From Rheinheimera sp. MM224 (GTDB lineage: Bacteria; Pseudomonadota; Gammaproteobacteria; Enterobacterales; Alteromonadaceae): a DNA stretch of 64,000 nt. The notes below the pieces were generated by a model, which saw nothing but the letters and a program-made list of their open reading frames with translations, searched no databases and was not told where the DNA came from. Positions within the stretch are counted from its first letter, which is position 1. Each line of letters opens with the position of its first letter. The stretch lies in the NCBI RefSeq assembly GCF_947090785.1, contig NZ_OX352320.1, forward strand, positions 3,957,001 through 4,021,000. Reading direction: 5' to 3'. Shown in pieces: positions 1 to 64,000 of this stretch. A program made the translations under genes and the position numbers.

Positions 1-1459
1 CTGCCAGCTTTTCTATATCCAGCAAGTCGTTGATTAACTTACCCAAACGCTGACTATTTTGTTGCGCAAGCATCAGCATATGCTGCTGTTTTTCATTCAG
101 CTCACCCAGAGCTCCACCTATAGCCAAACCCAAAGCACCGGTGATAGCGGTCAAGGGCGTACGTAGTTCATGACTGACGGTAGAGACAAATTCGTTTTTT
201 AACTGTTCTACCTTTTTCCGCTCGGAAATATCGCGGATCAACCAGACATAACGGGCTTTACCCTGGTGTTCAGTACTGTTACGCGATAAATCTATCGCAA
301 AAATTTCGCCGCTGTGACGAACTCCCAGCAATTCAATCGCAGCCCCTTCCCCCGGATCTTGCGTAGCCAATACCTCGGCTTGCCCTGACGCTAACAACAG
401 ACTAAAAGGTTGACCCGCCAGTTGAATAGGTAAATAACCAAACACAGTGCTGACAGCGCTGTTGACCCTGTCGATGGTACCATCCACATCTGTGGTCACT
501 ATCACGTCCAGTACACTGTTCATAATACGACGTGAATACATTTCGTTGTCTTGCAGTGCATCTGCGAACAAGGCACTGCGCCTGTAGGAGTAAAGCAACC
601 AGGCCAGCATCAGGCAAAATACAACCGACAAGGACGCTCCTAATAAACGCCATTGCCACAATCCCCAGCCCGTAGCATCATCCATAAAACGCACAGCAAT
701 CTGCCACTCCGCCCCTTTGATATTTAAATCCAGCACCAGCGCATCTTCACTGAATAAATGCGAATAACCAAACAAAGCGCCGGAAGATTGGTCTTTTTCA
801 CGGATCCCCACCTGCACCTGAAGACTATTCGCTTGTTGCAATAGCATCTGATTAAAGGAAGTTAAATCCAGTACAGTGCTGATAATGCCCCAGTAGCTGC
901 CATCATTCAGAAATAACGGCACGCGATAGACATACCCCTCCCCACCTTGGATCAAGGCAACTGGCCCCACTAATTTGGGCTCTTTCTCTTCAATCAGCTG
1001 TTTAATTTCAGGCCATTGTTGAGGCAAGTTTTTGTAGTCCAGTCCTAAGGCTCTTTCATTGCCCTGCACCGGATAAATCAGTGTCAGCACATTGTCAGGC
1101 GCCAAGCCTATATTGCGGATATGTTTGCCTTGCTCCAGCAAGTTTTGTAGTAAAAACAACATTTCTTTTTCGGAAAGTTTGCCATCGCTGGCGCGTAAAT
1201 GGGACGCCAGCCCAAGGCTCATATACAAAGAGGTGTTTAATTCAGATTCGACAAAAGAACGTAGCTGGCCAGATAAGCCTACCAACTGCTGCAGCGCCTG
1301 ATTTTGCCGCTGTTCGACCAATTGTCTCGATTGATATTCAGTCACTATTCCTGCGCACAATAAACAAAATAGCGGCACCAACCAGTGCCAGGGCAATAGC
1401 CATTGGGATTGTTGTTTTAACGCGCGGCTCTGTTCCATGGTCTGTAACCTGTTGAACAT
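1..1459 (-). CDS. CHASE-PAS sensor histidine kinase (partial, C-terminus outside window)
   Basis: The frame is open from an ATG at 1459 to the window edge, so the catalytic ATPase domain and any receiver domain lie outside. The translation shows a TM segment near residues 18-36, a periplasmic CHASE-like domain at about 60-255 (with the motif HIRNIGLAPDN and a long KLVGPV..IQGGEGYVYRVPLF-like stretch), a second TM near 265-290, a PAS domain (IMNSVLDVIVTTDVDGTI onward), then a HisKA dimerisation box with SHELRTPLTA; the phosphorylated His is about residue 430. Likely an inner-membrane kinase that senses a small periplasmic ligand and passes phosphate to an unseen regulator. Ligand unknown. The PAS-to-HisKA junction contains the usual ISERKKVEQLKNEFVSTVSHE pattern in part. 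Confidence 0.9.
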   Translation of the reverse strand, partial: MFNRLQTMEQSRALKQQSQWLLPWHWLVPLFCLLCAGIVTEYQSRQLVEQRQNQALQQLVGLSGQLRSFVESELNTSLYMSLGLASHLRASDGKLSEKEMLFLLQNLLEQGKHIRNIGLAPDNVLTLIYPVQGNERALGLDYKNLPQQWPEIKQLIEEKEPKLVGPVALIQGGEGYVYRVPLFLNDGSYWGIISTVLDLTSFNQMLLQQANSLQVQVGIREKDQSSGALFGYSHLFSEDALVLDLNIKGAEWQIAVRFMDDATGWGLWQWRLLGASLSVVFCLMLAWLLYSYRRSALFADALQDNEMYSRRIMNSVLDVIVTTDVDGTIDRVNSAVSTVFGYLPIQLAGQPFSLLLASGQAEVLATQDPGEGAAIELLGVRHSGEIFAIDLSRNSTEHQGKARYVWLIRDISERKKVEQLKNEFVSTVSHELRTPLTAITGALGLAIGGALGELNEKQQHMLMLAQQNSQRLGKLINDLLDIEKLA

Positions 1460-1628
1460 CTTGTAGTATCGGTACTGACTATAACCTATCCGAATGGCAT
1501 TACTCCATGCCCGAATTACACAGAGCAGCAGAATAAAAGTTTAACCTGCTGTGCTGAGTATCCATTCAAGCCGTGTTAAACTGCCCCGCCCTGACGGCAT
1601 GACACTGCATCAGTAGAGGAGAAGCGCT

Positions 1629-2669
1629 GTGACTGAATTAATTCTGCAAACCCCGGACGACTGGCACTTACATTTTCGCGATGGCGATATGCTCAAAGAA
1701 ACTGTGGCAGCCACTGCCCGTTGTTTTAAGCGTGCTATCGTTATGCCCAATCTTGTTCCTCCTGTAACCAATGCAGCAGAAGCTTTAGCGTACAAAGAAC
1801 GTATTCTGGCCGCCCGACCTGCAGGCAGCAGTTTTGAACCTCTGATGGTGTTGTACTTAACAGACAAAACTACGGCTGAAGAGATTAAAGCCGCCAAAGC
1901 CGCTGGTGTAGTGGCCGCTAAATTGTATCCGGCAGGCGCAACCACCAATTCTCACTCTGGTGTCAGCAGTTTAAGTAAACTTTATCCTGTGCTGGAAGTA
2001 ATGGCTGAGCAGCAGATGCTGTTATTGGTGCACGGCGAAGTAACAGACAGCCATATCGATATTTTTGACCGCGAAAAAGTATTTATCGATCAGCATTTAA
2101 CTCAGCTGATTGACACTATTCCAGGCCTCAAAGTGGTATTTGAACATATCACCACTGCAGACGCTGTTGAGTTTGTTAAAGCTGCACCAGACCGTGTTGC
2201 CGCCACGATTACACCTCAGCATTTATTACTAAACCGCAACGATATGCTCGTTGGCGGTGTAAGGCCGCATAACTACTGCCTGCCGGTACTCAAACGCCGT
2301 ACGCATCAGGAAGCCTTGCGTGCTGTGGTCGCCACTGGCAATACCAAGTTTTTCTTAGGCACAGATTCAGCACCACACGCAAAACACCGTAAAGAAGCAG
2401 CTTGTGGTTGTGCCGGTTGTTACAGTGCCTGGAGTGCAATTGAGCTGTACGCTCAGGTATTTGAAGACTTAGGTTGCCTGGATAAGTTAGAAGGTTTCGC
2501 CAGCCACTATGGCCCGGATTTCTACAACCTGCCACGCAACAGCGGCACCATCACCTTAGTGAAACAAGACTGGACAGTACCAGCGGAGATCACCTTACCT
2601 GATGGCAGCCCTATAGTGCCGTTTTTTGCTGAGCAGCAATTAAGCTGGCAGTTGAAAAAAGCTTTATAA
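1629..2669 (+). CDS. pyrC: dihydroorotase PyrC
   Basis: Catalyses reversible cyclisation of N-carbamoyl-aspartate to dihydroorotate in cytosolic pyrimidine synthesis. The 346-residue length is that of class II dihydroorotases. Metal ligands are visible: H13-L-H15, the lysine expected to be carboxylated (K98 in AAKLYPAG), H135 (LVHGEV), H173 (FEHITT) and D246 (GTDSAPH). The start is GTG at 1629, supported by an AGGAG ribosome site seven bases upstream; no ATG fits the conserved N-terminus. It stands alone, with its own terminator directly after the stop. Confidence 0.97.
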
Positions 2670-2676
2670 GCTTGTG

Positions 2677-2702
2677 AAGGGTCCGGTCAGGACCCTTTTT
2701 TC
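2677..2702 (+). terminator. intrinsic terminator of pyrC
   Basis: GGGTCC and GGACCC form a six-pair GC-rich stem around the loop GGTCA, followed directly by six T residues. It begins eight bases after the pyrC stop. Confidence 0.85.
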
Positions 2703-2726
2703 TGCTCACTTACTTTTTTCTACGTC

Positions 2727-4235
2727 TTATTTCGCAGAGCAGTGCTGGTAACACCCAGGCTCTCGTGGGCAATGATTGCCGCGCGAACAAATTAACTGAG
2801 CCGGTTTATCTAAACTGCGGGCTACCCAGTTAATATTCAAAATATTCGACACCGTCGTTAAAGTAGAGCGAATAGATTTGGGCACTACGGCTGCTCCTCC
2901 TTGCGTTCGACAGAGTTGTTTTAACTCCTGCGCCATAGTCTCCACATCCATGCCCTGAGCTTCAATAGCAGGATTTAAATCAATACCAGCACAAAGCACA
3001 TGAGCATTACCCGCTAAATCAGACACTTTGGTCGACTCACAGCAATAAATCCGTGGCTGGCCCTGCACATCTAAAATAGACAGCTGGGCTGAATGGGCGG
3101 ATTCGGCCGCTTCAAACATGCGAAATACCGCCCAGTGCTGACAAGGATCTTCCACCTGCCGCATATTGCCCCAAGGCAGCGGAATACCATTGCCCCTATA
3201 CACCGCTTTCAATTTACCCGGCGTATAGGCATCAAAATAATGCCAGTGGCTGTAAGGCGACACCGCCGTCATACGGCGCATAGCGACAGAAGCCGATACA
3301 CCAGCTAAATGATGTGAACTGATTTCATAACCTTGTTTGTCTAACAGCTGGCGAAACGGCATTTTAGGGCACAACAAAGCACCGGCAAAAAAGCTCGATT
3401 CAAAATCACGCCAGGCATGCAAAATATCCTGCGGTGCCACAGCACTGTCATCTGTTGGTACAGACTCAAAAGCGCCCCCCACCATCATGCCGCTTTTCAC
3501 GCCATCTTTGTTATGCAGCACGGCATGGCCTATATGCACAGCCAGCTCGTATTTCAGCCGGGTTGGCCACTGCTGCAGCAGCTTATTTAAATGCAAAGTT
3601 GCGGGCGGTAAAAAATACGAAGTAGGGACGTTTTTCGACAACACTCCCAGTTCATCCAGTACTTCTTTTGGGGTTTGCTCAAACCAGCGCACCTGCAGAC
3701 CCAACTGCTGCACTATTTGCATTAAATCTTCCACCGACAACGGCATTCGCTTCAGGCCCACTTCTTCAGCGGCCCGTTCCAGCTCAGGGAAATGGTTTTG
3801 ATGATGCTCCTGATGCGCGCGAATAAGCAGCTGGGCAAACTGACGACCGCTAATACCGGTTTGTGACAACATCTCCGGAATAGCAATTTGCAGAATGTCA
3901 TTGGAAAACAAAAAGCCCGGTTCCAGCGCCATACCAGACACTCCGCCTCTACTGCCTTTTTGCGGTGTGATATCCAGTTGCTGCTCTTCGCCATCAAGAA
4001 ACCATTCGACTTCTTTTTGAAAAACTTCAGCAATGACCTGCAGCATATCCAGGCTCGGTACCCGTTTGCCGCGTTCAATCATCGACAAATAAGACACAGA
4101 CGGCGCGTACTCAGAGTTCACTCTGATGCAACGGGTCGACAAGTCTTCCATAGTTAAGTTATTGCGCTTTCTCAGGTTTCTGATCTTAGTACCAAGGAAA
4201 TGCGACTTTCTGAGTAAACTTTTATTAGCTGTCAT
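2727..4235 (-). CDS. XRE-family ScfR-type regulator (HTH + IrrE-like + DUF2083)
   Basis: A 502-residue cytosolic transcription regulator of the short-chain fatty acyl-CoA regulator architecture. Residues about 13-65 form an HTH_3 domain (LRKRNNLTMEDLS...VSYLSMIERGKRVPS). The middle resembles the IrrE/DUF955 fold but lacks the zinc-binding HExxH (VHIGHAVLH instead), as usual for regulators of this family. The C-terminal DUF2083-like part (QPRIYCCESTKV...GIDLNPA) ends in a Cys-rich tail (CSRGNHCPREPGCYQHC). Family members such as RamB and PccR respond to acyl-CoA levels and control acetate, propionate or glyoxylate genes. Here it is divergent from a small malate-synthase-like gene, which fits that role. 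A palindrome just upstream of the start may be its operator. Exact effector is unknown. Confidence 0.88.
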   Translation of the reverse strand: MTANKSLLRKSHFLGTKIRNLRKRNNLTMEDLSTRCIRVNSEYAPSVSYLSMIERGKRVPSLDMLQVIAEVFQKEVEWFLDGEEQQLDITPQKGSRGGVSGMALEPGFLFSNDILQIAIPEMLSQTGISGRQFAQLLIRAHQEHHQNHFPELERAAEEVGLKRMPLSVEDLMQIVQQLGLQVRWFEQTPKEVLDELGVLSKNVPTSYFLPPATLHLNKLLQQWPTRLKYELAVHIGHAVLHNKDGVKSGMMVGGAFESVPTDDSAVAPQDILHAWRDFESSFFAGALLCPKMPFRQLLDKQGYEISSHHLAGVSASVAMRRMTAVSPYSHWHYFDAYTPGKLKAVYRGNGIPLPWGNMRQVEDPCQHWAVFRMFEAAESAHSAQLSILDVQGQPRIYCCESTKVSDLAGNAHVLCAGIDLNPAIEAQGMDVETMAQELKQLCRTQGGAAVVPKSIRSTLTTVSNILNINWVARSLDKPAQLICSRGNHCPREPGCYQHCSAK

Positions 4236-4244
4236 TTTGTAAAA

Positions 4245-4257
4245 TTCACACTGTGAA
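4245..4257. promoter_or_regulatory. candidate operator TTCACA-C-TGTGAA
   Basis: Perfect 13-base palindrome ten bases upstream of the ScfR-type regulator start, with another TGTGAA half-site at 4266-4271. It lies between the divergent regulator and malate-synthase-like gene, so autoregulation is plausible. The half-site also resembles part of a CRP site, so the binding protein is not certain. Confidence 0.45.
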
Positions 4258-4380
4258 GTTTTAATTGTGAAATTATTCAGAAAACTAACATAGACTAAAT
4301 ATCAAGCAACAGCAATGCTGCTTTACTGGCCCTACAGCCTTAAGACCTAATTAAAAGCAACACACAACAGGACAGAAATC

Positions 4381-4896
4381 ATGAACATGACAGCCACCCA
4401 AAACTCACACCAGGACCATGATATCCGGGAAGAGATCAGCTACATAGCAGGGCTGAACCAGAGTCATGTCCGTCAGATCATGGATTACTCCAAAGCCTTC
4501 CTTGATAAAGTTTTTCCACTGGACCGCGGCTCACACAAAGATGTGTGCAGTTATGTGGTGTATTACCAGCATGTATTGGCTTTTTTTGCCGACGGCAGCA
4601 ACAGTGGCTTAAGAACACCGGCGCAGTTTGTCGCTTTTGGCGGCCATCCGGAACAGCCTCAATCGCTGTTATTAAAAGATGGCGAACGCCATGTCGAATT
4701 ATTGTTTTGCCACAAAGGAGCACATGGCTCCCTGGATAAAGCCGGTATCGAAGATATTCAATTACAGCTGACAGGCGAGCAGACTGGCTGGTTCAGTATG
4801 ATCCGCGGTAACGATCAGGCACAGCCTTGTATCGCCAGTACACAAAATAGTCCGTGTTTTCGTGCAAAAGAAGGTGGCGATTACAGAGTAAATTAG
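4381..4896 (+). CDS. stand-alone malate synthase G-like domain protein
   Basis: A 171-residue protein that matches, by eye, only the N-terminal alpha/beta insertion of malate synthase G: FLDKVFPLDRGSHKDV, then LRTPAQFVAFGGHPEQP, LLLKDGERHVELLF and a following helix correspond in order to E. coli GlcB around residues 150-250. The TIM barrel and catalytic residues of the enzyme are absent, so it cannot be a malate synthase by itself. It has its own start with an upstream purine-rich site (ACAGGACAG) and a clean stop, so it does not look like a fragment left by deletion. It is divergent from the ScfR-type regulator (145-base gap) that probably controls it. A role in sensing or modulating glyoxylate-cycle enzymes is only a guess. 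Confidence 0.75.
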   Translation: MNMTATQNSHQDHDIREEISYIAGLNQSHVRQIMDYSKAFLDKVFPLDRGSHKDVCSYVVYYQHVLAFFADGSNSGLRTPAQFVAFGGHPEQPQSLLLKDGERHVELLFCHKGAHGSLDKAGIEDIQLQLTGEQTGWFSMIRGNDQAQPCIASTQNSPCFRAKEGGDYRVN

Positions 4897-5030
4897 TTAT
4901 AACTAACGCAGTTGATTTTTTATACTCTTGGTTATAGCAATTACGAGTATATATATTTGCCTAACCTGATAAAAATCAGGGGCAAAAAGAATAAAAACAA
5001 CAGGGGACGATAGACGTCGACGGGGAGAAA

Positions 5031-5057
5031 AAGGCCGGTTCACACCGGCCTTTTTTT
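5031..5057. terminator. bidirectional intrinsic terminator
   Basis: AAGGCCGGT and ACCGGCCTT form a nine-pair stem with a four-base loop, with a T run on the right and an A run on the left, so it can serve the malate-synthase-like gene on the plus strand and the TonB receptor gene on the minus strand. Confidence 0.85.
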
Positions 5058-5124
5058 ATGTCCATGGAGGGACGGTATGTCGCAACTGTCGGGAACGTTG
5101 TTGCGACGATGTCCATGGAGGGAC
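5058..5124. repeat. 67-bp unit: 16-bp direct repeats around an inverted repeat
   Basis: ATGTCCATGGAGGGAC occurs at 5058-5073 and again at 5109-5124. Between them GTCGCAAC (5079-5086) and GTTGCGAC (5100-5107) form a hairpin. The unit sits between the terminator and the stop of the TonB receptor gene and ends near TTATACCAAT, a string often seen in repeats of marine gammaproteobacteria. It reads through as a spurious small ORF. Confidence 0.7.
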
Positions 5125-5133
5125 TTATACCAA

Positions 5134-7422
5134 TCAGAACTGATAGGTCATACTTAAAGTCACAGAACGCGGCAGAATATAACGGCCGTTCGGTGAAGTT
5201 GGATTACGTGGGTCGCCTTCAGTTAAACCTTGTTTATCCGTCAGGTTATCCACCGACAACTGAGTTTTTAACTGCTCTGTTAACTCCAGCTGTAAACCCG
5301 CATCAATTTTGGTATAACCCGCTAAAGTCACAGTATTTTCATTGTCAGCATAGCGATCAGAAACCGAAGCTATAGTGCCGTATACAGAAGCAAAGGTATC
5401 TTCAAAAGCTTCAAAGCCATAACTTGGGGTTAAACGCACTTGCCATCTTGGTTGACGCTGAGCTCTGTTGCCTTCGTTAGTTGGGCTTTCGGTGATTTCA
5501 GTTTTTTGCAGCGTTGAATTCAGGTTCAGTGAAAACCCCACGCTGGTAAAGTAGTTAAAGTCCAGTTCTACACCATAAGCTCTGTTGGTCATCACTTCAG
5601 CCGGATCGCCCGGACGACGGACAAAAGTATCACCTTCCACTTCGTTATAAAAAGAAGTGGCGTAAAAGCTGTAGTTTTGTTCAGCCCATTTGTAGCCCAA
5701 TTCAAACTGAGTCACTTCTTTAATCAGCTTTTCACCGCTGGTAAAGGCACCGTAGTTGTCGCGGAAGTCGTCAAAGAATGGCATCTTGTTGCCTTTATTG
5801 ACGCGGGCAAATACACCCATATTTTTTTGCCACATCCAGTTCACACCAGCAGTCCAGGCAATTTTACTTTCGTCATAACTGACCGCTTTGCTGACCTGCC
5901 CCGTTAAACCTTCATCTACTGTGTAATCAATAGTGTGGTTCTCATTACGCAGGCCAAGATCCACTGTCCATTGCTCATTTAACGCCACTTCAACAGCGGC
6001 GTATAAAGCGCGTGTAGTACCATCACCAGTGGCATCAATATCATAGTTCCAGCTACAGCTGTCCTGATTGTCATTACAATTGATGCCAGTTAAAGCTTCA
6101 CCACCTGATTCAACCACATGCCAGGCCTGGTTACCAATAGACCACCAGTCTTTCACCGAAAAGGCTGTGCTGTAGACACCTACAGTGTACTTGGCACTGT
6201 CGGCTGTTTTGGTGACAGCTAAATCGTTGGTGAAGGAATCCAGCTCTTTTTCAACCACCCAGCGGCCAATTTGCTGCACCATGGTATCGCCATCATACAA
6301 AGCGCCAGTGGTTGCACCTGTTGCGTTTAAACCGTTATCAGCGACAGTGCTTAACGCCACTGCGCCAGCTTCAGGCACTAAACCTAAGGTATTGGCATCG
6401 CCCTGGGTATAGTTAAAGCGATACAACAGTTTCCAGTCGTTGTTTAAATCCAAATCTACAGTACCGCCTGATACTGAGCCTTTCCAGCCACGGCCATCAC
6501 CAAAATCAACACTACGGCTTTCACCGTCCGGGCCAAACTGAATAGTCCCTTGTCTGTTGTTTGGGCCAATCTGGGTGTAGGTATTATCCACACCAGCCAC
6601 ATTCAGTGGGGTTGGCAGATACCAGACACCGTGATCATCGGTCTGACGGGTATATAAATTGATACTGCCGTTGTCCAAATCTTTGGTGATATTCAGCGTA
6701 AACTGATGGCCTTCTTCCGAATTAAAACCCGCATCACGCACACCTTGTGAGCTGCTGATATAACCACCCATCATAAAATACAAGTCGTCAGCCAATTCGC
6801 CACTGACCACGGCATCCATGCGCTGCAAGCCATAATCAGAGGTGGATAACTTGACCAAACCTTCAGTTTCTTCCGAGCCTTCTTTTAACAAAAAGTTAGT
6901 GGTTAAACCCGGCTGACCATTGGAGATCACCGGTGTTGAGCCACCACGCAAGGCTTCCATAAAGTCGACTGTTTCATCGAGGCGAAACATCGAAGAGTTT
7001 TCTAAAAAAGATAAAGTTGGCGGTGGGAAAATTGGCACGCCCTGCATTTGCACAGTTAAAAATGGCGCATCACCACCACCTGGAAAACCACGGACAAAAA
7101 CGTTGGCACCGGCTACACCGCCTGAGCTTTCAGACCATACACCAGGCACCAGGGTAAATAACTCGGCCGTGCTTTTTGGGTTCATTTTTTCGATATTTTC
7201 TGCCGACACGTTCGTGATGGCGTAACTGGCATCTACACGTAAACCAGCAATACCACTGGCTTTACCTGTAATGACTATTTGTTCAATCTGACTTTCTTCG
7301 GCTGGCTTTTTTGCTGCTGCAACTTTTTTAGTGTCTTCGGCTTGCTGCTGAGCTTGTAACATACTGACTGGCAGTAAGGTAATGAGCATGGCTGACGCCA
7401 GCTTAGTGAGCTGTAAATTCAT
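5134..7422 (-). CDS. TonB-dependent outer-membrane receptor of the alpha-glucoside module
   Basis: A 762-residue receptor for active import across the outer membrane. Residues 1-24 form a signal peptide ending AQA. A TonB-box-like stretch (IEQIVITGKA) precedes the plug (about 45-175: SAENIEKMNPKSTAELFTLVPGVW...VFVRGFPGGG). The remainder is a 22-strand barrel ending SVTLSMTYQF with the terminal Phe typical of outer-membrane proteins. The promoter region, shared with the divergent LacI gene, contains two identical-type operators. With the adjacent GH65 phosphorylase, beta-phosphoglucomutase and MFS importer, a maltose-like or other alpha-gluco-oligosaccharide is the likely substrate, but the receptor sequence itself does not reveal it. 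Confidence 0.92.
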   Translation of the reverse strand: MNLQLTKLASAMLITLLPVSMLQAQQQAEDTKKVAAAKKPAEESQIEQIVITGKASGIAGLRVDASYAITNVSAENIEKMNPKSTAELFTLVPGVWSESSGGVAGANVFVRGFPGGGDAPFLTVQMQGVPIFPPPTLSFLENSSMFRLDETVDFMEALRGGSTPVISNGQPGLTTNFLLKEGSEETEGLVKLSTSDYGLQRMDAVVSGELADDLYFMMGGYISSSQGVRDAGFNSEEGHQFTLNITKDLDNGSINLYTRQTDDHGVWYLPTPLNVAGVDNTYTQIGPNNRQGTIQFGPDGESRSVDFGDGRGWKGSVSGGTVDLDLNNDWKLLYRFNYTQGDANTLGLVPEAGAVALSTVADNGLNATGATTGALYDGDTMVQQIGRWVVEKELDSFTNDLAVTKTADSAKYTVGVYSTAFSVKDWWSIGNQAWHVVESGGEALTGINCNDNQDSCSWNYDIDATGDGTTRALYAAVEVALNEQWTVDLGLRNENHTIDYTVDEGLTGQVSKAVSYDESKIAWTAGVNWMWQKNMGVFARVNKGNKMPFFDDFRDNYGAFTSGEKLIKEVTQFELGYKWAEQNYSFYATSFYNEVEGDTFVRRPGDPAEVMTNRAYGVELDFNYFTSVGFSLNLNSTLQKTEITESPTNEGNRAQRQPRWQVRLTPSYGFEAFEDTFASVYGTIASVSDRYADNENTVTLAGYTKIDAGLQLELTEQLKTQLSVDNLTDKQGLTEGDPRNPTSPNGRYILPRSVTLSMTYQF

Positions 7423-7500
7423 CTGTTCTCTCCCCGTTGTCTTTGATTACGCAGCTATGACGCTATTTATTTATTGCTGCTTAAATAAACATAATTCATC

Positions 7501-7516
7501 TTGCAATCGATTGCAA
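7501..7516. promoter_or_regulatory. LacI-family operator TTGCAATCGATTGCAA
   Basis: Perfect 16-base palindrome with the central CG usual for LacI-family operators. It lies between the TonB receptor gene (start 7422, minus) and the LacI gene (start 7685, plus). An identical copy lies before the MFS/GH65 pair at 11882. Confidence 0.85.
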
Positions 7517-7533
7517 TAAAGAAACCGGAACTT

Positions 7534-7549
7534 TTGCAATCGTTTGCAA
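7534..7549. promoter_or_regulatory. second LacI-family operator TTGCAATCGTTTGCAA
   Basis: One base from the perfect palindrome at 7501. The centres are 33 bp apart, about three helical turns, so two dimers would sit on the same face of the DNA. Confidence 0.8.
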
Positions 7550-7684
7550 TATCATTTTGTGTTAGGGTTTTACCAGGTCACAGAAGGGGCTCGATTTGAC
7601 GCAATCCTTTTGTCATAATCAGCCGATTGGCAGAGTTTGAATGCAGTTTATTATGGAAAATCAGTTGTGAATTCAGGTAAAAAA

Positions 7685-8692
7685 ATGATGACACTGGCCG
7701 ACATAGCAGCTTTAGCTGAAGTGTCCGAATCTACTGCATCCAGAGCATTACGCGACAACCCTGTAGTGAAAATAGAAACTCGCCTGAAAGTACAACAAAT
7801 AGCTCAGCAGTACCAATTTAACGTCAACCCTACGGCCCGCAGTTTACGTACACAGAAAAGCTACACCATAGCTGTGATCATTTTGTTTGATGCCAAAAGC
7901 CAGCAGGCAATTTCCGACCCCTTTTTATTGGAAATTTTAGGTGTGATTGCCGATGAGCTGACGCATAAAGGCTATGACATGTTGCTCAGCACCAGCAAAA
8001 CTAAAGATAAAGACTGGAAAACTTATTACATAGACGCCAAAAGAGCAGACGGTTTAATCATCATAGGCCAGGGTGAACACGACCAGCGTATTGAACAACT
8101 GTCGCACAGCAAAGTGCCTTTTGTCGTCTGGGGCGCCAGTTCAGGTCATGATAGTTTTACAGTGGTAGGCAGTCAGAACCGCAGCGGCGCAGAAGCTGCT
8201 GTCAGTCATTTAGTGGCCCAAGGCTGTACACATATCGCCTTTTTGGGTGATTACCGCCATAACGAAATTGAACAACGTTATCTGGGTTATCAGGATGCGT
8301 TGCAAAAAGCCGGTCTGGCTTTAGATCCGGCCTACGAACTCATCACCGACTTTACCGCTCAGGATGGTTATGTAAAAACCCAGCAACAATTATTCCCGTT
8401 GCTGCCAGAGCTGGACGGTATTTTTGCCGCCAGCGATGCCATAGCTTTAGGTGCAATGAAAGCCCTGCAGGAACATGGCGTACAAGTGCCACAACAACTG
8501 GCTATTGCCGGTTTTGATGATATTGCGATGTCGGCCTATTGCTCGCCAGCACTCACCACAGTGAAACAAGACACCATCAATGGCGGTAAATTGCTGGTGT
8601 CTAAGTTATTGCAGCAAATGGACGGCGAACAGGCAGAATCTGAACTCTTACCTGTGCGGTTATTAACCCGTCAAAGTTCTGCGCGGCTGTAG
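7685..8692 (+). CDS. LacI-family regulator of the alpha-glucoside module
   Basis: About 335 residues: N-terminal LacI HTH (TLADIAALAEVSESTASRALRDNP) with the hinge region and a periplasmic-binding-protein-like sugar sensor domain (GADGLIIIGQ, SQNRSGAEAAVSHLV, FDDIAMSAYCSPALTTV). The frame is open upstream to a TTG at 7637, but the ATG at 7685 with AGG seven bases before it places the HTH at the normal distance from the start. It is divergent from the TonB receptor and presumably binds the TTGCAATCGATTGCAA sites at 7501, 7534 and 11882, releasing them when a glucoside or glucose-phosphate ligand is bound. Repressor versus activator behaviour cannot be read from the sequence. Confidence 0.92.
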   Translation: MMTLADIAALAEVSESTASRALRDNPVVKIETRLKVQQIAQQYQFNVNPTARSLRTQKSYTIAVIILFDAKSQQAISDPFLLEILGVIADELTHKGYDMLLSTSKTKDKDWKTYYIDAKRADGLIIIGQGEHDQRIEQLSHSKVPFVVWGASSGHDSFTVVGSQNRSGAEAAVSHLVAQGCTHIAFLGDYRHNEIEQRYLGYQDALQKAGLALDPAYELITDFTAQDGYVKTQQQLFPLLPELDGIFAASDAIALGAMKALQEHGVQVPQQLAIAGFDDIAMSAYCSPALTTVKQDTINGGKLLVSKLLQQMDGEQAESELLPVRLLTRQSSARL

Positions 8693-8793
8693 GGGCCGTG
8701 GCTTGTCCCGGCCCGACCATCTGTAGCGCGGCATTTTGTCTGAATTGCACACCGCGGTCTCATTAAACGGGCGGGTACAAGACCCGCCCCTAC
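8689..8793. repeat. pair of inverted REP-like elements
   Basis: A hairpin-forming unit at 8689-8714 (GTAGGGGC...CTTGT...CCGGCCC) overlaps the stop of the LacI gene. A related copy in opposite orientation at 8769-8793 reads GTAGGGGCGGGT, CTTGT, ACCCGCCC on the minus strand and makes an eight-pair stem. The two share head and tail motifs and face each other between two convergent genes, as paired REP elements do. Confidence 0.7.
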
Positions 8794-8809
8794 AATTTCC
8801 ATTGCCTTA

Positions 8810-9463
8810 TCACATTGTCAGCAACCTAGTGAATAAATGCTGATCAATAGCAGAAACTGCAGGGATCACTAAATCAGCCTGAGTTAATGCATGCGGTTCA
8901 CCAATCCCCAAAGCGTACATGCCAGCTGCTTTAATCGCAGTCACACCGGCTGGCGCATCTTCTACACCAATACAACGCTCTGGCGCTACGCCCAAAGCCT
9001 GAGCGCAAGTGAGAAAGATCTCAGGGTCGGGTTTGCCGTTTTTAATCAGATTGGAATCGGCGACGTAATCAAACAAATCCGGAATACACAACTTTTGCAG
9101 CACCAAAGCAGCATTTTTGCTGGCGGATGCCAAAGCTGTTTTGACTCCTGCTGCTTTTAAACTGCTAAAAAGTGGCAATACACCGGGGAATAAATCGGCC
9201 GGCGACATGGTCTCTACCAGCTTTAAGTACTCTGTATTTTTTTGCTCTGCCAGCATTAGCTTGTCATCCAAACTTAACTGCTTCTGCCCTAGCTGCAGAA
9301 TAAGCTCCAGCGATCCCATCCGATCAACACCCTTAAGCAGCTCATTATCTGCACGGCTAAATTCGATACCAATCTGAGTTGCCAATTGCTTCCAGGCCAA
9401 AAAGTGATATTCAGCTGTATCGGTCAAAACGCCATCCAAATCAAAAATAAAAGCCTGGATCAT
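8810..9463 (-). CDS. pgmB: beta-phosphoglucomutase
   Basis: HAD-superfamily enzyme, 217 residues, converting beta-glucose-1-phosphate to glucose-6-phosphate in the cytosol. The catalytic motif is D8-L-D10-G (FDLDGVLTD), with D8 the phosphorylated nucleophile and D10 the acid/base. Motif II Ser/Thr (LASASKNA), the Lys of motif III (NGKPDPEIF) and the acidic motif IV (VEDAPAGVTAI) are present. The helical cap includes the FSRADNELLKGVDRMGSLELIL stretch in part typical of this subfamily. The start overlaps the GH65 stop by four bases (ATGA), so the two are translationally coupled: the phosphorylase makes the mutase's substrate. Confidence 0.95.
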   Translation of the reverse strand: MIQAFIFDLDGVLTDTAEYHFLAWKQLATQIGIEFSRADNELLKGVDRMGSLELILQLGQKQLSLDDKLMLAEQKNTEYLKLVETMSPADLFPGVLPLFSSLKAAGVKTALASASKNAALVLQKLCIPDLFDYVADSNLIKNGKPDPEIFLTCAQALGVAPERCIGVEDAPAGVTAIKAAGMYALGIGEPHALTQADLVIPAVSAIDQHLFTRLLTM

Positions 9464-11829
9464 AATTTCACTCCAGACAAAGCTGCTGACAAGGAAAACA
9501 TCTGGCTTTGACCTGCCACTAAACTAAAGCGCTCTGTTTGATGCTGCAAAGTTAAATCAGCACCGCTTAACAACTGATAACTCACTTGTTTTTGACTGAC
9601 TTGTACCTGCAACACCCGGCCTCTGTAGTTGAGTTTAAATTTCAGCTCCGGCCAGGCAGCTGGCAGTTTAGGTTCAAAATACAAACCTTCAGGACGGCTG
9701 CGCATACCGGCAAAACCACAAACCACAGACAACCAGCTGCCGGCCATACAGGCAATATGCACACCGTATTCAGTGTTGTGATGGTAGTTATCCAAATCCA
9801 TCCGCGCTGTGTTGGCAAAAAACTGATAAGCGCGTTCCGTCTGGCCTGTTTCAGCAAAAGCCACCGAATGGATGCAGCTGCTTAAACTGGAATCATGAGT
9901 GGTTAACGGCTCGTAATAGGCTAGGTTGCGGGCTTTTAAATCACGATCAAACTGCTGGTCGAGTAAATACATCGCCAGCACTAAATCGGCTTGTTTTAAC
10001 ACCTGATGGCGATAAATCACCAGCGGGTGAAAATGCAGCAACAGCGGGTATTTGTCGGCAGGAGTTGCAGCAAAATCCCATGGCTTTTTCGTTAAGAAAC
10101 TGTCGTCCTGCGCACTGATTTGTCGCTTGTCGTCATAAGGTAAATACATTAGCTCTGCGGCTTGTTGCCAGCTTTGTATTTCTTCTGGCGTTACACCCAG
10201 CCTCACACAAAAACTTTGATAAAACTCAGGGGTTTGGCTAGCAAGCTTTGCCAACACTTCAGCGGTAAAACTTAAATGCAGCTGCGCCATGGCGTTGGTG
10301 TAGAAGTTGTTATTGACCAAAGCCGTATATTCATCAGGCCCTGTTACCAGATGAATTTCAAAACGGCCGCTGTGCTTACTGAAAAAGCCCAGTTGCAGCC
10401 ATAAACGCGCTGTTTCCACCAGCATTTCAGCACCGGCCTGCTGCATAAAAGCCCAGTCATCTGTCGCCAGAACGTAACTTCGAATGGCATAAGCTATGGC
10501 GGCGTTAATATGATACTGAGCTGTGCCTGCCGGAAAATAAGCCGAACATTCATCACCGCTGATAGTGCGCCATGGATACAAAGCACCTTTGTCATGCGAC
10601 ATCTGCCGCGCTCTGTTTTTGGCTTGTTCCAACTGACTAAAACGCTGCAACAACAACTGACGGGCAGTGTCTGGCTGGCAAAAACTTAAGGTCGGGATCA
10701 CGTAAATTTCGGTGTCCCAGAAATAATGGCCATCGTAACCAGGCCCGGTCAGACCTTTAGCGCCAATATTGCTGACGCCATTACGGCCAGCCGACTGCAC
10801 CAGACTAAATAAGTTAAAACGTAAACCCTGCTGTAGCGCCGGGTCGTCACTGATTTGGATATCTGACTGCAACCAGAAGTCGGCTAAGTACTGCTGCTGC
10901 TCTGCCGCCAGCACAGCAAACCCATCAGTGACGGCTTGTTGCAGTACGTTTTTCGCTGCTGGCAATGGCATTTCGGCCTGTTTGGATGCCACCTGATAAC
11001 TGATGTATTTGCTAAAACTAACAGCCTGACCTTGCTGCAGATGCAGCTCAAACAACTGGGTCAGTAAGTTAGGCTCAATCTGCTGATCCATAAAACGCAC
11101 ATCGTCAGCAAACTGATGCTGAATAGCAGACACCAGCTGAAAATCAGCACCATGCACCTGATGCAGCAAATAACTGCAATCGGCTTTATCTTTGATGCCC
11201 TGCTGCGCTACAGGCTTTAAGCTGGTTTCCAGCGCCATCTCACCGACACGAGGATCATCAGGTTTAAATACCGACTTGTACTGGCCATTCAGACAGGATT
11301 TTAACAACACAGCCCCAGAGAAATTTTGCGCTGTGACAATCCATTCAATGGCCATCAGTTCAGGGCGCTGAAAACTGACTAAACGGCGGCTTTGCAGTGT
11401 CAGTTGTTTGCCGGAAGGGCTGGTAAATAACTGCTCGCGGCTTAAGATGCCGGTGCGTAAATCGAGATATCGTTCACCTGATTGTTCTGCCGACACCGCC
11501 AGCCAGTGCCCGTCCAGCGCCAGTTGCAGGCTTTTACCATCAGGCACCTGCAGCATTTTGTCGTTATTTTTAGCAAAACCGTAAGCCGACTCGCCGTACA
11601 CAATAGGTTCAGAGCTGTAAACACCGTTTAAATAACTGCCTTCACAGCTGGCGCCTGCACTGCAGCCTTCTTCGTAGGTTCCGCGGCTGCCAATAAAGCC
11701 ATTCGCCAGACTGAATAAGGTTTCTTTTAACATCAGCTGATCGGGGTCAAACTGCTGATCCACAAGCTGCCACTCGTCAATTTCAAGGGCATGGTTTATG
11801 GTTTGGCTGGCTACTGCGGATAAAGTCAC
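9460..11829 (-). CDS. GH65 disaccharide phosphorylase (maltose/kojibiose/nigerose type)
   Basis: A 789-residue inverting phosphorylase that splits an alpha-linked glucose disaccharide with phosphate into beta-glucose-1-phosphate and glucose. The GH65 N-terminal beta-sandwich (ETLFSLANGFIGSRGTYEEG) is followed by the (alpha/alpha)6 barrel with YFWDTEIYVIPTL, YPWRTISGDECSAYFPAGTAQYH in part, and VTGPDEYT; E500 in the last motif is the expected general acid. HDSSLSSCIHS carries phosphate-binding residues. No signal peptide, so it acts in the cytosol. Start is GTG at 11829 with AAGG seven bases upstream. It is the first gene of an operon with pgmB. Whether the substrate is maltose, trehalose, kojibiose or nigerose cannot be decided by eye. 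Confidence 0.93.
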   Translation of the reverse strand: MTLSAVASQTINHALEIDEWQLVDQQFDPDQLMLKETLFSLANGFIGSRGTYEEGCSAGASCEGSYLNGVYSSEPIVYGESAYGFAKNNDKMLQVPDGKSLQLALDGHWLAVSAEQSGERYLDLRTGILSREQLFTSPSGKQLTLQSRRLVSFQRPELMAIEWIVTAQNFSGAVLLKSCLNGQYKSVFKPDDPRVGEMALETSLKPVAQQGIKDKADCSYLLHQVHGADFQLVSAIQHQFADDVRFMDQQIEPNLLTQLFELHLQQGQAVSFSKYISYQVASKQAEMPLPAAKNVLQQAVTDGFAVLAAEQQQYLADFWLQSDIQISDDPALQQGLRFNLFSLVQSAGRNGVSNIGAKGLTGPGYDGHYFWDTEIYVIPTLSFCQPDTARQLLLQRFSQLEQAKNRARQMSHDKGALYPWRTISGDECSAYFPAGTAQYHINAAIAYAIRSYVLATDDWAFMQQAGAEMLVETARLWLQLGFFSKHSGRFEIHLVTGPDEYTALVNNNFYTNAMAQLHLSFTAEVLAKLASQTPEFYQSFCVRLGVTPEEIQSWQQAAELMYLPYDDKRQISAQDDSFLTKKPWDFAATPADKYPLLLHFHPLVIYRHQVLKQADLVLAMYLLDQQFDRDLKARNLAYYEPLTTHDSSLSSCIHSVAFAETGQTERAYQFFANTARMDLDNYHHNTEYGVHIACMAGSWLSVVCGFAGMRSRPEGLYFEPKLPAAWPELKFKLNYRGRVLQVQVSQKQVSYQLLSGADLTLQHQTERFSLVAGQSQMFSLSAALSGVKL

Positions 11830-11881
11830 TGTTCTACCTTCAACTGATCTAAATTGGCTACTATTTTTAATAATACAAGCA

Positions 11882-11897
11882 TTGCAATCGATTGCAA
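11882..11897. promoter_or_regulatory. LacI-family operator TTGCAATCGATTGCAA
   Basis: Identical to the palindrome at 7501. It lies between the divergent GH65 (start 11829) and MFS (start 11974) genes and so can control both. Its position also argues against translation of the MFS gene starting upstream of it. Confidence 0.85.
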
Positions 11898-11973
11898 TAG
11901 CTGTATGATGATTTTCAGACAGGGTAAAAAATCAGCAATAAAAGCTGAAATAAAAACTAAAAAGAGTGCATCT

Positions 11974-13188
11974 ATGCAAAGCATCCGCATCAAAGCAGCC
12001 TTGCTGCTGATCTATTTTATTTTCGCCATGCTGCTCAACAGCGTCGGCATAGTGATACTGCAAGTGATCCAGAATTTTCAGGTCAGCAAAGAAGCCGCCA
12101 GTGTGCTGGAAGGTTTTAAAGACTTGCCCATTGCCATAGTGTCTTTTCTGGTGGCGTCCGCCCTGCCCAAACTGGGTTACAAAAAAGCGCTGCAAATTGC
12201 CTTGTTGCTGATTGCAGGGGCTTCGGTGCTGATGCCGTTATTCCCTTCGTTTGATACCAGTAAGTTATTGTTTTTCTGCGTAGGCGTCGCTTTTGCTTTA
12301 ACCAAAGTCTCGGTTTATGCCACCTTAGGTTTAATTACCAAAAGCAAAGCTGAACATGCTTCTGTACTGAATTTTATTGAAGGCTTTTTTATGCTGGGCG
12401 TGCTGACAGCTTATTGGTTTTTTGCCGCCTTTATGACGGAAGGCTCAGGCAACGGCTGGCTGGATGTGTACTGGTATCTGGCGGGCTTAAGCCTGCTGGC
12501 TTTCGCACTGGTCAGCTCCACCGACTTCCCTGCTTTAGAGCTGGACCCACAAAGCACAGGTTTTAACGACTTTATCGCCATGCTGAAACTAACAGCCAAG
12601 CCGCTGGTGTTTGTGTTTGTTATTTCCGCCTTTTTGTATGTGCTGATAGAACAAGGCATAGGCAGCTGGTTACCTACTTTTAATAATGAAGTGCTGCATT
12701 TACCCAGCCAGTTAAGCGTGCAAATCACCAGTATTTTTGCCGCGTCCCTGGCAGCCGGGCGTTTATCTGCAGGTTTTATCTTACGTTTTATTCCATGGCA
12801 TCTGCTCTGTAATATCTGCCTGCTGGCGATGGCGGCTTTAGTGCTGCTGACTTTGCCTTTAACCCACGAAATTCAGCCCGATCCAGACGTGACTTTATGG
12901 ACAGCGCCTTTGTCGGCTTATCTGTTGCCACTGATAGGTTTTTTTATGGCGCCTATTTACCCTATGTTGAATTCGGCCATATTAACCAGCCTGCCACAGC
13001 AACAACATGCTGCCATGACAGGTTTAATCGTCGTGTTCTCCGCTTTAGGTGGTACTACAGGGTCTATAGTCACAGGCCATAGCTTTGCCGCTTTAGGCGG
13101 ACAAACTGCCTTTTACCTGACACTGCTGCCTCTCACCTTATTGCTGTTAAGCAGCAATAGTTTTCATAAACTCAAAGCTGCGGCATAA
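11974..13188 (+). CDS. MFS sugar transporter (FHS/FucP-like)
   Basis: About 404 residues with roughly twelve hydrophobic segments. It resembles fucose/glucose proton symporters (for example SVLNFIEGFFMLGVL after the fourth segment). It should carry the disaccharide or glucose over the inner membrane after outer-membrane import. The frame is open back to 11854, but that stretch contains the LacI operator and is highly polar. The ATG at 11974 with AAGAG seven bases upstream starts right before the first membrane helix (IKAALLLIYFIFAMLL). It is divergent from GH65 and shares one operator with it. Exact substrate is not visible. Confidence 0.88.
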   Translation: MQSIRIKAALLLIYFIFAMLLNSVGIVILQVIQNFQVSKEAASVLEGFKDLPIAIVSFLVASALPKLGYKKALQIALLLIAGASVLMPLFPSFDTSKLLFFCVGVAFALTKVSVYATLGLITKSKAEHASVLNFIEGFFMLGVLTAYWFFAAFMTEGSGNGWLDVYWYLAGLSLLAFALVSSTDFPALELDPQSTGFNDFIAMLKLTAKPLVFVFVISAFLYVLIEQGIGSWLPTFNNEVLHLPSQLSVQITSIFAASLAAGRLSAGFILRFIPWHLLCNICLLAMAALVLLTLPLTHEIQPDPDVTLWTAPLSAYLLPLIGFFMAPIYPMLNSAILTSLPQQQHAAMTGLIVVFSALGGTTGSIVTGHSFAALGGQTAFYLTLLPLTLLLLSSNSFHKLKAAA

Positions 13189-13200
13189 AAAGCCGCAGTT
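13178..13200 (+). terminator. hairpin overlapping the MFS stop
   Basis: CTGCGGC and GCCGCAG form a seven-pair stem around an A-rich loop that contains the stop codon. There is no T run, so termination would be weak; it may instead protect the mRNA end. Confidence 0.4.
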
Positions 13201-13283
13201 CGGGCTGCCGCACTATTGCAGTTGGCAGCCTTACTTGCTCTACTGACTATCAGTTACTCCATAAGGACTCACAAGGAACTGTT

Positions 13284-14222
13284 ATGTCGGATCAGGTTCA
13301 TTCATTGTCACCAAACTCTGCCTGGTTTTCTGAACTCAAACACCACGCTAGCGAACACAAACTGGCTGCTGTAGGTTTAGCTTTCGCTTTGTTTGCTGTG
13401 CTGATTTTGCTGGCTCAAAGCATAATGCATTTATCCAACTCCCCTTCTTCTGAAAACTTAAAGCTGGCTTTAATAGGCGGCACTGCTGGTTTTGTTGCTA
13501 CTACCTTAGGCGCTTTACCAGCTTTGTTATTTCGCAGCTTGCCTCAGGCGATGGAAGACAGCTTATTAGGTATAGCTGCAGGCATGATGCTGGCGGCCAG
13601 TGCTTTTTCCTTGTTATTGCCAGGTATTGAAGCAGGCACAGAGCTATTTCAAAGCGACACTTTGGGTGCTTTGGTCGTGGTGTTTGGTATGTCGTTAGGC
13701 GTATTGCTGATGCTGGGTTTAGATGCCTTTACCCCACATGAGCATGACAAAACCGGCCCTTGTGGCCCAGGTTTCCAGGCCTGTGATCGCATCTGGTTAT
13801 TTGTGTTTGCCATAGCCTTACATAACTTACCTGAAGGTATGGCTGTGGGCGTTAGTTTTGCTAATGGTGATATGTCAGTGGGTTTACCTCTGGCAACAGC
13901 CATAGCATTGCAGGATATCCCTGAGGGTTTAGCTGTGGCTTTATCCTTACGAGCTGCAGGTTTTAAACCGGGTTTTGCCGTGTTTGTCGCAGCAGCCAGC
14001 GGTCTTTTAGAGCCTTTAGGCGCTTTAATTGGCGTAGGTTTATCCAGTGGTTTTGCCGCCGCTTATCCTATGGGTTTAGGTTTAGCAGCTGGCGCTATGA
14101 TTTTTGTGGTATCGCATGAAGTGATCCCCGAAACCCATCGCAACGGCCATCAGACAGCCGCTACTTTGGGCTTAATGGTCGGCTTTGCGGTGATGATGGT
14201 GTTGGATACTACGCTCGGTTAA
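13284..14222 (+). CDS. ZIP-family divalent metal transporter
   Basis: A 312-residue inner-membrane protein, likely importing zinc or related divalent metals. The two metal-binding helices carry HNLPEG (180-185) and QDIPEG (210-215), hallmark motifs of ZIP transporters of the GufA/ZupT branch. About eight hydrophobic helices are present, with a His-bearing loop (PHEHDKTGPCGPG, about 151-163) before them. Start ATG is preceded by AAGGA. It stands between unrelated genes with no sign of an operon. The longer, soluble N-terminus (about 27 residues) is typical of the GufA branch. Confidence 0.92.
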   Translation: MSDQVHSLSPNSAWFSELKHHASEHKLAAVGLAFALFAVLILLAQSIMHLSNSPSSENLKLALIGGTAGFVATTLGALPALLFRSLPQAMEDSLLGIAAGMMLAASAFSLLLPGIEAGTELFQSDTLGALVVVFGMSLGVLLMLGLDAFTPHEHDKTGPCGPGFQACDRIWLFVFAIALHNLPEGMAVGVSFANGDMSVGLPLATAIALQDIPEGLAVALSLRAAGFKPGFAVFVAAASGLLEPLGALIGVGLSSGFAAAYPMGLGLAAGAMIFVVSHEVIPETHRNGHQTAATLGLMVGFAVMMVLDTTLG

Positions 14223-14238
14223 AACTTAGGCTTAACTC

Positions 14239-14715
14239 CTAACCTTCGTGTTGACATAAGCTCACCAGCTTAGCTTTCAGGCAAGCCTGCAAATCTGCAG
14301 GCTTCAGCCCTATCTCCAATCCTCTTTTACCAGCACTGACATAGATAGTTTCAAAAGCCGCAGCCGATTGATCAATAAAACTGCGTAACAGCTTTTTTTG
14401 CCCAAGCGGACTAACACCACCCAGCACATAACCACTACTACGCTCGACATCAGCAGCTGCTGCCATAGCGGCCTTTTTTGCACCAGCAGCTTTGGCCAGC
14501 TGTTTCATATTCAGCAGCTGATCCACCGGCACTATGGCGGTGACCAGCTCTTTGCCATCCAAAGCCGCCACCAAAGTTTTAAATACGTGAGCCGGAGCTA
14601 AACCCAATTTAGTGGCAGCTTCCAGACCATAAGATTCAGCTTGAGGGTCGTGCTGGTATTCCAAAACCTGATGCGGCACTTTGAGTTTTTTTAGCAGCAA
14701 AACAGCGGGAGTCAT
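14239..14715 (-). CDS. ybaK: YbaK-type Cys-tRNA(Pro) deacylase
   Basis: About 158 residues with the YbaK/EbsC fold (YGLEAATKLGLAPAHVFKTLV, VPVDQLLNMKQLAKAAG, GYVLGGVSPLGQKK, VSAGKRGLEIGL). Family members hydrolyse cysteine mischarged onto tRNA-Pro in the cytosol; the conserved Lys in VFKTLV is the key residue. An ATG exists at 14730, but the ATG at 14715 has AAGGA seven bases upstream and starts at the conserved MTPAVLLLKKL, so it is preferred. It converges with the ZIP gene, ending 16 bases from it. Confidence 0.92.
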   Translation of the reverse strand: MTPAVLLLKKLKVPHQVLEYQHDPQAESYGLEAATKLGLAPAHVFKTLVAALDGKELVTAIVPVDQLLNMKQLAKAAGAKKAAMAAAADVERSSGYVLGGVSPLGQKKLLRSFIDQSAAAFETIYVSAGKRGLEIGLKPADLQACLKAKLVSLCQHEG

Positions 14716-14810
14716 CACAGCATCCTTCATGTGTCATCAGGCTGCTATTGTGGAAACAAAGGTGCTGAAAAATCAACACCTTTACTTTGATCGATCAATA
14801 AAGAATGAGC

Positions 14811-15980
14811 TCAGAAAAACAAACTGCTGCGCTGCACAGCAACACGGCCATCGGAAAACAACCAGCGGCCTTTCGCCATCACAGCTTTTAACTCCAGAGT
14901 GTTTTTATCAATCAGCAATAAGTCGGCATCAGCACCCACCTGCAACTGGCCTTTATGCGGTAGCTTTAAAATACGGGCCGGGTTTGACGTCACTACCCGC
15001 AGTGCATCCTGCACTGGCACACCTAAACGAATCGCATCCGTCATTTCTTCGTACAAGCTAGCAATACGGCCTTCACCTAAACCAACAAAGTTGTTCTGCG
15101 CGTCAAACATCGGCAAAGAGGCATTAGCGTCAGATGAAAAAGTGACCTGCTGCAAATTCACGCCTGCTTGCACCGCCTGCAACAAGGCATCGGCACATTT
15201 AATTTCACCCTGAGCTAAATCCTGAGCCGTGGTGCTGGTGGTTAAGTCGATATAACCGCCTTGAGACACGTAATCAAAACCCATCTGCAGCAACGCCTGA
15301 TTGCGGTTCATATGAGTCGGATAAAACTGGGTAATAGGAATATCGGTGGTTGACGCCACTTGCAGCAGTTGTGTTATACCTTCAGGTGAAGGCCCAACAT
15401 GCACACTGACAATACCGGCTTTACCTGAGAGCATACCGCCAACACGGGCCTGCGAGGCCAAACGCGCCAGCTCCTGCACTGTAGGCTGCGACGAGCGGTG
15501 ATCCGCTATCGCTACTTCACCTACACCAATAAACTTATCGATCAGCACCAGATCCTGCAGCAAATCGCCCATCAGGGTATAAGCCGGCACCTGATAAGAG
15601 CCGGTATGGCAGTAACAAGTTAAACCTTCTTCATCCAGCGCATGCGCCTTCGCCAACAAATTGGTTAAAGTGCGGGTGACAGCATCTGTGCCAAGTACAC
15701 CCACTAAAGTGGTGACTCCAGCTTCAATAGCATCTGTTACTTTTAGCTCAGAGGTGCGACTGCGAAATCCACCTTCGCCACCACCGCCAATAATATGCGC
15801 CAGCGAGTCGACTAAACCCGGCACTACATAACAATCACTGGCATCCACTGTTTGCACTATGCTGCCTTCAAGCTCTGCCTGCTCACCTAAGGCAGCAATT
15901 TGACGCCCAGCCACTAACAGGTTGGTTTGCCCCAAAGGTTCAGGCGAATAACAGATCCCATTTACTATTCTGGTGATCAT
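14811..15980 (-). CDS. iadA: isoaspartyl dipeptidase (IadA family) with altered metal ligands
   Basis: A 389-residue amidohydrolase expected to split beta-Asp-Arg and similar isoaspartyl dipeptides in the cytosol. Alignment by memory to E. coli IadA keeps H194 (VHVG), H223 and R226 (PTHMNRN), D284 (SSDAN), Y129 and the GGGGE loop (E69). Two metal positions differ: the first His of the usual HxH is L60 (DSLAH, only H62 kept), and the carboxylated-lysine position is E155 (GVGEVAIADHR). SD AAGGA lies seven bases before the ATG. It follows the YfcC gene by 50 bases and the cyanophycinase, so it should finish cyanophycin breakdown to aspartate and arginine. It could also act as a modified or mononuclear variant. 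Confidence 0.9.
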   Translation of the reverse strand: MITRIVNGICYSPEPLGQTNLLVAGRQIAALGEQAELEGSIVQTVDASDCYVVPGLVDSLAHIIGGGGEGGFRSRTSELKVTDAIEAGVTTLVGVLGTDAVTRTLTNLLAKAHALDEEGLTCYCHTGSYQVPAYTLMGDLLQDLVLIDKFIGVGEVAIADHRSSQPTVQELARLASQARVGGMLSGKAGIVSVHVGPSPEGITQLLQVASTTDIPITQFYPTHMNRNQALLQMGFDYVSQGGYIDLTTSTTAQDLAQGEIKCADALLQAVQAGVNLQQVTFSSDANASLPMFDAQNNFVGLGEGRIASLYEEMTDAIRLGVPVQDALRVVTSNPARILKLPHKGQLQVGADADLLLIDKNTLELKAVMAKGRWLFSDGRVAVQRSSLFF

Positions 15981-16030
15981 AAAAAAATCCTTGTTTAGCA
16001 GTCTGATAAATTAAATCTAATAATCTGGCT

Positions 16031-17479
16031 CTAATAACCAATGGCCACAGCCACACACATAGTCAGCATGCTCATGGCAGTCAGTAATAACCACAGCGGC
16101 CACATGGCGCGCAGCCACTGGGTAAACTCAACACCAGCTATGGCTAGCGTGCCCATCAAAGCCGCCGAAGTGGGATAAAACAGATGCGCTAAACCATCAC
16201 CTAACTGAAAAGCCAGCACTGCCGTCTGACGACTGATACCGACCAGATCCGACAAAGGTGCCATCAATGGCATAGTTAAAGCGGCCTGACCTGAGCCTGA
16301 AGTGACAAAAAAATTAAAACCGCTCTGAAACACCAGCATGGCCTGAGCAGCAAACAGCTCTGAGTGACCATTAATACTGCTGGCGGCATAATGCAGCATG
16401 GTATTTAAAATGGTTGGATGTTCAGGATTAGTACCGCCCAGCAGCAAAATAATGCCTTGTGCTATGCCCACCACTAAAGCGGCAGGTAACAACTGAGAGG
16501 CGCCGGTTTTAAAGGCGTCGACATAATCATTTAAGCTGGCATTATTCAGTTTCAGCACTGTGCCTAAGGTCATACTGACAATAGCCATGACAAAAAACTG
16601 CGTAGCGATTTCACGCAGAAAATAGCCTTGAGTTACTACGCCCCAGACCACCCACACCATGCCAGCCACTAAAGTCAAAACGACCAGTGAATGGCCCCAG
16701 TGAAACTGATGTTCTATCTGAAAGTTGGTTTCCACATCAGCTTTGCGTCTGAGCCGTTCAGCGCGCCAGATAAACCAGGCTATATAAATCAAGGTAAAAG
16801 CCAGCCACATGGCAATACGAAAACCCGAGCCAGATAAAGGCGGCAGGCCAGCAATGCTTTGGGCTATAGCCACAGAAAAAGGGTTCATCCAGGACGTTGC
16901 AAAACCTATCTGAGTGGCACCATAAGTGAGTAACACAGCAGTAATAGCGTCGTAGCCCAACATTCGTACCAGCGGCACCAGCAAAATAGCAAAGGCCATC
17001 GCCTCTTCACCCATACCAAAAATAGCGCCTCCCAAAGAGAAAAACAGCGCCATCACAGGCAATAACAAACGGGCTTTGTGTTGCATTTTGCTGATCAACA
17101 GCTTCAGCAATTCATCGACAGCCCCAGTGCGCAACAGCACACCAAAACTGCCGCCAACCAGCAGAATAAAAATAATCACGCCTATGGCTGAGCCATTTCT
17201 GGAGCCTGAGGTCATGCCGTCAAAAAATGCCGTCAGCACACCGGTTTTTTCGCCATCGGCAAATAAAGACACAGCCTGAGGCTCGCCGTTATGCGCAGTA
17301 CGGTAACTATCGGCCAGCAACAACTGCCGTCCTGTGTTGGTATCCAGAGCTGTATCAAACTGACCTTGCGGCACTATTAAAGTCAGCAGGGCTGAACAAA
17401 GTAATACCGCAAAGACAATCAGCAGGGTATCTGGCATACGCCAGCCCGTTGCCTTTATGCCGGATGGCAACTCACTCAT
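16031..17479 (-). CDS. YfcC-family membrane carrier, likely for cyanophycin dipeptides
   Basis: A 482-residue inner-membrane protein with about twelve hydrophobic helices, of the YfcC/DcuC-like carrier family (WRMPDTLLIVFAVLL, GSFGVLLRTGAVDELLK, MGEEAMAFAILLVPL, ATSWMNPFSVAIAQ, VTSGSGQAALTMPLMAPLS in part). YfcC relatives are annotated as basic amino acid or peptide carriers without firm proof. The ATG overlaps the cyanophycinase stop by four bases (ATGA), so translation is coupled. Between an exported cyanophycinase and a cytosolic isoaspartyl dipeptidase, import of beta-Asp-Arg is the simplest job. That substrate is an inference from position. Confidence 0.85.
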   Translation of the reverse strand: MSELPSGIKATGWRMPDTLLIVFAVLLCSALLTLIVPQGQFDTALDTNTGRQLLLADSYRTAHNGEPQAVSLFADGEKTGVLTAFFDGMTSGSRNGSAIGVIIFILLVGGSFGVLLRTGAVDELLKLLISKMQHKARLLLPVMALFFSLGGAIFGMGEEAMAFAILLVPLVRMLGYDAITAVLLTYGATQIGFATSWMNPFSVAIAQSIAGLPPLSGSGFRIAMWLAFTLIYIAWFIWRAERLRRKADVETNFQIEHQFHWGHSLVVLTLVAGMVWVVWGVVTQGYFLREIATQFFVMAIVSMTLGTVLKLNNASLNDYVDAFKTGASQLLPAALVVGIAQGIILLLGGTNPEHPTILNTMLHYAASSINGHSELFAAQAMLVFQSGFNFFVTSGSGQAALTMPLMAPLSDLVGISRQTAVLAFQLGDGLAHLFYPTSAALMGTLAIAGVEFTQWLRAMWPLWLLLTAMSMLTMCVAVAIGY

Positions 17480-19194
17480 AAGTCACCTGCAGACTCATAG
17501 GCCACCTGTAGACTCATAGGCAAGCTCAGGTAACGCCAGCGGCCATCTTCGCGCTGACAAGCCTGCACCTTGCCTGGCAAGGCCTGCCAAACCCGGCCAT
17601 CTACAGCAGAATAAGTATCAGAAGCTACTTTGCTGTTATCTAACAGAGCAGGCGCAGTGCATTGCAGCTTGGCCTGCTGAATACCTTGCTGGAAAAAGGC
17701 GGTATCCCCTGCGAGTAAACGGCTGAACTTCATGCCTGATGCAACCCAGCCCGTGGTTTTATCGCCTTGTTTTACAACCTTGCCTTTCGCTTCGCTGGCA
17801 TCTGCTATCCAGACACCACCCCGGCCTTCGACTTGTAACTGCGCTGTGTCCGGGTCGATAAAATTAGCCCGTAGTACTGTGGCTTCATCCATACCAAAAC
17901 CAAAATCTGTGTTGGTGTCGACTAGCAAACGTAATAACCGGCCTTCGCGGTTGCGCTCACGAAAATGCGTGTCTGTAACCCCTAAAGTAAAAGACTGCAA
18001 ACCACCTGCTGCTCTGTAGGTTAACCAGCTGCCATCCAAATCTGAGCTGCAGCTTTGGTGGTATTGGCACAAAGGCGCATTAGGTTCGGTAGCATAAGCA
18101 CCATACTGCAGCGCTTTTACCGTTTGGCCACCACTGATCATCGGGATCTTTTTCTGTGTATTACCTGACTGCACTGCAGTACCAGCGCTGGAACCAGCAA
18201 GTGGCACTCCGGCATCAATACGCTGATGCAATAGCTTGGCTAGTTCAGTAAATTCGCCCGGCTTTTTCTGCAGGCTACGCATGGTCAGCGACTGATCGCC
18301 ACCGTTAATAAAAATAGCGTCAGCATCCAACAGCAACTGCTTCATCAAATCAGGATTGCGGCACATCTTCTGCTGATAGGCAGCCAGCTCCGGGTAACGC
18401 TCAGATCGTTTGTACTGACCATTCCAGCGGAATCTGTCCTGATCCAAAGTGTCACAGTTGCCTGCCTGCACCAACGCAGGTTCTATCGGCAGCCAGACTG
18501 CATCAGCACCAGCTGCATTAAAGAGTTGCAGGTAATAATCCACCCAATCCATAGGGCTGTTGGAAGAAGCACTGATCAGCACTAACTTAGGTTTTTGTGC
18601 TGTCACTTTGGCAACCTCTGCTGCACCAGAGGCTTTAGCGCGCGCTATTGCACGGTTTTTGGCTGATTGAATAAAATGCTGAAACATCTGCTGCACATAA
18701 AGTTCTGTGCCGTCAAAATACACTTTCACTTGAGCTGTGCTGCCGTCTTTGAGTACAGGCCGCTGCTCAAATACATCATCCAGTAAATTCTGCTCGTCGT
18801 CTGATAACTCAAAACCCTCAAACTCGTTATACCAGCTGTCTTCCGGCCAGTCTTTGTCTTGCATCTGCTCTAATTTAGTCAGTAGCAAGGGTTTGATCTG
18901 CTGCTGTCTGGCTGTTTTATCCGGCCATTTTGGCAGAGCTGTTAATTCAGCAATACGTGTTGCATCAGGTCTGAACACCTTCTGAGTCACGCCCTGATGC
19001 TGCTTAAAATAAGCGGCGGCTTCGGCTTGTTTATCCGACGCACAACGTTTGAGTTCCACACTGGAACAAATAGGTTCACCACCACCAAACAGCCAAAGTT
19101 CTTTGCCTGAGGTCATTTCAGCGGCCTGAACAGATGCACACAAGCACAACGCCAGAGGCAGCAGGGTTAGTGATTTCTTAGATGGATTTAGCAT
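17476..19194 (-). CDS. exported cyanophycinase (peptidase S51) with N-terminal extension
   Basis: A 572-residue serine peptidase predicted to cut cyanophycin to beta-Asp-Arg dipeptides outside the cytosol. A signal peptide (1-25, ending VQAAE) is clear. The S51 core starts near residue 203: KLVLISASSNSPMDWVDYY, DADAIFINGGDQS, then the nucleophile motif GSSAGTAVQSG with S336, and GVTDTHFRERNREGRL and GFGMDEAT with the acidic and His residues of the active site. Classical cyanophycinases have about 270 residues; the extra N-terminal 170 (about 30-200) and C-terminal 120 residues have no fold that I recognise. It follows the Oar-like TonB receptor in the same direction and overlaps the YfcC carrier gene. 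Confidence 0.9.
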   Translation of the reverse strand: MLNPSKKSLTLLPLALCLCASVQAAEMTSGKELWLFGGGEPICSSVELKRCASDKQAEAAAYFKQHQGVTQKVFRPDATRIAELTALPKWPDKTARQQQIKPLLLTKLEQMQDKDWPEDSWYNEFEGFELSDDEQNLLDDVFEQRPVLKDGSTAQVKVYFDGTELYVQQMFQHFIQSAKNRAIARAKASGAAEVAKVTAQKPKLVLISASSNSPMDWVDYYLQLFNAAGADAVWLPIEPALVQAGNCDTLDQDRFRWNGQYKRSERYPELAAYQQKMCRNPDLMKQLLLDADAIFINGGDQSLTMRSLQKKPGEFTELAKLLHQRIDAGVPLAGSSAGTAVQSGNTQKKIPMISGGQTVKALQYGAYATEPNAPLCQYHQSCSSDLDGSWLTYRAAGGLQSFTLGVTDTHFRERNREGRLLRLLVDTNTDFGFGMDEATVLRANFIDPDTAQLQVEGRGGVWIADASEAKGKVVKQGDKTTGWVASGMKFSRLLAGDTAFFQQGIQQAKLQCTAPALLDNSKVASDTYSAVDGRVWQALPGKVQACQREDGRWRYLSLPMSLQVAYESAGDL

Positions 19195-19240
19195 CAGATT
19201 TAATTCCGTTGCGCCAGTTGCTTCAAGCCTGGCTATTTAG

Positions 19241-19270
19241 AAAAGGCGGACAATCTATAGTCCGCCTTGA
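19241..19270 (-). terminator. intrinsic terminator/attenuator after the TonB receptor gene
   Basis: On the minus strand AAGGCGGA and TCCGCCTT pair around a ten-base loop and are followed by a short T run. It lies between the receptor and cyanophycinase genes, so it could reduce expression of the downstream operon relative to the receptor. Confidence 0.7.
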
Positions 19271-19285
19271 GTTTCAAAACTATAT

Positions 19286-22258
19286 TTAAAAGGAGTATCT
19301 AGCTGTTAGCCTTACTGAACGTGGGCTCTGATAGTTTTGATCGTTCAGGAAGTTCGGGTTTTGGCCTTCATCTTCCAGCGACAAATCGCCTTTTTCATCG
19401 TATTCAGTCACACGCTGGCTGTTCAGCACATTAAATACATTGGCTTGTAACAGTAAACCTTTCACCCATTGTGGACGGTAGGAGAAGCCTAAATCCACAG
19501 TGTAAGTCCATGGCGTGCGGCCAAACTGGCCTCTTTGGGTCAGCTCCTGCTCACCATCAACATTGCGGCAATACAGGCTGGATGCAGCATAACGTTCAAA
19601 GACTTCATACTCATCTTCATCGACGTCAAATGGTGCATAACCAAAACAGCTGACCGGACGACCGGATTGCACCAGCAGGTTAGCCGATACTTCCATTTCT
19701 TCGTTCAGCTCGTAGCCACCAAACAACTTAAAGGTATGGCGTCTGTCATTGGATAAATAGCCGTCTGTACCATCAACAAATACTTTATGGTCAAAGTCGT
19801 TGGTTAAACCCGGCGACTCAGATTCCAGCCAGCTGTTGACTAAACCTTCGCTGTTACCCTGGCTTTTTGCCCATACATAGCTGCCTTGCATATACCAGCC
19901 GTTGTCGCTGGCACGTTCGAAGTTAAACTCCAACGCCTTGTAAGTACGTTTGTAGTCCGCCAGTTGCAGATAAGAATTTGGCACAGTCACCCGTTGCAAC
20001 ACGCCATCCCCTGCAACGTCCATATCCATTTCCAGATCTTCACCCGGGTTTAGGATCATACAAGTGGCCAATGAATCCGGATCAAAATCCTCAAAACCCT
20101 GATCTTCAGCAAAGTCGATAAAGGCCTGACGACCACAGTAGTCATCGACGCCGTTTTTCACTTCACGGTAAATAAAGCTGACACCACCAGTCCATAAGTC
20201 AGATAACTCACGCTGATAACCCAAAATTAATTCGTCCTGCAGCATAGGCTCTAAGTTCGCCGAAGCCACAGTGGCCGGATCCGGCGAGCTGTTGCGACCG
20301 CTGGTTAAAGTATCGCCCAGCTTGTCGCCTAACTGCACAGGTGCCTGAGTGGTTGGGTCGACCACACCGTCATACAGATAATATTCAGTGGTGACATATT
20401 GCCAGTTCGAAGCACGGATATTGGTGTTGGCCGCAATAGGGATATAATAACGACCAGCGTTGGCATACAGCTTAGAGCTGGCATCCCCGTCCACGTCCCA
20501 AACAAAACCTAAACGTGGCGCTATCATGTCACTGGCATCGACAAAAGACACACCATCAGCATTGAGGTTGTCAAAAGACTCACTGCGAATACCGGCGTAT
20601 AACATCACTGTATCTGTGACGTAAAAGCTGTCTTCTAAATAAAGCGCCGAGTTTTTCACTTCATAGCTGCCTGACGGCGAAGTACGGGTACGTTTGCGCA
20701 CTACATGAGCATCAGCCGGAATATCAACACCGTTCCAGCTGTCTTCAAAATCGACCGGTGTATAACGGCGGTAGAACACGCCACCTGAATATTCAGCACC
20801 GGCAATACGGGACGTGAAGGTTTCGTCGTCGTAGCCAAAACGTAAGGTATGTTCACCAATACGCCATTCAGCATCTAAACGCAGCGCTTTACGCTCGTCG
20901 TTGTCAGGGCCAAATTCAAGCGAACGCACGTCGATATTGTTCCAGCAACCCACATCTATTACATCGTCTGTGTCCTGATCGTAAATATCCACTAAAGGAC
21001 AATCATCGCCCGCCAGCGGATCTGGCGTAATGTAACCTGAGTCGTTAGTTAAACGCCCAACCAAAACACCTACTGTAAAATCTTCAGTTAAATGACCTGT
21101 GTATTTACCAATCAGAATTTCGCCGCCATTACGTTCGGTGTAACGCACCCGTTCATTGCCATGCTGACCGGTGAAATAGCTATCGTCCGGGTTCAGGTAT
21201 TCTGTGTAGTCGGTTTCTTCTACATTACGAATACCTGTCACTTCCAGAATATGGTTGTCGGTAATGTACCAGTCGAACTTAGCCAGGCCATTAGGTGAGG
21301 TGTTTTCACCTGCAGTGCTGCGATCACTGCTGTATGAATCAAAACTGTCTTTTTTGCCTTCCAGCAAACCATAAAAAAACAGCTTGTCCTGCACAATAGC
21401 ACCACCACCGGACAAGCTATAAGACAACTCATCTTGCTCATCTGCCGAACGGTAAGCCGAGTAATAACTGCGCTCGCCTTCTTCACCGCTACGGCTGACC
21501 ACATCACGACCTGATGCTGCTAAATCGGCAGGAGACCAGACAGTTGAGCCATTAAATTTCCACTCGTTGGTACCACGTTTGGTGACTATATTGACCACAC
21601 CACCTAAAGCGCGGCCATATTCAGCACCAAAACCACCGGTTTTCACTTCCTGCTCGCCGATGGCGTCAAAAGGCACACGGCCATAAGATAAAAAAGTACG
21701 GGCATTGGTGACATCAAAACCATTGATGTAGTAGCCGTTTTCAGCCACTGAAGAGCCACCAAAAGAAGCCAGCTTGCCAAAACCACTGTCGCCCCGCACT
21801 GTGCCGGGCGCTAATAAAGCTACATCGCTGATATCACGACCTACAGGTAAACGTTCCATCTGAGCGGCAGTAAAGACAGTGCTCGACTCCACGGAAGAGG
21901 TATCAATAGGGCTGATGGTCGAACCTACCACTGAGATACGTTCAGTAGGTTCTTCGCTGAAATTCACCGGTGTACCAGTGCCTATAGCGACATTCACTTC
22001 ACGGGTCACGCCATTGGCGACCACCTGATAACGACCACTGGGTAACTGGGAGAAATTAAAACGGCCACTGTTGTCTGAGGTCAGTTCGCGTTTTAAACCT
22101 GTTTGTAAGTTTTTCACCGAAATAGTCACACCCTTTTCGGTCTGACCAAAAATAGAACCTACGGATAAATCGGCATACGCCATATTCTGGCTAAGGGCTG
22201 CGGTAATTAGCGCAGCCAAAGCGGAACGGCGCAGGCATTTCAGCTTCTGTTGTGTCAT
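19286..22258 (-). CDS. Oar-like TonB-dependent receptor of the cyanophycin locus
   Basis: A 990-residue outer-membrane receptor. After a signal peptide (ending about residue 29, MAYA) comes a carboxypeptidase-regulatory-like domain (about 30-110: TISVKNLQTGLKREL, GRFNFSQLPSGRYQV), the feature of Oar-type receptors, often linked to peptide or protein uptake. The plug follows (DISDVALLAPGTV, GGVVNIVTKRGTNEW), then the barrel ending SVRLTARYSF. It precedes the cyanophycinase, carrier and dipeptidase genes in one direction, separated from them only by an attenuator hairpin, so it may bind or import cyanophycin or its dipeptides. The ligand is inferred from neighbours alone. Confidence 0.92.
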   Translation of the reverse strand: MTQQKLKCLRRSALAALITAALSQNMAYADLSVGSIFGQTEKGVTISVKNLQTGLKRELTSDNSGRFNFSQLPSGRYQVVANGVTREVNVAIGTGTPVNFSEEPTERISVVGSTISPIDTSSVESSTVFTAAQMERLPVGRDISDVALLAPGTVRGDSGFGKLASFGGSSVAENGYYINGFDVTNARTFLSYGRVPFDAIGEQEVKTGGFGAEYGRALGGVVNIVTKRGTNEWKFNGSTVWSPADLAASGRDVVSRSGEEGERSYYSAYRSADEQDELSYSLSGGGAIVQDKLFFYGLLEGKKDSFDSYSSDRSTAGENTSPNGLAKFDWYITDNHILEVTGIRNVEETDYTEYLNPDDSYFTGQHGNERVRYTERNGGEILIGKYTGHLTEDFTVGVLVGRLTNDSGYITPDPLAGDDCPLVDIYDQDTDDVIDVGCWNNIDVRSLEFGPDNDERKALRLDAEWRIGEHTLRFGYDDETFTSRIAGAEYSGGVFYRRYTPVDFEDSWNGVDIPADAHVVRKRTRTSPSGSYEVKNSALYLEDSFYVTDTVMLYAGIRSESFDNLNADGVSFVDASDMIAPRLGFVWDVDGDASSKLYANAGRYYIPIAANTNIRASNWQYVTTEYYLYDGVVDPTTQAPVQLGDKLGDTLTSGRNSSPDPATVASANLEPMLQDELILGYQRELSDLWTGGVSFIYREVKNGVDDYCGRQAFIDFAEDQGFEDFDPDSLATCMILNPGEDLEMDMDVAGDGVLQRVTVPNSYLQLADYKRTYKALEFNFERASDNGWYMQGSYVWAKSQGNSEGLVNSWLESESPGLTNDFDHKVFVDGTDGYLSNDRRHTFKLFGGYELNEEMEVSANLLVQSGRPVSCFGYAPFDVDEDEYEVFERYAASSLYCRNVDGEQELTQRGQFGRTPWTYTVDLGFSYRPQWVKGLLLQANVFNVLNSQRVTEYDEKGDLSLEDEGQNPNFLNDQNYQSPRSVRLTARYSF

Positions 22259-22524
22259 GTTGTTAACTCCGGCTTGTTGCTACAGGTCCATGTCCGCCTG
22301 TGATTATTATTTTTATAGGGTCTGTCTGGTAACAACCGGCCTCTGTGTGCCTTTGCTATTACTGCCCTGGTCTGGTTTTGATTTCACTTTGATAATAGAG
22401 AGTAAAAGCCAAAGCTTATATATCCTGTTGGGGGTAGAAGCAGGTGGTACAGAACGGATAGACAGATACAAAGGCTACCCAGAAAGCAGTAGTTTATTTT
22501 TTAAACACTGCTTATCAATGAAGC

Positions 22525-23409
22525 TTAGTGACGATGGCTTTGCTGGTAGAGTTCTAATGGATCGGTATTCTCTTCAGGCCGGGCAAAAGGAATACAGTTG
22601 ATAAATAACGAAAACAGCTCAGCCTGTGAGCCAATTTCCAGCTTACGGTAAATATTCTTGCGGTGAATTTTCACTGTGCCGTCTGAGGTATTTAGCTTCT
22701 CAGCCGTTAAAGCCGACGAATAGCCACGCAGCATATAAAGCAGCACATCACGCTCTCTTTTAGTCAGCAAAGAACTGGCAAAATGACTTAGGGTACATTC
22801 CACCTGCTGGTGAGTTTTATCATCCGGATTGGCCAGCGGCAAAGCAGCCGCCAGTTGATAATGTTTAGTTAAAGCTTCAGATAAAATCGGCAACACCATA
22901 TTCAGCGCTGTTAAATCGGCGGCAGTAAATTCACTGCTATGGATATTACGCTGCATAAAAAACACCAGCGCCGAGTCCTCATCAATACGCCACAACACAT
23001 CAATAGAATCGGCCACACCGGTTTTGGAATAAAAGGTTTCGTAGTATTCACTGGAGTAAAAATCATCAGGCGCCACATCACGCAGCCAATAAGCTCCGGT
23101 AGGACAACCCGCTAAAAACAGCCGGTACTGAGGGTCAAGCGCATAAGGCCCGGTGGAATAAATATCAGCCGACACTTTACGGTCAACAGGGTTAAAACGA
23201 TGCAATAAACTCAAAGGCTTACGCTGCCGGTAAAACACCAGCACACCACAGGAATCGGTAGGACAAACCGCATCCAGCACATCCATCACTGCAGTACTAA
23301 AATCAGTCTGGCCTAAACAGCGCCACAGGCCAGAAAATGCAGCTATCACCTTGTCATCAAACATCAGCCCCAAAGCAGGCCGATACACTTTACCCTTTAC
23401 TGGCTCCAT
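22525..23409 (-). CDS. LuxR-type transcription regulator
   Basis: A protein of about 294 residues with a C-terminal LuxR/GerE HTH (LTKRERDVLLYMLRGYSSALTAEKLNTSDGTVKIHR in part, then NIYRKLEIGSQAELF). The N-terminal part (LGQTDFSTAVMDVLDAV, GVLVFYRQRKPL, DPQYRLFLAG, FYSSEYYETFY) looks like a PAS/GAF-type sensor but not clearly an acyl-homoserine-lactone domain. The frame is open to 23508, but residues before 23409 look non-coding; ATG 23409 has GAGGT upstream, and ATG 23364 is the alternative. It lies upstream of the Oar-like receptor in the same direction, 266 bases away, so it may control the cyanophycin genes. No receiver domain is present. Confidence 0.82.
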   Translation of the reverse strand: MEPVKGKVYRPALGLMFDDKVIAAFSGLWRCLGQTDFSTAVMDVLDAVCPTDSCGVLVFYRQRKPLSLLHRFNPVDRKVSADIYSTGPYALDPQYRLFLAGCPTGAYWLRDVAPDDFYSSEYYETFYSKTGVADSIDVLWRIDEDSALVFFMQRNIHSSEFTAADLTALNMVLPILSEALTKHYQLAAALPLANPDDKTHQQVECTLSHFASSLLTKRERDVLLYMLRGYSSALTAEKLNTSDGTVKIHRKNIYRKLEIGSQAELFSLFINCIPFARPEENTDPLELYQQSHRH

Positions 23410-23712
23410 ACCCACCTCAACCCCAAACCGGACGTCCAACGCCAGCACACCACACTTTTGTCTGACCTCACGCTGTTTTGCAGTGAAATCAACATCTTCC
23501 CATGCCACTGAAAGTTACATATTTTTGGCAGCCACACAAGATGACAAATAGGGAATTGTGTTGCCTTTGGGACAAAGCCACAGGATCTGCGCTGAAAGCA
23601 GCTGTTGAACAAGATGTTGGTTAATTTTTAAGCCCTCAAACCGCAACGACAGAATTAGGCCAAATGCTGGCTGGACAATAACCACAAAGCCCCATAAAAT
23701 GGCCGCCGTTGC

Positions 23713-23784
<72 letters not shown>

Positions 23785-23789
<5 letters not shown>

Positions 23790-23835
23790 CAAAACATCAA
23801 AACCACCTTTTCAGGTGGTTTTTGTGTTTTTGGCA
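23785..23835 (+). repeat. left 51-bp direct repeat (candidate attL)
   Basis: A perfect 51-base repeat shared with 26361-26411. It starts with the last five bases of tRNA-Arg (CACCA) and covers the tRNA terminator hairpin (ACCACC/GGTGGT with T run). Two exact copies of a tRNA end 2.6 kb apart are the usual footprint of site-specific integration. Confidence 0.9.
23799..23830 (+). terminator. terminator of tRNA-Arg
   Basis: AAAACCACC and GGTGGTTTTT form a stem with a short loop and are followed by T-rich sequence. The same hairpin recurs in the right repeat. Confidence 0.85.
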
Positions 23836-23965
23836 CCCTGTCCGATTTGAACGCGCCCGTTCGACAAAAACGTCTGGAACGTTTTTGGACAGCTTTAGCT
23901 GGCCTGCAAGGCAAGCTCCCCCGAGGATTGGGTGAACACTCCTAGCAGTTGCGCGATGTAAATCA

Positions 23966-23996
23966 GTGCCTTAGCTGAAAAGCGAGGCCTTTTTTA
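23966..23996 (+). terminator. hairpin with GAAA tetraloop and T run
   Basis: GCCT..GCT-GAAA-AGC.AGGC folds into a bulged stem closed by a GAAA tetraloop and is followed by T residues. It lies just inside the left end of the island and points to the right. Confidence 0.6.
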
Positions 23997-24012
23997 TGCC
24001 TAGAAGAAAATT

Positions 24013-24043
24013 TTATAGCAGATTTATAGCATGTCTTATAGCT
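24013..24043 (+). repeat. three phased TTATAGC direct repeats
   Basis: TTATAGC occurs at 24013, 24024 and 24036, that is, spaced 11 and 12 bases, near the left end of the island. Short direct repeats at helical spacing beside an attachment site are typical of integrase arm-type or excisionase sites. Confidence 0.45.
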
Positions 24044-24081
24044 GATACTCTTGGTTGATTATCCTCTACCTCTGCAAGCGT

Positions 24082-25913
24082 TTAATTGTGCATCTGCAGC
24101 CATTTGATTAAAAGTTCGTCTTTAGTAATAACGTTACCATTAATAATTTGCTTAGTTTTTGATTCTCTCTCTTTCAGCTTAACGCCTAGAGACGGATCTA
24201 ATTCAATCAGTATCTGCTCTGCTTGAAATTGATATCTGTTAAATGCTTCTTCTGGCGAGGAAATTGTAGGTGCGCTATCCATCATATAAACCATCGAATT
24301 TAATGTACTTCTCAGATAATGCTCTAAATTAACTATAAGCATTTCTAGCCTGTCTGGAGTTGCAGCATTGTGAATAATGGCGTTTCGAGTGCGATATATC
24401 CTATGAATTTGCATTTCTACTTTTGCTCTATGCTTTTGAATTTTTAGGCCAAGTTTGTAAGGTGTTTGACATAATTCAATTAGCTGACTGAATCGATATT
24501 TCGCATATGGGTGCTGGGCTAAACGACTATTCAACTCGTCGACTGTCGCTTGTGACTTTAAAGTGCAGTAGAGTTCCGCTAGGTTTAGCGTTCTTAGGTC
24601 AACCTCCAGCCCATCGATCAGGAATGGCTCCCACTGAAGTGCTTTTGCTACACCTCTTAAAGCAAATAATTGTTTAACTGGGTAGTCTAACCCTATGCAA
24701 GGCAAAACCGAGTGTATTACGTGAGCATCGTGAGTAAGGCTCTCATTAGAAACCCCCAAAGTTAGAGACTCTAAAGCTGACCAGAACGCTGTAAAACGAC
24801 TCTCAGGCGTTCCATCTGTCAATACTCCATTTCTAAAGAACCTAAAGGCTGAACTGACCTTACGAACTGTATGTATCTCAGCATTTTTATACAACTTGGA
24901 CATAGTTCTTATATATAGAGAAAATTCATCCAAGCTGAGACGGTCAGATGCATTAACAAGTTGTTTATCGAAATGTGGCAGTATTTTAGTCTGTTCGTTA
25001 CCATTTTCTATGGTAAATGCTCGGTATTTTTTTCTATTTTAATCTCGTCTCGTCCCATCATGTATGCAATAACATCCAGCGCTCCGTATAGCTCTGACTC
25101 CGCAATTTGGCGAGCGGCACTGAATGAAATTGCTGTAACGACTATGTCTACTGACACCATGTTATTTTTATCAGATGGGATTTGTTCGAATCTGCAATTT
25201 TTGAACTCAAATGACTGTCCAGCACCTTCAATAAGTGAATATAAGCGTTCACTGATTAGTCTCAGAGTGATGGTTATTTGACGCTCTCCTGCTGTAATCT
25301 TCTGAGTGAAAGACTGGAATTGATTTTGAAATGTATCAGTTCTCTCTCGAAGATAGTTCCGTGATAGCAAATAGCATTCAGAAATCGGCATTCCCAGTGT
25401 CGAAAGTGTGCTTATAAGTAAATTAGTTGTACTGTAAATTTCACCCAAAGTATCAGTGTCGTGCTTCTCACCGCCAAGGAGTCTGTCACGTAAAGCATCA
25501 ATTGCTATTGCTCTATAATTAGAGAGGATTTTTTCTTTAAGCTGAGTGAGAAGACTACTAATCAAAAAGCGTTTTTTTTCGATAGGGCTACTATTGTGAT
25601 CTTTAAGATCTTTATTGTCACAGAGGGATATTATTTGGCTTGTCAGCTCCTTAAACCCTGCATCAGTAAAGCACAAATCAGACTTAAGAATTTCTAGCAG
25701 TTCTGTCATCACATGACTGCGCTTATCTGCAGCCTTGTGTTTATCGCCATGAGTATATAGTTCAAGTAGTTCAATGGTTGCGTTTAAAGCGTTATTATAA
25801 GTAACTCGGTCAGAATCTATGCTATGTAAGCTAGTTAAGCTTGACCAGCATTCGATAAAAAACAGCTGCTGAGTTTGAAGACCTTCTCTTTGGATTCTGG
25901 AATCTAACCGCAT
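24082..25913 (-). pseudogene. HEPN (ApeA-like) protein gene, split by a frameshift at an A7 tract
   Basis: Two frames belong together. The first runs from ATG 25913 (AGGA just upstream) and stops at 25008 after 301 residues. The second is open from about 25025 to the stop at 24082. An extra A in, or a -1 shift on, the A7 run at 25027-25033 would give one protein of about 610 residues with no other stop between. The N-terminal 300 residues are mostly helical and not recognised. The C-terminal part begins SSAFRFFRNG...RFTAFWSALESLT and contains RTRNAIIHN, an RxxxxH motif, as in ApeA-like HEPN ribonucleases, many of which act in anti-phage abortive infection. The gene may be a broken copy, phase-variable, or expressed through slippage; all remain open. 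It is alone in the island apart from the divergent RNA candidate. Confidence 0.75.
25027..25033 (-). other. A7 slippage tract joining the two HEPN frames
   Basis: On the coding strand the codons read GAA AAA AAT ACC; a -1 shift gives TAC CGA GCA, which continues into the HEPN frame. A -1 shift on A-AAA-AAT or insertion of one A restores the full protein, whereas loss of one A leads to a quick stop. Confidence 0.65.
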
Positions 25914-25915
25914 TC

Positions 25916-25952
25916 TTGTCCTACACTCGAATTCTGTTATACTGTTTAACAG
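25916..25952 (+). promoter_or_regulatory. divergent promoter region with palindrome CTGTTTAACAG
   Basis: Plus-strand promoter: TTGTCC at 25916-25921, 16-base spacer, TG-extended TATACT at 25938-25943. On the minus strand TATAAC at 25936-25941 could be the -10 box of the HEPN gene. An 11-base palindrome CTGTTTAACAG (25942-25952) overlaps the start region, so one protein could silence both directions. Confidence 0.45.
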
Positions 25953-26095
25953 ATTAACTTATTAATACAGTGATTTCCCAATAAATCACTGTTACTACAG
26001 AAAAAAACGGTCTCCCCTTCTGACTGAGGCTAGTCCCGAGAAGGATCGAGACCAACCATTTAAGGAGGAGCTTTAAGAAAGCTCCTCCTTTTTTT
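25950..26095 (+). ncRNA. structured small RNA candidate divergent from the HEPN gene
   Basis: About 145 bases without a credible reading frame but with three strong hairpins in a row: ACAGTGATTT/AAATCACTGT (25967-25992, ten perfect pairs); a long bulged stem at 26009-26053 made of GGTCTC/GAGACC, CCTTCT/AGAAGG and GACT/AGTC around the loop GAGGCT; and a terminator with thirteen perfect pairs plus T run (26062-26095). A promoter with TG-extended -10 lies just upstream. The arrangement HEPN protein plus neighbouring structured RNA has a precedent in AbiF-type systems, where the RNA restrains the protein. Function here is inferred only. Confidence 0.5.
26062..26095 (+). terminator. strong intrinsic terminator of the RNA candidate
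   Basis: AAGGAGGAGCTTT pairs perfectly with AAAGCTCCTCCTT (13 pairs, three-base loop) and runs into seven T residues. Only the plus-strand orientation has the T run. Confidence 0.9.
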
Positions 26096-26360
26096 ATTTG
26101 CAATTCCCACTCAAGCTAATCCATCTCTTAATTAGTGCACTTATTTACAGAACTCCAAGTGAAGGCGAAAAAGCACAAGCTGTATACTCCAACCGCCATT
26201 GGCGTAGGCGTGTAATGATAGTTTGCCCTGCATACGAAATACCTTTTAGCTTTAGGGTAATCAGTCTAACTTCTCTTCTAGATGAGTAGCAGCTTCAGGA
26301 ACGTTTGTGAACGTTTTCTCTTACGGAGACGACCCGAAGCGCCGAGTACTCCGGCTGCGT
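26096..26360. other. right end of island, no gene recognised
   Basis: No convincing coding frame or RNA fold. GAACGTTT occurs twice at 26299 and 26309, ten bases apart, and the same octamer lies in an inverted repeat (CAAAAACGT/ACGTTTTTG, 23865-23887) at the left end, possibly recombination-related sites. Confidence 0.4.
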
Positions 26361-26411
26361 CACCACAAAACATCAAAACCACCTTTTCAGGTGGTTTTTG
26401 TGTTTTTGGCA
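26361..26411 (+). repeat. right 51-bp direct repeat (candidate attR)
   Basis: Exact second copy of 23785-23835, including CACCA and the terminator hairpin. In this position the hairpin also lies downstream of hemH, to which it gives a minus-strand terminator stem. Confidence 0.9.
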
Positions 26412-26447
26412 TTCAATCTCTTCTGCCGTTTCAACAATCCACTTAAC

Positions 26448-27533
26448 CTACCCCGGATACTTCTCCACCCTCAACTGCTCAGCCCGAACCACACGTTCAG
26501 CATCAGCCTCTACTTGCCAGCCGTGCAGATTGTCTTTAATCAGCTGACAGAGTGCATCGATATGAGCGGGCTCGGCATTCAGTGCTGTGATGTATTCGTA
26601 ACGCTCACCACCAGCATGTAAGAAATACTCCTTATTTTCTTCGCCAATTTCTTCAATAGTTTCCAGACAGTCAGCGGCAAAACCGGGGCAAAATACCTGA
26701 ACGCTTTTTACGCCTTGAGCTGGCAACGCCTTTAAGGTTTCATCTGTGTATGGTTTTAGCCATTCTTCGCGGCCAAAACGCGACTGGAAAGTAGTGAGAT
26801 ACTGATCTTTCGTCAGCCCCAACTCCTCAGCAATTAAACGCGAGGTTTTGTAGCATTCACAGTGATAAGGGTCGCCATTGAGTAAATAACGTTTTGGGAT
26901 GCCATGGTAAGACAAAATCAGTTTGTCGGCCTGAGCATGTTGTTGCCAGTGCTGACGAATTTTCTCAGCAGCGGCACGAATAAAAGGGGCGTAGTCAGGA
27001 TAATGCGAGATAAAACGTAAATCAGGTAACCAGCGCCGACGCATAAAATTAGCGGCCAGCTCATCGAAGGTCGAAGCTGAAGTAGAACCCGAATACTGTG
27101 GATACAAAGGCAACACCAGCAACTTACGCACGCCCTGAGCGAACATTTTATCCAGCACAGTATCAAAACTTGGGTTGCCATAACGCATGGCAAAATCAAC
27201 CACCACATTCTGCATGCCTTGTTGCTGCAGCTGGGCAGCAATAGCATCACTTTGCGCCTGGGTATTAAACAACAGCGGCGAGCCTTGTTCGGTAAAGACA
27301 GTGGCATAAGCTTTGGCCGAGCGACGTGGCCGGAATTGCAATATCACGCAATTTAAAATCAGCCACCACAATAAACGCGGTACTTCCACAACACGCGGGT
27401 CTGATAAAAACTGCTTCAGATAACGCTTCAGCGCCTTAGGAGTTGGCTCATCAGGTGTGCCTAAATTAGTCAGCAAAATGCCAATTTTGTCGTTTTGCTT
27501 ATGATCATAGTTGGGGGTGTTGATATAACGCAT
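26448..27533 (-). CDS. hemH: ferrochelatase
   Basis: A 361-residue enzyme that inserts ferrous iron into protoporphyrin IX, the last step of heme synthesis, at the cytosolic membrane face. Family motifs are in order: KIGILLTNLGTPDEPTP, VDFAMRYGNPS, LVLPLYPQYSGSTSAST, LSYHGIPKRY with the metal-accepting H210, CECYKTSRLIAEELG, TTFQSRFGREEWLKPYT and CPGFAADCLETIEEI with the conserved Glu. It reads toward the right end of the island, and the att repeat's hairpin lies 37 bases past its stop. Confidence 0.97.
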   Translation of the reverse strand: MRYINTPNYDHKQNDKIGILLTNLGTPDEPTPKALKRYLKQFLSDPRVVEVPRLLWWLILNCVILQFRPRRSAKAYATVFTEQGSPLLFNTQAQSDAIAAQLQQQGMQNVVVDFAMRYGNPSFDTVLDKMFAQGVRKLLVLPLYPQYSGSTSASTFDELAANFMRRRWLPDLRFISHYPDYAPFIRAAAEKIRQHWQQHAQADKLILSYHGIPKRYLLNGDPYHCECYKTSRLIAEELGLTKDQYLTTFQSRFGREEWLKPYTDETLKALPAQGVKSVQVFCPGFAADCLETIEEIGEENKEYFLHAGGERYEYITALNAEPAHIDALCQLIKDNLHGWQVEADAERVVRAEQLRVEKYPG

Positions 27534-27820
27534 CGCAGATTTATTACTCTTCTGGCTAAGTGAACTTAGTTTACGTCAATTCGATGTAAAAGGTTTACCA
27601 GAAAAATCAGCCGGATAAGCATTTTTCGCAGAAAACTCTGTGCCGCACAAGTTTTGGTTTAGCTTCGATAACTTCCACTGTTTTAGGTTAAAACAGTAGA
27701 TAGTGCATGTCTTTGTAAAATGCAGCGAGAAACACTCAGGGATAAACCAGAGCAAGCTCGTACTTTCCAACCAGCTTTGTTATGTTGTGGTTTTCACTGC
27801 GGGCAGCGGTATAAAGCGGC

Positions 27821-28531
27821 ATGAAGCATTATCAGATTGACAAAGTAAGCACTAAAAACTGGCTGAATGCACTGGAAACAAGCCAGATCACCGAGCTGAT
27901 TGGCAGCAGCTTTAAAGGCGTGGATAGTCAGGCTTATTTTCAGCGTTACTTTAATAATCCAGCTTTCTATCAGCGTTGTGTAAGGCTGTTTTATCAGCAG
28001 GATCAACTGGTTGGCTACTGCTTGCTGACCTTTCGCAAAAACACTGACAACAGCATAGTGATGGGTGCATCGGCCGCTTTTCTGGCCAGCTACAGAGGCA
28101 ATAACAACACTTTTACCTTTTCATTTTTATGGGCGCTGAAAACCTGGCTAAGCCATATCAATCACAACCTGTATTACCTCGACACCATGCTAAGCCCGGC
28201 CATGTACCGCGCTATGGGTAAAAAAGTCGCCTTTATTTACCCCAACCCCGCCATGACAGAAACCGAAATTCAGCTGTATCAGGCCCTAGTGCCTGACGCA
28301 GAGCCAAGCCAGTGGCGAAACCTCGCCTGCTTAAAAACCGTAGGCCGCTCCACCAATTACAGTGACGACGAAGTACAAAGCTTAAAAGCCAGCAACAAAG
28401 CAGAAATTGCCTTTTACTGCCAGCTCAACCCCAGGTTTTCAGAAGGCAGCGCCTTGCTGGTGTTAATTCCTGTCAATCTGAAGCAAATTGTGTGTACGCT
28501 CTGGAAGTGGGCCAGTGGCGCAGTTCGTTAA
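27821..28531 (+). CDS. GNAT-like protein of unknown function
   Basis: A 236-residue soluble protein. The first half has a pattern reminiscent of N-acetyltransferases: a helix pair (ITELIGSSFKG, AYFQRYFNNPAFYQRC), then a beta strand with VRLFYQQDQLVGYCLLTFR followed by ASAAFLASYRGNNNT, the place of the acetyl-CoA loop. The usual Q/RxxGxG/A loop is not clear. No signal peptide or membrane segment. The stop codon lies in the loop of a strong hairpin. It follows hemH divergently with about 287 bases between, in which I see nothing definite. Function unknown. Confidence 0.6.
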   Translation: MKHYQIDKVSTKNWLNALETSQITELIGSSFKGVDSQAYFQRYFNNPAFYQRCVRLFYQQDQLVGYCLLTFRKNTDNSIVMGASAAFLASYRGNNNTFTFSFLWALKTWLSHINHNLYYLDTMLSPAMYRAMGKKVAFIYPNPAMTETEIQLYQALVPDAEPSQWRNLACLKTVGRSTNYSDDEVQSLKASNKAEIAFYCQLNPRFSEGSALLVLIPVNLKQIVCTLWKWASGAVR

Positions 28532-28546
28532 ACTGCGCCAGTTTTT
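28516..28546 (+). terminator. terminator-like hairpin, copy 1 of TGGCGCAGTT palindrome
   Basis: TGGCGCAGTT and AACTGCGCCA form ten perfect pairs, followed by GTTTTTA. The stop codon of the GNAT-like gene is in its loop. The same stem recurs at 32227-32252. Confidence 0.75.
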
Positions 28547-28565
28547 ATCGGCCAATAAGGCTTAA

Positions 28566-30035
28566 CTAATCCGCCACAAAAGGCTTCAGTTCCACCTGAA
28601 TTTCTTTGGTACTCACTTTGTTTCCTTTTAAGAAGTCTTTAATCACTTCGGTCACTTTAGGTGACGACATAAACAAGTTATGTCCGGCATTCACCACCAT
28701 CACCTGAGTTAAATTGGTCAGACCCGCTGTGGCTTCTTTTTGGCTTTGAATATAAGTTCTGCCATCCAATGTGCCTGTCAGCAGCAAAGTTGGCACCTTG
28801 CTCTGAGGCAGAGCGCGGAATTCATCGCCCAAATCTAAACCTGCAACCGCCTTGTTCAGCTGTGGCATAGGGAAATTCAGCGCTTTACCTAACAAGGCAG
28901 TTTTCGCCTGTTCATTCACCAGCTTTAACCGCGGCTCTGTTATACCAGACGCAATATCCATCGCAAAAGACATCACACGAAAAGAGATCGGATCATCAGT
29001 GATATAACCTTGTTTCAAAATAGCCATTAACACGTCGGTATTGCCTTGATCCAGCGTTTGATACAGGCTGAGTAACATAGGCACTGCACGGTCTGGATCG
29101 GCAATCATGGCTGACGCAAACCCTTGCAGATGACTGCGCTGGAACAGCAATTTAAACTCGCTGCCATCTTCTTGTGGAATGCTCAAAGCAAGAGGTTGTT
29201 TTTCCAGTTTGGCATGCACACGGCGGATCAGTTGTTTGACATCCGGATAGGCTTTGGCTGCAGCAGGTTGCTGGTTAATAGCTTGCTGCAAGCGGTCAAA
29301 ATACTCATCGGTACGGGCCGGATATTTCACGGTTTGATCCAGGCCTTCAGCGCTGGCGATCACCACTTTATCAATATACTGTTCGATGTATTTCAGGCTG
29401 GCCAGCGCAAGGTGGCTGCCATAGGAAATGCCCCACAAGGTAATTTTATCGGCCTTAAAATGCTGCCTTAAATCATTCAAATCCTGCACACTTTCTTTGG
29501 TGGTATAACCCCAGACGTCCACGCCTTTTTGGGTCCAGAATTCAACGCATTCTTTGGCCGCTTTTTTATAAAGCTGTTCGACTTCGCCGTCAGTGAAGAC
29601 TTCAGTGGCTGGTATTTTGTGGCTGGACACACATTCAGGTGTGATATCCGAAACACCGGTGCCACGCTGATCCAGCGCTATCACATCACCAAACTCACGT
29701 AATGCCATAAAAAGCGGAAAACGAAAGTTAGGATGTTTAGCGGCTTGAATACCAGAACCACCAGGGCCGCCGGAAAGGTAAATAATAGGCGAACCAGCCT
29801 GTTTTCCTGTGGCCGGAAACCGGATGTATTTCACCGGAATAAGGCGGCTATTTGGCTTAGAGCGATTTTCAGGCACCTGAATACTGCCCTCATAAGCAGC
29901 TACTTTTTGGCCGTCATTTTCAAACACAATACTTTTTTCATTGGCAAAGACCGTAGGTTGAGTTGTGCTTGCCATCGAAGAGTGCGTGCAACTCAGCAGC
30001 AAAGTGGTTATGGTAACTAAGTATCTGAATTTCAT
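28566..30035 (-). CDS. alpha/beta-hydrolase, S33 peptidase (TAP-like) type, predicted lipoprotein
   Basis: A 489-residue exported hydrolase. The N-terminus has a signal with lipobox LLSC (Cys about 16), so it is probably membrane-anchored and periplasmic. The S33 signs are the oxyanion-hole motif LSGGPGGSG, DQRGTGVSD, the nucleophile in WGISYGSH, the acid in LLTGTLDGRT and the His in VNAGHNLF. Relatives release N-terminal residues (proline iminopeptidase, tripeptidyl aminopeptidase). It is divergent from the LytTR-type regulator with about 180 bases between, which hints at common control, but no operator is evident. Substrate unknown. Confidence 0.88.
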   Translation of the reverse strand: MKFRYLVTITTLLLSCTHSSMASTTQPTVFANEKSIVFENDGQKVAAYEGSIQVPENRSKPNSRLIPVKYIRFPATGKQAGSPIIYLSGGPGGSGIQAAKHPNFRFPLFMALREFGDVIALDQRGTGVSDITPECVSSHKIPATEVFTDGEVEQLYKKAAKECVEFWTQKGVDVWGYTTKESVQDLNDLRQHFKADKITLWGISYGSHLALASLKYIEQYIDKVVIASAEGLDQTVKYPARTDEYFDRLQQAINQQPAAAKAYPDVKQLIRRVHAKLEKQPLALSIPQEDGSEFKLLFQRSHLQGFASAMIADPDRAVPMLLSLYQTLDQGNTDVLMAILKQGYITDDPISFRVMSFAMDIASGITEPRLKLVNEQAKTALLGKALNFPMPQLNKAVAGLDLGDEFRALPQSKVPTLLLTGTLDGRTYIQSQKEATAGLTNLTQVMVVNAGHNLFMSSPKVTEVIKDFLKGNKVSTKEIQVELKPFVAD

Positions 30036-30219
30036 ATGTTGATTCCCTTTATTTTCATCGCTCGGTTGAAGCTAACCAGCCCTGACTATTGCTGCTTCTG
30101 GCTGAGTTTGCAGCTGTTAATCTACTGGCGGCAGGGCTTTTTCGGTGAAGGCCGATAAGCGGTATCAAAGGGTCTATAAGCGGTGATGCTAAAAACGAAT
30201 AGATTGTAGAGAGGCTGTT

Positions 30220-31749
30220 CTGAACTATTTACTACTGCTACTGAAATGCTTAGCGCTTGTTGCCATCTGTTGCTGCAACGCGTTGGCTCAGACCGTGATC
30301 CCCATTAGCCATAACGAAGTTATAGTTTGCCCTGTCACCACAGACAACGAGACGCCACCGGCATTTAATGAACCGGGATGCAGCACAATAACGGCCGCTG
30401 AAATAGACCCCCAAAACAAGGCGCTGTGGCTAAGGGCTAAGCTTGAACTGCCGGACCAGGTGCTAAAAAACGACCAGCCTTATGCCATTTATGTGTATGC
30501 CAAAACGTCCAGCCGGGTGTTTTTTAACGGCCACTATCTGGGCCAAAATGGCACACCCAGTCTGTCGGCCAACAAAGAATTTGCCGGATTAATGGACACC
30601 AGCTTTTATCTGCCGCCGGCTTTGTTAACGCAAAAACACAACGAACTGATACTGCAGCTGTCGTCGCATCACGGCTTTTTGCAGCTCAAAGCCCCCATTC
30701 ACTTTATCGGGCTTGGCTCTTATGCATTGCAAGCCGATTCAATCTGGCAAGATAACTGGATATCGCTTATTCCACTGGGCGCGCTGATGATGGGCGCCTT
30801 GTATTTTGCCGTATCCAGCTTTAACCCCTATCGCAGGCAGTCTCATTTGCTGTTTTTTCTGATGGCGTTTTTCGCCGCCAATCAGCTGCTAGCCGAATTA
30901 TCCCGCTATATGTTTAGCTATGCCTACCCTATGCACGATGTGCGGCTACTGCTGATTGTGTCTTTAGCGCTGGGCTTTGGCTGCTGCCTGTGGGTTTACA
31001 ATGTGCTCAAGTTTGCAGAGCAACATCGCGGTCTCTGGATTGGCGGCGGAATAGCCTTAACTCTGGCTGCTGTGCTGCTGGTTCCAGGCTTTGACACTAA
31101 AACCTCTATGGCTATTTTGATGCCAGCGCTGCTTTCCACACTGCTTATCGCCTATCGCTTAACTCAACAGCAGTCCAAAAAGTTATGGTTATTTCTGCTG
31201 GTGTACAGCCTGCTCAGCGCCGCCATCCAGCTTAGCCTGGGCCGTTTTCACGACAGTGTGTTTTATTACCTGATAAGCTTAGTTTTAGGCTTTTTATTTG
31301 TGCAACAGGCACAGGAACTTAGTAAAGAACAAGCCAGAAGAAAAACCGAAGAGCAGCAAGTGGCGAAGCTGCAACTCAAGCTGGATCAGCTAAGCCAAAA
31401 ACAAACGCCGCATAAACTAAAAATCAGCAGCGCTGGCAAAGTCGAATTTGTCTCCACCGACACTTTGGTGTACTGCAAAGCCGCAGGCGATTACACCGAA
31501 CTGTTTTTCAGCGACCAAAAACCCATACTTTACAGCGGCAATTTAAAAGAACTGGAAAGCCAGCTACCCAGCACTTTTTTGCGGGTGCATCGCTCCTACG
31601 TGGTGAACACCGACTGCATCGCCGCCTTAGAAAAATCCACAGCCCAGCAAAACACAGCTGCCAGCACAGGTTTTTTACTAATGAACAACGGCGAGCAAGT
31701 ACCAGTTAGCAGAAGAATATTGCCTATGGTTAGGAGTGCTTTGGGTTAA
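30220..31749 (+). CDS. membrane-bound LytTR DNA-binding regulator, apparent CTG start
   Basis: About 509 residues. From CTG 30220 a clean signal peptide (NYLLLLLKCLALVAICCCNALAQ without its first residue) leads into a periplasmic beta-rich domain (YAIYVYAKTSSRVFFNG, NGHYLGQNG) and about seven membrane helices (about 185-370), a short coiled coil (KEQARRKTEEQQVAKLQLKL in part) and a LytTR DNA-binding domain (VEFVSTDTLVYCKAAGDYTEL, FLRVHRSYVVN, VPVSRRILPMVR). The frame has a stop just upstream, and no ATG, GTG or TTG precedes the signal; AGAGAGG lies five bases before the CTG. A start at TTG 30283 would remove the export signal. Likely a one-component transmembrane regulator; ligand unknown. 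Confidence 0.85.
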   Translation: MNYLLLLLKCLALVAICCCNALAQTVIPISHNEVIVCPVTTDNETPPAFNEPGCSTITAAEIDPQNKALWLRAKLELPDQVLKNDQPYAIYVYAKTSSRVFFNGHYLGQNGTPSLSANKEFAGLMDTSFYLPPALLTQKHNELILQLSSHHGFLQLKAPIHFIGLGSYALQADSIWQDNWISLIPLGALMMGALYFAVSSFNPYRRQSHLLFFLMAFFAANQLLAELSRYMFSYAYPMHDVRLLLIVSLALGFGCCLWVYNVLKFAEQHRGLWIGGGIALTLAAVLLVPGFDTKTSMAILMPALLSTLLIAYRLTQQQSKKLWLFLLVYSLLSAAIQLSLGRFHDSVFYYLISLVLGFLFVQQAQELSKEQARRKTEEQQVAKLQLKLDQLSQKQTPHKLKISSAGKVEFVSTDTLVYCKAAGDYTELFFSDQKPILYSGNLKELESQLPSTFLRVHRSYVVNTDCIAALEKSTAQQNTAASTGFLLMNNGEQVPVSRRILPMVRSALG

Positions 31750-32003
31750 CTCCGGGCGTTCAGACAGGAAGTGCATTTGTGCACAACAACCCACCTTGTT
31801 TCTCATTTATCTGACATTTTGAGATTCAACCCGGTTTGATGCGTATTTGTGATCCACAACTCAGCTCGTACAGGCTCAAAGTGGCCCTGCTGTAGGCTTG
31901 TTCCGGAACATCCAGAAAGGTAAGCGGGCACAAGTTAGCACTGAACAACGGCAGATAACGGACTAAAAGCCGGAAAGCTGTCAGTCTGGCTGACTTGGTC
32001 TGA
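31750..32003. other. intergenic, nothing recognised
   Basis: No coding frame, RNA fold or terminator of note after the LytTR gene. The stretch begins a 1.5 kb region of gene remnants. Confidence 0.4.
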
Positions 32004-32218
32004 CTACGTGGCTACAGCAATGGGATTGAGCGTAAACACAAAATAACGTCTGGCCCGCCCCTCCCCCACAGCTTTGCTTTGTCCGGCATCAATCAGCTTG
32101 GCAATATGACGCTGCAAAGTACGGCGGGCAATAGCAGGATAACTGCTCTGCAGTTCAGCCAAAGTCAGTCTGTAGCTTGACTGATGATCTGGAACAACTC
32201 TTGATTAGTGGCTGACAT
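32004..32218 (-). pseudogene. remnant of a winged-helix regulator
   Basis: Read on the minus strand from ATG 32218 the first frame gives MSATNQELFQIISQAT and stops. Another frame continues as LTLAELQSSYPAIARRTLQR, HIAKLIDAGQSKAVGEGRARRYF and stops at 32004. Together they look like a winged helix-turn-helix of the kind attached to Fic-type or other regulators, interrupted by a frameshift and cut short. No intact partner is present. Confidence 0.6.
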
Positions 32219-32226
32219 AAATAATC

Positions 32227-32252
32227 TGGCGCAGTTTAGGCGAACTGCGCCA
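32227..32252. repeat. hairpin, copy 2 of TGGCGCAGTT palindrome
   Basis: TGGCGCAGTT and AACTGCGCCA, the same ten-pair stem as at 28516, around a different loop (TAGGCG). No T run, so it is a repeat rather than a terminator here. Confidence 0.7.
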
Positions 32253-32309
32253 TTTGGTGTTCTTCAGAAGTTTTGGGAAAGCTACGAATGCCCCACGGGG
32301 TGAAGGGCA

Positions 32310-32370
32310 AGAACTGACACCAAAGGTTGCAAGATATTGCCTATGGTGAGGAGTGGGTTGAGGTAAGGTC
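32310..32370 (+). pseudogene. relic of a LytTR gene 3' end
   Basis: ATATTGCCTATGGT then AGGAGTG matches the last codons of the intact LytTR gene at 31718-31739 with one mismatch, and the bases before it translate to GQELTPKVAR, resembling GEQVPVSRR of that gene. A decayed duplicate is the simplest reading. Confidence 0.4.
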
Positions 32371-32466
32371 GGCATACGCACACCGTTGGTTATTTAGGCC
32401 TACAAAAAATAACCTCACAGGTAATAATTTATAGACCATTATCTTGGCTTACGGTTTTGTAATGGA

Positions 32467-32757
32467 CATTAGCTTTGGGCGAATTACAGTGTTAACGAGG
32501 ATTTCACAGCTATCTATGAATATACATTGCTTAATTTCGGTGTTGGTCAGGCAGACCTATACACCAGCCAACTGGAAAATACCTTCCACCTTCTGTTCAG
32601 CTCTCCATTGATGGGACATGACTGTCCGGAAATAGCTGTTGGGGTACGTTGGCATGATCACCAGCGCCACACTATTTTTTACCGAAAACGTGATAAAGAT
32701 ATTTTTGTGATCAGAATACTGCATCCACAGATGGAACCTCTGAATCATTTCTTTTAG
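32467..32757 (+). pseudogene. ParE-type toxin, 5'-damaged
   Basis: The frame, open from 32467, reads NEDFTAIYEYTLLNFGVGQ, then ADLYTSQLENTFHLLF, PLMGHDCPEI, and ends HTIFYRKRDKDIFVIRILHP and QMEPLNHF, matching the ParE/RelE fold through its C-terminal strand. The first 15 or so codons are missing or out of frame: an ATG at 32463 lies in a different frame and an in-frame stop directly precedes. The first usable start (TTG 32527) would lose the N-terminal helix. No ParD antitoxin gene lies beside it, consistent with a dead toxin-antitoxin module. Confidence 0.65.
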
Positions 32758-33097
32758 CTCTGACTAACATCAGGCGGCTCTGATGGGCCTAACAGCGTCA
32801 GATTGATAAAGCAGTGCTTCAGCCCCAATGATTCCGGTTACAAATTTAACAGCTTTTTTGTAAAGAGAACCAGTTATCCAGCCCCTCGCCTTTGCCAAAA
32901 CACTATCAATTAGATATAGCTGAAGCAGTTAAAAATCAGTCGCAACACCAAATAATAAGCAATTGATAATTAATCATTTTCTACATAACTTATTGCTTAA
33001 CAAGGCCAGCTACGATGAAAAAAAATTCACCAGACAGTTGTGTAAAATTTTCGCATGCACTACATTCTAGAAACCTTGGGGAAGGTTTAAATTAAAA
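32758..33097. other. intergenic before the mannan TonB receptor
   Basis: AT-rich, no coding frame. It probably holds the promoter of the receptor gene at its right end; no clear -35/-10 pair was chosen. Confidence 0.4.
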
Positions 33098-33111
33098 TGT
33101 AACCGGTTACC
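33098..33111. promoter_or_regulatory. mannan-regulon operator TGTAACCGGTTACC
   Basis: Contains the perfect 12-base palindrome GTAACCGGTTAC with central CG, 163 bases before the receptor start. Members of the same family lie at 42367, 43705, 45733 and 58771. Confidence 0.8.
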
Positions 33112-33273
33112 ATCAGTTAAAGTGTAAAACCTGACTGTGAAGTTTCACTGTTACATAAACTAGAAATACAACGGGTGTTTTGTGTTGCATGCTGTACCAC
33201 TTTGTCTTAGCGGAGAAGGTGCCTGCTGTCTTGCCTTGCAAAAGAGCCCGACCAGTCAACAGGACAAAGAGAT

Positions 33274-36267
33274 ATGAACAATTCCCACAACCAGTTTAAG
33301 CGCTGTGCTCTGGCCTTAAGCATCAGCTCCGTATTGGCTATGAGTGCAGGTTATGCTCAGGCTCAGCAAGCAGAACAAACTCAAGCCGAAGATGCACAGA
33401 TTGAAAAAATTCTGGTGCGAGGCGTCAAAGGATCACAAGTCGCCTCGATCAGCACTAAACGTAACTCAGACCAGGTCGTTGATTCTATAGTGGCTGAAGA
33501 CATAGGTAAGCTGCCTGACACTACTATTGCCGACTCCTTACAGCGTATTAACGGCGTACAAATCCGCCGCTCTGCAGGTGAAGGTTCAACAGTCAATGTG
33601 CGTGGTATGCCACAAGTTGCCACTCTGCTGAACGGCGAACAATTTTTAAGTGCAGGTTCTATTACCACAGTACAACCTGACTTTACTGATATTCCTTCGT
33701 CATTGATCTCTGGTGTCGACGTATTAAAGTCCCCTACTGCCAGCACTTTAGCTGGTGGTATTTCCGGCACCATCAACCTGAAAAGCCACAGACCTTTTGA
33801 TTTGGAAGAAGGCTGGACTTTGGTAGGCGCCACTGAAGGCACTTATGGTTCTTACACTGAAGAAGTGGACGACAAAACCAGTATGTTTGCTGGTTACAAC
33901 GCCGAAAAATGGGGCGCGGCTTTTTCTGCTACTTACTCCAACTCTAACTTAGCCAATTACCGCAACGGCGCACAAAATGATGGCTGGTGGGGTTTAGCGG
34001 GCGAAAGCTGGGCCTGGCCTCAGGGTGCTGCAGATGTCAATGGTGACGGTGATACCACGGACACTTTTTTCAGCTTCCAAAGCCACAGCGCTATGAACCG
34101 TTTTGTTGAGCGTGAGCGCTTAGGCTTAACTTCTTCGTTCCAGTACGAGTTGTCTTCCACTTTAACCTTAACTGCTGATGTGTTTTACACCGACATGGAT
34201 CAGTTTGACCGTGCTTCCGGCATAGTGGCACACAATGCCTGGCAAAACTGGGGCTGGTTTAAACCAGACGCGGCCACTGAAGTAGCACCGGGTTTTTATG
34301 CGGTAGAGTCTGTTGATTTAGAATCCCGTGGTTTAAATGCTTACTCACGCAGCGAAGTGGATTACCGCGAATCACTGAATACTAATCTGCAACTGGACTA
34401 TGACAACGGCGACAGATTTAAAGGCTCAGTGCGTTATTTACATGGCAAAGCCACAGCAGAGCGTACGAAAAACTTTGCAGATTCTTACTTAAATGATGGT
34501 TTATCTCAGGTAGGTGCAGACGCCGATTTTGGTAATGGCCCTGTGGCAGTGAACCCAGGTGGTATTCAGGGTTTACCTATTACACAAGCCAATGGCCAGC
34601 CGTTACTCGGCAGCAATGGTTTACCTCTGTATTACTATATTCCGGTTTCTATCGATTACCGAGGCGAACATCCAGACTGGAACATAGGGGTCGACACAAG
34701 CAATATGGCCAATTACGGTCTGGTCTCTACGTACTCTGAACACAACTCAGATGACGAAGCCAACTTAGATATTTTAAGAGCAGATGGCAGTTATGCCTTT
34801 GAGCTGGAAAACTTAACATCTGTCGATTTTGGTGTGCGTTATGCCAAACGTGATGTGACCCGTTTTACTTATGATTTAGTCTCACCTTTTACCTCCAGTG
34901 CTGGCAAAACAGTGTATGCCAAATGGAAAGATCCAGCCTCAAGTTTACCTGACACCGGCTTGTCTATTGCCGCTTTGCAGCCGTTTTCTGGTTTACCTGC
35001 TGGTTGGGTAAAACAAATCAGCGATTTTGGCCCTGTCACAGGCTTACCTTCAGAGGGTTTGTATTTTATTGATCCTAAAGTGATGGATGATGCTTTGGGT
35101 TTCCAGAATGCCTTATACGGCGGCAATGTCCGTCAGAAAAACCCAGCTGACTCTTATGATGTCGAAGAGAAAACCAGCACTGTCTACACTCAGGCTAATT
35201 TTGAAGGAGATATCAGCGCTTTAGATCTGCCTTTCCGCGGTAACCTTGGCGTGCAGGTGATTAAAACACAACTGAATGTGGTACAGAATATTCTGGGCGC
35301 AACCTCAGTAGTGACAGTAGATGGTGTGGATTACGAAGGTATCTCAGGTACACCTTTATCTGATGCAGGTGATGTGATTACCGACAGAGATTACACAGAT
35401 GTACTGCCATCTTTTAATATCTCTTTTGATTTAACAGACGAACTGAAACTACGGGCTGCTTATGCCAAAACTATGACAGCGCTCAATACCGACGATTTAG
35501 GTTTAGGTTTATCAGTCACCCGTACTATAGATCCAAACAACTCCAGTTTGTTTTTAGCTCAGCAAGCTCAGTCCAATGGTAACCCTATGATGGATCCATG
35601 GCGCTCTGACAACTTTGATATCAGTCTGGAATGGTATTTCAGCTCCAGTGGTTTGTTAAGCCTGGGCGCTTTCCGTATGGACATCGAGTCCTTTATTGAG
35701 ACAGGTACTGTGCTGCGTTCTGATATACCTGATTCTGATGGCGTAGTGCGTAACCCTGCAGTACCTACCCAGACCAAACAAAATGGTCAGGGTGGCACTA
35801 TTGATGGTATCGAGTTTGGTTACCAGCAAGCCTTTGATTTCCTGCCAGATTTCTGGAGCGGTTTTGGTGTTACTTTTAACTACACTTATGCGCCAAGCGA
35901 AAGTGCCAGCAAAGATTACTACGGCGAAACTCTGCCTATTTCGGATAACTCAGAGCATTCTGCCAACTCTATTATCTGGTATGAAAAAGACGGCTTCCAG
36001 GCTCGTATTGCTCATAACTACCGCAGCAAGCGTTTACAGTACCCTGTCAATGTCTGGGGTCAGGCTGACTTTGGTTTCTGGCAGCAGCCAACAGCATATG
36101 TGGATGCGTCCGTCAGTTATGACATTACAGACAACTTTACTGTCTTTGCTCAGGGTACCAACCTGACTGAAGAGTACGAAGAAAGTTATCTGCAATGGGA
36201 AAGTCTGAAAATCAATCAGAACATTTATGAGCGTCGTTATACCTTAGGGTTAAGAGCACGTTTCTAA
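33274..36267 (+). CDS. TonB-dependent receptor 1 of the mannan locus
   Basis: A 997-residue outer-membrane receptor. Signal peptide 1-30 (ends YAQAQ). The plug starts after IEKILVRGVKGSQ and shows VVDSIVAEDIGKLPDTTIAD, SLQRINGVQI, GSTVNVRGMPQVATLLNGEQ, and TLAGGISGTINLKS; this belongs to the long receptor family often found in carbohydrate loci of marine gammaproteobacteria. The barrel ends YTLGLRARF with the C-terminal Phe. An operator of the local LacI protein is upstream and a terminator follows, so it forms its own unit. Manno-oligosaccharides are the likely ligand by context. Confidence 0.93.
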   Translation: MNNSHNQFKRCALALSISSVLAMSAGYAQAQQAEQTQAEDAQIEKILVRGVKGSQVASISTKRNSDQVVDSIVAEDIGKLPDTTIADSLQRINGVQIRRSAGEGSTVNVRGMPQVATLLNGEQFLSAGSITTVQPDFTDIPSSLISGVDVLKSPTASTLAGGISGTINLKSHRPFDLEEGWTLVGATEGTYGSYTEEVDDKTSMFAGYNAEKWGAAFSATYSNSNLANYRNGAQNDGWWGLAGESWAWPQGAADVNGDGDTTDTFFSFQSHSAMNRFVERERLGLTSSFQYELSSTLTLTADVFYTDMDQFDRASGIVAHNAWQNWGWFKPDAATEVAPGFYAVESVDLESRGLNAYSRSEVDYRESLNTNLQLDYDNGDRFKGSVRYLHGKATAERTKNFADSYLNDGLSQVGADADFGNGPVAVNPGGIQGLPITQANGQPLLGSNGLPLYYYIPVSIDYRGEHPDWNIGVDTSNMANYGLVSTYSEHNSDDEANLDILRADGSYAFELENLTSVDFGVRYAKRDVTRFTYDLVSPFTSSAGKTVYAKWKDPASSLPDTGLSIAALQPFSGLPAGWVKQISDFGPVTGLPSEGLYFIDPKVMDDALGFQNALYGGNVRQKNPADSYDVEEKTSTVYTQANFEGDISALDLPFRGNLGVQVIKTQLNVVQNILGATSVVTVDGVDYEGISGTPLSDAGDVITDRDYTDVLPSFNISFDLTDELKLRAAYAKTMTALNTDDLGLGLSVTRTIDPNNSSLFLAQQAQSNGNPMMDPWRSDNFDISLEWYFSSSGLLSLGAFRMDIESFIETGTVLRSDIPDSDGVVRNPAVPTQTKQNGQGGTIDGIEFGYQQAFDFLPDFWSGFGVTFNYTYAPSESASKDYYGETLPISDNSEHSANSIIWYEKDGFQARIAHNYRSKRLQYPVNVWGQADFGFWQQPTAYVDASVSYDITDNFTVFAQGTNLTEEYEESYLQWESLKINQNIYERRYTLGLRARF

Positions 36268-36276
36268 GCAAAACGC

Positions 36277-36317
36277 AGCCGGACTTCAGTTTAGACTTTA
36301 GTCCGGCTTGTTTTTTT
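36277..36317 (+). terminator. intrinsic terminator of TonB receptor 1
   Basis: AGCCGGACT and AGTCCGGCT make a nine-pair stem around a 14-base loop, followed by TTG and seven T residues. Confidence 0.85.
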
Positions 36318-36382
36318 CCATTTTTAAGACCAGTTTAATGCATTGAACTGCTTGAGCAGCTAACCAGAAAAAGAGCACACTG

Positions 36383-38311
36383 ATGTCTAAATTACTCCAT
36401 AGTTGTTTGATTTTTATGAGCTTGATAAGCACAAGCCTGATGGCAAGCGAACTCACCTTACCGGCACTTTTTGCCGACCATATGGTGCTGCAACGTGACC
36501 AGGATCTGAAAATCTGGGGCCAGGCCAAAGCAGGTGACACTGTAGAAGTGGAACTGGCACAAGGTAAAACCTCAGTGCAAGCCGATGCCAATGGCAAATG
36601 GCTGGCAACATTAAAACCTCAGCCTGCTGGTGGGCCTTATCAGCTTAAGGTCAAAACAAAAAGCCAAAACATCAGCTTTGACGATGTTTGGCTAGGCGAA
36701 GTCTGGGTTGCCTCTGGCCAGTCCAATATGGAATGGAAACTGGGTGCTCAAACTGAAAACTGGCAACAGGAAGTGCAAGACAGCAAGTTGCCACAAATAC
36801 GGTTTTATACCTTACCCAAAACCTTATCAGCTTTACCCAATCAGCCTGTTCCGGCAGCCAGCTGGATAGTGGCTTCACCTGAAACAGTGGCTGATTTCTC
36901 TGCTATTGGCTGGTTTTTTGCTAAACAAAATCATCTGCAAAAAGGCGTAGCTGTAGGTGTAATTGATGCCACCTGGGGCGGCACAGCAGCCGAAGCCTGG
37001 ACTCCGGCTCAGGCGCTGCTCAATGTGCCTGGTTATGAAAAAGATGCAGCTGATATGCAAGCCCAGCCTGAAGTATGGCAACAACGTATCGAAGAGAACA
37101 AACAAAAAGATCAGCAAAAATGGCAATTGATTGCCAGCAATACCGGTGTTGAACAGCTCAAACTGGCTGAACCAGCCACAGATGACAGTCAGTGGCAAAA
37201 TGTGAGCTTACCTAATACCAAACCCTTGAGTGATATTGTCTGGTTACGCAAAACCGTAAAACTGGAAAAAGCGCCGGCTCAAGCCTCGCTGTTTTTTGGT
37301 GATATCAATCAAATTGGCCGTATTTTTGTCAATGGTCAACAAGTGGCCGAAGAAAGCTGGGCTGACTCTACCACTGAAATTAAGTTACCAGCAGGGCTGT
37401 TAAAAGCCGGTGACAACCTGATAGCGCTTCGGGTGATCAACAGCTGGGACAATAAAGTCTCAGTAGGCCGCGCCGGTCAGTTGTGGTTAAAAGCCGATGC
37501 AAGCCAACTTAATCTGGAAGGTGATTGGCGTTATAAAAATGACGCTGAACCTCAATTACCGGACGTAAAATTCCTGAACTGGAAACCTGGTGTACTCTTT
37601 AATGCCATGATCAAACCACTGATGCCTTACGCCGTAAAAGGGGTGATTTGGTATCAGGGCGAAAGTAATGGCGATAAACCTGCGTATTACCACAAGTTAT
37701 TCAGTACCTTAATTCAAAGCTGGCGTCAGCACTGGCAACAACCTTTGCCGTTTTTATATGTGCAGCTTGCCAGTTATATGAAACCTCAGCCTTACCCTAT
37801 GGAGAGTAACTGGGCTGAGTTACGTGAAGCTCAAACTAAAACTCTGGCCCTGCCACAAACCGCTATGGCAGTGATCACTGACTTAGGTGATATAGAAGAC
37901 GTGCATCCACGCCGGAAAAAACCTGTAGCAGAGCGTTTGTATCTGGCGGCCCGCGCCGTGGTTTATGGTGAAGATGTGCTGTATTCAGGCCCGGTGTTAA
38001 AAAGCATCAGAGTCCGGGATTCAGGCTTCCGTTTAACCTTTGATCAGGTTGGCACTGGACTCTCAGTCAAAGGCGATCAGTTACTTGGCTTTGCTATTGC
38101 CGGACATGACGGCAAATACCATAACGCTCAGGCCAAACTGCTGGGCACTGATCAGGTGCTGGTCTGGAGCGAACAAGTGAAAATCCCTGTCTCTATCCGT
38201 TTTGGCTGGGCAGATTACACCTACGCCAACTTATACAACAGTGCAGGATTACCTGCAGTACCTTTCCGGGCTGGTGAACAACAGACAGCTACGGCAGGAG
38301 CGGCAAAATGA
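36383..38311 (+). CDS. SGNH acetylesterase (sialate O-acetylesterase-like), glucomannan deacetylase
   Basis: A 642-residue exported esterase (signal peptide ending LMASE, about residue 22). Block I of the SGNH fold is GQSNMEW with the nucleophilic Ser; other blocks are GVIDATWGGTAAEAW, GVIWYQGESNGD and the acid/base pair in DVHPRRKKPVAERL. A beta-sandwich is inserted (about 250-380: VWLRKTVKLEKAPAQASLFF, IGRIFVNGQQV), as in many such enzymes. In this locus it most likely removes O-acetyl groups from mannan or glucomannan so that the mannanases can act. Its stop overlaps the start of the GH5 gene (ATGA), so the two are coupled. Confidence 0.9.
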   Translation: MSKLLHSCLIFMSLISTSLMASELTLPALFADHMVLQRDQDLKIWGQAKAGDTVEVELAQGKTSVQADANGKWLATLKPQPAGGPYQLKVKTKSQNISFDDVWLGEVWVASGQSNMEWKLGAQTENWQQEVQDSKLPQIRFYTLPKTLSALPNQPVPAASWIVASPETVADFSAIGWFFAKQNHLQKGVAVGVIDATWGGTAAEAWTPAQALLNVPGYEKDAADMQAQPEVWQQRIEENKQKDQQKWQLIASNTGVEQLKLAEPATDDSQWQNVSLPNTKPLSDIVWLRKTVKLEKAPAQASLFFGDINQIGRIFVNGQQVAEESWADSTTEIKLPAGLLKAGDNLIALRVINSWDNKVSVGRAGQLWLKADASQLNLEGDWRYKNDAEPQLPDVKFLNWKPGVLFNAMIKPLMPYAVKGVIWYQGESNGDKPAYYHKLFSTLIQSWRQHWQQPLPFLYVQLASYMKPQPYPMESNWAELREAQTKTLALPQTAMAVITDLGDIEDVHPRRKKPVAERLYLAARAVVYGEDVLYSGPVLKSIRVRDSGFRLTFDQVGTGLSVKGDQLLGFAIAGHDGKYHNAQAKLLGTDQVLVWSEQVKIPVSIRFGWADYTYANLYNSAGLPAVPFRAGEQQTATAGAAK

Positions 38312-39654
38312 AATCGTTGAAAACTTTGTTGGGGCTTATGCTGCTGGCTACTTTAGCCAGCTGTGGCAAAGCACCAGTCTCCGAAAACGTTACTGTAGCT
38401 ACAGACTCTGCAGCGCCTTCAGCTTTTGTGCAGGTGAAAGGTAAGCAGTTTCAGTTAGCGGGCAAACCTTATTATTTTGTTGGTACTAATTTCTGGTATG
38501 GCGCTTACTTGGGCGCTGCCGGTGATAAAGGTGACAGAGCTCGTTTAATCAAAGAGCTGGATCAATTAAAAGCTGCTGGTGTGACTAACTTAAGGGTGTT
38601 GGCGGCTTCTGAAGCCAGTGCTCTGGTGATGTTGTTAAAACCTGCGATCCAGACAGCACCGGGCCAAATCGATGAAGAACTCTGGCAAGGGTTGGATTTC
38701 TTGCTGTCAGAAATGGCGAAACGCGAGATGAAAGCTGTGCTGTTTCTGAATAACTTCTGGCAGTGGTCTGGTGGTATGTCACAGTACGTGGCCTGGCAAA
38801 CAGGCGAGCCAGTGCTGGACCCAGACTTAACCAAAGACTGGAACGCCTTTATGCAAAACTCAGCACGGTTCTATCGCCTGGCCGAATCACAAGCTTTATA
38901 CCGCAGCCTTATCAAACAATTGATAGAGCGCAACAATACAGTGACTGGCGTTGCCTATAAAGCCGACCCCACTATTATGAGCTGGCAACTGGCGAATGAA
39001 CCAAGGCCTGGCAGTGGTGAGGCGGGTGCTGAAAACGCTGAAGTCTATGTGCAGTGGGTGAATGATACAGCTCAGTATATTAAACAGCTGGCCCCACAAC
39101 AGCTGGTCTCGACCGGCAGCGAAGGCAGCCGTGGCGCTTTAGATAATATGGACTTGTTTATCAAAGCTCACCAGTCGCCTTATGTGGACTACCTGACTTT
39201 TCACCTCTGGCCTAAGAACTGGTTGTGGTTTGATATCAAGCAGGCCGAGCAGACTTACGCTTCAGGTTTAGCCGCCTCCAAAACTTATATAGAACAACAT
39301 ATAGCTGTGGCCGATCAGATGAATAAGCCGCTGGTGATGGAAGAATTTGGTATAGAAAGAGACGACGCTGACTACAGGCCCGAAGCCACCACAGTCTGGC
39401 GTGATAAGTTTTACACCGAGTTTTTCCAGCTGATAGAACAGGAAGCCAAAGCAGGCCGGGCTATCGCGGGTTCGAACTTCTGGACCTGGGGTGGAGCAGG
39501 ACGGACTGAAAGAGCAGATTTTATCTGGCAGGAAGGTGATGACTATCTGGGTGATCCACCGCAGGAACCTCAGGGCTTAAATTCAGTCTTTGATCAGGAC
39601 CAAAACACCATCAGTCTGTTAAAGGCTCATGCGACAGTGATGAATGCGTTGTAA
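38308..39654 (+). CDS. GH5 (subfamily 7-like) beta-mannanase or beta-mannosidase, lipoprotein
   Basis: A 448-residue retaining glycosidase. Lipobox LASC puts the mature protein on a membrane. The N-terminal part (VGTNFWYGAYLGA, RARLIKELDQLKAAGVTNLR) is the GH5_7 pattern. The acid/base Glu is in MSWQLANEPRPG and the nucleophile in VMEEFGIERDD. Relatives in Cellvibrio include both endo-mannanase and an exo-mannosidase that trims manno-oligosaccharides, and by eye these cannot be told apart; a lipoprotein fits the exo or oligosaccharide-trimming role. Coupled to the acetylesterase, with its own terminator after it. Confidence 0.9.
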   Translation: MKSLKTLLGLMLLATLASCGKAPVSENVTVATDSAAPSAFVQVKGKQFQLAGKPYYFVGTNFWYGAYLGAAGDKGDRARLIKELDQLKAAGVTNLRVLAASEASALVMLLKPAIQTAPGQIDEELWQGLDFLLSEMAKREMKAVLFLNNFWQWSGGMSQYVAWQTGEPVLDPDLTKDWNAFMQNSARFYRLAESQALYRSLIKQLIERNNTVTGVAYKADPTIMSWQLANEPRPGSGEAGAENAEVYVQWVNDTAQYIKQLAPQQLVSTGSEGSRGALDNMDLFIKAHQSPYVDYLTFHLWPKNWLWFDIKQAEQTYASGLAASKTYIEQHIAVADQMNKPLVMEEFGIERDDADYRPEATTVWRDKFYTEFFQLIEQEAKAGRAIAGSNFWTWGGAGRTERADFIWQEGDDYLGDPPQEPQGLNSVFDQDQNTISLLKAHATVMNAL

Positions 39655-39681
39655 GCCAGAGTTAAAACTTGATCCACACAC

Positions 39682-39710
39682 AAAAGGGCGCTGCAAGCGC
39701 CCTTTTCTTA
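39682..39710. terminator. bidirectional intrinsic terminator
   Basis: AAAAGGGCGCT and AGCGCCCTTTT form an eleven-pair stem with a three-base loop, flanked by T on the right and A on the left. It separates the convergent GH5 and phosphomannomutase genes. Confidence 0.88.
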
Positions 39711-39736
39711 TTCTCAAGCCTGTATCTTTAGCCTAA

Positions 39737-41095
39737 CTAAGCCAAAAAGGGCTGTAAGGCCGAAGTCAGCTCTGCAATTTTGCGGGCCAATAATTTAGTA
39801 TCAGCTCTGGTTTCGACATTAAGCCGCAGCAAAGGCTCAGTGTTCGACATCCGCAGATTAAAGCGCCAGTCGGTAAAACTCAGGCCTAAGCCATCCAGCA
39901 GTTCTATTTCTAAGGCCTGCGGCTGATACAAAGCGGCAATAGCAGCTATGGCAGCTTTTGCATCTGTGACCTTAAAATTCAGCTCGTCGCTGCAAGGGAA
40001 TTGCTGCTGCAATTGCTCGACTAACGCCGACAGCGGTTGGTCTGTGGCAGATAACAAGGCCAGAATAAGCAACCAGGGAATAGTGCCGTTGTCGCAATAC
40101 GCAAAGTCACGGAAATAATGATGAGCACTGATTTCGCCGCCATAGAGTGCATCTTCAGCGCGCATTTTTTCTTTGATATAGGCATGGCCAGTTTTACTGA
40201 TCACAGGCACACCACCAGATGCTTTCACTGTTTGTTGCGTAGCCCAGTATAGCCTCGGATCGTAAATGATTTTTTCGCCCGGATTTTTTAGTAATAAAGC
40301 TTTGGCCAATAAACTCACCAGATAGTAACCATCCACAAACTGGCCTTTTTCATCAAAAAAGAAGCAGCGGTCAAAGTCACCATCCCAGGCTACACCTAAA
40401 TCGGCTTGATGAGCTGTAATAGCAGCACTGGTGTTCAGGCGGTTTTCCACCAGCAAAGGGTTGGGCACCCCATAAGGGAAAGTGCCATCCGGCTCAAACT
40501 GCAGTGGCACTATCTCTATCGGCAACAAAGGCGCTAAGGCCTTGACCACCAGCCCTGCCCCACCATTACCAGGGTTCATCACTACTTTAAGTGGCTTTAA
40601 AGTTGTGACATCAAGGTAGGTCAGCAAATGTTCGACATAAGCAGGTAAGGTATTCTGTTGCTGATAACCTCCTGTGGTGACAGGGGCAGGAAATTCTGCG
40701 CTGGCGACTAAATCCCGAATCGCATTAAGGCCAGTGTCTGCACTGATGGGCGCTGAGCCTTTACCAACAAATTTCATACCGTTGTAATTGGCAGGATTAT
40801 GGCTTGCCGTAACACAAATACCGGCATCCGCCTCTAAATGAAACACCGAAAAATACACTTGCTCAGTGCCGCATAAACCTATGTCGATCACATCAGCGCC
40901 ACCATCCTGCAAGCCGCGGGCTAAAGCCGCACTTAAAGATGGGCTGGATAAACGAATGTCGTGCCCTATAACTACGATTTTGGCGGACAGCTGCAGACAT
41001 AAAGCCCGGCCTATACGGTACGCCAGACCTTCATTAAGCTGAGCTGGGACTATGCCACGAATATCGTAGGTTTTAAAACAGTCGGTTGACCACAT
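39737..41095 (-). CDS. manB: phosphomannomutase/phosphoglucomutase
   Basis: A 452-residue cytosolic alpha-D-phosphohexomutase interconverting mannose-1-phosphate and mannose-6-phosphate. Signs: TYDIRG at the N-terminus, VTASHNPANYNG with phospho-Ser98, the metal loop DGDFDR (238-243), GGEISAHHYF for sugar binding and RMSNTEPLLRLNVE for phosphate binding. The frame extends to 41194, but the ATG at 41095 begins the conserved STDCFKTYDIRG and overlaps the upstream AGE stop by one base (TGATG). In this locus it is needed to use the Man-1-P made by the GH130 phosphorylase. Confidence 0.93.
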   Translation of the reverse strand: MWSTDCFKTYDIRGIVPAQLNEGLAYRIGRALCLQLSAKIVVIGHDIRLSSPSLSAALARGLQDGGADVIDIGLCGTEQVYFSVFHLEADAGICVTASHNPANYNGMKFVGKGSAPISADTGLNAIRDLVASAEFPAPVTTGGYQQQNTLPAYVEHLLTYLDVTTLKPLKVVMNPGNGGAGLVVKALAPLLPIEIVPLQFEPDGTFPYGVPNPLLVENRLNTSAAITAHQADLGVAWDGDFDRCFFFDEKGQFVDGYYLVSLLAKALLLKNPGEKIIYDPRLYWATQQTVKASGGVPVISKTGHAYIKEKMRAEDALYGGEISAHHYFRDFAYCDNGTIPWLLILALLSATDQPLSALVEQLQQQFPCSDELNFKVTDAKAAIAAIAALYQPQALEIELLDGLGLSFTDWRFNLRMSNTEPLLRLNVETRADTKLLARKIAELTSALQPFLA

Positions 41096-42270
41096 CAGAG
41101 TTTTCCATTTTGCTGAGTTTGACAATAGGCCTGAGCTTCTAAGCCTGCGACCATCAAATGATAGAGTGTACTGGCTGGCGCGTCTGCTACACAAATCTGA
41201 TTATCTGCATCAAGCTGATCAACATATAAACCGGTTACATCTGAGTTCAGATAAAAACGAAACAATAAATCTATAGCCAAAGCCGCATGTTGCTCTGCCT
41301 GAAGCTTATATGCTGAGTCTGAACTGGCTTTGGCCTGAGCCAGACTGGCTTTAATAAGCTCTGTCAGAGGCCAGAGTCTTTTGGTCTTTTTAATTGCTTC
41401 GCCACTGGGTAATACTTCGTCATAAATCAGCCCTGAGCCGGTTTCAATGCCCAGCTTCAGGCCATTTTGATACAAGGTTTCGCAATACTGATCAACAGGA
41501 GTGCCTGTCAGCTGCTGGTACCAGCGTAATAACCAGACCCATTCAAACATATGACCTGGCTCAACGATTTGGCCCTGAATTCCTGGCATCGGTTGCCATT
41601 GCTCAGTGAAGTATTCCAGCAAAATCCCGGGCTCTGGGCGGAAAAATACAGTCTCAAACAAAGTATAAATTTGCCCGGCTTTGGCCAGCCATTTACCGTC
41701 TTTTGTCGCCTGATACAAAGCCAAAAAAGCTTCGAATAAATGCATATGAGGGTTTTGCCGACGGTAAGGACTGTTGTAATCCCCTTCCATCCAGCCGCCA
41801 GGCGCAGCACGGAATTGCTGCTCTATATGTTCCAGTAATTTATTGGCCTGATCCAGCGCCTGCAGATCAGAAAAACTCTGATACCTGTAAGCGCAGGACA
41901 GCAGAAAAAAGGCGAAGTCGTAGGCATCCAGTTTTTGATCCAGCTGCTGGCCGGCAGAATTCAGACTATGCACATAACCTGCGGCAGCACTGTGTTTTTT
42001 CGCATGCTGATTTAAAAACTGCTGGATACCTGCCACTTTTTCCAGTGCATCAGGCAACCAGCCTTGCTGGTAAGCAGCTGCAAACACAAAGACTTGCCTG
42101 GCCTGCACCCGGCTTCTAAACACAGCGCTGAGATCTGGCTGGTGATCGGCATTAAATTTTTCGTACACAGCACCAGTCTGTGGATGAATGCCTTGCTGAC
42201 TCCAGAATGGCAGCGCTGAATTTTTCAGCCAGGCACTGAATTTCTGGCTTTGGAGCAGTAACGACAACAT
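41095..42270 (-). CDS. AGE-family sugar isomerase (mannose isomerase or 2-epimerase)
   Basis: About 391 residues of the (alpha/alpha)6 acylglucosamine 2-epimerase fold. Family motifs: RVQARQVFVFAAAY, QNPHMHLFEAFLALY and EPGHMFEWVWLLRWY, each with the active-site His/Arg residues. The RVQARQVFV pattern is closest to D-mannose isomerases, which turn mannose into fructose; an epimerase function is the alternative. The ATG at 42270 is preferred to 42300 because the preceding ten residues look non-coding. A LacI-type operator lies about 97 bases upstream, and the gene is coupled to manB. Confidence 0.85.
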   Translation of the reverse strand: MLSLLLQSQKFSAWLKNSALPFWSQQGIHPQTGAVYEKFNADHQPDLSAVFRSRVQARQVFVFAAAYQQGWLPDALEKVAGIQQFLNQHAKKHSAAAGYVHSLNSAGQQLDQKLDAYDFAFFLLSCAYRYQSFSDLQALDQANKLLEHIEQQFRAAPGGWMEGDYNSPYRRQNPHMHLFEAFLALYQATKDGKWLAKAGQIYTLFETVFFRPEPGILLEYFTEQWQPMPGIQGQIVEPGHMFEWVWLLRWYQQLTGTPVDQYCETLYQNGLKLGIETGSGLIYDEVLPSGEAIKKTKRLWPLTELIKASLAQAKASSDSAYKLQAEQHAALAIDLLFRFYLNSDVTGLYVDQLDADNQICVADAPASTLYHLMVAGLEAQAYCQTQQNGKL

Positions 42271-42366
42271 GCAGGGACACCTGAAACAGGATGCCAGCAC
42301 AATATTTTTAGGTCTGCTTGGGGAAGTCCGGCCAATACTGTGCTGACAAAGCTAAAGTTGCCCCAA

Positions 42367-42382
42367 ATGTAACTGGTTACAT
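42367..42382. promoter_or_regulatory. mannan-regulon operator ATGTAACTGGTTACAT
   Basis: Sixteen-base near-perfect palindrome of the same family (one central change) upstream of the AGE-manB operon and just past the LacI stop. Confidence 0.8.
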
Positions 42383-42430
42383 TGCGCTTTGCAAATCGAT
42401 TTTCAGCAGAGTACAACCTGACTTCTGAAC

Positions 42431-43435
42431 TTACTTTTTATTTTGTGGTGCTGGCCCTGTGCTTTGACGAATAACAAATTCATAAGGTAAAACAAACTCA
42501 GTGCTGCCTTCATGAGTACCGTCCAACAGCTGGAACAACAACTCTGCAGCCTTTTCACCTATTTTGCCAGCTGGCTGAGCTATGGTGGTTAATGCAGGGT
42601 CGCTGTATTTGGCAAATTCCAGATCGTCAAAACCTGTGACAGAGATGTCCTCTGGCACTCTGAAGCCCTTACTTTTCAATCCCTTAATAGCACCAATTGC
42701 CATTTCATCATTCATGCAAAATAGTGCAGTTGGAGGTGTTGCCATACGGCTGAAATGACCAGATGCATTTAAACCCGACCACAAGGTAAAGTCACCTTCG
42801 GCCACTAAAGCAGGGTCAAATTCTATACCAGCGTCAGCCAAAGCCGCTTTGTAACCACGCATACGGTCTATGGCGTGCGGGTTATCTTTTAAGCCTGAGA
42901 TCATGCCAATGCGCTTGTGTCCCAGCGAAATCAGGTACTGCATCACTTCTTTTGCAGCAGCGACGTTATCAATACGCACCGCAGGATAAGGAGTGTTTTC
43001 ACAGCCGCTGGCATTGACTGCTGTTACATGGGCTTTGGGCAATAAACTGTTATTGGTTTTATAAGGCCGCAGCTGAATTAAACCGTCTGCCTGACGGGTC
43101 TCCACTAAATGGATAAACTCCTGTTCGCGCTGCATAGAGTCGCGGGTATCTCCCAGCAACACATTAAAACCACGCTTTTGCGCCACGTTTTCAATGCCGC
43201 TGATCACAGTGGAGAAAAACAGGTTGGCTATATTAGGCACCAGCACCACTATGCTATTGGCGCTGTTATAGCGGAATTTTTGCGACAACATATTAGGTCT
43301 GTACTGCAGTTTTTCGATAGCGGCCTGTACCCTTTTCAGGCTTTCAGGCGACACTTTTTCCGGCGTACTCAAAGCACGGGACACTGTAGCTATAGATAAA
43401 CCTGCCTGTTTGGATACATCGCGGATTGTAGACAT
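42431..43435 (-). CDS. LacI-family regulator of the mannan locus
   Basis: A 334-residue regulator. The N-terminal HTH and hinge read STIRDVSKQAGLSIATVSRA and LQYRPNMLSQKFRYNSA; the sugar-sensing domain includes VLVPNIANLFFSTVISGIE, IDNVAAAKEVMQYLISLGHK in part, and ISVTGFDDLEFAKYSDPALTT. It is divergent from the sodium/sugar symporter. Five palindromes of the GTAACCGGTTAC type lie before units on both sides of it, up to 15 kb away, so it is the natural candidate to bind them. Inducer unknown (mannobiose, mannosyl-glucose or mannose are likely). Confidence 0.92.
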   Translation of the reverse strand: MSTIRDVSKQAGLSIATVSRALSTPEKVSPESLKRVQAAIEKLQYRPNMLSQKFRYNSANSIVVLVPNIANLFFSTVISGIENVAQKRGFNVLLGDTRDSMQREQEFIHLVETRQADGLIQLRPYKTNNSLLPKAHVTAVNASGCENTPYPAVRIDNVAAAKEVMQYLISLGHKRIGMISGLKDNPHAIDRMRGYKAALADAGIEFDPALVAEGDFTLWSGLNASGHFSRMATPPTALFCMNDEMAIGAIKGLKSKGFRVPEDISVTGFDDLEFAKYSDPALTTIAQPAGKIGEKAAELLFQLLDGTHEGSTEFVLPYEFVIRQSTGPAPQNKK

Positions 43436-43704
43436 GAGTACGAACCTTTGTGACTGATTTATTAGAGTTTTTCAGCGTTTTGTTTTTTTAAACCCAAGGC
43501 CATTGCAGTTGCGCCGCGATAACAAAAGCGCACAACCCCATTAAGATAGTCAGGCCATCTGATTAGGCTGGTCAACGCAGTCAACAAAGCGGCAGCTTCA
43601 AGAGCGAAGGGGACATTCTACACAAAGCGTTATAAGCCAGTGCAGAAATAAACGCAAATAACAGCTTGCCAACTGAACATAAAAAGGTAAACTCAAAACC
43701 AATC
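43436..43704. other. intergenic between LacI and symporter genes
   Basis: No coding frame. It should hold the LacI promoter on the minus strand; no firm promoter elements or RNA structures recognised. Confidence 0.4.
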
Positions 43705-43718
43705 AGTAACCGGTTACA
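43705..43718. promoter_or_regulatory. mannan-regulon operator AGTAACCGGTTACA
   Basis: Contains perfect GTAACCGGTTAC 107 bases before the symporter start, in the divergent LacI/symporter region. Confidence 0.82.
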
Positions 43719-43823
43719 TGGCATTCCATGCACTCATTACTGTAAAAAATAAAACAAAAAACAGGCCTGCTAACTGATTAACCACCAGCCAGGGCCGGAC
43801 AAGTCAACAGAGACGAATAACAG

Positions 43824-45683
43824 ATGAATTTAGCTCCAATAGATATTGCCATAGTGCTGGCTTATATTGCCCTGTCGCTATGGATCGGCTTTTGGATTGC
43901 CAACAAAGCCAATAAAGATATGCAAAGTTACTTCCTCGGTGGTAACAAAATGCCCTGGTATTATCTGGGCTTGTCCAATGCTTCAGGTATGTTTGATATC
44001 AGCGGCACTATGTGGATGGTGTATCTGTTATTTATTTACGGCTTAAAAAGCGTGTTTATCCCCTGGCTTTGGCCTGCCTTTAATCAAATCTTCCTGATGG
44101 TGTTTTTATCGATCTGGTTACGCCGCTCTGGTGTGATGACAGGTGCCGAATGGATCACCTTCCGCTTTGGTAACAGCCGTGGCGCGCAGTGGAGCCATTT
44201 AATAGTAGTGCTGTTTGCACTCTTGAGCGTGATTGGCTTTCTGGCTTATGGTTTTATCGGCATAGGTAAATTTGCAGCGGCCTTTTTGCCATGGCAACTG
44301 TCGGCTGATGCTCATAGTAACGAAGTATTGTACGGTTTAATCATCACCTTAATCACCACAGCTTATGTGGTCAAAGGTGGCATGTTCAGTGTGGTCATCA
44401 CCGAAGTGGTGCAGTTTATTATTATGACCTTCGCCTGTATCGCCATAGGGATAATTGCGATGGTGCAGGTGTCGCCGGATATGCTGGCTGCCGCTGTGCC
44501 TGAAGGCTGGCATAGCCTGGCCTTTGGCTGGAACTTAGAATTGGATTGGTCAGAATTACTGGCGTCGGCTAATCAGAAGATAGTTGAAGATGGCTGGTCT
44601 TTGTTTTCGGTGTTTTTTATGCTGGTGCTGTTTAAAGGCTTTTTACAGAGCATGGCAGGCCCTGCACCAAATTACGATATGCAGCGGGTGTTATCAGCAA
44701 AAACTCCGGTAGAAGCGGCAAAAATGAGCTGGGTTGTGAATGTGGTGCTGCTGTTTCCACGTTATATGATGATCACAGGTTTAGCTGTGCTGGCTCTGGT
44801 GTTTTTCCGCGATGAGCTGAATGCGATGGGCCCGAATGTCGACTTTGAGCAAATTCTTCCTTTTGCCTTGGTCAACTATATCCCGGCTGGTTTATTGGGT
44901 TTAGTCATAGCGGGTTTACTTGCGACTTTTATGTCGACCTTTGCCGCTACAGTCAATGCAGCCCCTGCTTATCTGGTCAATGACATCTATAAAAAATACG
45001 TCAATGCCGACGCAGCGCCTAAAACGTACGTCAAGCTTAGCTACCTGGTGTCTTTGTTGTTTGTCGTGATAGGCACAGCCATAGGCTTATTTATTCCATC
45101 GCTGAACGAACTGATTTTATGGCTGGTATCCGCTTTATACGGTGGCTATACCGCAGCTAACTTATTGAAATGGTACTGGTGGCGCTTTAACGGCTATGGC
45201 TATTTCTGTGGCATGCTGGCCGGTATTGTCACTGCTATTCCAATGATGTTTACCTCAGTATCGCCTTTGTATGCTTTCCCTGTACTCTTTGCATTTTGTT
45301 TGCTGACCTGCGTCGTAGCAAGCTTGTTAACACCGGCCGATGAGATGGCGGTATTAAAAGAGTTTTATCGTAAAACCAGACCTTGGGGCTTTTGGGCACC
45401 CGTATTAGCCGAACTGCAAAAAGATGATCCAGCTATTGCGCCAAACCGCGATTTTGGCCGCGATATGATCAATGTTTGTGTAGGTATTGTCTGGCATACC
45501 AGCTTAACAGCAGCTCCGATTTTTATGGTGATCCAATACTGGAGCGCTTTTGCCGGCACTATGTTGATAGCGGCTCTGACCAGTATTTTCCTGAAATATT
45601 ATTGGTGGGACCAATTGCGCGATCATCCCGATGATCGGCCTGTCGTTGTGGCAGCTTCAGGCGAAATCGTTACACATAAATAA
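43824..45683 (+). CDS. sodium/solute symporter (SSS/SGLT type), likely for manno-oligosaccharides
   Basis: A 619-residue inner-membrane symporter with about fourteen hydrophobic helices. SSS signs are DMQSYFLGGNKMPWYYLGLS near the N-terminus, SNASGMFDISGTMW, the glycine-rich helices around GFLAYGFIGIGKFAA, and ATFMSTFAATVNAAPAYLVND. It is the only inner-membrane sugar carrier of the locus and should bring mannose, mannobiose or small oligosaccharides with sodium into the cytosol, where the epimerase and GH130 enzyme act. An operator lies upstream; an attenuated read into the GH130 operon is possible but another operator separates them. Confidence 0.9.
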   Translation: MNLAPIDIAIVLAYIALSLWIGFWIANKANKDMQSYFLGGNKMPWYYLGLSNASGMFDISGTMWMVYLLFIYGLKSVFIPWLWPAFNQIFLMVFLSIWLRRSGVMTGAEWITFRFGNSRGAQWSHLIVVLFALLSVIGFLAYGFIGIGKFAAAFLPWQLSADAHSNEVLYGLIITLITTAYVVKGGMFSVVITEVVQFIIMTFACIAIGIIAMVQVSPDMLAAAVPEGWHSLAFGWNLELDWSELLASANQKIVEDGWSLFSVFFMLVLFKGFLQSMAGPAPNYDMQRVLSAKTPVEAAKMSWVVNVVLLFPRYMMITGLAVLALVFFRDELNAMGPNVDFEQILPFALVNYIPAGLLGLVIAGLLATFMSTFAATVNAAPAYLVNDIYKKYVNADAAPKTYVKLSYLVSLLFVVIGTAIGLFIPSLNELILWLVSALYGGYTAANLLKWYWWRFNGYGYFCGMLAGIVTAIPMMFTSVSPLYAFPVLFAFCLLTCVVASLLTPADEMAVLKEFYRKTRPWGFWAPVLAELQKDDPAIAPNRDFGRDMINVCVGIVWHTSLTAAPIFMVIQYWSAFAGTMLIAALTSIFLKYYWWDQLRDHPDDRPVVVAASGEIVTHK

Positions 45684-45732
45684 AAAAACATCATCTTTGG
45701 TTGGCTATTCTATGCTCAACTAAAGATAAACA

Positions 45733-45746
45733 TGTAACCGGTTCCC
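45733..45746. promoter_or_regulatory. mannan-regulon operator TGTAACCGGTTCCC (one arm degenerate)
   Basis: GTAACCGGTT matches the left arm and centre, the right arm deviates. It lies 73 bases before the GH130 gene and would control the GH130-epimerase-GH5-GH3-GH5 series. Confidence 0.72.
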
Positions 45747-45818
45747 AATAGTAGAAATATTGGGAACTCAGAAACAACAAAGCATCAGCTATCTATCGAG
45801 AAAGGGTGAACAGTTCCC

Positions 45819-47000
45819 ATGACTTTTAAGCAAAACGTAGAGCAATTATTCGCAGAGCATCAAAAATTACTCTCTTTACCTAATCAGCCTGTTGCAGCCA
45901 GTAATGGGGTTTATCGCCGCTGGCAAAACCCTATTTTAACTGCAGCCCATGCGCCTTTAACCTGGCGTTATGACTTTAGCGAACAACGTAACCCTTTGTT
46001 ACTGGAACGTAATGGCATTAATGCGGCCTTTAACTCAGGTGCTATCTACTGGCAGGGTAAATACATTCTGGTGGTGCGGGTTGAAGCCAACGACCGTAAA
46101 TCCTTTTTCGCTGTGGCAGAAAGTGCCAATGGCGTCGATAACTTTGTCTTTTGGCCCAAGCCTGTCACTATGCCGGAAACCGACAGGCCAGACACCAACG
46201 TCTACGATATGCGCCTGACGGCTCATGCTGATGGTTACATTTATGGTTTGTTTTGTACTGAGCGCAAAGATTTAAGCCGTCCTGAGGATACCTCTGCAGC
46301 TGAGGCTCAGTGTGGTATTGCCCGTACCAAAGATTTAGTCAATTGGGAACGTTTGCCGGATTTAGTCACTTATTCTGGCCAGCAGCGCAACGTAGTATTG
46401 CATCCGGAATTCGTTGACGGCAAATATGCCTTATACACCAGACCACAAGATGGTTTTATCAGTGTGGGTACTGGTGGTGGTGTTGGCTGGGGTTTAACAG
46501 ACTCTATGGTCAATGCCGAAGTGAAGCAGGAAGTGATAGTAGACCCTAAGGTGTATCACGCTATTCATGAAGTGAAAAACGGCCAGGGCCCTGCCCCAAT
46601 CAAAACCGACAAAGGTTGGTTGCATTTAGCTCATGCGGTGCGTAACACAGCTGCAGGTTTACGTTATGTGCTTTATGTCTTTATGACCGACTTAGAAAAA
46701 CCCTGGCTGGTGACACACAGACCTGCTGGTCATTTTATTGCCCCTGAAGGCGCAGAGCGGGTGGGTGATGTATCAAATGTGACCTTCAGTAATGGTTGGA
46801 TAGTGAACGAAAACAACGAAGTTTTTATTTATTACGCCTCATCCGACACCCGTATGCATGTTGCCACCAGCACAGTGGCTCAACTGGTGGATTACGCTAT
46901 CAATACACCGGAAGACGGTTATCGCTCTGCCTTAACAGTGCAGCGTATCAATGCGCTGGTCGACGGCAATGAGCAGGCCTTAAAGGATTTAGGCTTATGA
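45819..47000 (+). CDS. GH130 4-O-beta-D-mannosyl-D-glucose phosphorylase
   Basis: A 393-residue cytosolic phosphorylase that turns mannosyl-beta-1,4-glucose and phosphate into alpha-mannose-1-phosphate and glucose. It fits subfamily GH130_1 closely: LTWRYDFSEQRNPLLLERNG, GINAAFNSGAI, VVRVEANDRKSFFAVAES, TNVYDMRLT with D130 as the expected proton donor, GQQRNVVLHPEFVDGKYALY in part, GPAPIKTDKGWLHLAHAVRN and YYASSDTRMHVATSTV. SD AAAGGG lies about a dozen bases upstream. It overlaps the next gene (ATGA), the 2-epimerase that makes its substrate, a pairing known from Bacteroides and Ruminococcus mannan pathways. Confidence 0.96.
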   Translation: MTFKQNVEQLFAEHQKLLSLPNQPVAASNGVYRRWQNPILTAAHAPLTWRYDFSEQRNPLLLERNGINAAFNSGAIYWQGKYILVVRVEANDRKSFFAVAESANGVDNFVFWPKPVTMPETDRPDTNVYDMRLTAHADGYIYGLFCTERKDLSRPEDTSAAEAQCGIARTKDLVNWERLPDLVTYSGQQRNVVLHPEFVDGKYALYTRPQDGFISVGTGGGVGWGLTDSMVNAEVKQEVIVDPKVYHAIHEVKNGQGPAPIKTDKGWLHLAHAVRNTAAGLRYVLYVFMTDLEKPWLVTHRPAGHFIAPEGAERVGDVSNVTFSNGWIVNENNEVFIYYASSDTRMHVATSTVAQLVDYAINTPEDGYRSALTVQRINALVDGNEQALKDLGL

Positions 47001-48193
47001 TGCAGACGTTGCCTCTGACGGCGCCCCATTGCCGGGCGCACTGCGCAACTATTGCGCGTTGGTGGAGCGATCATGCAGTAGACCCGGCCGGAGGCTTTTA
47101 TGGTCAAATCAATGATGATGGCAGTGTCGAAGTCAATGCCAATAAAGGCGTTATCCTGAATACCCGTATTTTGTGGTTTTTCAGTGAAGCCGCCGTTTTT
47201 CTCGATTCGGCAGAATGTAAAGCCCTGGCTAGCCGGGCTTATCATTACCTGCTGGATCATTTTGACGATAAAACTGCCGGTGGCGTGTTTTGGGAGCTGG
47301 ATGCTCAGGGCCAACTGGTCAATGGTAAAAAACAAACTTACGCTCAGTCTTTTGCCATTTACGCTTTGTGTGCTTATTACAAGGCCACTGGCGAGCAGGC
47401 TGCTTTGGATAAAGCCCTGTGCTATTTTCAGCTGCTGGAGCAACACAGCTGGGATCAGCAACAACTGGGTTACCTGGAGGCGTTTTCACAAAGCTGGCAG
47501 GCACTGCAGGATTTGCGCTTAAGTGACAAAGATTTAAATTATCCTAAGACCATGAATACCCATTTGCATGTGCTGGAAGCTTATACCGCTTTGTATCTGC
47601 AGCATAAAACCGCTGAAGTGCAGCAGGCGTTAGAGCGGCTGACGCTGCTGTTTGCCGAGCGTATCGTCAATGCCAGCAATGGCCATTTACGACTTTTTAT
47701 GGATATGGACTGGGCCGATCATTCGCCTTTTTATTCTTATGGCCATGATATTGAAGCCAGCTGGTTACTCTGGGAAGCGCTGCGCGCTTTGGACGATCAA
47801 CACTTACTGCAGATATACCGGCCTTTAGTAGTACAGATGGCAGAAGTGGCGTTGCAGCAAGGCTTATGTGCAGATGGCCATCTGGCCGATGAGTGGCACC
47901 TTGCCACGCAACAGCAGCATCAGCAAAGTTGCTGGTGGATCCAGGCTGAAGCCTTAGTGGGCTTTTTAACCGCATGGCGTTTAACCGATGATATGGGCTA
48001 TTTCAGCGCTGCCGAAGGGCTTTGGGATTATATTCAGCGCGAACATATAGACGCTGTAGGCGGTGAATGGCATTGGCTGGCAGCATCTAATCCGGACCGT
48101 GCGACTCAGTACAAAGTAGGTTTCTGGAAAGGACCTTACCACAGTGGTCGCGCCATGATGGAAGCGGCTTTGCTGCTGGAGCAATCTCACTAA
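46997..48193 (+). CDS. AGE-family cellobiose/mannobiose 2-epimerase
   Basis: A 398-residue (alpha/alpha)6-barrel enzyme. Characteristic of the cellobiose/mannobiose branch are GGFYGQINDDG, LNTRILWFFSEAA, YPKTMNTHLHVLEAYTALY, YSYGHDIEASWLLWEAL and the final YKVGFWKGPYHSGRAMMEA with conserved His. It converts beta-1,4-mannobiose to mannosyl-glucose for the GH130 enzyme, with which it shares a four-base overlap (a second ATG follows at 47000). No signal peptide, so cytosolic. Confidence 0.93.
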   Translation: MMQTLPLTAPHCRAHCATIARWWSDHAVDPAGGFYGQINDDGSVEVNANKGVILNTRILWFFSEAAVFLDSAECKALASRAYHYLLDHFDDKTAGGVFWELDAQGQLVNGKKQTYAQSFAIYALCAYYKATGEQAALDKALCYFQLLEQHSWDQQQLGYLEAFSQSWQALQDLRLSDKDLNYPKTMNTHLHVLEAYTALYLQHKTAEVQQALERLTLLFAERIVNASNGHLRLFMDMDWADHSPFYSYGHDIEASWLLWEALRALDDQHLLQIYRPLVVQMAEVALQQGLCADGHLADEWHLATQQQHQQSCWWIQAEALVGFLTAWRLTDDMGYFSAAEGLWDYIQREHIDAVGGEWHWLAASNPDRATQYKVGFWKGPYHSGRAMMEAALLLEQSH

Positions 48194-48220
48194 ACAATCT
48201 TATTGTAAAAAGGAGTAAGC

Positions 48221-49696
48221 ATGCATCGCTGGTTGATCAGTTTGCTGTTGTGTATCAGTACCAGTCCTGTCCTGGCTTTTGACCACTTTATCAGCCGTCA
48301 GGGCCACCAATTGCTGGATGGTACACAAGAATTCCGATTTGCTGGCTTGCATGCGCCTGAGCTGCATCGATTAGAAGACGACGCCCGCGGTGTTTGTGCT
48401 GCCGATCCCAGAGGCTGGGGCCAATACTTTAACTGGCCTACGGCAGAAGAGCAGGAAAACTGGTTTCAGGCCTTAAGTTTTACCGGCCACAAAGCCATGC
48501 GGGTTTATGTACTCTCTGTGGCACATCCAGCCGATGCCGCCTGTGGCCGTGAAACTCATATTCTGCCACCGGCCACAGCAGGCGCTATGCCGGTGCTGAA
48601 CGAAAAAGCCATGCTGGTGTATGACCGCATGATAGCGCTGGCTGAACAGTATCAAATCCGGCTGATTTTGCCTTTTATTGACCACTGGGACTGGTGGGGT
48701 GGCCGGGCTCAACTGGCCGCTTTTTACGGCGAAACAGCAGAGGATTTTTACCGCACCGACAGCCGCACTTATCAGGCCTATCTGGATATTATCCGCCAGG
48801 TGATCCAGCGCAAAAACAGCATCACTGGCCGTTTGTATGCGGAAGAAAAAGCCATTTTGGCCTGGGAAACCGGCAATGAACTGAAAGACAGCACCGCAGA
48901 CTTTGTGCAAAAAACAGTGGCTCAAATCAAAAAGTACGCCCCCAACCAGCTCGCAGTTGACGGTACTTATTTAAAGATTATTCCGGAGTCACTGACCAAC
49001 CCGCAGGTCGATATTATCTCCAACCATTTTTACACCACCAACAACAATAATAACCCGGAGCAAGTGACAAAAGATCTGGCGGCTATTGGCGGGAAAAAGG
49101 TGTATCTGATTGGTGAGTTTGGTTTAACCGACACCAGGAATATCGGCGCTATTCTGCACTCTGCTGTGCATAGTGAAGTCAAAGGGGCTAAAACCGCAGG
49201 CGTTTTTGTCTGGGGCTGGCGTGGTCAGCGTCACAATGGCGGTTTTTATTACCACAAAGAATACACAGGTCATTACAGCTACCGTTTGCCTGGTTTTGCT
49301 GAAGCTGATTTTAACGATGAGCAACAAGTAGTGAATTTAGTCCGCCAGGCTCAGGCGACTTTGGCGGGTAAAGCCCAACCTGATGCTTTACCTCTGCCTT
49401 TGGCGCCTAAGCTCAGAGCCATCACAGATCCTATGAATATCCAATGGCTGGGCGCCGCTGTAGCCCGGCATTACCGCATCGAAAGAGCCAGTTCAGCACA
49501 AGGGCCATGGCAGTTGCTAGCTGACAAAGTTTCAAATGCCAAACTGCCGTTTGCCCCGGCCAAAGATAGGATTTTTTCCGACCCGACCGCATTAAAACAA
49601 CAAGGCACAGTGTATTACCGTGTGATAGCGGTGAACGAAACTGGCCAGTCAGAACCGTCCAACATCCAAAGCTGGACTAGTGCTGCAGCACTCTAA
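48221..49696 (+). CDS. exported GH5-type beta-mannanase with C-terminal Fn3-like domain
   Basis: A 491-residue clan-A glycosidase. Signal peptide 1-19 (ends VLAF). The TIM barrel has FRFAGLHAPELHRLEDD at its start, ILPFIDHWDWWGG, the acid/base Glu in WETGNELKDS and the nucleophile in YLIGEFGLTD. Residues about 400-491 (LRAITDPMNIQWLGAAVARH in part, HYRIERASSAQGPW, YYRVIAVNETGQSEPS) look like a fibronectin-III-like domain. Position between the epimerase and GH3 genes with 27- and 23-base gaps marks it as part of the operon. Mannan is the most likely substrate; the precise GH5 subfamily is not decided. Confidence 0.87.
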   Translation: MHRWLISLLLCISTSPVLAFDHFISRQGHQLLDGTQEFRFAGLHAPELHRLEDDARGVCAADPRGWGQYFNWPTAEEQENWFQALSFTGHKAMRVYVLSVAHPADAACGRETHILPPATAGAMPVLNEKAMLVYDRMIALAEQYQIRLILPFIDHWDWWGGRAQLAAFYGETAEDFYRTDSRTYQAYLDIIRQVIQRKNSITGRLYAEEKAILAWETGNELKDSTADFVQKTVAQIKKYAPNQLAVDGTYLKIIPESLTNPQVDIISNHFYTTNNNNNPEQVTKDLAAIGGKKVYLIGEFGLTDTRNIGAILHSAVHSEVKGAKTAGVFVWGWRGQRHNGGFYYHKEYTGHYSYRLPGFAEADFNDEQQVVNLVRQAQATLAGKAQPDALPLPLAPKLRAITDPMNIQWLGAAVARHYRIERASSAQGPWQLLADKVSNAKLPFAPAKDRIFSDPTALKQQGTVYYRVIAVNETGQSEPSNIQSWTSAAAL

Positions 49697-49719
49697 TAAA
49701 AGTAACAAGGATACATAAC

Positions 49720-52242
49720 ATGAACAGAACTTCGCTGTTGCTGAGCTTAGTGGCTCTGGCAGCCACAGCATCGCAGGCGGCAGACAGCTGGCCCAAAGCT
49801 CAGTCGCCACTGAAAGCGGATCCAGCGCTGGAACAAAAAATTAATCAGCTGCTTGGAAAAATGACAGCTGAAGAAAAAGTCGGCCAGCTGATCCAGCCGG
49901 AAATTAAACACCTGACGCCGGCTGATGTTCGCAAATTTCATATTGGCTCAGTACTGAATGGCGGCGGTTCAGTGCCACAGGGCATCAAACAACATCAAGC
50001 CAGCGACTGGGTGAAGATGGCAGACGCCTATTATCAGGCTTCTATGGATGCTTCCGATGGTTTTGCTGCCATTCCTATCGCCTGGGGCACTGATGCTGTG
50101 CACGGTGTAGGTAACTTGTATGGCGCCACTTTATACCCACACAACATCGCCTTAGGTGCGACACGCAACCCTGAACTGATCCGGAAAATTGGTGCAGCCA
50201 CAGCAGCAGAACTTGCAGCTACGGGCCTGGACTGGAACTTTGCTCCTACTGTGGCCGTGGCACAGGATGACAGATGGGGCCGCACTTACGAGTCTTATGC
50301 GGAGCAGCCAGAGCTGGTGGCCTCTTATGCCGCCGCTTTGGTGGAAGGTTTGCAAGGCAAAGCCAATAGCACGGGCTGGTTTGGCGCTGGCCAGGTGATC
50401 TCAACCGCTAAACATTTTATTGGTGATGGCGCTACGTTAGATGGCATAGACCGCGGTGATGCGGTGATCGACGAGCAGCAATTGCGCGAGCGCCATGCCG
50501 CAGGTTACTACAGCGCTATAGCAGCTGGTGTGCAGTCTATTATGGCGTCATTTAACAGCTGGCAAGGGGAGCGTTTGCATGGTCACCGCTATCTGTTAAC
50601 CGAAGTGCTGAAAAACCAGATGGGTTTTGACGGTCTGGTGATAGGTGACTGGGACGGCCATAGTTTTGTCAGCGGCTGTAGCCCAGTCAGCTGCCCTGCA
50701 TCTATTAATGCAGGTGTCGATATTCTGATGGCACCGAATGCCAACTGGAAAGAGCTGTATGCCAATACCCTGGCTCAAGTGAAATCCGGTGAAATTCCAG
50801 CGGCGCGACTGGATGATGCTGTGCGGCGTATTTTGCGGGTCAAGTTTCGCTCTGGTTTATTTAACAAAGGATTACCATCCAGCCGCGCCCTGGCAGGCCA
50901 GCAACAACTGATAGGCTCGGCTGAGCACAGAGCTGTTGCCCGTCAGGCCGTGCGTGAGTCTTTGGTGTTACTGAAAAACCAACAACAGTTATTACCTTTA
51001 GCACCACAAGCTAAAATCCTGGTGACAGGAGATGGCGCAGACAATATAGGCAAACAAACCGCAGGCTGGAGTTTAAGCTGGCAAGGCACAGGCAACAGCA
51101 ACAGCGATTTCCCGGGCGCTACTTCTATTTATCAGGGCATGGCCGCTGCTGTAACTGCAGCTGGGGGTCAAATCGAGTTAAGTAAAGACGCCAGCTTTAA
51201 ACAAAAACCTGATGTCGCGGTCGTAGTCTTTGGTGAAGAACCTTATGCCGAAATGCAGGGTGACACCCAGAATCTGCTGTATAAAAACGGCGACGACACA
51301 GACCTTAAACTGTTGAAACAACTCAAAGCTCAGGGTATTCCTGTCGTTGCTTTGTTTATCACAGGCCGGCCTTTATGGCTGAACCGGGAACTGAACGCTG
51401 CAGACGTTTTTATGGTGGTCTGGCAACCTGGCACCGAAGGTGCTGGTGTTGCCGATGTGCTCTTCAAAGCCAAAGATGGCTCAGTACCTTACCCTGTCAA
51501 AGGCAAACTGTCGTTCTCCTGGCCAGCCACAGTAGAGCAACTGGTGCTGAATAAAGCTGACGCGAACTACCAGCCGCTATTCGCCTATGGCTATGGCTTG
51601 AGTTACGGCGAACAGGACAAGCTCAGTAAAGCTTTGCCTGAAGTGATGCCAAAAGCCAAAGTATCACAAGACCAACTGGCTCTATTTAAGCGCCGGCCTT
51701 TAGCCCCATGGCAAGTGCAAGTGATAGGCTCAGAAAATAACAGAGCCTTGATGACAGGCCAAAGCATCAGCGTCGATTCCATTAGTGTTAAAGCAGTGGA
51801 TTACCAGGTGCAGGAAGATGCCCGCGAAGTCAGCTGGAATGGCAAAGGTTTAGGCGCAGTGATGTTGGCCAGTCAAAACCGTCAGGATTTATCCGCCTAC
51901 TGGCGTGACGGCGCTGTGCTGAAATTTAAACTGAATGTCAGCGCAGCCCCAACTGCTGCAGCTTTTGTCGCTATAGGCTGTGGTCCTTCCTGCTTATCAA
52001 AAGTGGATATCACAGCTGAGCTTAAGCAACGCGCCGGTAAAGGCTGGCAGGATTTTGCGGTAGCGCTGAACTGTTTCCCGGACGCAGGCTCGGACTTTGG
52101 TTTGGCCCAGCCGCCTGAAGCGCTGTTTAAACTGGTGCTGGAACCTTTTGGTTTGCAAAGCAGCGGTAGTTTAAAACTAAGTTTTGCTGATGTAGAGCTG
52201 AGCAAAACCCATAAAGCGGATAAAAACTGCGCAGCGCTTTAA
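49720..52242 (+). CDS. exported GH3 beta-glucosidase (glucan exo-hydrolase type)
   Basis: An 840-residue retaining glycosidase with signal peptide (ends SQAAD). It has the GH3 N-domain (MTAEEKVGQLIQPEI, AWGTDAVHGVGN, FAPTVAVAQDDRWGRTYES, STAKHFIGDGAT), the nucleophile D310 in VIGDWDGH, the C-domain with VVVFGEEPYAEMQGD and a C-terminal galactose-binding-like domain of about 170 residues as in exo-1,4/1,3-beta-glucanases (ExoP/CdgA type). It likely removes glucose from the non-reducing ends of gluco-manno-oligosaccharides in the periplasm. Coupled by position with the preceding GH5 and the following GH5 gene. Confidence 0.93.
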   Translation: MNRTSLLLSLVALAATASQAADSWPKAQSPLKADPALEQKINQLLGKMTAEEKVGQLIQPEIKHLTPADVRKFHIGSVLNGGGSVPQGIKQHQASDWVKMADAYYQASMDASDGFAAIPIAWGTDAVHGVGNLYGATLYPHNIALGATRNPELIRKIGAATAAELAATGLDWNFAPTVAVAQDDRWGRTYESYAEQPELVASYAAALVEGLQGKANSTGWFGAGQVISTAKHFIGDGATLDGIDRGDAVIDEQQLRERHAAGYYSAIAAGVQSIMASFNSWQGERLHGHRYLLTEVLKNQMGFDGLVIGDWDGHSFVSGCSPVSCPASINAGVDILMAPNANWKELYANTLAQVKSGEIPAARLDDAVRRILRVKFRSGLFNKGLPSSRALAGQQQLIGSAEHRAVARQAVRESLVLLKNQQQLLPLAPQAKILVTGDGADNIGKQTAGWSLSWQGTGNSNSDFPGATSIYQGMAAAVTAAGGQIELSKDASFKQKPDVAVVVFGEEPYAEMQGDTQNLLYKNGDDTDLKLLKQLKAQGIPVVALFITGRPLWLNRELNAADVFMVVWQPGTEGAGVADVLFKAKDGSVPYPVKGKLSFSWPATVEQLVLNKADANYQPLFAYGYGLSYGEQDKLSKALPEVMPKAKVSQDQLALFKRRPLAPWQVQVIGSENNRALMTGQSISVDSISVKAVDYQVQEDAREVSWNGKGLGAVMLASQNRQDLSAYWRDGAVLKFKLNVSAAPTAAAFVAIGCGPSCLSKVDITAELKQRAGKGWQDFAVALNCFPDAGSDFGLAQPPEALFKLVLEPFGLQSSGSLKLSFADVELSKTHKADKNCAAL

Positions 52243-52255
52243 GTAAGACAGCCCG

Positions 52256-52274
52256 GCGCCAGAACTTCTGGCGC
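52256..52274. repeat. hairpin between GH3 and GH5 genes
   Basis: GCGCCAGAA and TTCTGGCGC pair around a single C. No T run follows, so it may stabilise or separate mRNA segments rather than terminate. Confidence 0.45.
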
Positions 52275-52302
52275 TGGCTCCTTGCACCACGAGGATCATC
52301 TT

Positions 52303-53538
52303 ATGTTTAACCTTAGGCTCGCCCAAGCGAAGCGCCTGATTCTGCTCCTGACCTGCTGTTCACTTTGCGCCTGCAGTGGCAGCGCCAGCTCACCTGCGCT
52401 GCAGGATACAGCTAGTGCAGCCTCAGCCTTGGTGCAATTTCCAGATTACAATACCAATGCTGCGACACCGGATAAGACTGGAATGAGCAGTACTGCCAGC
52501 GAACTGGCCAGCCGTATCCGGATAGGACTGAATATAGGCAATACGCTGGAGGCAGTTGGCAACCAGGGGGAAAAATCCTGGGGCAACCCAGCTATCACAG
52601 CCGACTTTATCGCTCTGGCAAAAAAATCTGGTTTTAATGCGATACGTTTGCCTGTGTCCTGGGACCAATATGCCGATCAGAGGACTGCCGCTCTGGATCC
52701 GGCCTGGCAAAATCGCATTAAACAGGTGGTGCAGTACTGCATCGACAACGACCTGTATGTGCTGGTGAATATTCACTGGGATGGTGGTTGGCTGGAGCTT
52801 AATGTGACGCCTGAAAAACAGCAGCAGGTGAATGCCCGCCAAAAAGCCTACTGGCAACAAATCGCGACCTTATTGCGTGATTTTGACGAGCGCCTGATCT
52901 TTGCCAGCGCCAACGAACCACATGTCGAAAACGCTGAGCAGATGGCGGTGCTGCTGTCTTATCACCAGACCTTTATTGATACAGTCCGGGCCACAGGCGG
53001 CAAAAATACCTACCGGACTCTGGTTGTGCAAGGACCTGCAACTGATATCGAAAAAACCCGCGGCTGGATGCATCAGCTTCCGACCGATCCAATTCAGGAT
53101 CGAATGATGCTGGAGCTGCACTATTACAGCCCCTATAACTTCACCCTGATGGCTGAAGATGCATCCTGGGGCAAAGCGGCCTACTACTGGGGTAAAGACT
53201 TTATGTCTGACACGGATTCTGAACGCAACGCCAGCACAGACGAAGACTATGTCGACCAGATGTTTAGCTCTGTGAAAAAACAATTTGTGGACGCGGGCAT
53301 ACCCGTTATTTTGGGCGAGTTTGGTGCTGACACCCGCAGTAAGCTCACAGGCGATGAGCGAACACGCCACCTCAATAGCAGGGCCCACTATTTCAACTAC
53401 GTGACCAGAAGCGCCATAGCACATGGCATAGTGCCCTTTTACTGGGACACTGGTACTTTGCTGGACAGGCGTCACAACAAAGTATTGGATCAACAAGCCC
53501 TGAATGCGCTGATGTCAGGCAGCAGCGCATTCAAATAA
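52303..53538 (+). CDS. GH5 endoglucanase/mannanase lipoprotein
   Basis: A 411-residue clan-A glycosidase. The frame opens at TTG 52282, but ATG 52303 with GAGG upstream begins the signal; lipobox LCAC predicts a lipoprotein. GH5 marks: RIGLNIGNTLEAVGNQ, SWGNPAITADFIALAKKSGF, NAIRLPVSWDQYAD, FASANEPHVENAEQ with the acid/base Glu, LELHYYSPYNFT, and VILGEFGADTRS with the nucleophile. The pattern is that of the GH5 endoglucanase subfamilies, acting on the beta-1,4-glucosyl or mixed linkages of glucomannan. Last gene of the operon; it converges with GH26, the stops being 15 bases apart without a terminator between them. Confidence 0.9.
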   Translation: MFNLRLAQAKRLILLLTCCSLCACSGSASSPALQDTASAASALVQFPDYNTNAATPDKTGMSSTASELASRIRIGLNIGNTLEAVGNQGEKSWGNPAITADFIALAKKSGFNAIRLPVSWDQYADQRTAALDPAWQNRIKQVVQYCIDNDLYVLVNIHWDGGWLELNVTPEKQQQVNARQKAYWQQIATLLRDFDERLIFASANEPHVENAEQMAVLLSYHQTFIDTVRATGGKNTYRTLVVQGPATDIEKTRGWMHQLPTDPIQDRMMLELHYYSPYNFTLMAEDASWGKAAYYWGKDFMSDTDSERNASTDEDYVDQMFSSVKKQFVDAGIPVILGEFGADTRSKLTGDERTRHLNSRAHYFNYVTRSAIAHGIVPFYWDTGTLLDRRHNKVLDQQALNALMSGSSAFK

Positions 53539-53552
53539 CCAGCAAGCGGGAG

Positions 53553-55478
53553 TCAAGGCTGCAGCCGAATGGCTCCCAGTTTCATCTGGCCTGACAAGGT
53601 CTGGTTTGCCAAAGCCGGATCCGCCGCATGGATAAACAACGCCAGCTGACCGAGCTCTCCACCGCTAAAACACTGCTGCTGATTACAAAACTTCTGTAAC
53701 TCAAGCGTCACGTCCTGGCCTTGTCTGAACTCAGTTCCGGGCTGCATGGGCCATTGACTGAGATCCAGACTGTAGTAATAAGCTTTACCTGCACTGTAAA
53801 GCTCCAACGCCAGACGCTGCATCTTTTGATCGGGCTGCAGATAGAAGCTCAGCTTCCGGTCCGCCGACAGTGGTACTGCTTGCTCTGGCATATACCTTAA
53901 GCCCGTATGGCCAGCTGGATGCAACTTGTACTTCGCCAACAGCAGACAGTCTCTGGCTGCAGCACAAAGCGCCTCAACCTTTACACCATCCCCTGTCCCT
54001 GCGATCAGTTGCTGTAAGCGCTGCGAAAAACCTCTGGACCAATTGGGATCAAACAGCAGTTTGGCATCAGGCTTCGGCTGAGCCGGCAGCAGAGGTAGTT
54101 TTTCAGTTAAACGCTGGCCGTTTTTCAGCTCGGCATGGAACTCCAGCTGCAAGGGGACTTGCTGAAACGACAGCTGATCCAATGGCAGCTCTGTGGTCCA
54201 GTACCACTTTTGTTGCTGCAAAGGCCAGCTTTTACCCTGAGCTCGCACTGTTACTTGTTTAACGGCTTGCGCCGATTGCACCTTCAGTTGCACCAATACC
54301 TTGTGTTGTACAGGCTGCCAGGCCAAAGGCGACATCAACACCAGTTGTTCAGCCGCAGGGGCCACATCGACTTCTTGCTGATACAAAGTAGCAGGCACCT
54401 TATCTGCCAGAAGCAGATAAGGTTGGGTCGCAAAAGCTTTAAAATCATCGACCCGCACTGCTGGCTCAGACGACAGAGGAACATAACTATGCTCAGCACT
54501 AAAATTAGCCCAGGTCATCATATAAACCAGTTGTGAAGCTAAAGGATCAGCCTGCAAAGCCTGCAACAAAGGCAGATAAAAAGCTGCTGAGGCTTTGTTG
54601 GGTTCGCCCTGGCCAAATTCGGTTAACGCTGCGACTTTGCCCCTTTCTTTGGCAAATTCCACCAAAGTCCGACAGGTGGCAACCACAGACTGGATCCAAC
54701 TTTGGGTATCACCAGCTTGATAGTCGTCAAAACCCAGCACATCGACATAAGCATCGCCCGGATAACGTTCGTTAAAGGCGGCTTTATCACCGGCAAAACC
54801 CGAAGCTGGTGAATAGGCATATAAAAAATTGTGTACACCTCTCTCCAGCTTTAAGTAATCCACAATAAAGCGATACAAAGCTTTGTATTGTTCAGGACTG
54901 CTTTGTGCTGCCCCCCACCAGAACCAGCTGCCGGTGTTTTCGTGCAGAATACGGAAGATCACCGGAATGGAGCTGCCATCATCGGCTTTTAGCTGATGAG
55001 CCCAATCAGCCACCTGATCCAGCTCGGCTTTAAATTTCTGATGAAAACTGCCACCCGGCAGTATCTGTGCCACTGCAGGTTGGGTGTCCCAAAAGTTGCC
55101 TCCTGTGACAGGGTTATAAAAGTGAGTACTGATGGTAATAATGCCACCTGAACTGTATGCGGCTTTGACTGCAGCGCTGATATCCCCTTCAGGTTTTGGC
55201 TGAATAATAGATAAGGTATCCCAGCCATAAATAGCAGGCATCTGCCCTGTTAAGCTGGCTATATCAGACTGGGCTTTGGGATTAAGCTTTTTGCTCAGCA
55301 CCCTGGTACTGGCGTGCTGTTGGCCAAATAAAATACCTTTGCCCTGCTGTTGATGCAAATACTGTAGCAAAGAGCGAGCTTCTGCTGTCAGTTCCGGGTC
55401 AACAGCTGTTAAAGGTGCGGCTAACACAGGCAAGGCAAAACTCAGCAGAACAGCTGCGAATAGATTTTTGAGCTTCAT
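53553..55478 (-). CDS. GH26 endo-beta-1,4-mannanase, exported
   Basis: A 641-residue retaining mannanase with signal peptide (ends PVLAAP). GH26 marks: KGILFGQQHASTR, IYGWDTLS, ISTHFYNPVTGGNFWD, the acid/base E180 in FRILHENTGSWFWWG and the nucleophile E287 in ALTEFGQ, with the aromatic YMMTWANF. The catalytic domain ends near residue 370; the remaining 270 residues look like one or two beta-sandwich domains, perhaps carbohydrate binding (APAAEQLVLMSPLAWQPVQH, LSFYLQPDQKMQRLALELYS). The frame continues to 55562, but ATG 55478 with AGGA upstream starts the signal. It lies behind TonB receptor 2, after an attenuator. Confidence 0.93.
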   Translation of the reverse strand: MKLKNLFAAVLLSFALPVLAAPLTAVDPELTAEARSLLQYLHQQQGKGILFGQQHASTRVLSKKLNPKAQSDIASLTGQMPAIYGWDTLSIIQPKPEGDISAAVKAAYSSGGIITISTHFYNPVTGGNFWDTQPAVAQILPGGSFHQKFKAELDQVADWAHQLKADDGSSIPVIFRILHENTGSWFWWGAAQSSPEQYKALYRFIVDYLKLERGVHNFLYAYSPASGFAGDKAAFNERYPGDAYVDVLGFDDYQAGDTQSWIQSVVATCRTLVEFAKERGKVAALTEFGQGEPNKASAAFYLPLLQALQADPLASQLVYMMTWANFSAEHSYVPLSSEPAVRVDDFKAFATQPYLLLADKVPATLYQQEVDVAPAAEQLVLMSPLAWQPVQHKVLVQLKVQSAQAVKQVTVRAQGKSWPLQQQKWYWTTELPLDQLSFQQVPLQLEFHAELKNGQRLTEKLPLLPAQPKPDAKLLFDPNWSRGFSQRLQQLIAGTGDGVKVEALCAAARDCLLLAKYKLHPAGHTGLRYMPEQAVPLSADRKLSFYLQPDQKMQRLALELYSAGKAYYYSLDLSQWPMQPGTEFRQGQDVTLELQKFCNQQQCFSGGELGQLALFIHAADPALANQTLSGQMKLGAIRLQP

Positions 55479-55535
55479 AGATGATCCTGAAAACAGATGC
55501 GCCACGACCAGGGAGAGGACGGCCGCAGCACATCT

Positions 55536-55564
55536 TAAAAAGGCGATGGGCACTGTGCCCATCG
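55536..55564 (-). terminator. attenuator between TonB receptor 2 and GH26
   Basis: A 21-base palindrome CGATGGGCAC-T-GTGCCCATCG is followed on the minus strand by CC and five T residues, 16 bases after the receptor stop. It should stop part of the transcription before GH26. Confidence 0.8.
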
Positions 55565-55580
55565 GTTTATCAGTTTGCAG

Positions 55581-58500
55581 TTACAGGCGGGCACGCACAC
55601 CTAAAGTGATACGACGCTCTTGCACTGACATAGAGTGGAACTGGCTTTCAAACTGAGCATAACTGCGCTGATTGGTTTCAGTTAAGTTAGTGCCCTGCAG
55701 ATAGACAGTCAGATGCTGGTTTGGATCGTAGTTGATGGAAGCATCCAGATAGCCTGCATCTTTGGCCCAGTTGCCCAGACTAATAGGCGCTTCGTTGGTA
55801 TTTAAACCAACACGGCCATTAAACTGTTTGCTACGCCAGTTGTAAGCCACACGGGTACTGAAAGGGCCTGCCTGATACCACAGTACAGCGTTGTACTGAT
55901 GCTTGGAGTTGGACTGCAGCGGGAAAGGATTCCCCTCCAAATCTCTGTCGGTTGATTCACTGTCTGAGTAGGTATAGTTCAGCTCAGAGCCTAAGCCATT
56001 AAAAGGTTCAGGCAAGAAGTTGTACGACTGCTTATAGCCCAGTTCAAAACCTTTCAGATCCGAAGCCCCGACATTTTTTGTTGTCCAGACGTTCACACTG
56101 CGGCGTATTACACCATCCGAATCGGCGTACTGGCGCTGCTCCTGTAAAGTCTCAGTTGCGCTTTTTACGTCGATCAGGAAAATACCAGCACCTAAAATAC
56201 CACCTTCGGCAAAATACCATTCTGCCGAACTGTTGTAGTTAACAGCGCGCCATGGTTTCACGTTTGGATTACCCTGATCGTTACCACCACCAGCGCTGGT
56301 GACTACCCGCTCAGTGCCATCTTCGTCTGTGACTGTGTATTCCTGATACCACAGAGTCAAACCTTCACCAACGTTAATTAAATCGTTACGGCTCATGGTC
56401 TTAGCGTAGGAAAAACGCACTACTACGTCGTCATGTGGGAAGAAGTTGATATTGGCCGAAGGCAAATAGTCGGTAAAATCAATCTCCGTCACTTTAGTGC
56501 CGGTTGATTTAAATACGGCGTTCCAGGATTGACTGCCATTAGCTCCACCACCAAAATGGTTCCCTGCTTCATAATACAAAGGCACTTCACTTTGTACTAC
56601 GGTACGGTCAGTACGCACCACTTGCAGGCCTAAATTACCAGAATAAGGGATACCCCAAATTCCGATGGCATTGTCAAAATTGCCCTGGAAATAAGCTGAA
56701 GTGGCGCGTTCTTCCACGTTGTAGGCTTTGGCCGGGTCGTTAAATTTCTGTGCGCCAGGGTAAACAAAGTCCATAAACTGGGCCAGATTATCCAGTGACT
56801 TAGGATCTAAACCAGCCACCCCGGATTCAAAGCCTTGAAAAGGGCCAAAATCTGTGTAGGAAATCAGCTGACTTTGTAAATCAGTCGCCGCAGGCAGGCC
56901 CAGATTGGCATCGCCTTTAAAATCACGCCAGTCAGGGTAACGTTGCCATACCTGGTCGCCCGGTAACATCTGGTACCATAAATCCGGATCAACAGACGGA
57001 TCAGACCAGGTGGAATAACGGGCTGTAGGGGTCAGATAATCATAGCGGGTGGTATCCACATCACGGGTTCCGACTCTGGCACCAAATTCAAAGGAACTGA
57101 AATCGCCCAGCTCATACTCGTATTTACCATCAGCGCGGAAAGCATCCATAGTGGCTTCATCTTTAATACCGTAAGCATAAGCCTGATACAGATTAAGCCT
57201 GTCGACACCAGATAAATCATCGGTATAGCTAAAGGTTGGGTATTCAGGCCTGTAATCCACTGTGACAAGAAAAGGGTCTCTTGGGTCGTTTTGGCCATTA
57301 TTATCGGCATCTATCCAATACCAGGCCGGTGTACCTTGCTGGAAAGTAGCGTCTTCGTAGACTTTTTCTGCTGTGGCATACACATAACGTACTGAACCAG
57401 TGAAAGGGCCACCATCATCAAAATTCAGCTGCAGATTGGTATTAGTTGCATCTGTATGGTTCTGACGACTACGGGTTGTTGCCTGAAAATCCGGCGCTTC
57501 AATCACTGCAACCTGCAAAGAATGCAGCACCCGATCCGGCGCACCGTCAATACCTGGTACAGTTGCTTCTTCAGTCAGTACTGAGCCTGGTCTTAATACA
57601 TCGTAGTTTGAGTTGTTACTGCCGTTAAACTGAGTTTCAATGCCCCGGTCAAACTGATCCATTTTGGTGTAAAACACATCAGCACTGGCTGTCCAGCTGG
57701 CATTCAGGACTTTTTGCAAAGAACCGGCAAAACCTTTTCTTTCACGCTCCATCACATAAGCTTTGACACCATAACCGGCAGGCACCAGAAATCTGTCATT
57801 GACAGTGTTGCCATTGTCATTCAAATCTGTTGGATCACCACCGGCATTAGGCCAGGCCATACGTGAGTCTTCGTACATCTGATAGTTGGCAGAGTTACTG
57901 TTTGAATTAAAAGCCGCCAGCGTAAAACCAATATCGCCATTGTTGAAACCAACAAAGGCGTTGGCATCATGGTTGTCTTTTTCGGTGATCGAGCCTCTTG
58001 AGCCTTCCAGGCCAGCAGATGCAGTCCAGCCTTGCGACATTTCCAGAGGTTTACGGGTTTTTAAATCCACCACACCGGAAATACCGCCCGCTATCATCGA
58101 AGCAGACATAGATTTGTGTACATCCACTGAGGAAATCATCGCGGATGGAATATCTGAGTAGTTGGCCTGCACATTGGTAATAGACCAGGGGCTTAGAAAC
58201 TGCTCGCCGTTCAGCGTCGTCAGAACCTGCGGCATACCACGCACGTTTAAACTGGAGCCTTCACCTGCGGTTCTGTCAATTTGCACACCGGTAATACGCT
58301 GTAAAGAGTCGGCAATAGTGGCATCAGGTAACTTACCTATATCTTCTGCAACTATAGAGTCCACTATGTTGCTGGCAGCCCTTTTGACATCAATGGCAGC
58401 TTCCTGAGCGCGACGTATGCCTTTGACGGTAATAATTTCGATTTCTTTATCGGATTTTTTGTTGTCGGATGCTGTAGTGGCATCATCCTGCGTTTGGCTG

Positions 58501-58589
58501 TTTTGTTGCGCCTGAGCTACAGATAACGCCAGCGCACAACTTACCGCCAATAGCGAAAGCTTCAGCGGTAATTTAGCTGATGTGTTCAT
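55581..58589 (-). CDS. TonB-dependent receptor 2 of the mannan locus
   Basis: A 1002-residue outer-membrane receptor of the same family as receptor 1. Signal peptide ends AQAQ (about residue 28). The plug is strikingly alike: IVDSIVAEDIGKLPDATIAD, SLQRITGVQIDRTAGEGSS, LNVRGMPQVLTTLNGEQFL, MIAGGISGVVDLKTRKPLE. The barrel ends ITLGVRARL, with Leu instead of the usual Phe. The track opens at GTG 58598, but ATG 58589 has GGTGGA at a proper distance. An operator lies upstream at 58771. It is first in a unit with the GH26 mannanase. Confidence 0.92.
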   Translation of the reverse strand: MNTSAKLPLKLSLLAVSCALALSVAQAQQNSQTQDDATTASDNKKSDKEIEIITVKGIRRAQEAAIDVKRAASNIVDSIVAEDIGKLPDATIADSLQRITGVQIDRTAGEGSSLNVRGMPQVLTTLNGEQFLSPWSITNVQANYSDIPSAMISSVDVHKSMSASMIAGGISGVVDLKTRKPLEMSQGWTASAGLEGSRGSITEKDNHDANAFVGFNNGDIGFTLAAFNSNSNSANYQMYEDSRMAWPNAGGDPTDLNDNGNTVNDRFLVPAGYGVKAYVMERERKGFAGSLQKVLNASWTASADVFYTKMDQFDRGIETQFNGSNNSNYDVLRPGSVLTEEATVPGIDGAPDRVLHSLQVAVIEAPDFQATTRSRQNHTDATNTNLQLNFDDGGPFTGSVRYVYATAEKVYEDATFQQGTPAWYWIDADNNGQNDPRDPFLVTVDYRPEYPTFSYTDDLSGVDRLNLYQAYAYGIKDEATMDAFRADGKYEYELGDFSSFEFGARVGTRDVDTTRYDYLTPTARYSTWSDPSVDPDLWYQMLPGDQVWQRYPDWRDFKGDANLGLPAATDLQSQLISYTDFGPFQGFESGVAGLDPKSLDNLAQFMDFVYPGAQKFNDPAKAYNVEERATSAYFQGNFDNAIGIWGIPYSGNLGLQVVRTDRTVVQSEVPLYYEAGNHFGGGANGSQSWNAVFKSTGTKVTEIDFTDYLPSANINFFPHDDVVVRFSYAKTMSRNDLINVGEGLTLWYQEYTVTDEDGTERVVTSAGGGNDQGNPNVKPWRAVNYNSSAEWYFAEGGILGAGIFLIDVKSATETLQEQRQYADSDGVIRRSVNVWTTKNVGASDLKGFELGYKQSYNFLPEPFNGLGSELNYTYSDSESTDRDLEGNPFPLQSNSKHQYNAVLWYQAGPFSTRVAYNWRSKQFNGRVGLNTNEAPISLGNWAKDAGYLDASINYDPNQHLTVYLQGTNLTETNQRSYAQFESQFHSMSVQERRITLGVRARL

Positions 58590-59115
58590 TTGTTCCACCC
58601 TTATCTTACTGTTTTTATGATTATTTTAAGTGTCAGATAATGCCGGCGAGCCCCAAGACGCCTGTCATCCTTCACCCTGTTGTTGGCTTTGTTATGGTCT
58701 TTCGCTTCTGTAACAGCGCTATTGTCCCATTTTGGTGCGGCACAGCTTATAAATGCACCAGAATAAAAATATAACCGGTTACATTTTCATGCAAGTGTTA
58801 ATAAGAAATAAATCTGTAACCAAAATGAGAGTTAACCAAAGAAAAAATCAGGTTAAAGCCTGAATCATATAGATTTATAGCCAAATAATGCCACAACAGG
58901 CATTCGACTAAAGTCTAGGTCACAGTCTGCAAAAAACGCTGATGAAACTGGTTACAGCAGTATTCAATTAAACCACCTATAGATAAGGAAAAAATTCGGG
59001 TACAGATAAACCACAGTGACAGCTTCGACAACAAGCTTCATATTCCGCCAGACCGATTCAGTTCACCCACAGTTTCTGTTAAACTCCACCGCGCCTTTTT
59101 TCAGCCACAGAAGAA
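58590..59115. other. intergenic between TonB receptor 2 and purC
   Basis: A 526-base divergent region. It holds the mannan operator at 58771 and a weaker half-related sequence (AACTGGTTACAG, 58946-58957). No coding frame is convincing and no PurR box was recognised before purC. Confidence 0.5.
58771..58784. promoter_or_regulatory. mannan-regulon operator ATAACCGGTTACAT
   Basis: TAACCGGTTA core of the family, 182 bases before the receptor start. Only the outermost left base differs from GTAACCGGTTAC. Confidence 0.78.
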
Positions 59116-60228
59116 ATGAAGATGACTCTTGCAACTCAGGTCCTGGCGGTCAACGACGACTTGCCTATTCGTACAGATTTACCTGTTCATTCAGGTAAAG
59201 TCCGCAGTGTGTACTGGCTGACTGCCGCTGACAGCGAGCGGTTAATCCGGGAAAAAAATTACCCTGTAGCACCAGACACGCCGCTGGCCATTATGGTGAT
59301 CAGCGACCGCATCTCCGCTTTTGACTGCATCTGGCATGGCGAAAATGGCTTAAACGGTGTGCCTGGCAAAGGCGCAGCATTAAACGCCATATCGAATCAC
59401 TGGTTTGCCTTGTTTAAACAACATGGCCTGGCCGACAGCCATATTCTGGATATTCCGCACCCGCTGGTGTGGATAGTGCAAAAAGCCCGTCCGCTGAAAA
59501 TTGAAGCCATAGCCCGCCAATACATTACCGGCTCTATGTGGCGTGCTTACAGCAAAGGTGAACGTGAATTCTGTGGTATTACCCTGCCTGAAGGCCTGCA
59601 AAAAGATCAAAAACTACCGGAGATTTTAATTACTCCGTCCACCAAAGGTATTCTGACGGGCTTAGCCGGTGTGCCGGAAGCGGACGATGTAAACATCTCC
59701 CGTGCCGATATTGAACGCCATAGCGCAGCTTTTGGTTTTGAACAGTTATCCGATATCAGCCTATATGAAACCCTTTTAAAACAAGGTTTTGGCGTAATCA
59801 GCGACGCTTTGGCTGCACTGGATCAGATGTTTGTTGATACCAAATTTGAATTTGGTTATGTCAACGACGCCAATGGCAACAGCAAACTGATTTATATGGA
59901 CGAAGTGGGCACACCAGACAGCTCACGGATATGGGATGGCGCCAGCTGGCGCAATGGCAGCATTGTCGAGCAATCGAAAGAAGGCTTCCGTCAGTGGCTT
60001 TTGAGCAACTTCCCGGATCCGGATATTTTATTAAATAAAGACCGGATGCCAGAGCGTGCAGCACTGGCACGCGACAACGCCCTGCCCACTGACGTAATGA
60101 TGGATATTTCCCGTACTTACCTGGGTATAGCGGAAAAAGTCACAGGCCGTAAAATTGAATTAGCCGCCAACCCTAAAGCCGAAATTATTGAGGTGTTAGG
60201 TCGCGACTATGGTTTGATAGCGGAATAA
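59116..60228 (+). CDS. purC: SAICAR synthetase
   Basis: A 370-residue cytosolic ligase joining aspartate to CAIR in purine synthesis. Motifs: [10 protein letters not shown] in the first strand, [47 protein letters not shown]-like [31 protein letters not shown], and SKEGFRQWL. It is of the long type (about 370 rather than 240 residues) found in Vibrio and Shewanella relatives. An alternative ATG lies two codons further. It stands alone with a hairpin after it. Confidence 0.96.
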
Positions 60229-60253
60229 GCTTTTAAGTACAAAGGCTCTATTG

Positions 60254-60279
60254 CAATGCCAGTCCCGTGACTGGCATTG
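60254..60279 (+). terminator. hairpin after purC
   Basis: CAATGCCAGTC and GACTGGCATTG form eleven pairs around CCGT. The T run afterwards is weak, so termination may be partial. Confidence 0.6.
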
Positions 60280-60324
60280 TTGTATCTGAAGCACGCAAAA
60301 CCTTGTATTGAATGGAGATACCGG

Positions 60325-60810
60325 ATGATCCGCCAAGCAACCTCAGCAGATGCAGCAGCCATTGCAGCTATTTATAACCACTATGTACTCAATACCAGCG
60401 TCACTTTTGAAGAGCAGGCAGTGAGTACCGAACAGATGGCGGAGCGTATTGGCTTAGTGCAAACCGATGGCTTGCCCTGGTTGGTGCTGGAAAAAAACGG
60501 TGAAGTGCTGGGTTATGCCTATGCTACGAAATGGCGGGTCCGCTCGGCGTATCGTTTTTCCGCTGAATGTACTGTCTATGTCAAAGAGGGCTTGTCTGGT
60601 CAGGGTGTCGGCAGTCAGCTGTATCAGCAGCTATTGGCAGAATTAAAAGCTTTGGGTATCCATTTGGCTATAGGTGGCATTACTTTACCCAATGCACAAA
60701 GTGTGGCGCTGCATGAAAAATTTGGCTTTGAGAAATGCGGTCACTTTCAACAAGTTGGCTTTAAGTTTGAGCAGTGGCGCGATGTCGGCTACTGGCAGAA
60801 GTTGCTTTAG
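60325..60810 (+). CDS. GNAT N-acetyltransferase (phosphinothricin/methionine-sulfone type)
   Basis: A 161-residue cytosolic acetyltransferase. The frame opens at 60277, but ATG 60325 with GGAG upstream begins the conserved IRQATSADAAAIAAIYNHYV. Further signs: TSVTFEEQ, GEVLGYAYATKWRVRSAYR, SAECTVYVKEGLSGQGVGSQ with the acetyl-CoA loop GQGVGS, GGITLPNAQSVALHEKFGF and VGFKFEQWRDVGYWQ. This is the pattern of the Pat/MddA/YncA group, which acetylates phosphinothricin, methionine sulfone/sulfoximine or similar amino acid analogues. Confidence 0.92.
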   Translation: MIRQATSADAAAIAAIYNHYVLNTSVTFEEQAVSTEQMAERIGLVQTDGLPWLVLEKNGEVLGYAYATKWRVRSAYRFSAECTVYVKEGLSGQGVGSQLYQQLLAELKALGIHLAIGGITLPNAQSVALHEKFGFEKCGHFQQVGFKFEQWRDVGYWQKLL

Positions 60811-61002
60811 TACTGCAAATCTCAAACATAAAGTTAGGTTTATCTCTGCCCCCTGTTCTGTGACTTGCCTAAAACTAGGCCGGGTGGAATTCCATATCTG
60901 AAACAACCCCAAGTATGACTGACTACTTAGCAGATCAAGATTCGCATTTTTGTTCTGCACTGGGTATGGTGGTGCCATCAAATTTCTCCACCGGACCATA
61001 AA

Positions 61003-61881
61003 ATGAAAAGCTGTTTCCCTTTGCTGTTATGTCTTTTGCCTGTGATGATGCCTCCTCTGCTACTTGCCGAAGAAGCTGTATCAAACCAACCTGCATTAGA
61101 AGCCTTATGGCATACCAAAGATTTGCGTGTGCCTGAGTCTGTGCTTTGGCACCAGCAGCAACACAACGGCAAAACCGATACTGTGTTGTTTGTGTCGGAA
61201 ATTGATGGTCAGGGCAGTGCAGTCGATGGAGTTGGTGGTGTGGCGCTTTTAAATTCAGACGGCACAATACGTAATAAAGACTGGCTCAGAGGTTTGAATG
61301 CACCTAAAGGTTTGGCGGTGTATCAGGGCAAACTTTATATAGCTGATTTAACTGAAGTGGTGATTGTGGATATAGCGTCTGCCAAAATACTGAATAAAAT
61401 CAAAGCGCCCGATTCGGTGTTTTTAAATGATGTGACTGTTGATGACAAAGGTGTGGTTTATATCTCTGACACCCGTAAAAACCGGATTTATAAGCTGGAA
61501 CAAAACCAGATCAGCATCTGGCTGGATAATGTAGAAGCGGCCAACGGTTTAAAAGTGGTTGGGGAACAGCTGTATATCGCAGCTGGCGATAAACTGCTGA
61601 AGCTTGATTTAACCGACAACAGCAAAAACATCAGGCAAGTTGCTAGAGGTTTTGCTGAGCGGGCTGATGGTCTGGAGCCTGTCGGCAATGGCGATTTTAT
61701 TGTCAGCTGCTGGGCGGGTTTGGTGTATTACGTGTCAGCCGATGGTCGTATCAAAGAGTTGCTGGACACCAGAACCTTAAAACTGAATACCGCCGATATT
61801 GGCTGGGATCAGGCGACTAACACTTTATATATCCCCACTTTTTTAGGTAACTCGGTACAAGCCTATAAGCTAAGTTATTAA
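61003..61881 (+). CDS. exported beta-propeller protein (SMP-30/gluconolactonase-like)
   Basis: A 292-residue protein with signal peptide (ends LLLAEE). Repeated blade patterns (GLNAPKGLAVYQGKLYIADL, FLNDVTVDDKGVVYISDTRK, VEAANGLKVVGEQLYIAAGD, RADGLEPVGNGDFIVSCW) resemble SMP-30/NHL-type six-blade propellers, with Asn and Asp at positions that bind metal in lactonases. Function is not certain; it could be a lactonase or only a binding protein. It stands alone between the GNAT and the convergent solute-binding gene. Confidence 0.75.
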   Translation: MKSCFPLLLCLLPVMMPPLLLAEEAVSNQPALEALWHTKDLRVPESVLWHQQQHNGKTDTVLFVSEIDGQGSAVDGVGGVALLNSDGTIRNKDWLRGLNAPKGLAVYQGKLYIADLTEVVIVDIASAKILNKIKAPDSVFLNDVTVDDKGVVYISDTRKNRIYKLEQNQISIWLDNVEAANGLKVVGEQLYIAAGDKLLKLDLTDNSKNIRQVARGFAERADGLEPVGNGDFIVSCWAGLVYYVSADGRIKELLDTRTLKLNTADIGWDQATNTLYIPTFLGNSVQAYKLSY

Positions 61882-61890
61882 CAGGAAACT

Positions 61891-62661
61891 TTAAAACTCC
61901 ACAATAACTTTTCCGGCAAAAATCTTTTGACTGGAGCCGTCCTCTTGCATGCTTTTAATACCCTGTTTGATGGCGGCCTCCAGCTCCGGACAATTACAGT
62001 GGCTGGACAGGCCCATATAGACAGGCTGAGGTTTTACCAACGCCTTGGGGAAGATTATATCCTTTAATTCAGCAGCTAACTCAGGATGGTCTTTCAATAC
62101 AGCCTGTACCTGAGTCGCAGGTAACAAAGCGGCATCTATGCGTTGCTTCGCAGCCATTTGCAAAGCGGTTAACACTGAATCCACCTGCACCAGTTGTCTT
62201 TTTTTCATGCCATCCAGCACTATTTGAATTTCTGGCGCTACTTTGTAAGTTCTGATGGTTGCAAGCGTCATAGTGGCCAGTTGACCAGGTGTGTCCAGCC
62301 GCAGGTTTTTACTACTGGCGTAATAAACTCTGTCCGGCCAGCGGGTCGCGAATTGGATGTAATGAATATCAGCCCGTCCCTCGCCTGTTTTGAGAATATT
62401 GATCATTAAATCAGTTTCTCCGTTGGCCATTTGCGCAAAACAGCGTGCGAATGGTGTTTCTTCGCTTGGAACCAAAGTAAAGTTGGCTCTGCGGGCTAAT
62501 TCCTGCAAATACAGTACCGACAGCCCTTCCGGCTGTTTTGTCACCGCATTAAAGCCATAAAAACCCGGAAAAGTGCCCAGACACCAGCGCAGTTGTGGCT
62601 TAGCTTCTGCAGGATTAAACAGTGAAATAAAAAGGGCCAGCCATAACAACCTGTACATCAT
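61891..62661 (-). CDS. periplasmic solute-binding protein (SBP_bac_3 type)
   Basis: About 256 residues with signal peptide (ends PAEAKP). The fold is that of amino-acid type binding proteins (LRWCLGTFPGFYGF, PEGLSVLYLQELARRANF, FAQMANGETDLMINIL, ALQMAAKQRIDAALL, ELEAAIKQGIKSMQEDG). The frame opens at 62685, but ATG 62661 with GGAG six bases upstream begins the signal. No permease or ATPase gene is near, so it may serve as a sensor input, perhaps for the diguanylate cyclase next upstream, rather than transport. Such orphan proteins are frequent in related bacteria. Confidence 0.82.
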   Translation of the reverse strand: MMYRLLWLALFISLFNPAEAKPQLRWCLGTFPGFYGFNAVTKQPEGLSVLYLQELARRANFTLVPSEETPFARCFAQMANGETDLMINILKTGEGRADIHYIQFATRWPDRVYYASSKNLRLDTPGQLATMTLATIRTYKVAPEIQIVLDGMKKRQLVQVDSVLTALQMAAKQRIDAALLPATQVQAVLKDHPELAAELKDIIFPKALVKPQPVYMGLSSHCNCPELEAAIKQGIKSMQEDGSSQKIFAGKVIVEF

Positions 62662-62762
62662 CCTGCACTCCCCCAAACAAATCATCTAAAGAGTTTATGT
62701 GCGCCAGCGCAGATTTTCATCCGTTCTATGCTTTTTGCTCAAAGCCGCTGAATTTTTCGTTT

Positions 62763-64000
62763 TTAGCCCAACTGAACTCTGTTTCGACCCATAGCTTTAG
62801 CCTGATACAAAGCCTGATCGGCCCTTTTCAGGATAGAGTCTTCATCGTCCTGCGCATGGTATTCGGTGACGCCAAAACTGATGGTAAAGGCAGGCAATTC
62901 CGGCTCGTCGAGGCTGGCGATATATTGTCTCAGCATTTCTGCCAATTGGCAGGCCGCTTCGGCTTTTTGTTGTGGTAATAAAATCACAAACTCTTCACCA
63001 CCCAAGCGGAACAAACTATCGGTTTTGCGTAAGCGGCGGCTGATATGGTCTGTTAAAGATTGCAGTACTTTGTCGCCGGTATGGTGACCAAACTGATCGT
63101 TCACTTTTTTAAAAAAATCCACATCCAAAAGCGCAATACTGAAGACGCTGCCACGTTCCGCCAGGCTCAGTTCCATGCGAAGTTGTTCATCCCATTTATG
63201 CCGGTTAAAGGCGCCTGTTAATTTATCCCGGGTTGCCAGCACCAGCAGTTGTTGCTCTATTTCCTGCCTGTTGCTGATTTCCTGTGATAACCGCTGCACC
63301 ATCATTTTCAAGTCGTGCTCAAGCTCTGTCAGCTCATCCTGATGTTCAGGCTGGTGAAAGACCGGGCTGGTGATAGGCTCACCCTGTTCAATCGAATGCT
63401 GCACATTTTTAATTTCGGCCTGAATACGACCAATACGCAAACGGAAAATCTGCAGAATGTAAAAGGTCAGGTACAAGCCAATAACAAAAGCACAAAAACC
63501 CAGGCCAGTATTGACCAGCATAAATTCGTTTTCGTGTTTGTCGGTATAACGGCTGGCTTCGAGCGTCAGCTTTTCCATATGCCGTAAAATAGCCACAATA
63601 CTTTGATCTAAACTGGCCGCTTCATCTTCAAACTGCCGCCATTGCTGCTCTGAGGTATGGCCTTGTTGTAACGCCAGTTTCAGCTGCTGTTCAAAGCTGT
63701 CACTTTGCTGATGAAACTGTTCAATACTGGCCAGAATTTGCTGATGTTCAGCCGCAGCAAAACGAACCTGATGTTGCAGTAAACTTTTATTCAACACCCG
63801 CTCGGCTTTCGCCAGTATCAGTTTCAGGCCATCACGTTGCGCTGCAAAGGCCTGTTCGGGTTTCAATGCAACTTTGGCCTGCTCACCTTTTAAACGAAAT
63901 TGTTCAATCAGCAAATGCTGTTTTAACTGCATCATTTCCAGCTCGCTGACCATTTCTGTCAGCGGCACATCAATTTCTGCCACTTCGTGCATTTCAGCAT
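62763..64000 (-). CDS. membrane diguanylate cyclase (partial, N-terminus outside window)
   Basis: The frame runs off the right edge. Visible are a long helical periplasmic part (coiled-coil-like, rich in Gln/Glu/Leu), a TM segment (LGFCAFVIGLYLTFYILQIF), a HAMP-like linker and a GGDEF domain starting at RDKLTGAFNRHKWDEQL. The active-site motif is GGEEF in FRLGGEEFVILLP, so it should make cyclic di-GMP; the inhibitory site RxxD (RKTD) sits five residues before it, so product feedback is likely. A first TM segment and the start codon are expected beyond 64000. It precedes the solute-binding protein gene in the same direction, 101 bases apart. Confidence 0.92.
   Translation of the reverse strand, partial: AEMHEVAEIDVPLTEMVSELEMMQLKQHLLIEQFRLKGEQAKVALKPEQAFAAQRDGLKLILAKAERVLNKSLLQHQVRFAAAEHQQILASIEQFHQQSDSFEQQLKLALQQGHTSEQQWRQFEDEAASLDQSIVAILRHMEKLTLEASRYTDKHENEFMLVNTGLGFCAFVIGLYLTFYILQIFRLRIGRIQAEIKNVQHSIEQGEPITSPVFHQPEHQDELTELEHDLKMMVQRLSQEISNRQEIEQQLLVLATRDKLTGAFNRHKWDEQLRMELSLAERGSVFSIALLDVDFFKKVNDQFGHHTGDKVLQSLTDHISRRLRKTDSLFRLGGEEFVILLPQQKAEAACQLAEMLRQYIASLDEPELPAFTISFGVTEYHAQDDEDSILKRADQALYQAKAMGRNRVQLG

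Follow-up and report, generated by a model that had tools for sequence, protein, structure and literature searches.

ApeA was introduced as a one-gene defence and, going by the title of a preprint, is reportedly activated by deoxydinucleotides. Neither ApeA nor the idea that an RNA controls a HEPN protein is new, the latter being described for AbiF of C. difficile, which is neutralised through direct binding of a structured RNA according to the accessible part of PMC12373285. Among the papers listed by literature searches, none appeared to connect ApeA with a noncoding RNA partner; one ApeA preprint might already describe the RNA. We have analysed a stretch of 64,000 nucleotides from Rheinheimera sp. 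MM224 (contig NZ_OX352320.1, positions 3,957,001 to 4,021,000, termed the window), in which a gene for a structured RNA lies divergently upstream of an apeA gene. The features of the locus are listed in the table.

Table. Features of the RNA-apeA locus, in window coordinates.
Feature	Position	Strand	Remarks
Extra stretch relative to the matching site of G004	23943..26343	.	only recognisable genes are apeA and the RNA
apeA (Ec4 type), C-terminal part	24082..25038	-	HEPN motif RNAIIH
apeA (Ec4 type), N-terminal part	25008..25913	-	ends where the frame breaks, near residue 295
TG-extended sigma-70 type promoter of the RNA	25916..25943	+	
Small structured RNA gene	25950..26095	+	~146 nt; start inferred from promoter
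5' hairpin, ten pairs	25967..25992	+	sequence varies among relatives, hairpin predicted in every one
Conserved linker GAAAAAAACGG	26000..26010	+	last two bases begin outer stem
Bulged stem	26009..26053	+	single-sequence fold
Outer stem, 5' side	26009..26014	+	partner 26048-26053
Inner stem, 5' side	26016..26021	+	partner 26039-26044
Asymmetric loop GACTGAGGCTAGTCCCG with GG/CC mini-helix	26022..26038	+	most positions invariant; proposed protein-binding site
Inner stem, 3' side	26039..26044	+	partner 26016-26021
Outer stem, 3' side	26048..26053	+	partner 26009-26014
Rho-independent terminator	26062..26095	+	13 pairs at 26062-26090

By sequence comparison, the HEPN gene divergent from the RNA encodes an Ec4-type ApeA, a member of an anti-phage protein family. 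In a profile search of PDB sequences, the family alignment A1 matched Ec4ApeA (9hxm) with an E value of 3.8e-260 over positions 1-608, Ec2, Ec3 and Ec1 ApeA being distant (E 8e-23 to 1.7e-15), and the R, N and H of the HEPN motif R-N-x-x-x-H are invariant in all 21 rows of A1. An earlier note on this DNA had proposed an RNA-HEPN pair of a possibly new kind with AbiF as its precedent; the protein is not AbiF-like but an Ec4-type ApeA, so that the pair differs in kind from that of AbiF. In the window the gene is present in two parts, which were searched separately with the frame break left unmended. The N-terminal part is 87% identical to residues 1-295, and the C-terminal part 92% identical to residues 295-609, of the same 609-aa Rheinheimera hassiensis protein. 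Since both parts match one protein, they constitute one apeA gene with a frame break near residue 295, a break which either mutation or faulty assembly may have caused, and the RNA-ApeA pair is therefore possibly inactive in the window. A single apeA frame of at least 593 aa is present in 16 of the 18 other Ec4-type loci, the gene being split in L023 and shortened in L027. The RNA gene is kept in these two loci and in the window despite the split or shortened apeA.

The Ec4-type family is recognised weakly or not at all by Pfam, NCBIfam and PADLOC. No Pfam family was found for either window piece at E values up to 1, the pieces did not match the PF18739 (HEPN_Apea) model, and three relatives gave either no Pfam match or weak, unrelated matches below the cut-off. 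Relatives of the N- and C-terminal parts were detected by tblastn in 115 and 117 plasmid records, respectively, and the family is rare in whole genomes, occurring in 2 of 147 relatives and in 3 of 369 genomes of the class, with the window's own genome counted. The PDB holds Ec4ApeA, which means that production of an Ec4 protein has succeeded in one case or more, a possible point against inhibition by the RNA. Its depositors label it a 'putative' antiviral protein, a word not applied to Ec1-Ec3 ApeA, as if Ec4ApeA had been tried without its RNA, which is a small hint and no more.

The RNA segment folds at -51.9 kcal/mol, whereas 200 dinucleotide shuffles averaged -26.0 (sd 3.5) and none of them folded as well (z -7.35). 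The strong structure claimed in the earlier note is thus borne out, with the ten-pair hairpin, bulged stem and 13-pair terminator all present, as are the TG-extended promoter and the lack of a reading frame, no complete ATG, GTG or TTG frame being found inside the RNA of the window. The promoter consists of the hexamers TTGTCC (25916-25921) and TATACT (25938-25943) separated by a spacer of 16, with 9/12 matches; 6.5 such sites are expected by chance in the 3.5 kb scanned, so that the promoter on its own proves little. The T run of the terminator contains seven T, two of which are inside the stem. The RNA matches no Rfam family: at gathering level the sole match in the window is a tRNA, and a search of 25700-26400 at E values up to 10 returned 15 matches, none of which is an abiF family. 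Direct repeats of at least 14 nt are absent from the RNA segment. Just inside the RNA start, an ATTAAC-YTATT-like element is observed (window 25953-25962) which is common to many Ec4-type loci and has no obvious fit to an apeA promoter on the opposite strand.

The same RNA is located divergently upstream of apeA in 19/19 Ec4-type loci having upstream sequence, distributed over several genera (window, L003-L007, L009-L015, L021-L023, L027, L028 and L034). The association of the RNA segment with other copies of the HEPN gene, on which the earlier note had staked its reading, is therefore complete in this set. Loci dropped before counting were L008, where the contig stops at the gene, L070, whose gene is truncated at the start, the fragments L026 and L035, which have lost the upstream part, L043, L032 (split gene, no RNA seen) and L039 (PF18739 match below cut-off; also left out of the loop-motif scan described below); in L021 and L025 the start codon was placed by homology and not by record annotation. 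All 19 RNAs share the 5' hairpin, the linker GAAAAAAACGG or a one-base variant of it, a stem in two parts which carries a conserved loop, and the terminator. Identical cores occur in L004/L023, in L003/L027/L028 and in window/L010.

Covariation was scored on A2, an alignment of 14 distinct RNAs, and on A3, a core-only alignment. In A2, 93.8% of the cells in the two core stems and the GG/CC mini-helix are paired, double-change cells number 28 (shuffles, 9.1) and the covariation score reaches 0.426 (shuffles, 0.240), neither value being equalled in any of 500 shuffles. When partners were slid by 1-3 columns the score fell to 0.06-0.19 and double-change cells also fell strongly. Double changes occur in 4/6 pairs of the outer stem, with 97.5% of cells paired, and in 3/6 pairs of the inner stem, with 88.1% paired. 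A3 gave 90.8% of cells paired and 24 double-change cells compared with 8.7 in shuffles (0/500), with individual pairs of the inner stem failing in up to five sequences. The number of pairs showing a double change, 7/14 on both alignments, was equalled by 8/500 shuffles for A2 and 73/500 for A3, and further pair types were not above shuffles (498/500 and 479/500 as high, respectively). The compensatory changes which the earlier note had sought in three stems are found in the two core stems, both part of the bulged stem; the 5' hairpin and terminator do not align and are outside the scoring, the hairpin being formed by 14/14 RNAs of A2, mostly with differing sequence. Of the 16-pair bulged stem originally described, covariation supports 6+6 pairs plus the invariant GG/CC mini-helix, whereas the apical pairs GACUG/UAGUC, predicted when the sequence is folded alone, are missing from some relatives. 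Most positions of the loop, GNCNGNGG...UCCCG, do not vary (invariant columns G-C-G-GG...UCCCG), and the loop is more conserved than the stems. Although the 5' hairpin and terminator, each taken alone, are unremarkable and could belong to a chance structure or a mere terminator within an RNA lacking function, the fold z score, the covariation score and the constant position of the promoter leave that reading a negligible probability. A random structure is very unlikely given the covariation together with the conservation in several genera.

Position is as constant as structure. In 17/17 Ec4-type loci scanned, L023 and L027 lying outside the promoter and terminator scan as well as the loop-motif scan, the -35 hexamer of the RNA is located 1-5 nt from the apeA start codon (2 nt in the window), and the RNA, 134-146 nt long, ends in a terminator. 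This proximity suggests that the two transcription units probably interfere, and the RNA or the abutting divergent transcription could keep apeA mRNA low while the protein remains unbound. Interference alone, however, needs no conserved loop on covarying stems downstream, and in 13 loci the RNA is predicted to pair with the start region of apeA no more strongly than shuffled RNA does (z -1.2 to 1.24), a result that argues against antisense regulation of apeA. We therefore regard control of apeA expression as an unlikely role.

The gene and RNA are contained in a small module. Relative to G004, the closest matching site found for comparison, the window carries the extra stretch given in the table, with a G+C content of 0.39 compared with 0.47-0.48 in the flanks. 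Its ORF list contains apeA as the sole recognisable gene, and so no integrase. DNA is shared with R. hassiensis only over window positions 23959-26176, at 85.7% identity, within the 8 kb compared; sharing is thus limited to the gene and RNA, and the module seems to move as one. Taken with the 19/19 loci and the covariation, this strongly supports the earlier reading that the RNA and the HEPN gene are paired within a mobile island. At this site, the gap that separates tRNA-Arg(CCG) from the following gene, which we take to be ferrochelatase, varies (window 23713-23835 and 26352-26411; L063, L064, L065), and repeats of the tRNA 3' end plus terminator are observed in the gap in several relatives, even without the apeA module. 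On the enterobacterial plasmids L004, L005, L022, L023 and L035, the last with a fragmentary apeA, the anti-phage gene ppl comes after apeA, on the opposite strand.

Inheritance of the RNA was followed using a covariance model, R1, built from 14 cores with that of the window included. R1 matched the window at 26000-26053 with 70 bits, a core which is among the 14 used in building it, and recovered 18/18 Ec4-type loci given to it at E values of 1.7e-8 or better, four of these, outside the building set, having cores identical to ones in it; L007, in which the RNA is present, was not among the loci given. In 38 sources nothing besides Ec4-type loci was matched below E 0.11. Among 394 genomes of the order, under strict filters, the only positive was the window's own genome, and no RNA copy without apeA was found. 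The PADLOC ApeA model, applied to an equally drawn set of 394, picked out two genomes, that of the window and G778, the gene of the latter being Ec3-like. In E. coli, the Enterobacter-type gene is carried on plasmids by 2 of 5,426 genomes, and the Enterobacter-type RNA by the same two. The Enterobacter-type RNA is present in 71 plasmid records at one copy each, as judged from the 30 of 71 listed, and lies 20-22 nt from apeA in the five records compared with gene coordinates (NZ_LC556211, NC_011281, NZ_CP042489, NZ_CP017451 and NZ_CP138193). The size of the RNA, its Rho-independent terminator and a single-stranded A-rich linker are, from general knowledge, common in ordinary base-pairing small RNAs, and the RNA could be one that regulates other mRNAs and merely adjoins apeA. 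Its inheritance with apeA across genera and on plasmids, the lack of other copies in the 394 genomes of the order under strict filters, the presence of a single copy in its own genome, where the next R1 match reaches merely E 0.07, and a conserved loop which holds a mini-helix render this improbable. We consider it very probable that the RNA is a dedicated partner of ApeA.

Beyond the reach of R1, seven distant ApeA genes are accompanied by an apparent divergent RNA gene (L002, which shares its genus with the window; L017; L018; L024, Paraburkholderia; L025, Pelobacter; L031, Burkholderia cenocepacia; and L033, Planococcus), of which 0/7 were matched by the model. The loop motif stem-N(1-5)-CNG(N)GG-N(3-9)-CCCG-stem, which was defined after seeing these sequences, is present in three of the seven (L017, L024 and L031), each time preceded by GN and with quite different stems. 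Under the same strict stem rule it is found in 11/17 Ec4-type loci and 0/9 RNA-less controls, and was matched by 60, 13 and 17 of 2,000 shuffles of L017, L024 and L031, respectively. L024 and L031 are 59% identical, and the closing stem differs between them with pairing retained. At L002, L018, L025 and L033 the candidates consist of a promoter and hairpins discerned by eye and are weak; a scripted scan detected a terminator in 0/4 of them. The proposed link of the seven to the Ec4-type RNA rests on position, on a promoter or terminator and, in three, on the loop motif.

In contrast, such an RNA was not seen beside Ec2 or Ec3 ApeA. The upstream regions inspected were those of six Ec2ApeA loci, out of seven, and four Ec3ApeA loci, out of five, all on viral contigs where the next divergent gene starts within about 130 nt; L030, which is Ec3-like, was likewise negative. 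The absence from these ten Ec2/Ec3 loci indicates that ApeA control in general needs no such RNA. In a 20-protein tree, which is rooted by midpoint only and has several long branches, Ec4-like proteins (15 rows) are split from Ec2-like proteins (5 rows) with support of 100/99; all 15 Ec4-like rows have a divergent RNA or candidate, and the Ec2-like rows include two weak candidates and three without. Ec2- or Ec3-type ApeA is also observed in apparently the same slot of related prophages, next to what is presumably a P2-type baseplate gene (L040-L042, L044-L046, L069 and L071-L073).

Stems which vary with pairing kept, a near-constant loop and an RNA tied to one protein gene are expected of a protein-bound RNA, and suggest, at the level of sequence, that the Ec4-type ApeA branch works as an RNA-protein pair. 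This pattern, the lack of an antisense signal and the AbiF analogy make inhibition by binding the likeliest role. The promoter, with its -35 hexamer nearly touching the apeA start codon, would produce an RNA of 140-150 nt whose conserved asymmetric loop on the bulged stem would be the site bound by ApeA. Acting in trans, the bound RNA would silence the HEPN ribonuclease or hold it in an assembly that is primed but inactive. Phage infection would then strip off the RNA, or override it through the activating ligand, upon which ApeA would cleave RNA and the cell would be stopped; the RNA might also set the threshold for deoxydinucleotide activation of ApeA. For this mechanism as a whole, inhibition included, our confidence falls slightly short of even.

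Sensing or activation ranks second. The RNA could be a structural subunit of ApeA through which nucleic acid or a protein of the phage, or nucleotide fragments, would be recognised, similar to msDNA in retrons or crRNA in Cas13, and an invariant loop on freely changing stems would suit a recognition element. However, the deoxydinucleotide activation reported for ApeA, known from a title only, would need no RNA sensor, and the module (23943-26343) contains neither a repeat array nor, besides apeA, an ORF of reverse transcriptase size. A type IX retron does keep a HEPN dimer within an RNA/DNA complex, as described in PMC13405049. Overall, a sensor or activating cofactor appears rather unlikely. 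A broader proposal, for and against which we weigh the evidence equally, would make a whole ApeA branch, from Gammaproteobacteria to Burkholderiales and perhaps further, an RNA-gated defence in which the invariant-loop RNA is a subunit of the ApeA assembly and times the HEPN RNase; both the RNA family and the pairing would be undescribed, and Ec2/Ec3 would have lost or never had the RNA.

If the Ec4 branch needs its RNA, an Ec4-type apeA cloned without the upstream 200 bases would represent half a system assayed, and cells could suffer from the unguarded RNase. A second HEPN family would be added to those controlled by RNA, beside AbiF, and, with Cas13 suggested to descend from the AbiF line in the accessible text of PMC12373285, this would bear on the origin of RNA-guided HEPN nucleases.

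The locus resembles several described systems and differs from each. Pfam HEPN_Apea (PF18739) proteins share the name and the HEPN superfamily with the window protein; the open frames of the three above cut-off, however, span 465-506 codons, and a divergent RNA was seen neither at these nor at a fourth locus with a match below cut-off. Two such proteins of ~465 aa (L036 and L037) look like integron gene cassettes, with attC-like flanks discerned by eye. In the type IX retron (retron-Kva2, PMC13405049, from its available portion) a partner nucleic acid likewise controls a HEPN effector, whereas the window module has no second gene besides apeA and so no reverse transcriptase. Type III toxin-antitoxin systems (ToxIN, CptIN and TenpIN) are similar in that an RNA is proposed to bind and restrain an RNase effector, but the window RNA lacks direct repeats of at least 14 nt, is divergent and not in the effector operon, and the window protein has a HEPN motif. 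AbiF/AbiD with abiF RNA (RCd22 of C. difficile, in the accessible part of PMC12373285) also pairs a HEPN gene with a structured, terminator-ended RNA of ~100-130 nt; the window protein belongs to another family, with no Abi_2 or other Pfam match at E up to 1, and its RNA is divergent with one stem-loop core and no Rfam match, whereas abiF RNA is upstream on the same strand and has two repeated motifs. The closest system is ApeA itself (Ec4ApeA, 9hxm; Ec1-Ec3ApeA, 9hxn, 9hxb-9hxi and 9hxj), to which the window family belongs as the Ec4 type and from which it differs in that the Ec2 and Ec3 loci covered show no such RNA. A ready-made comparison is provided by the RNA with its loop on one side and the Ec2/Ec3 branch, which lacks it, on the other.
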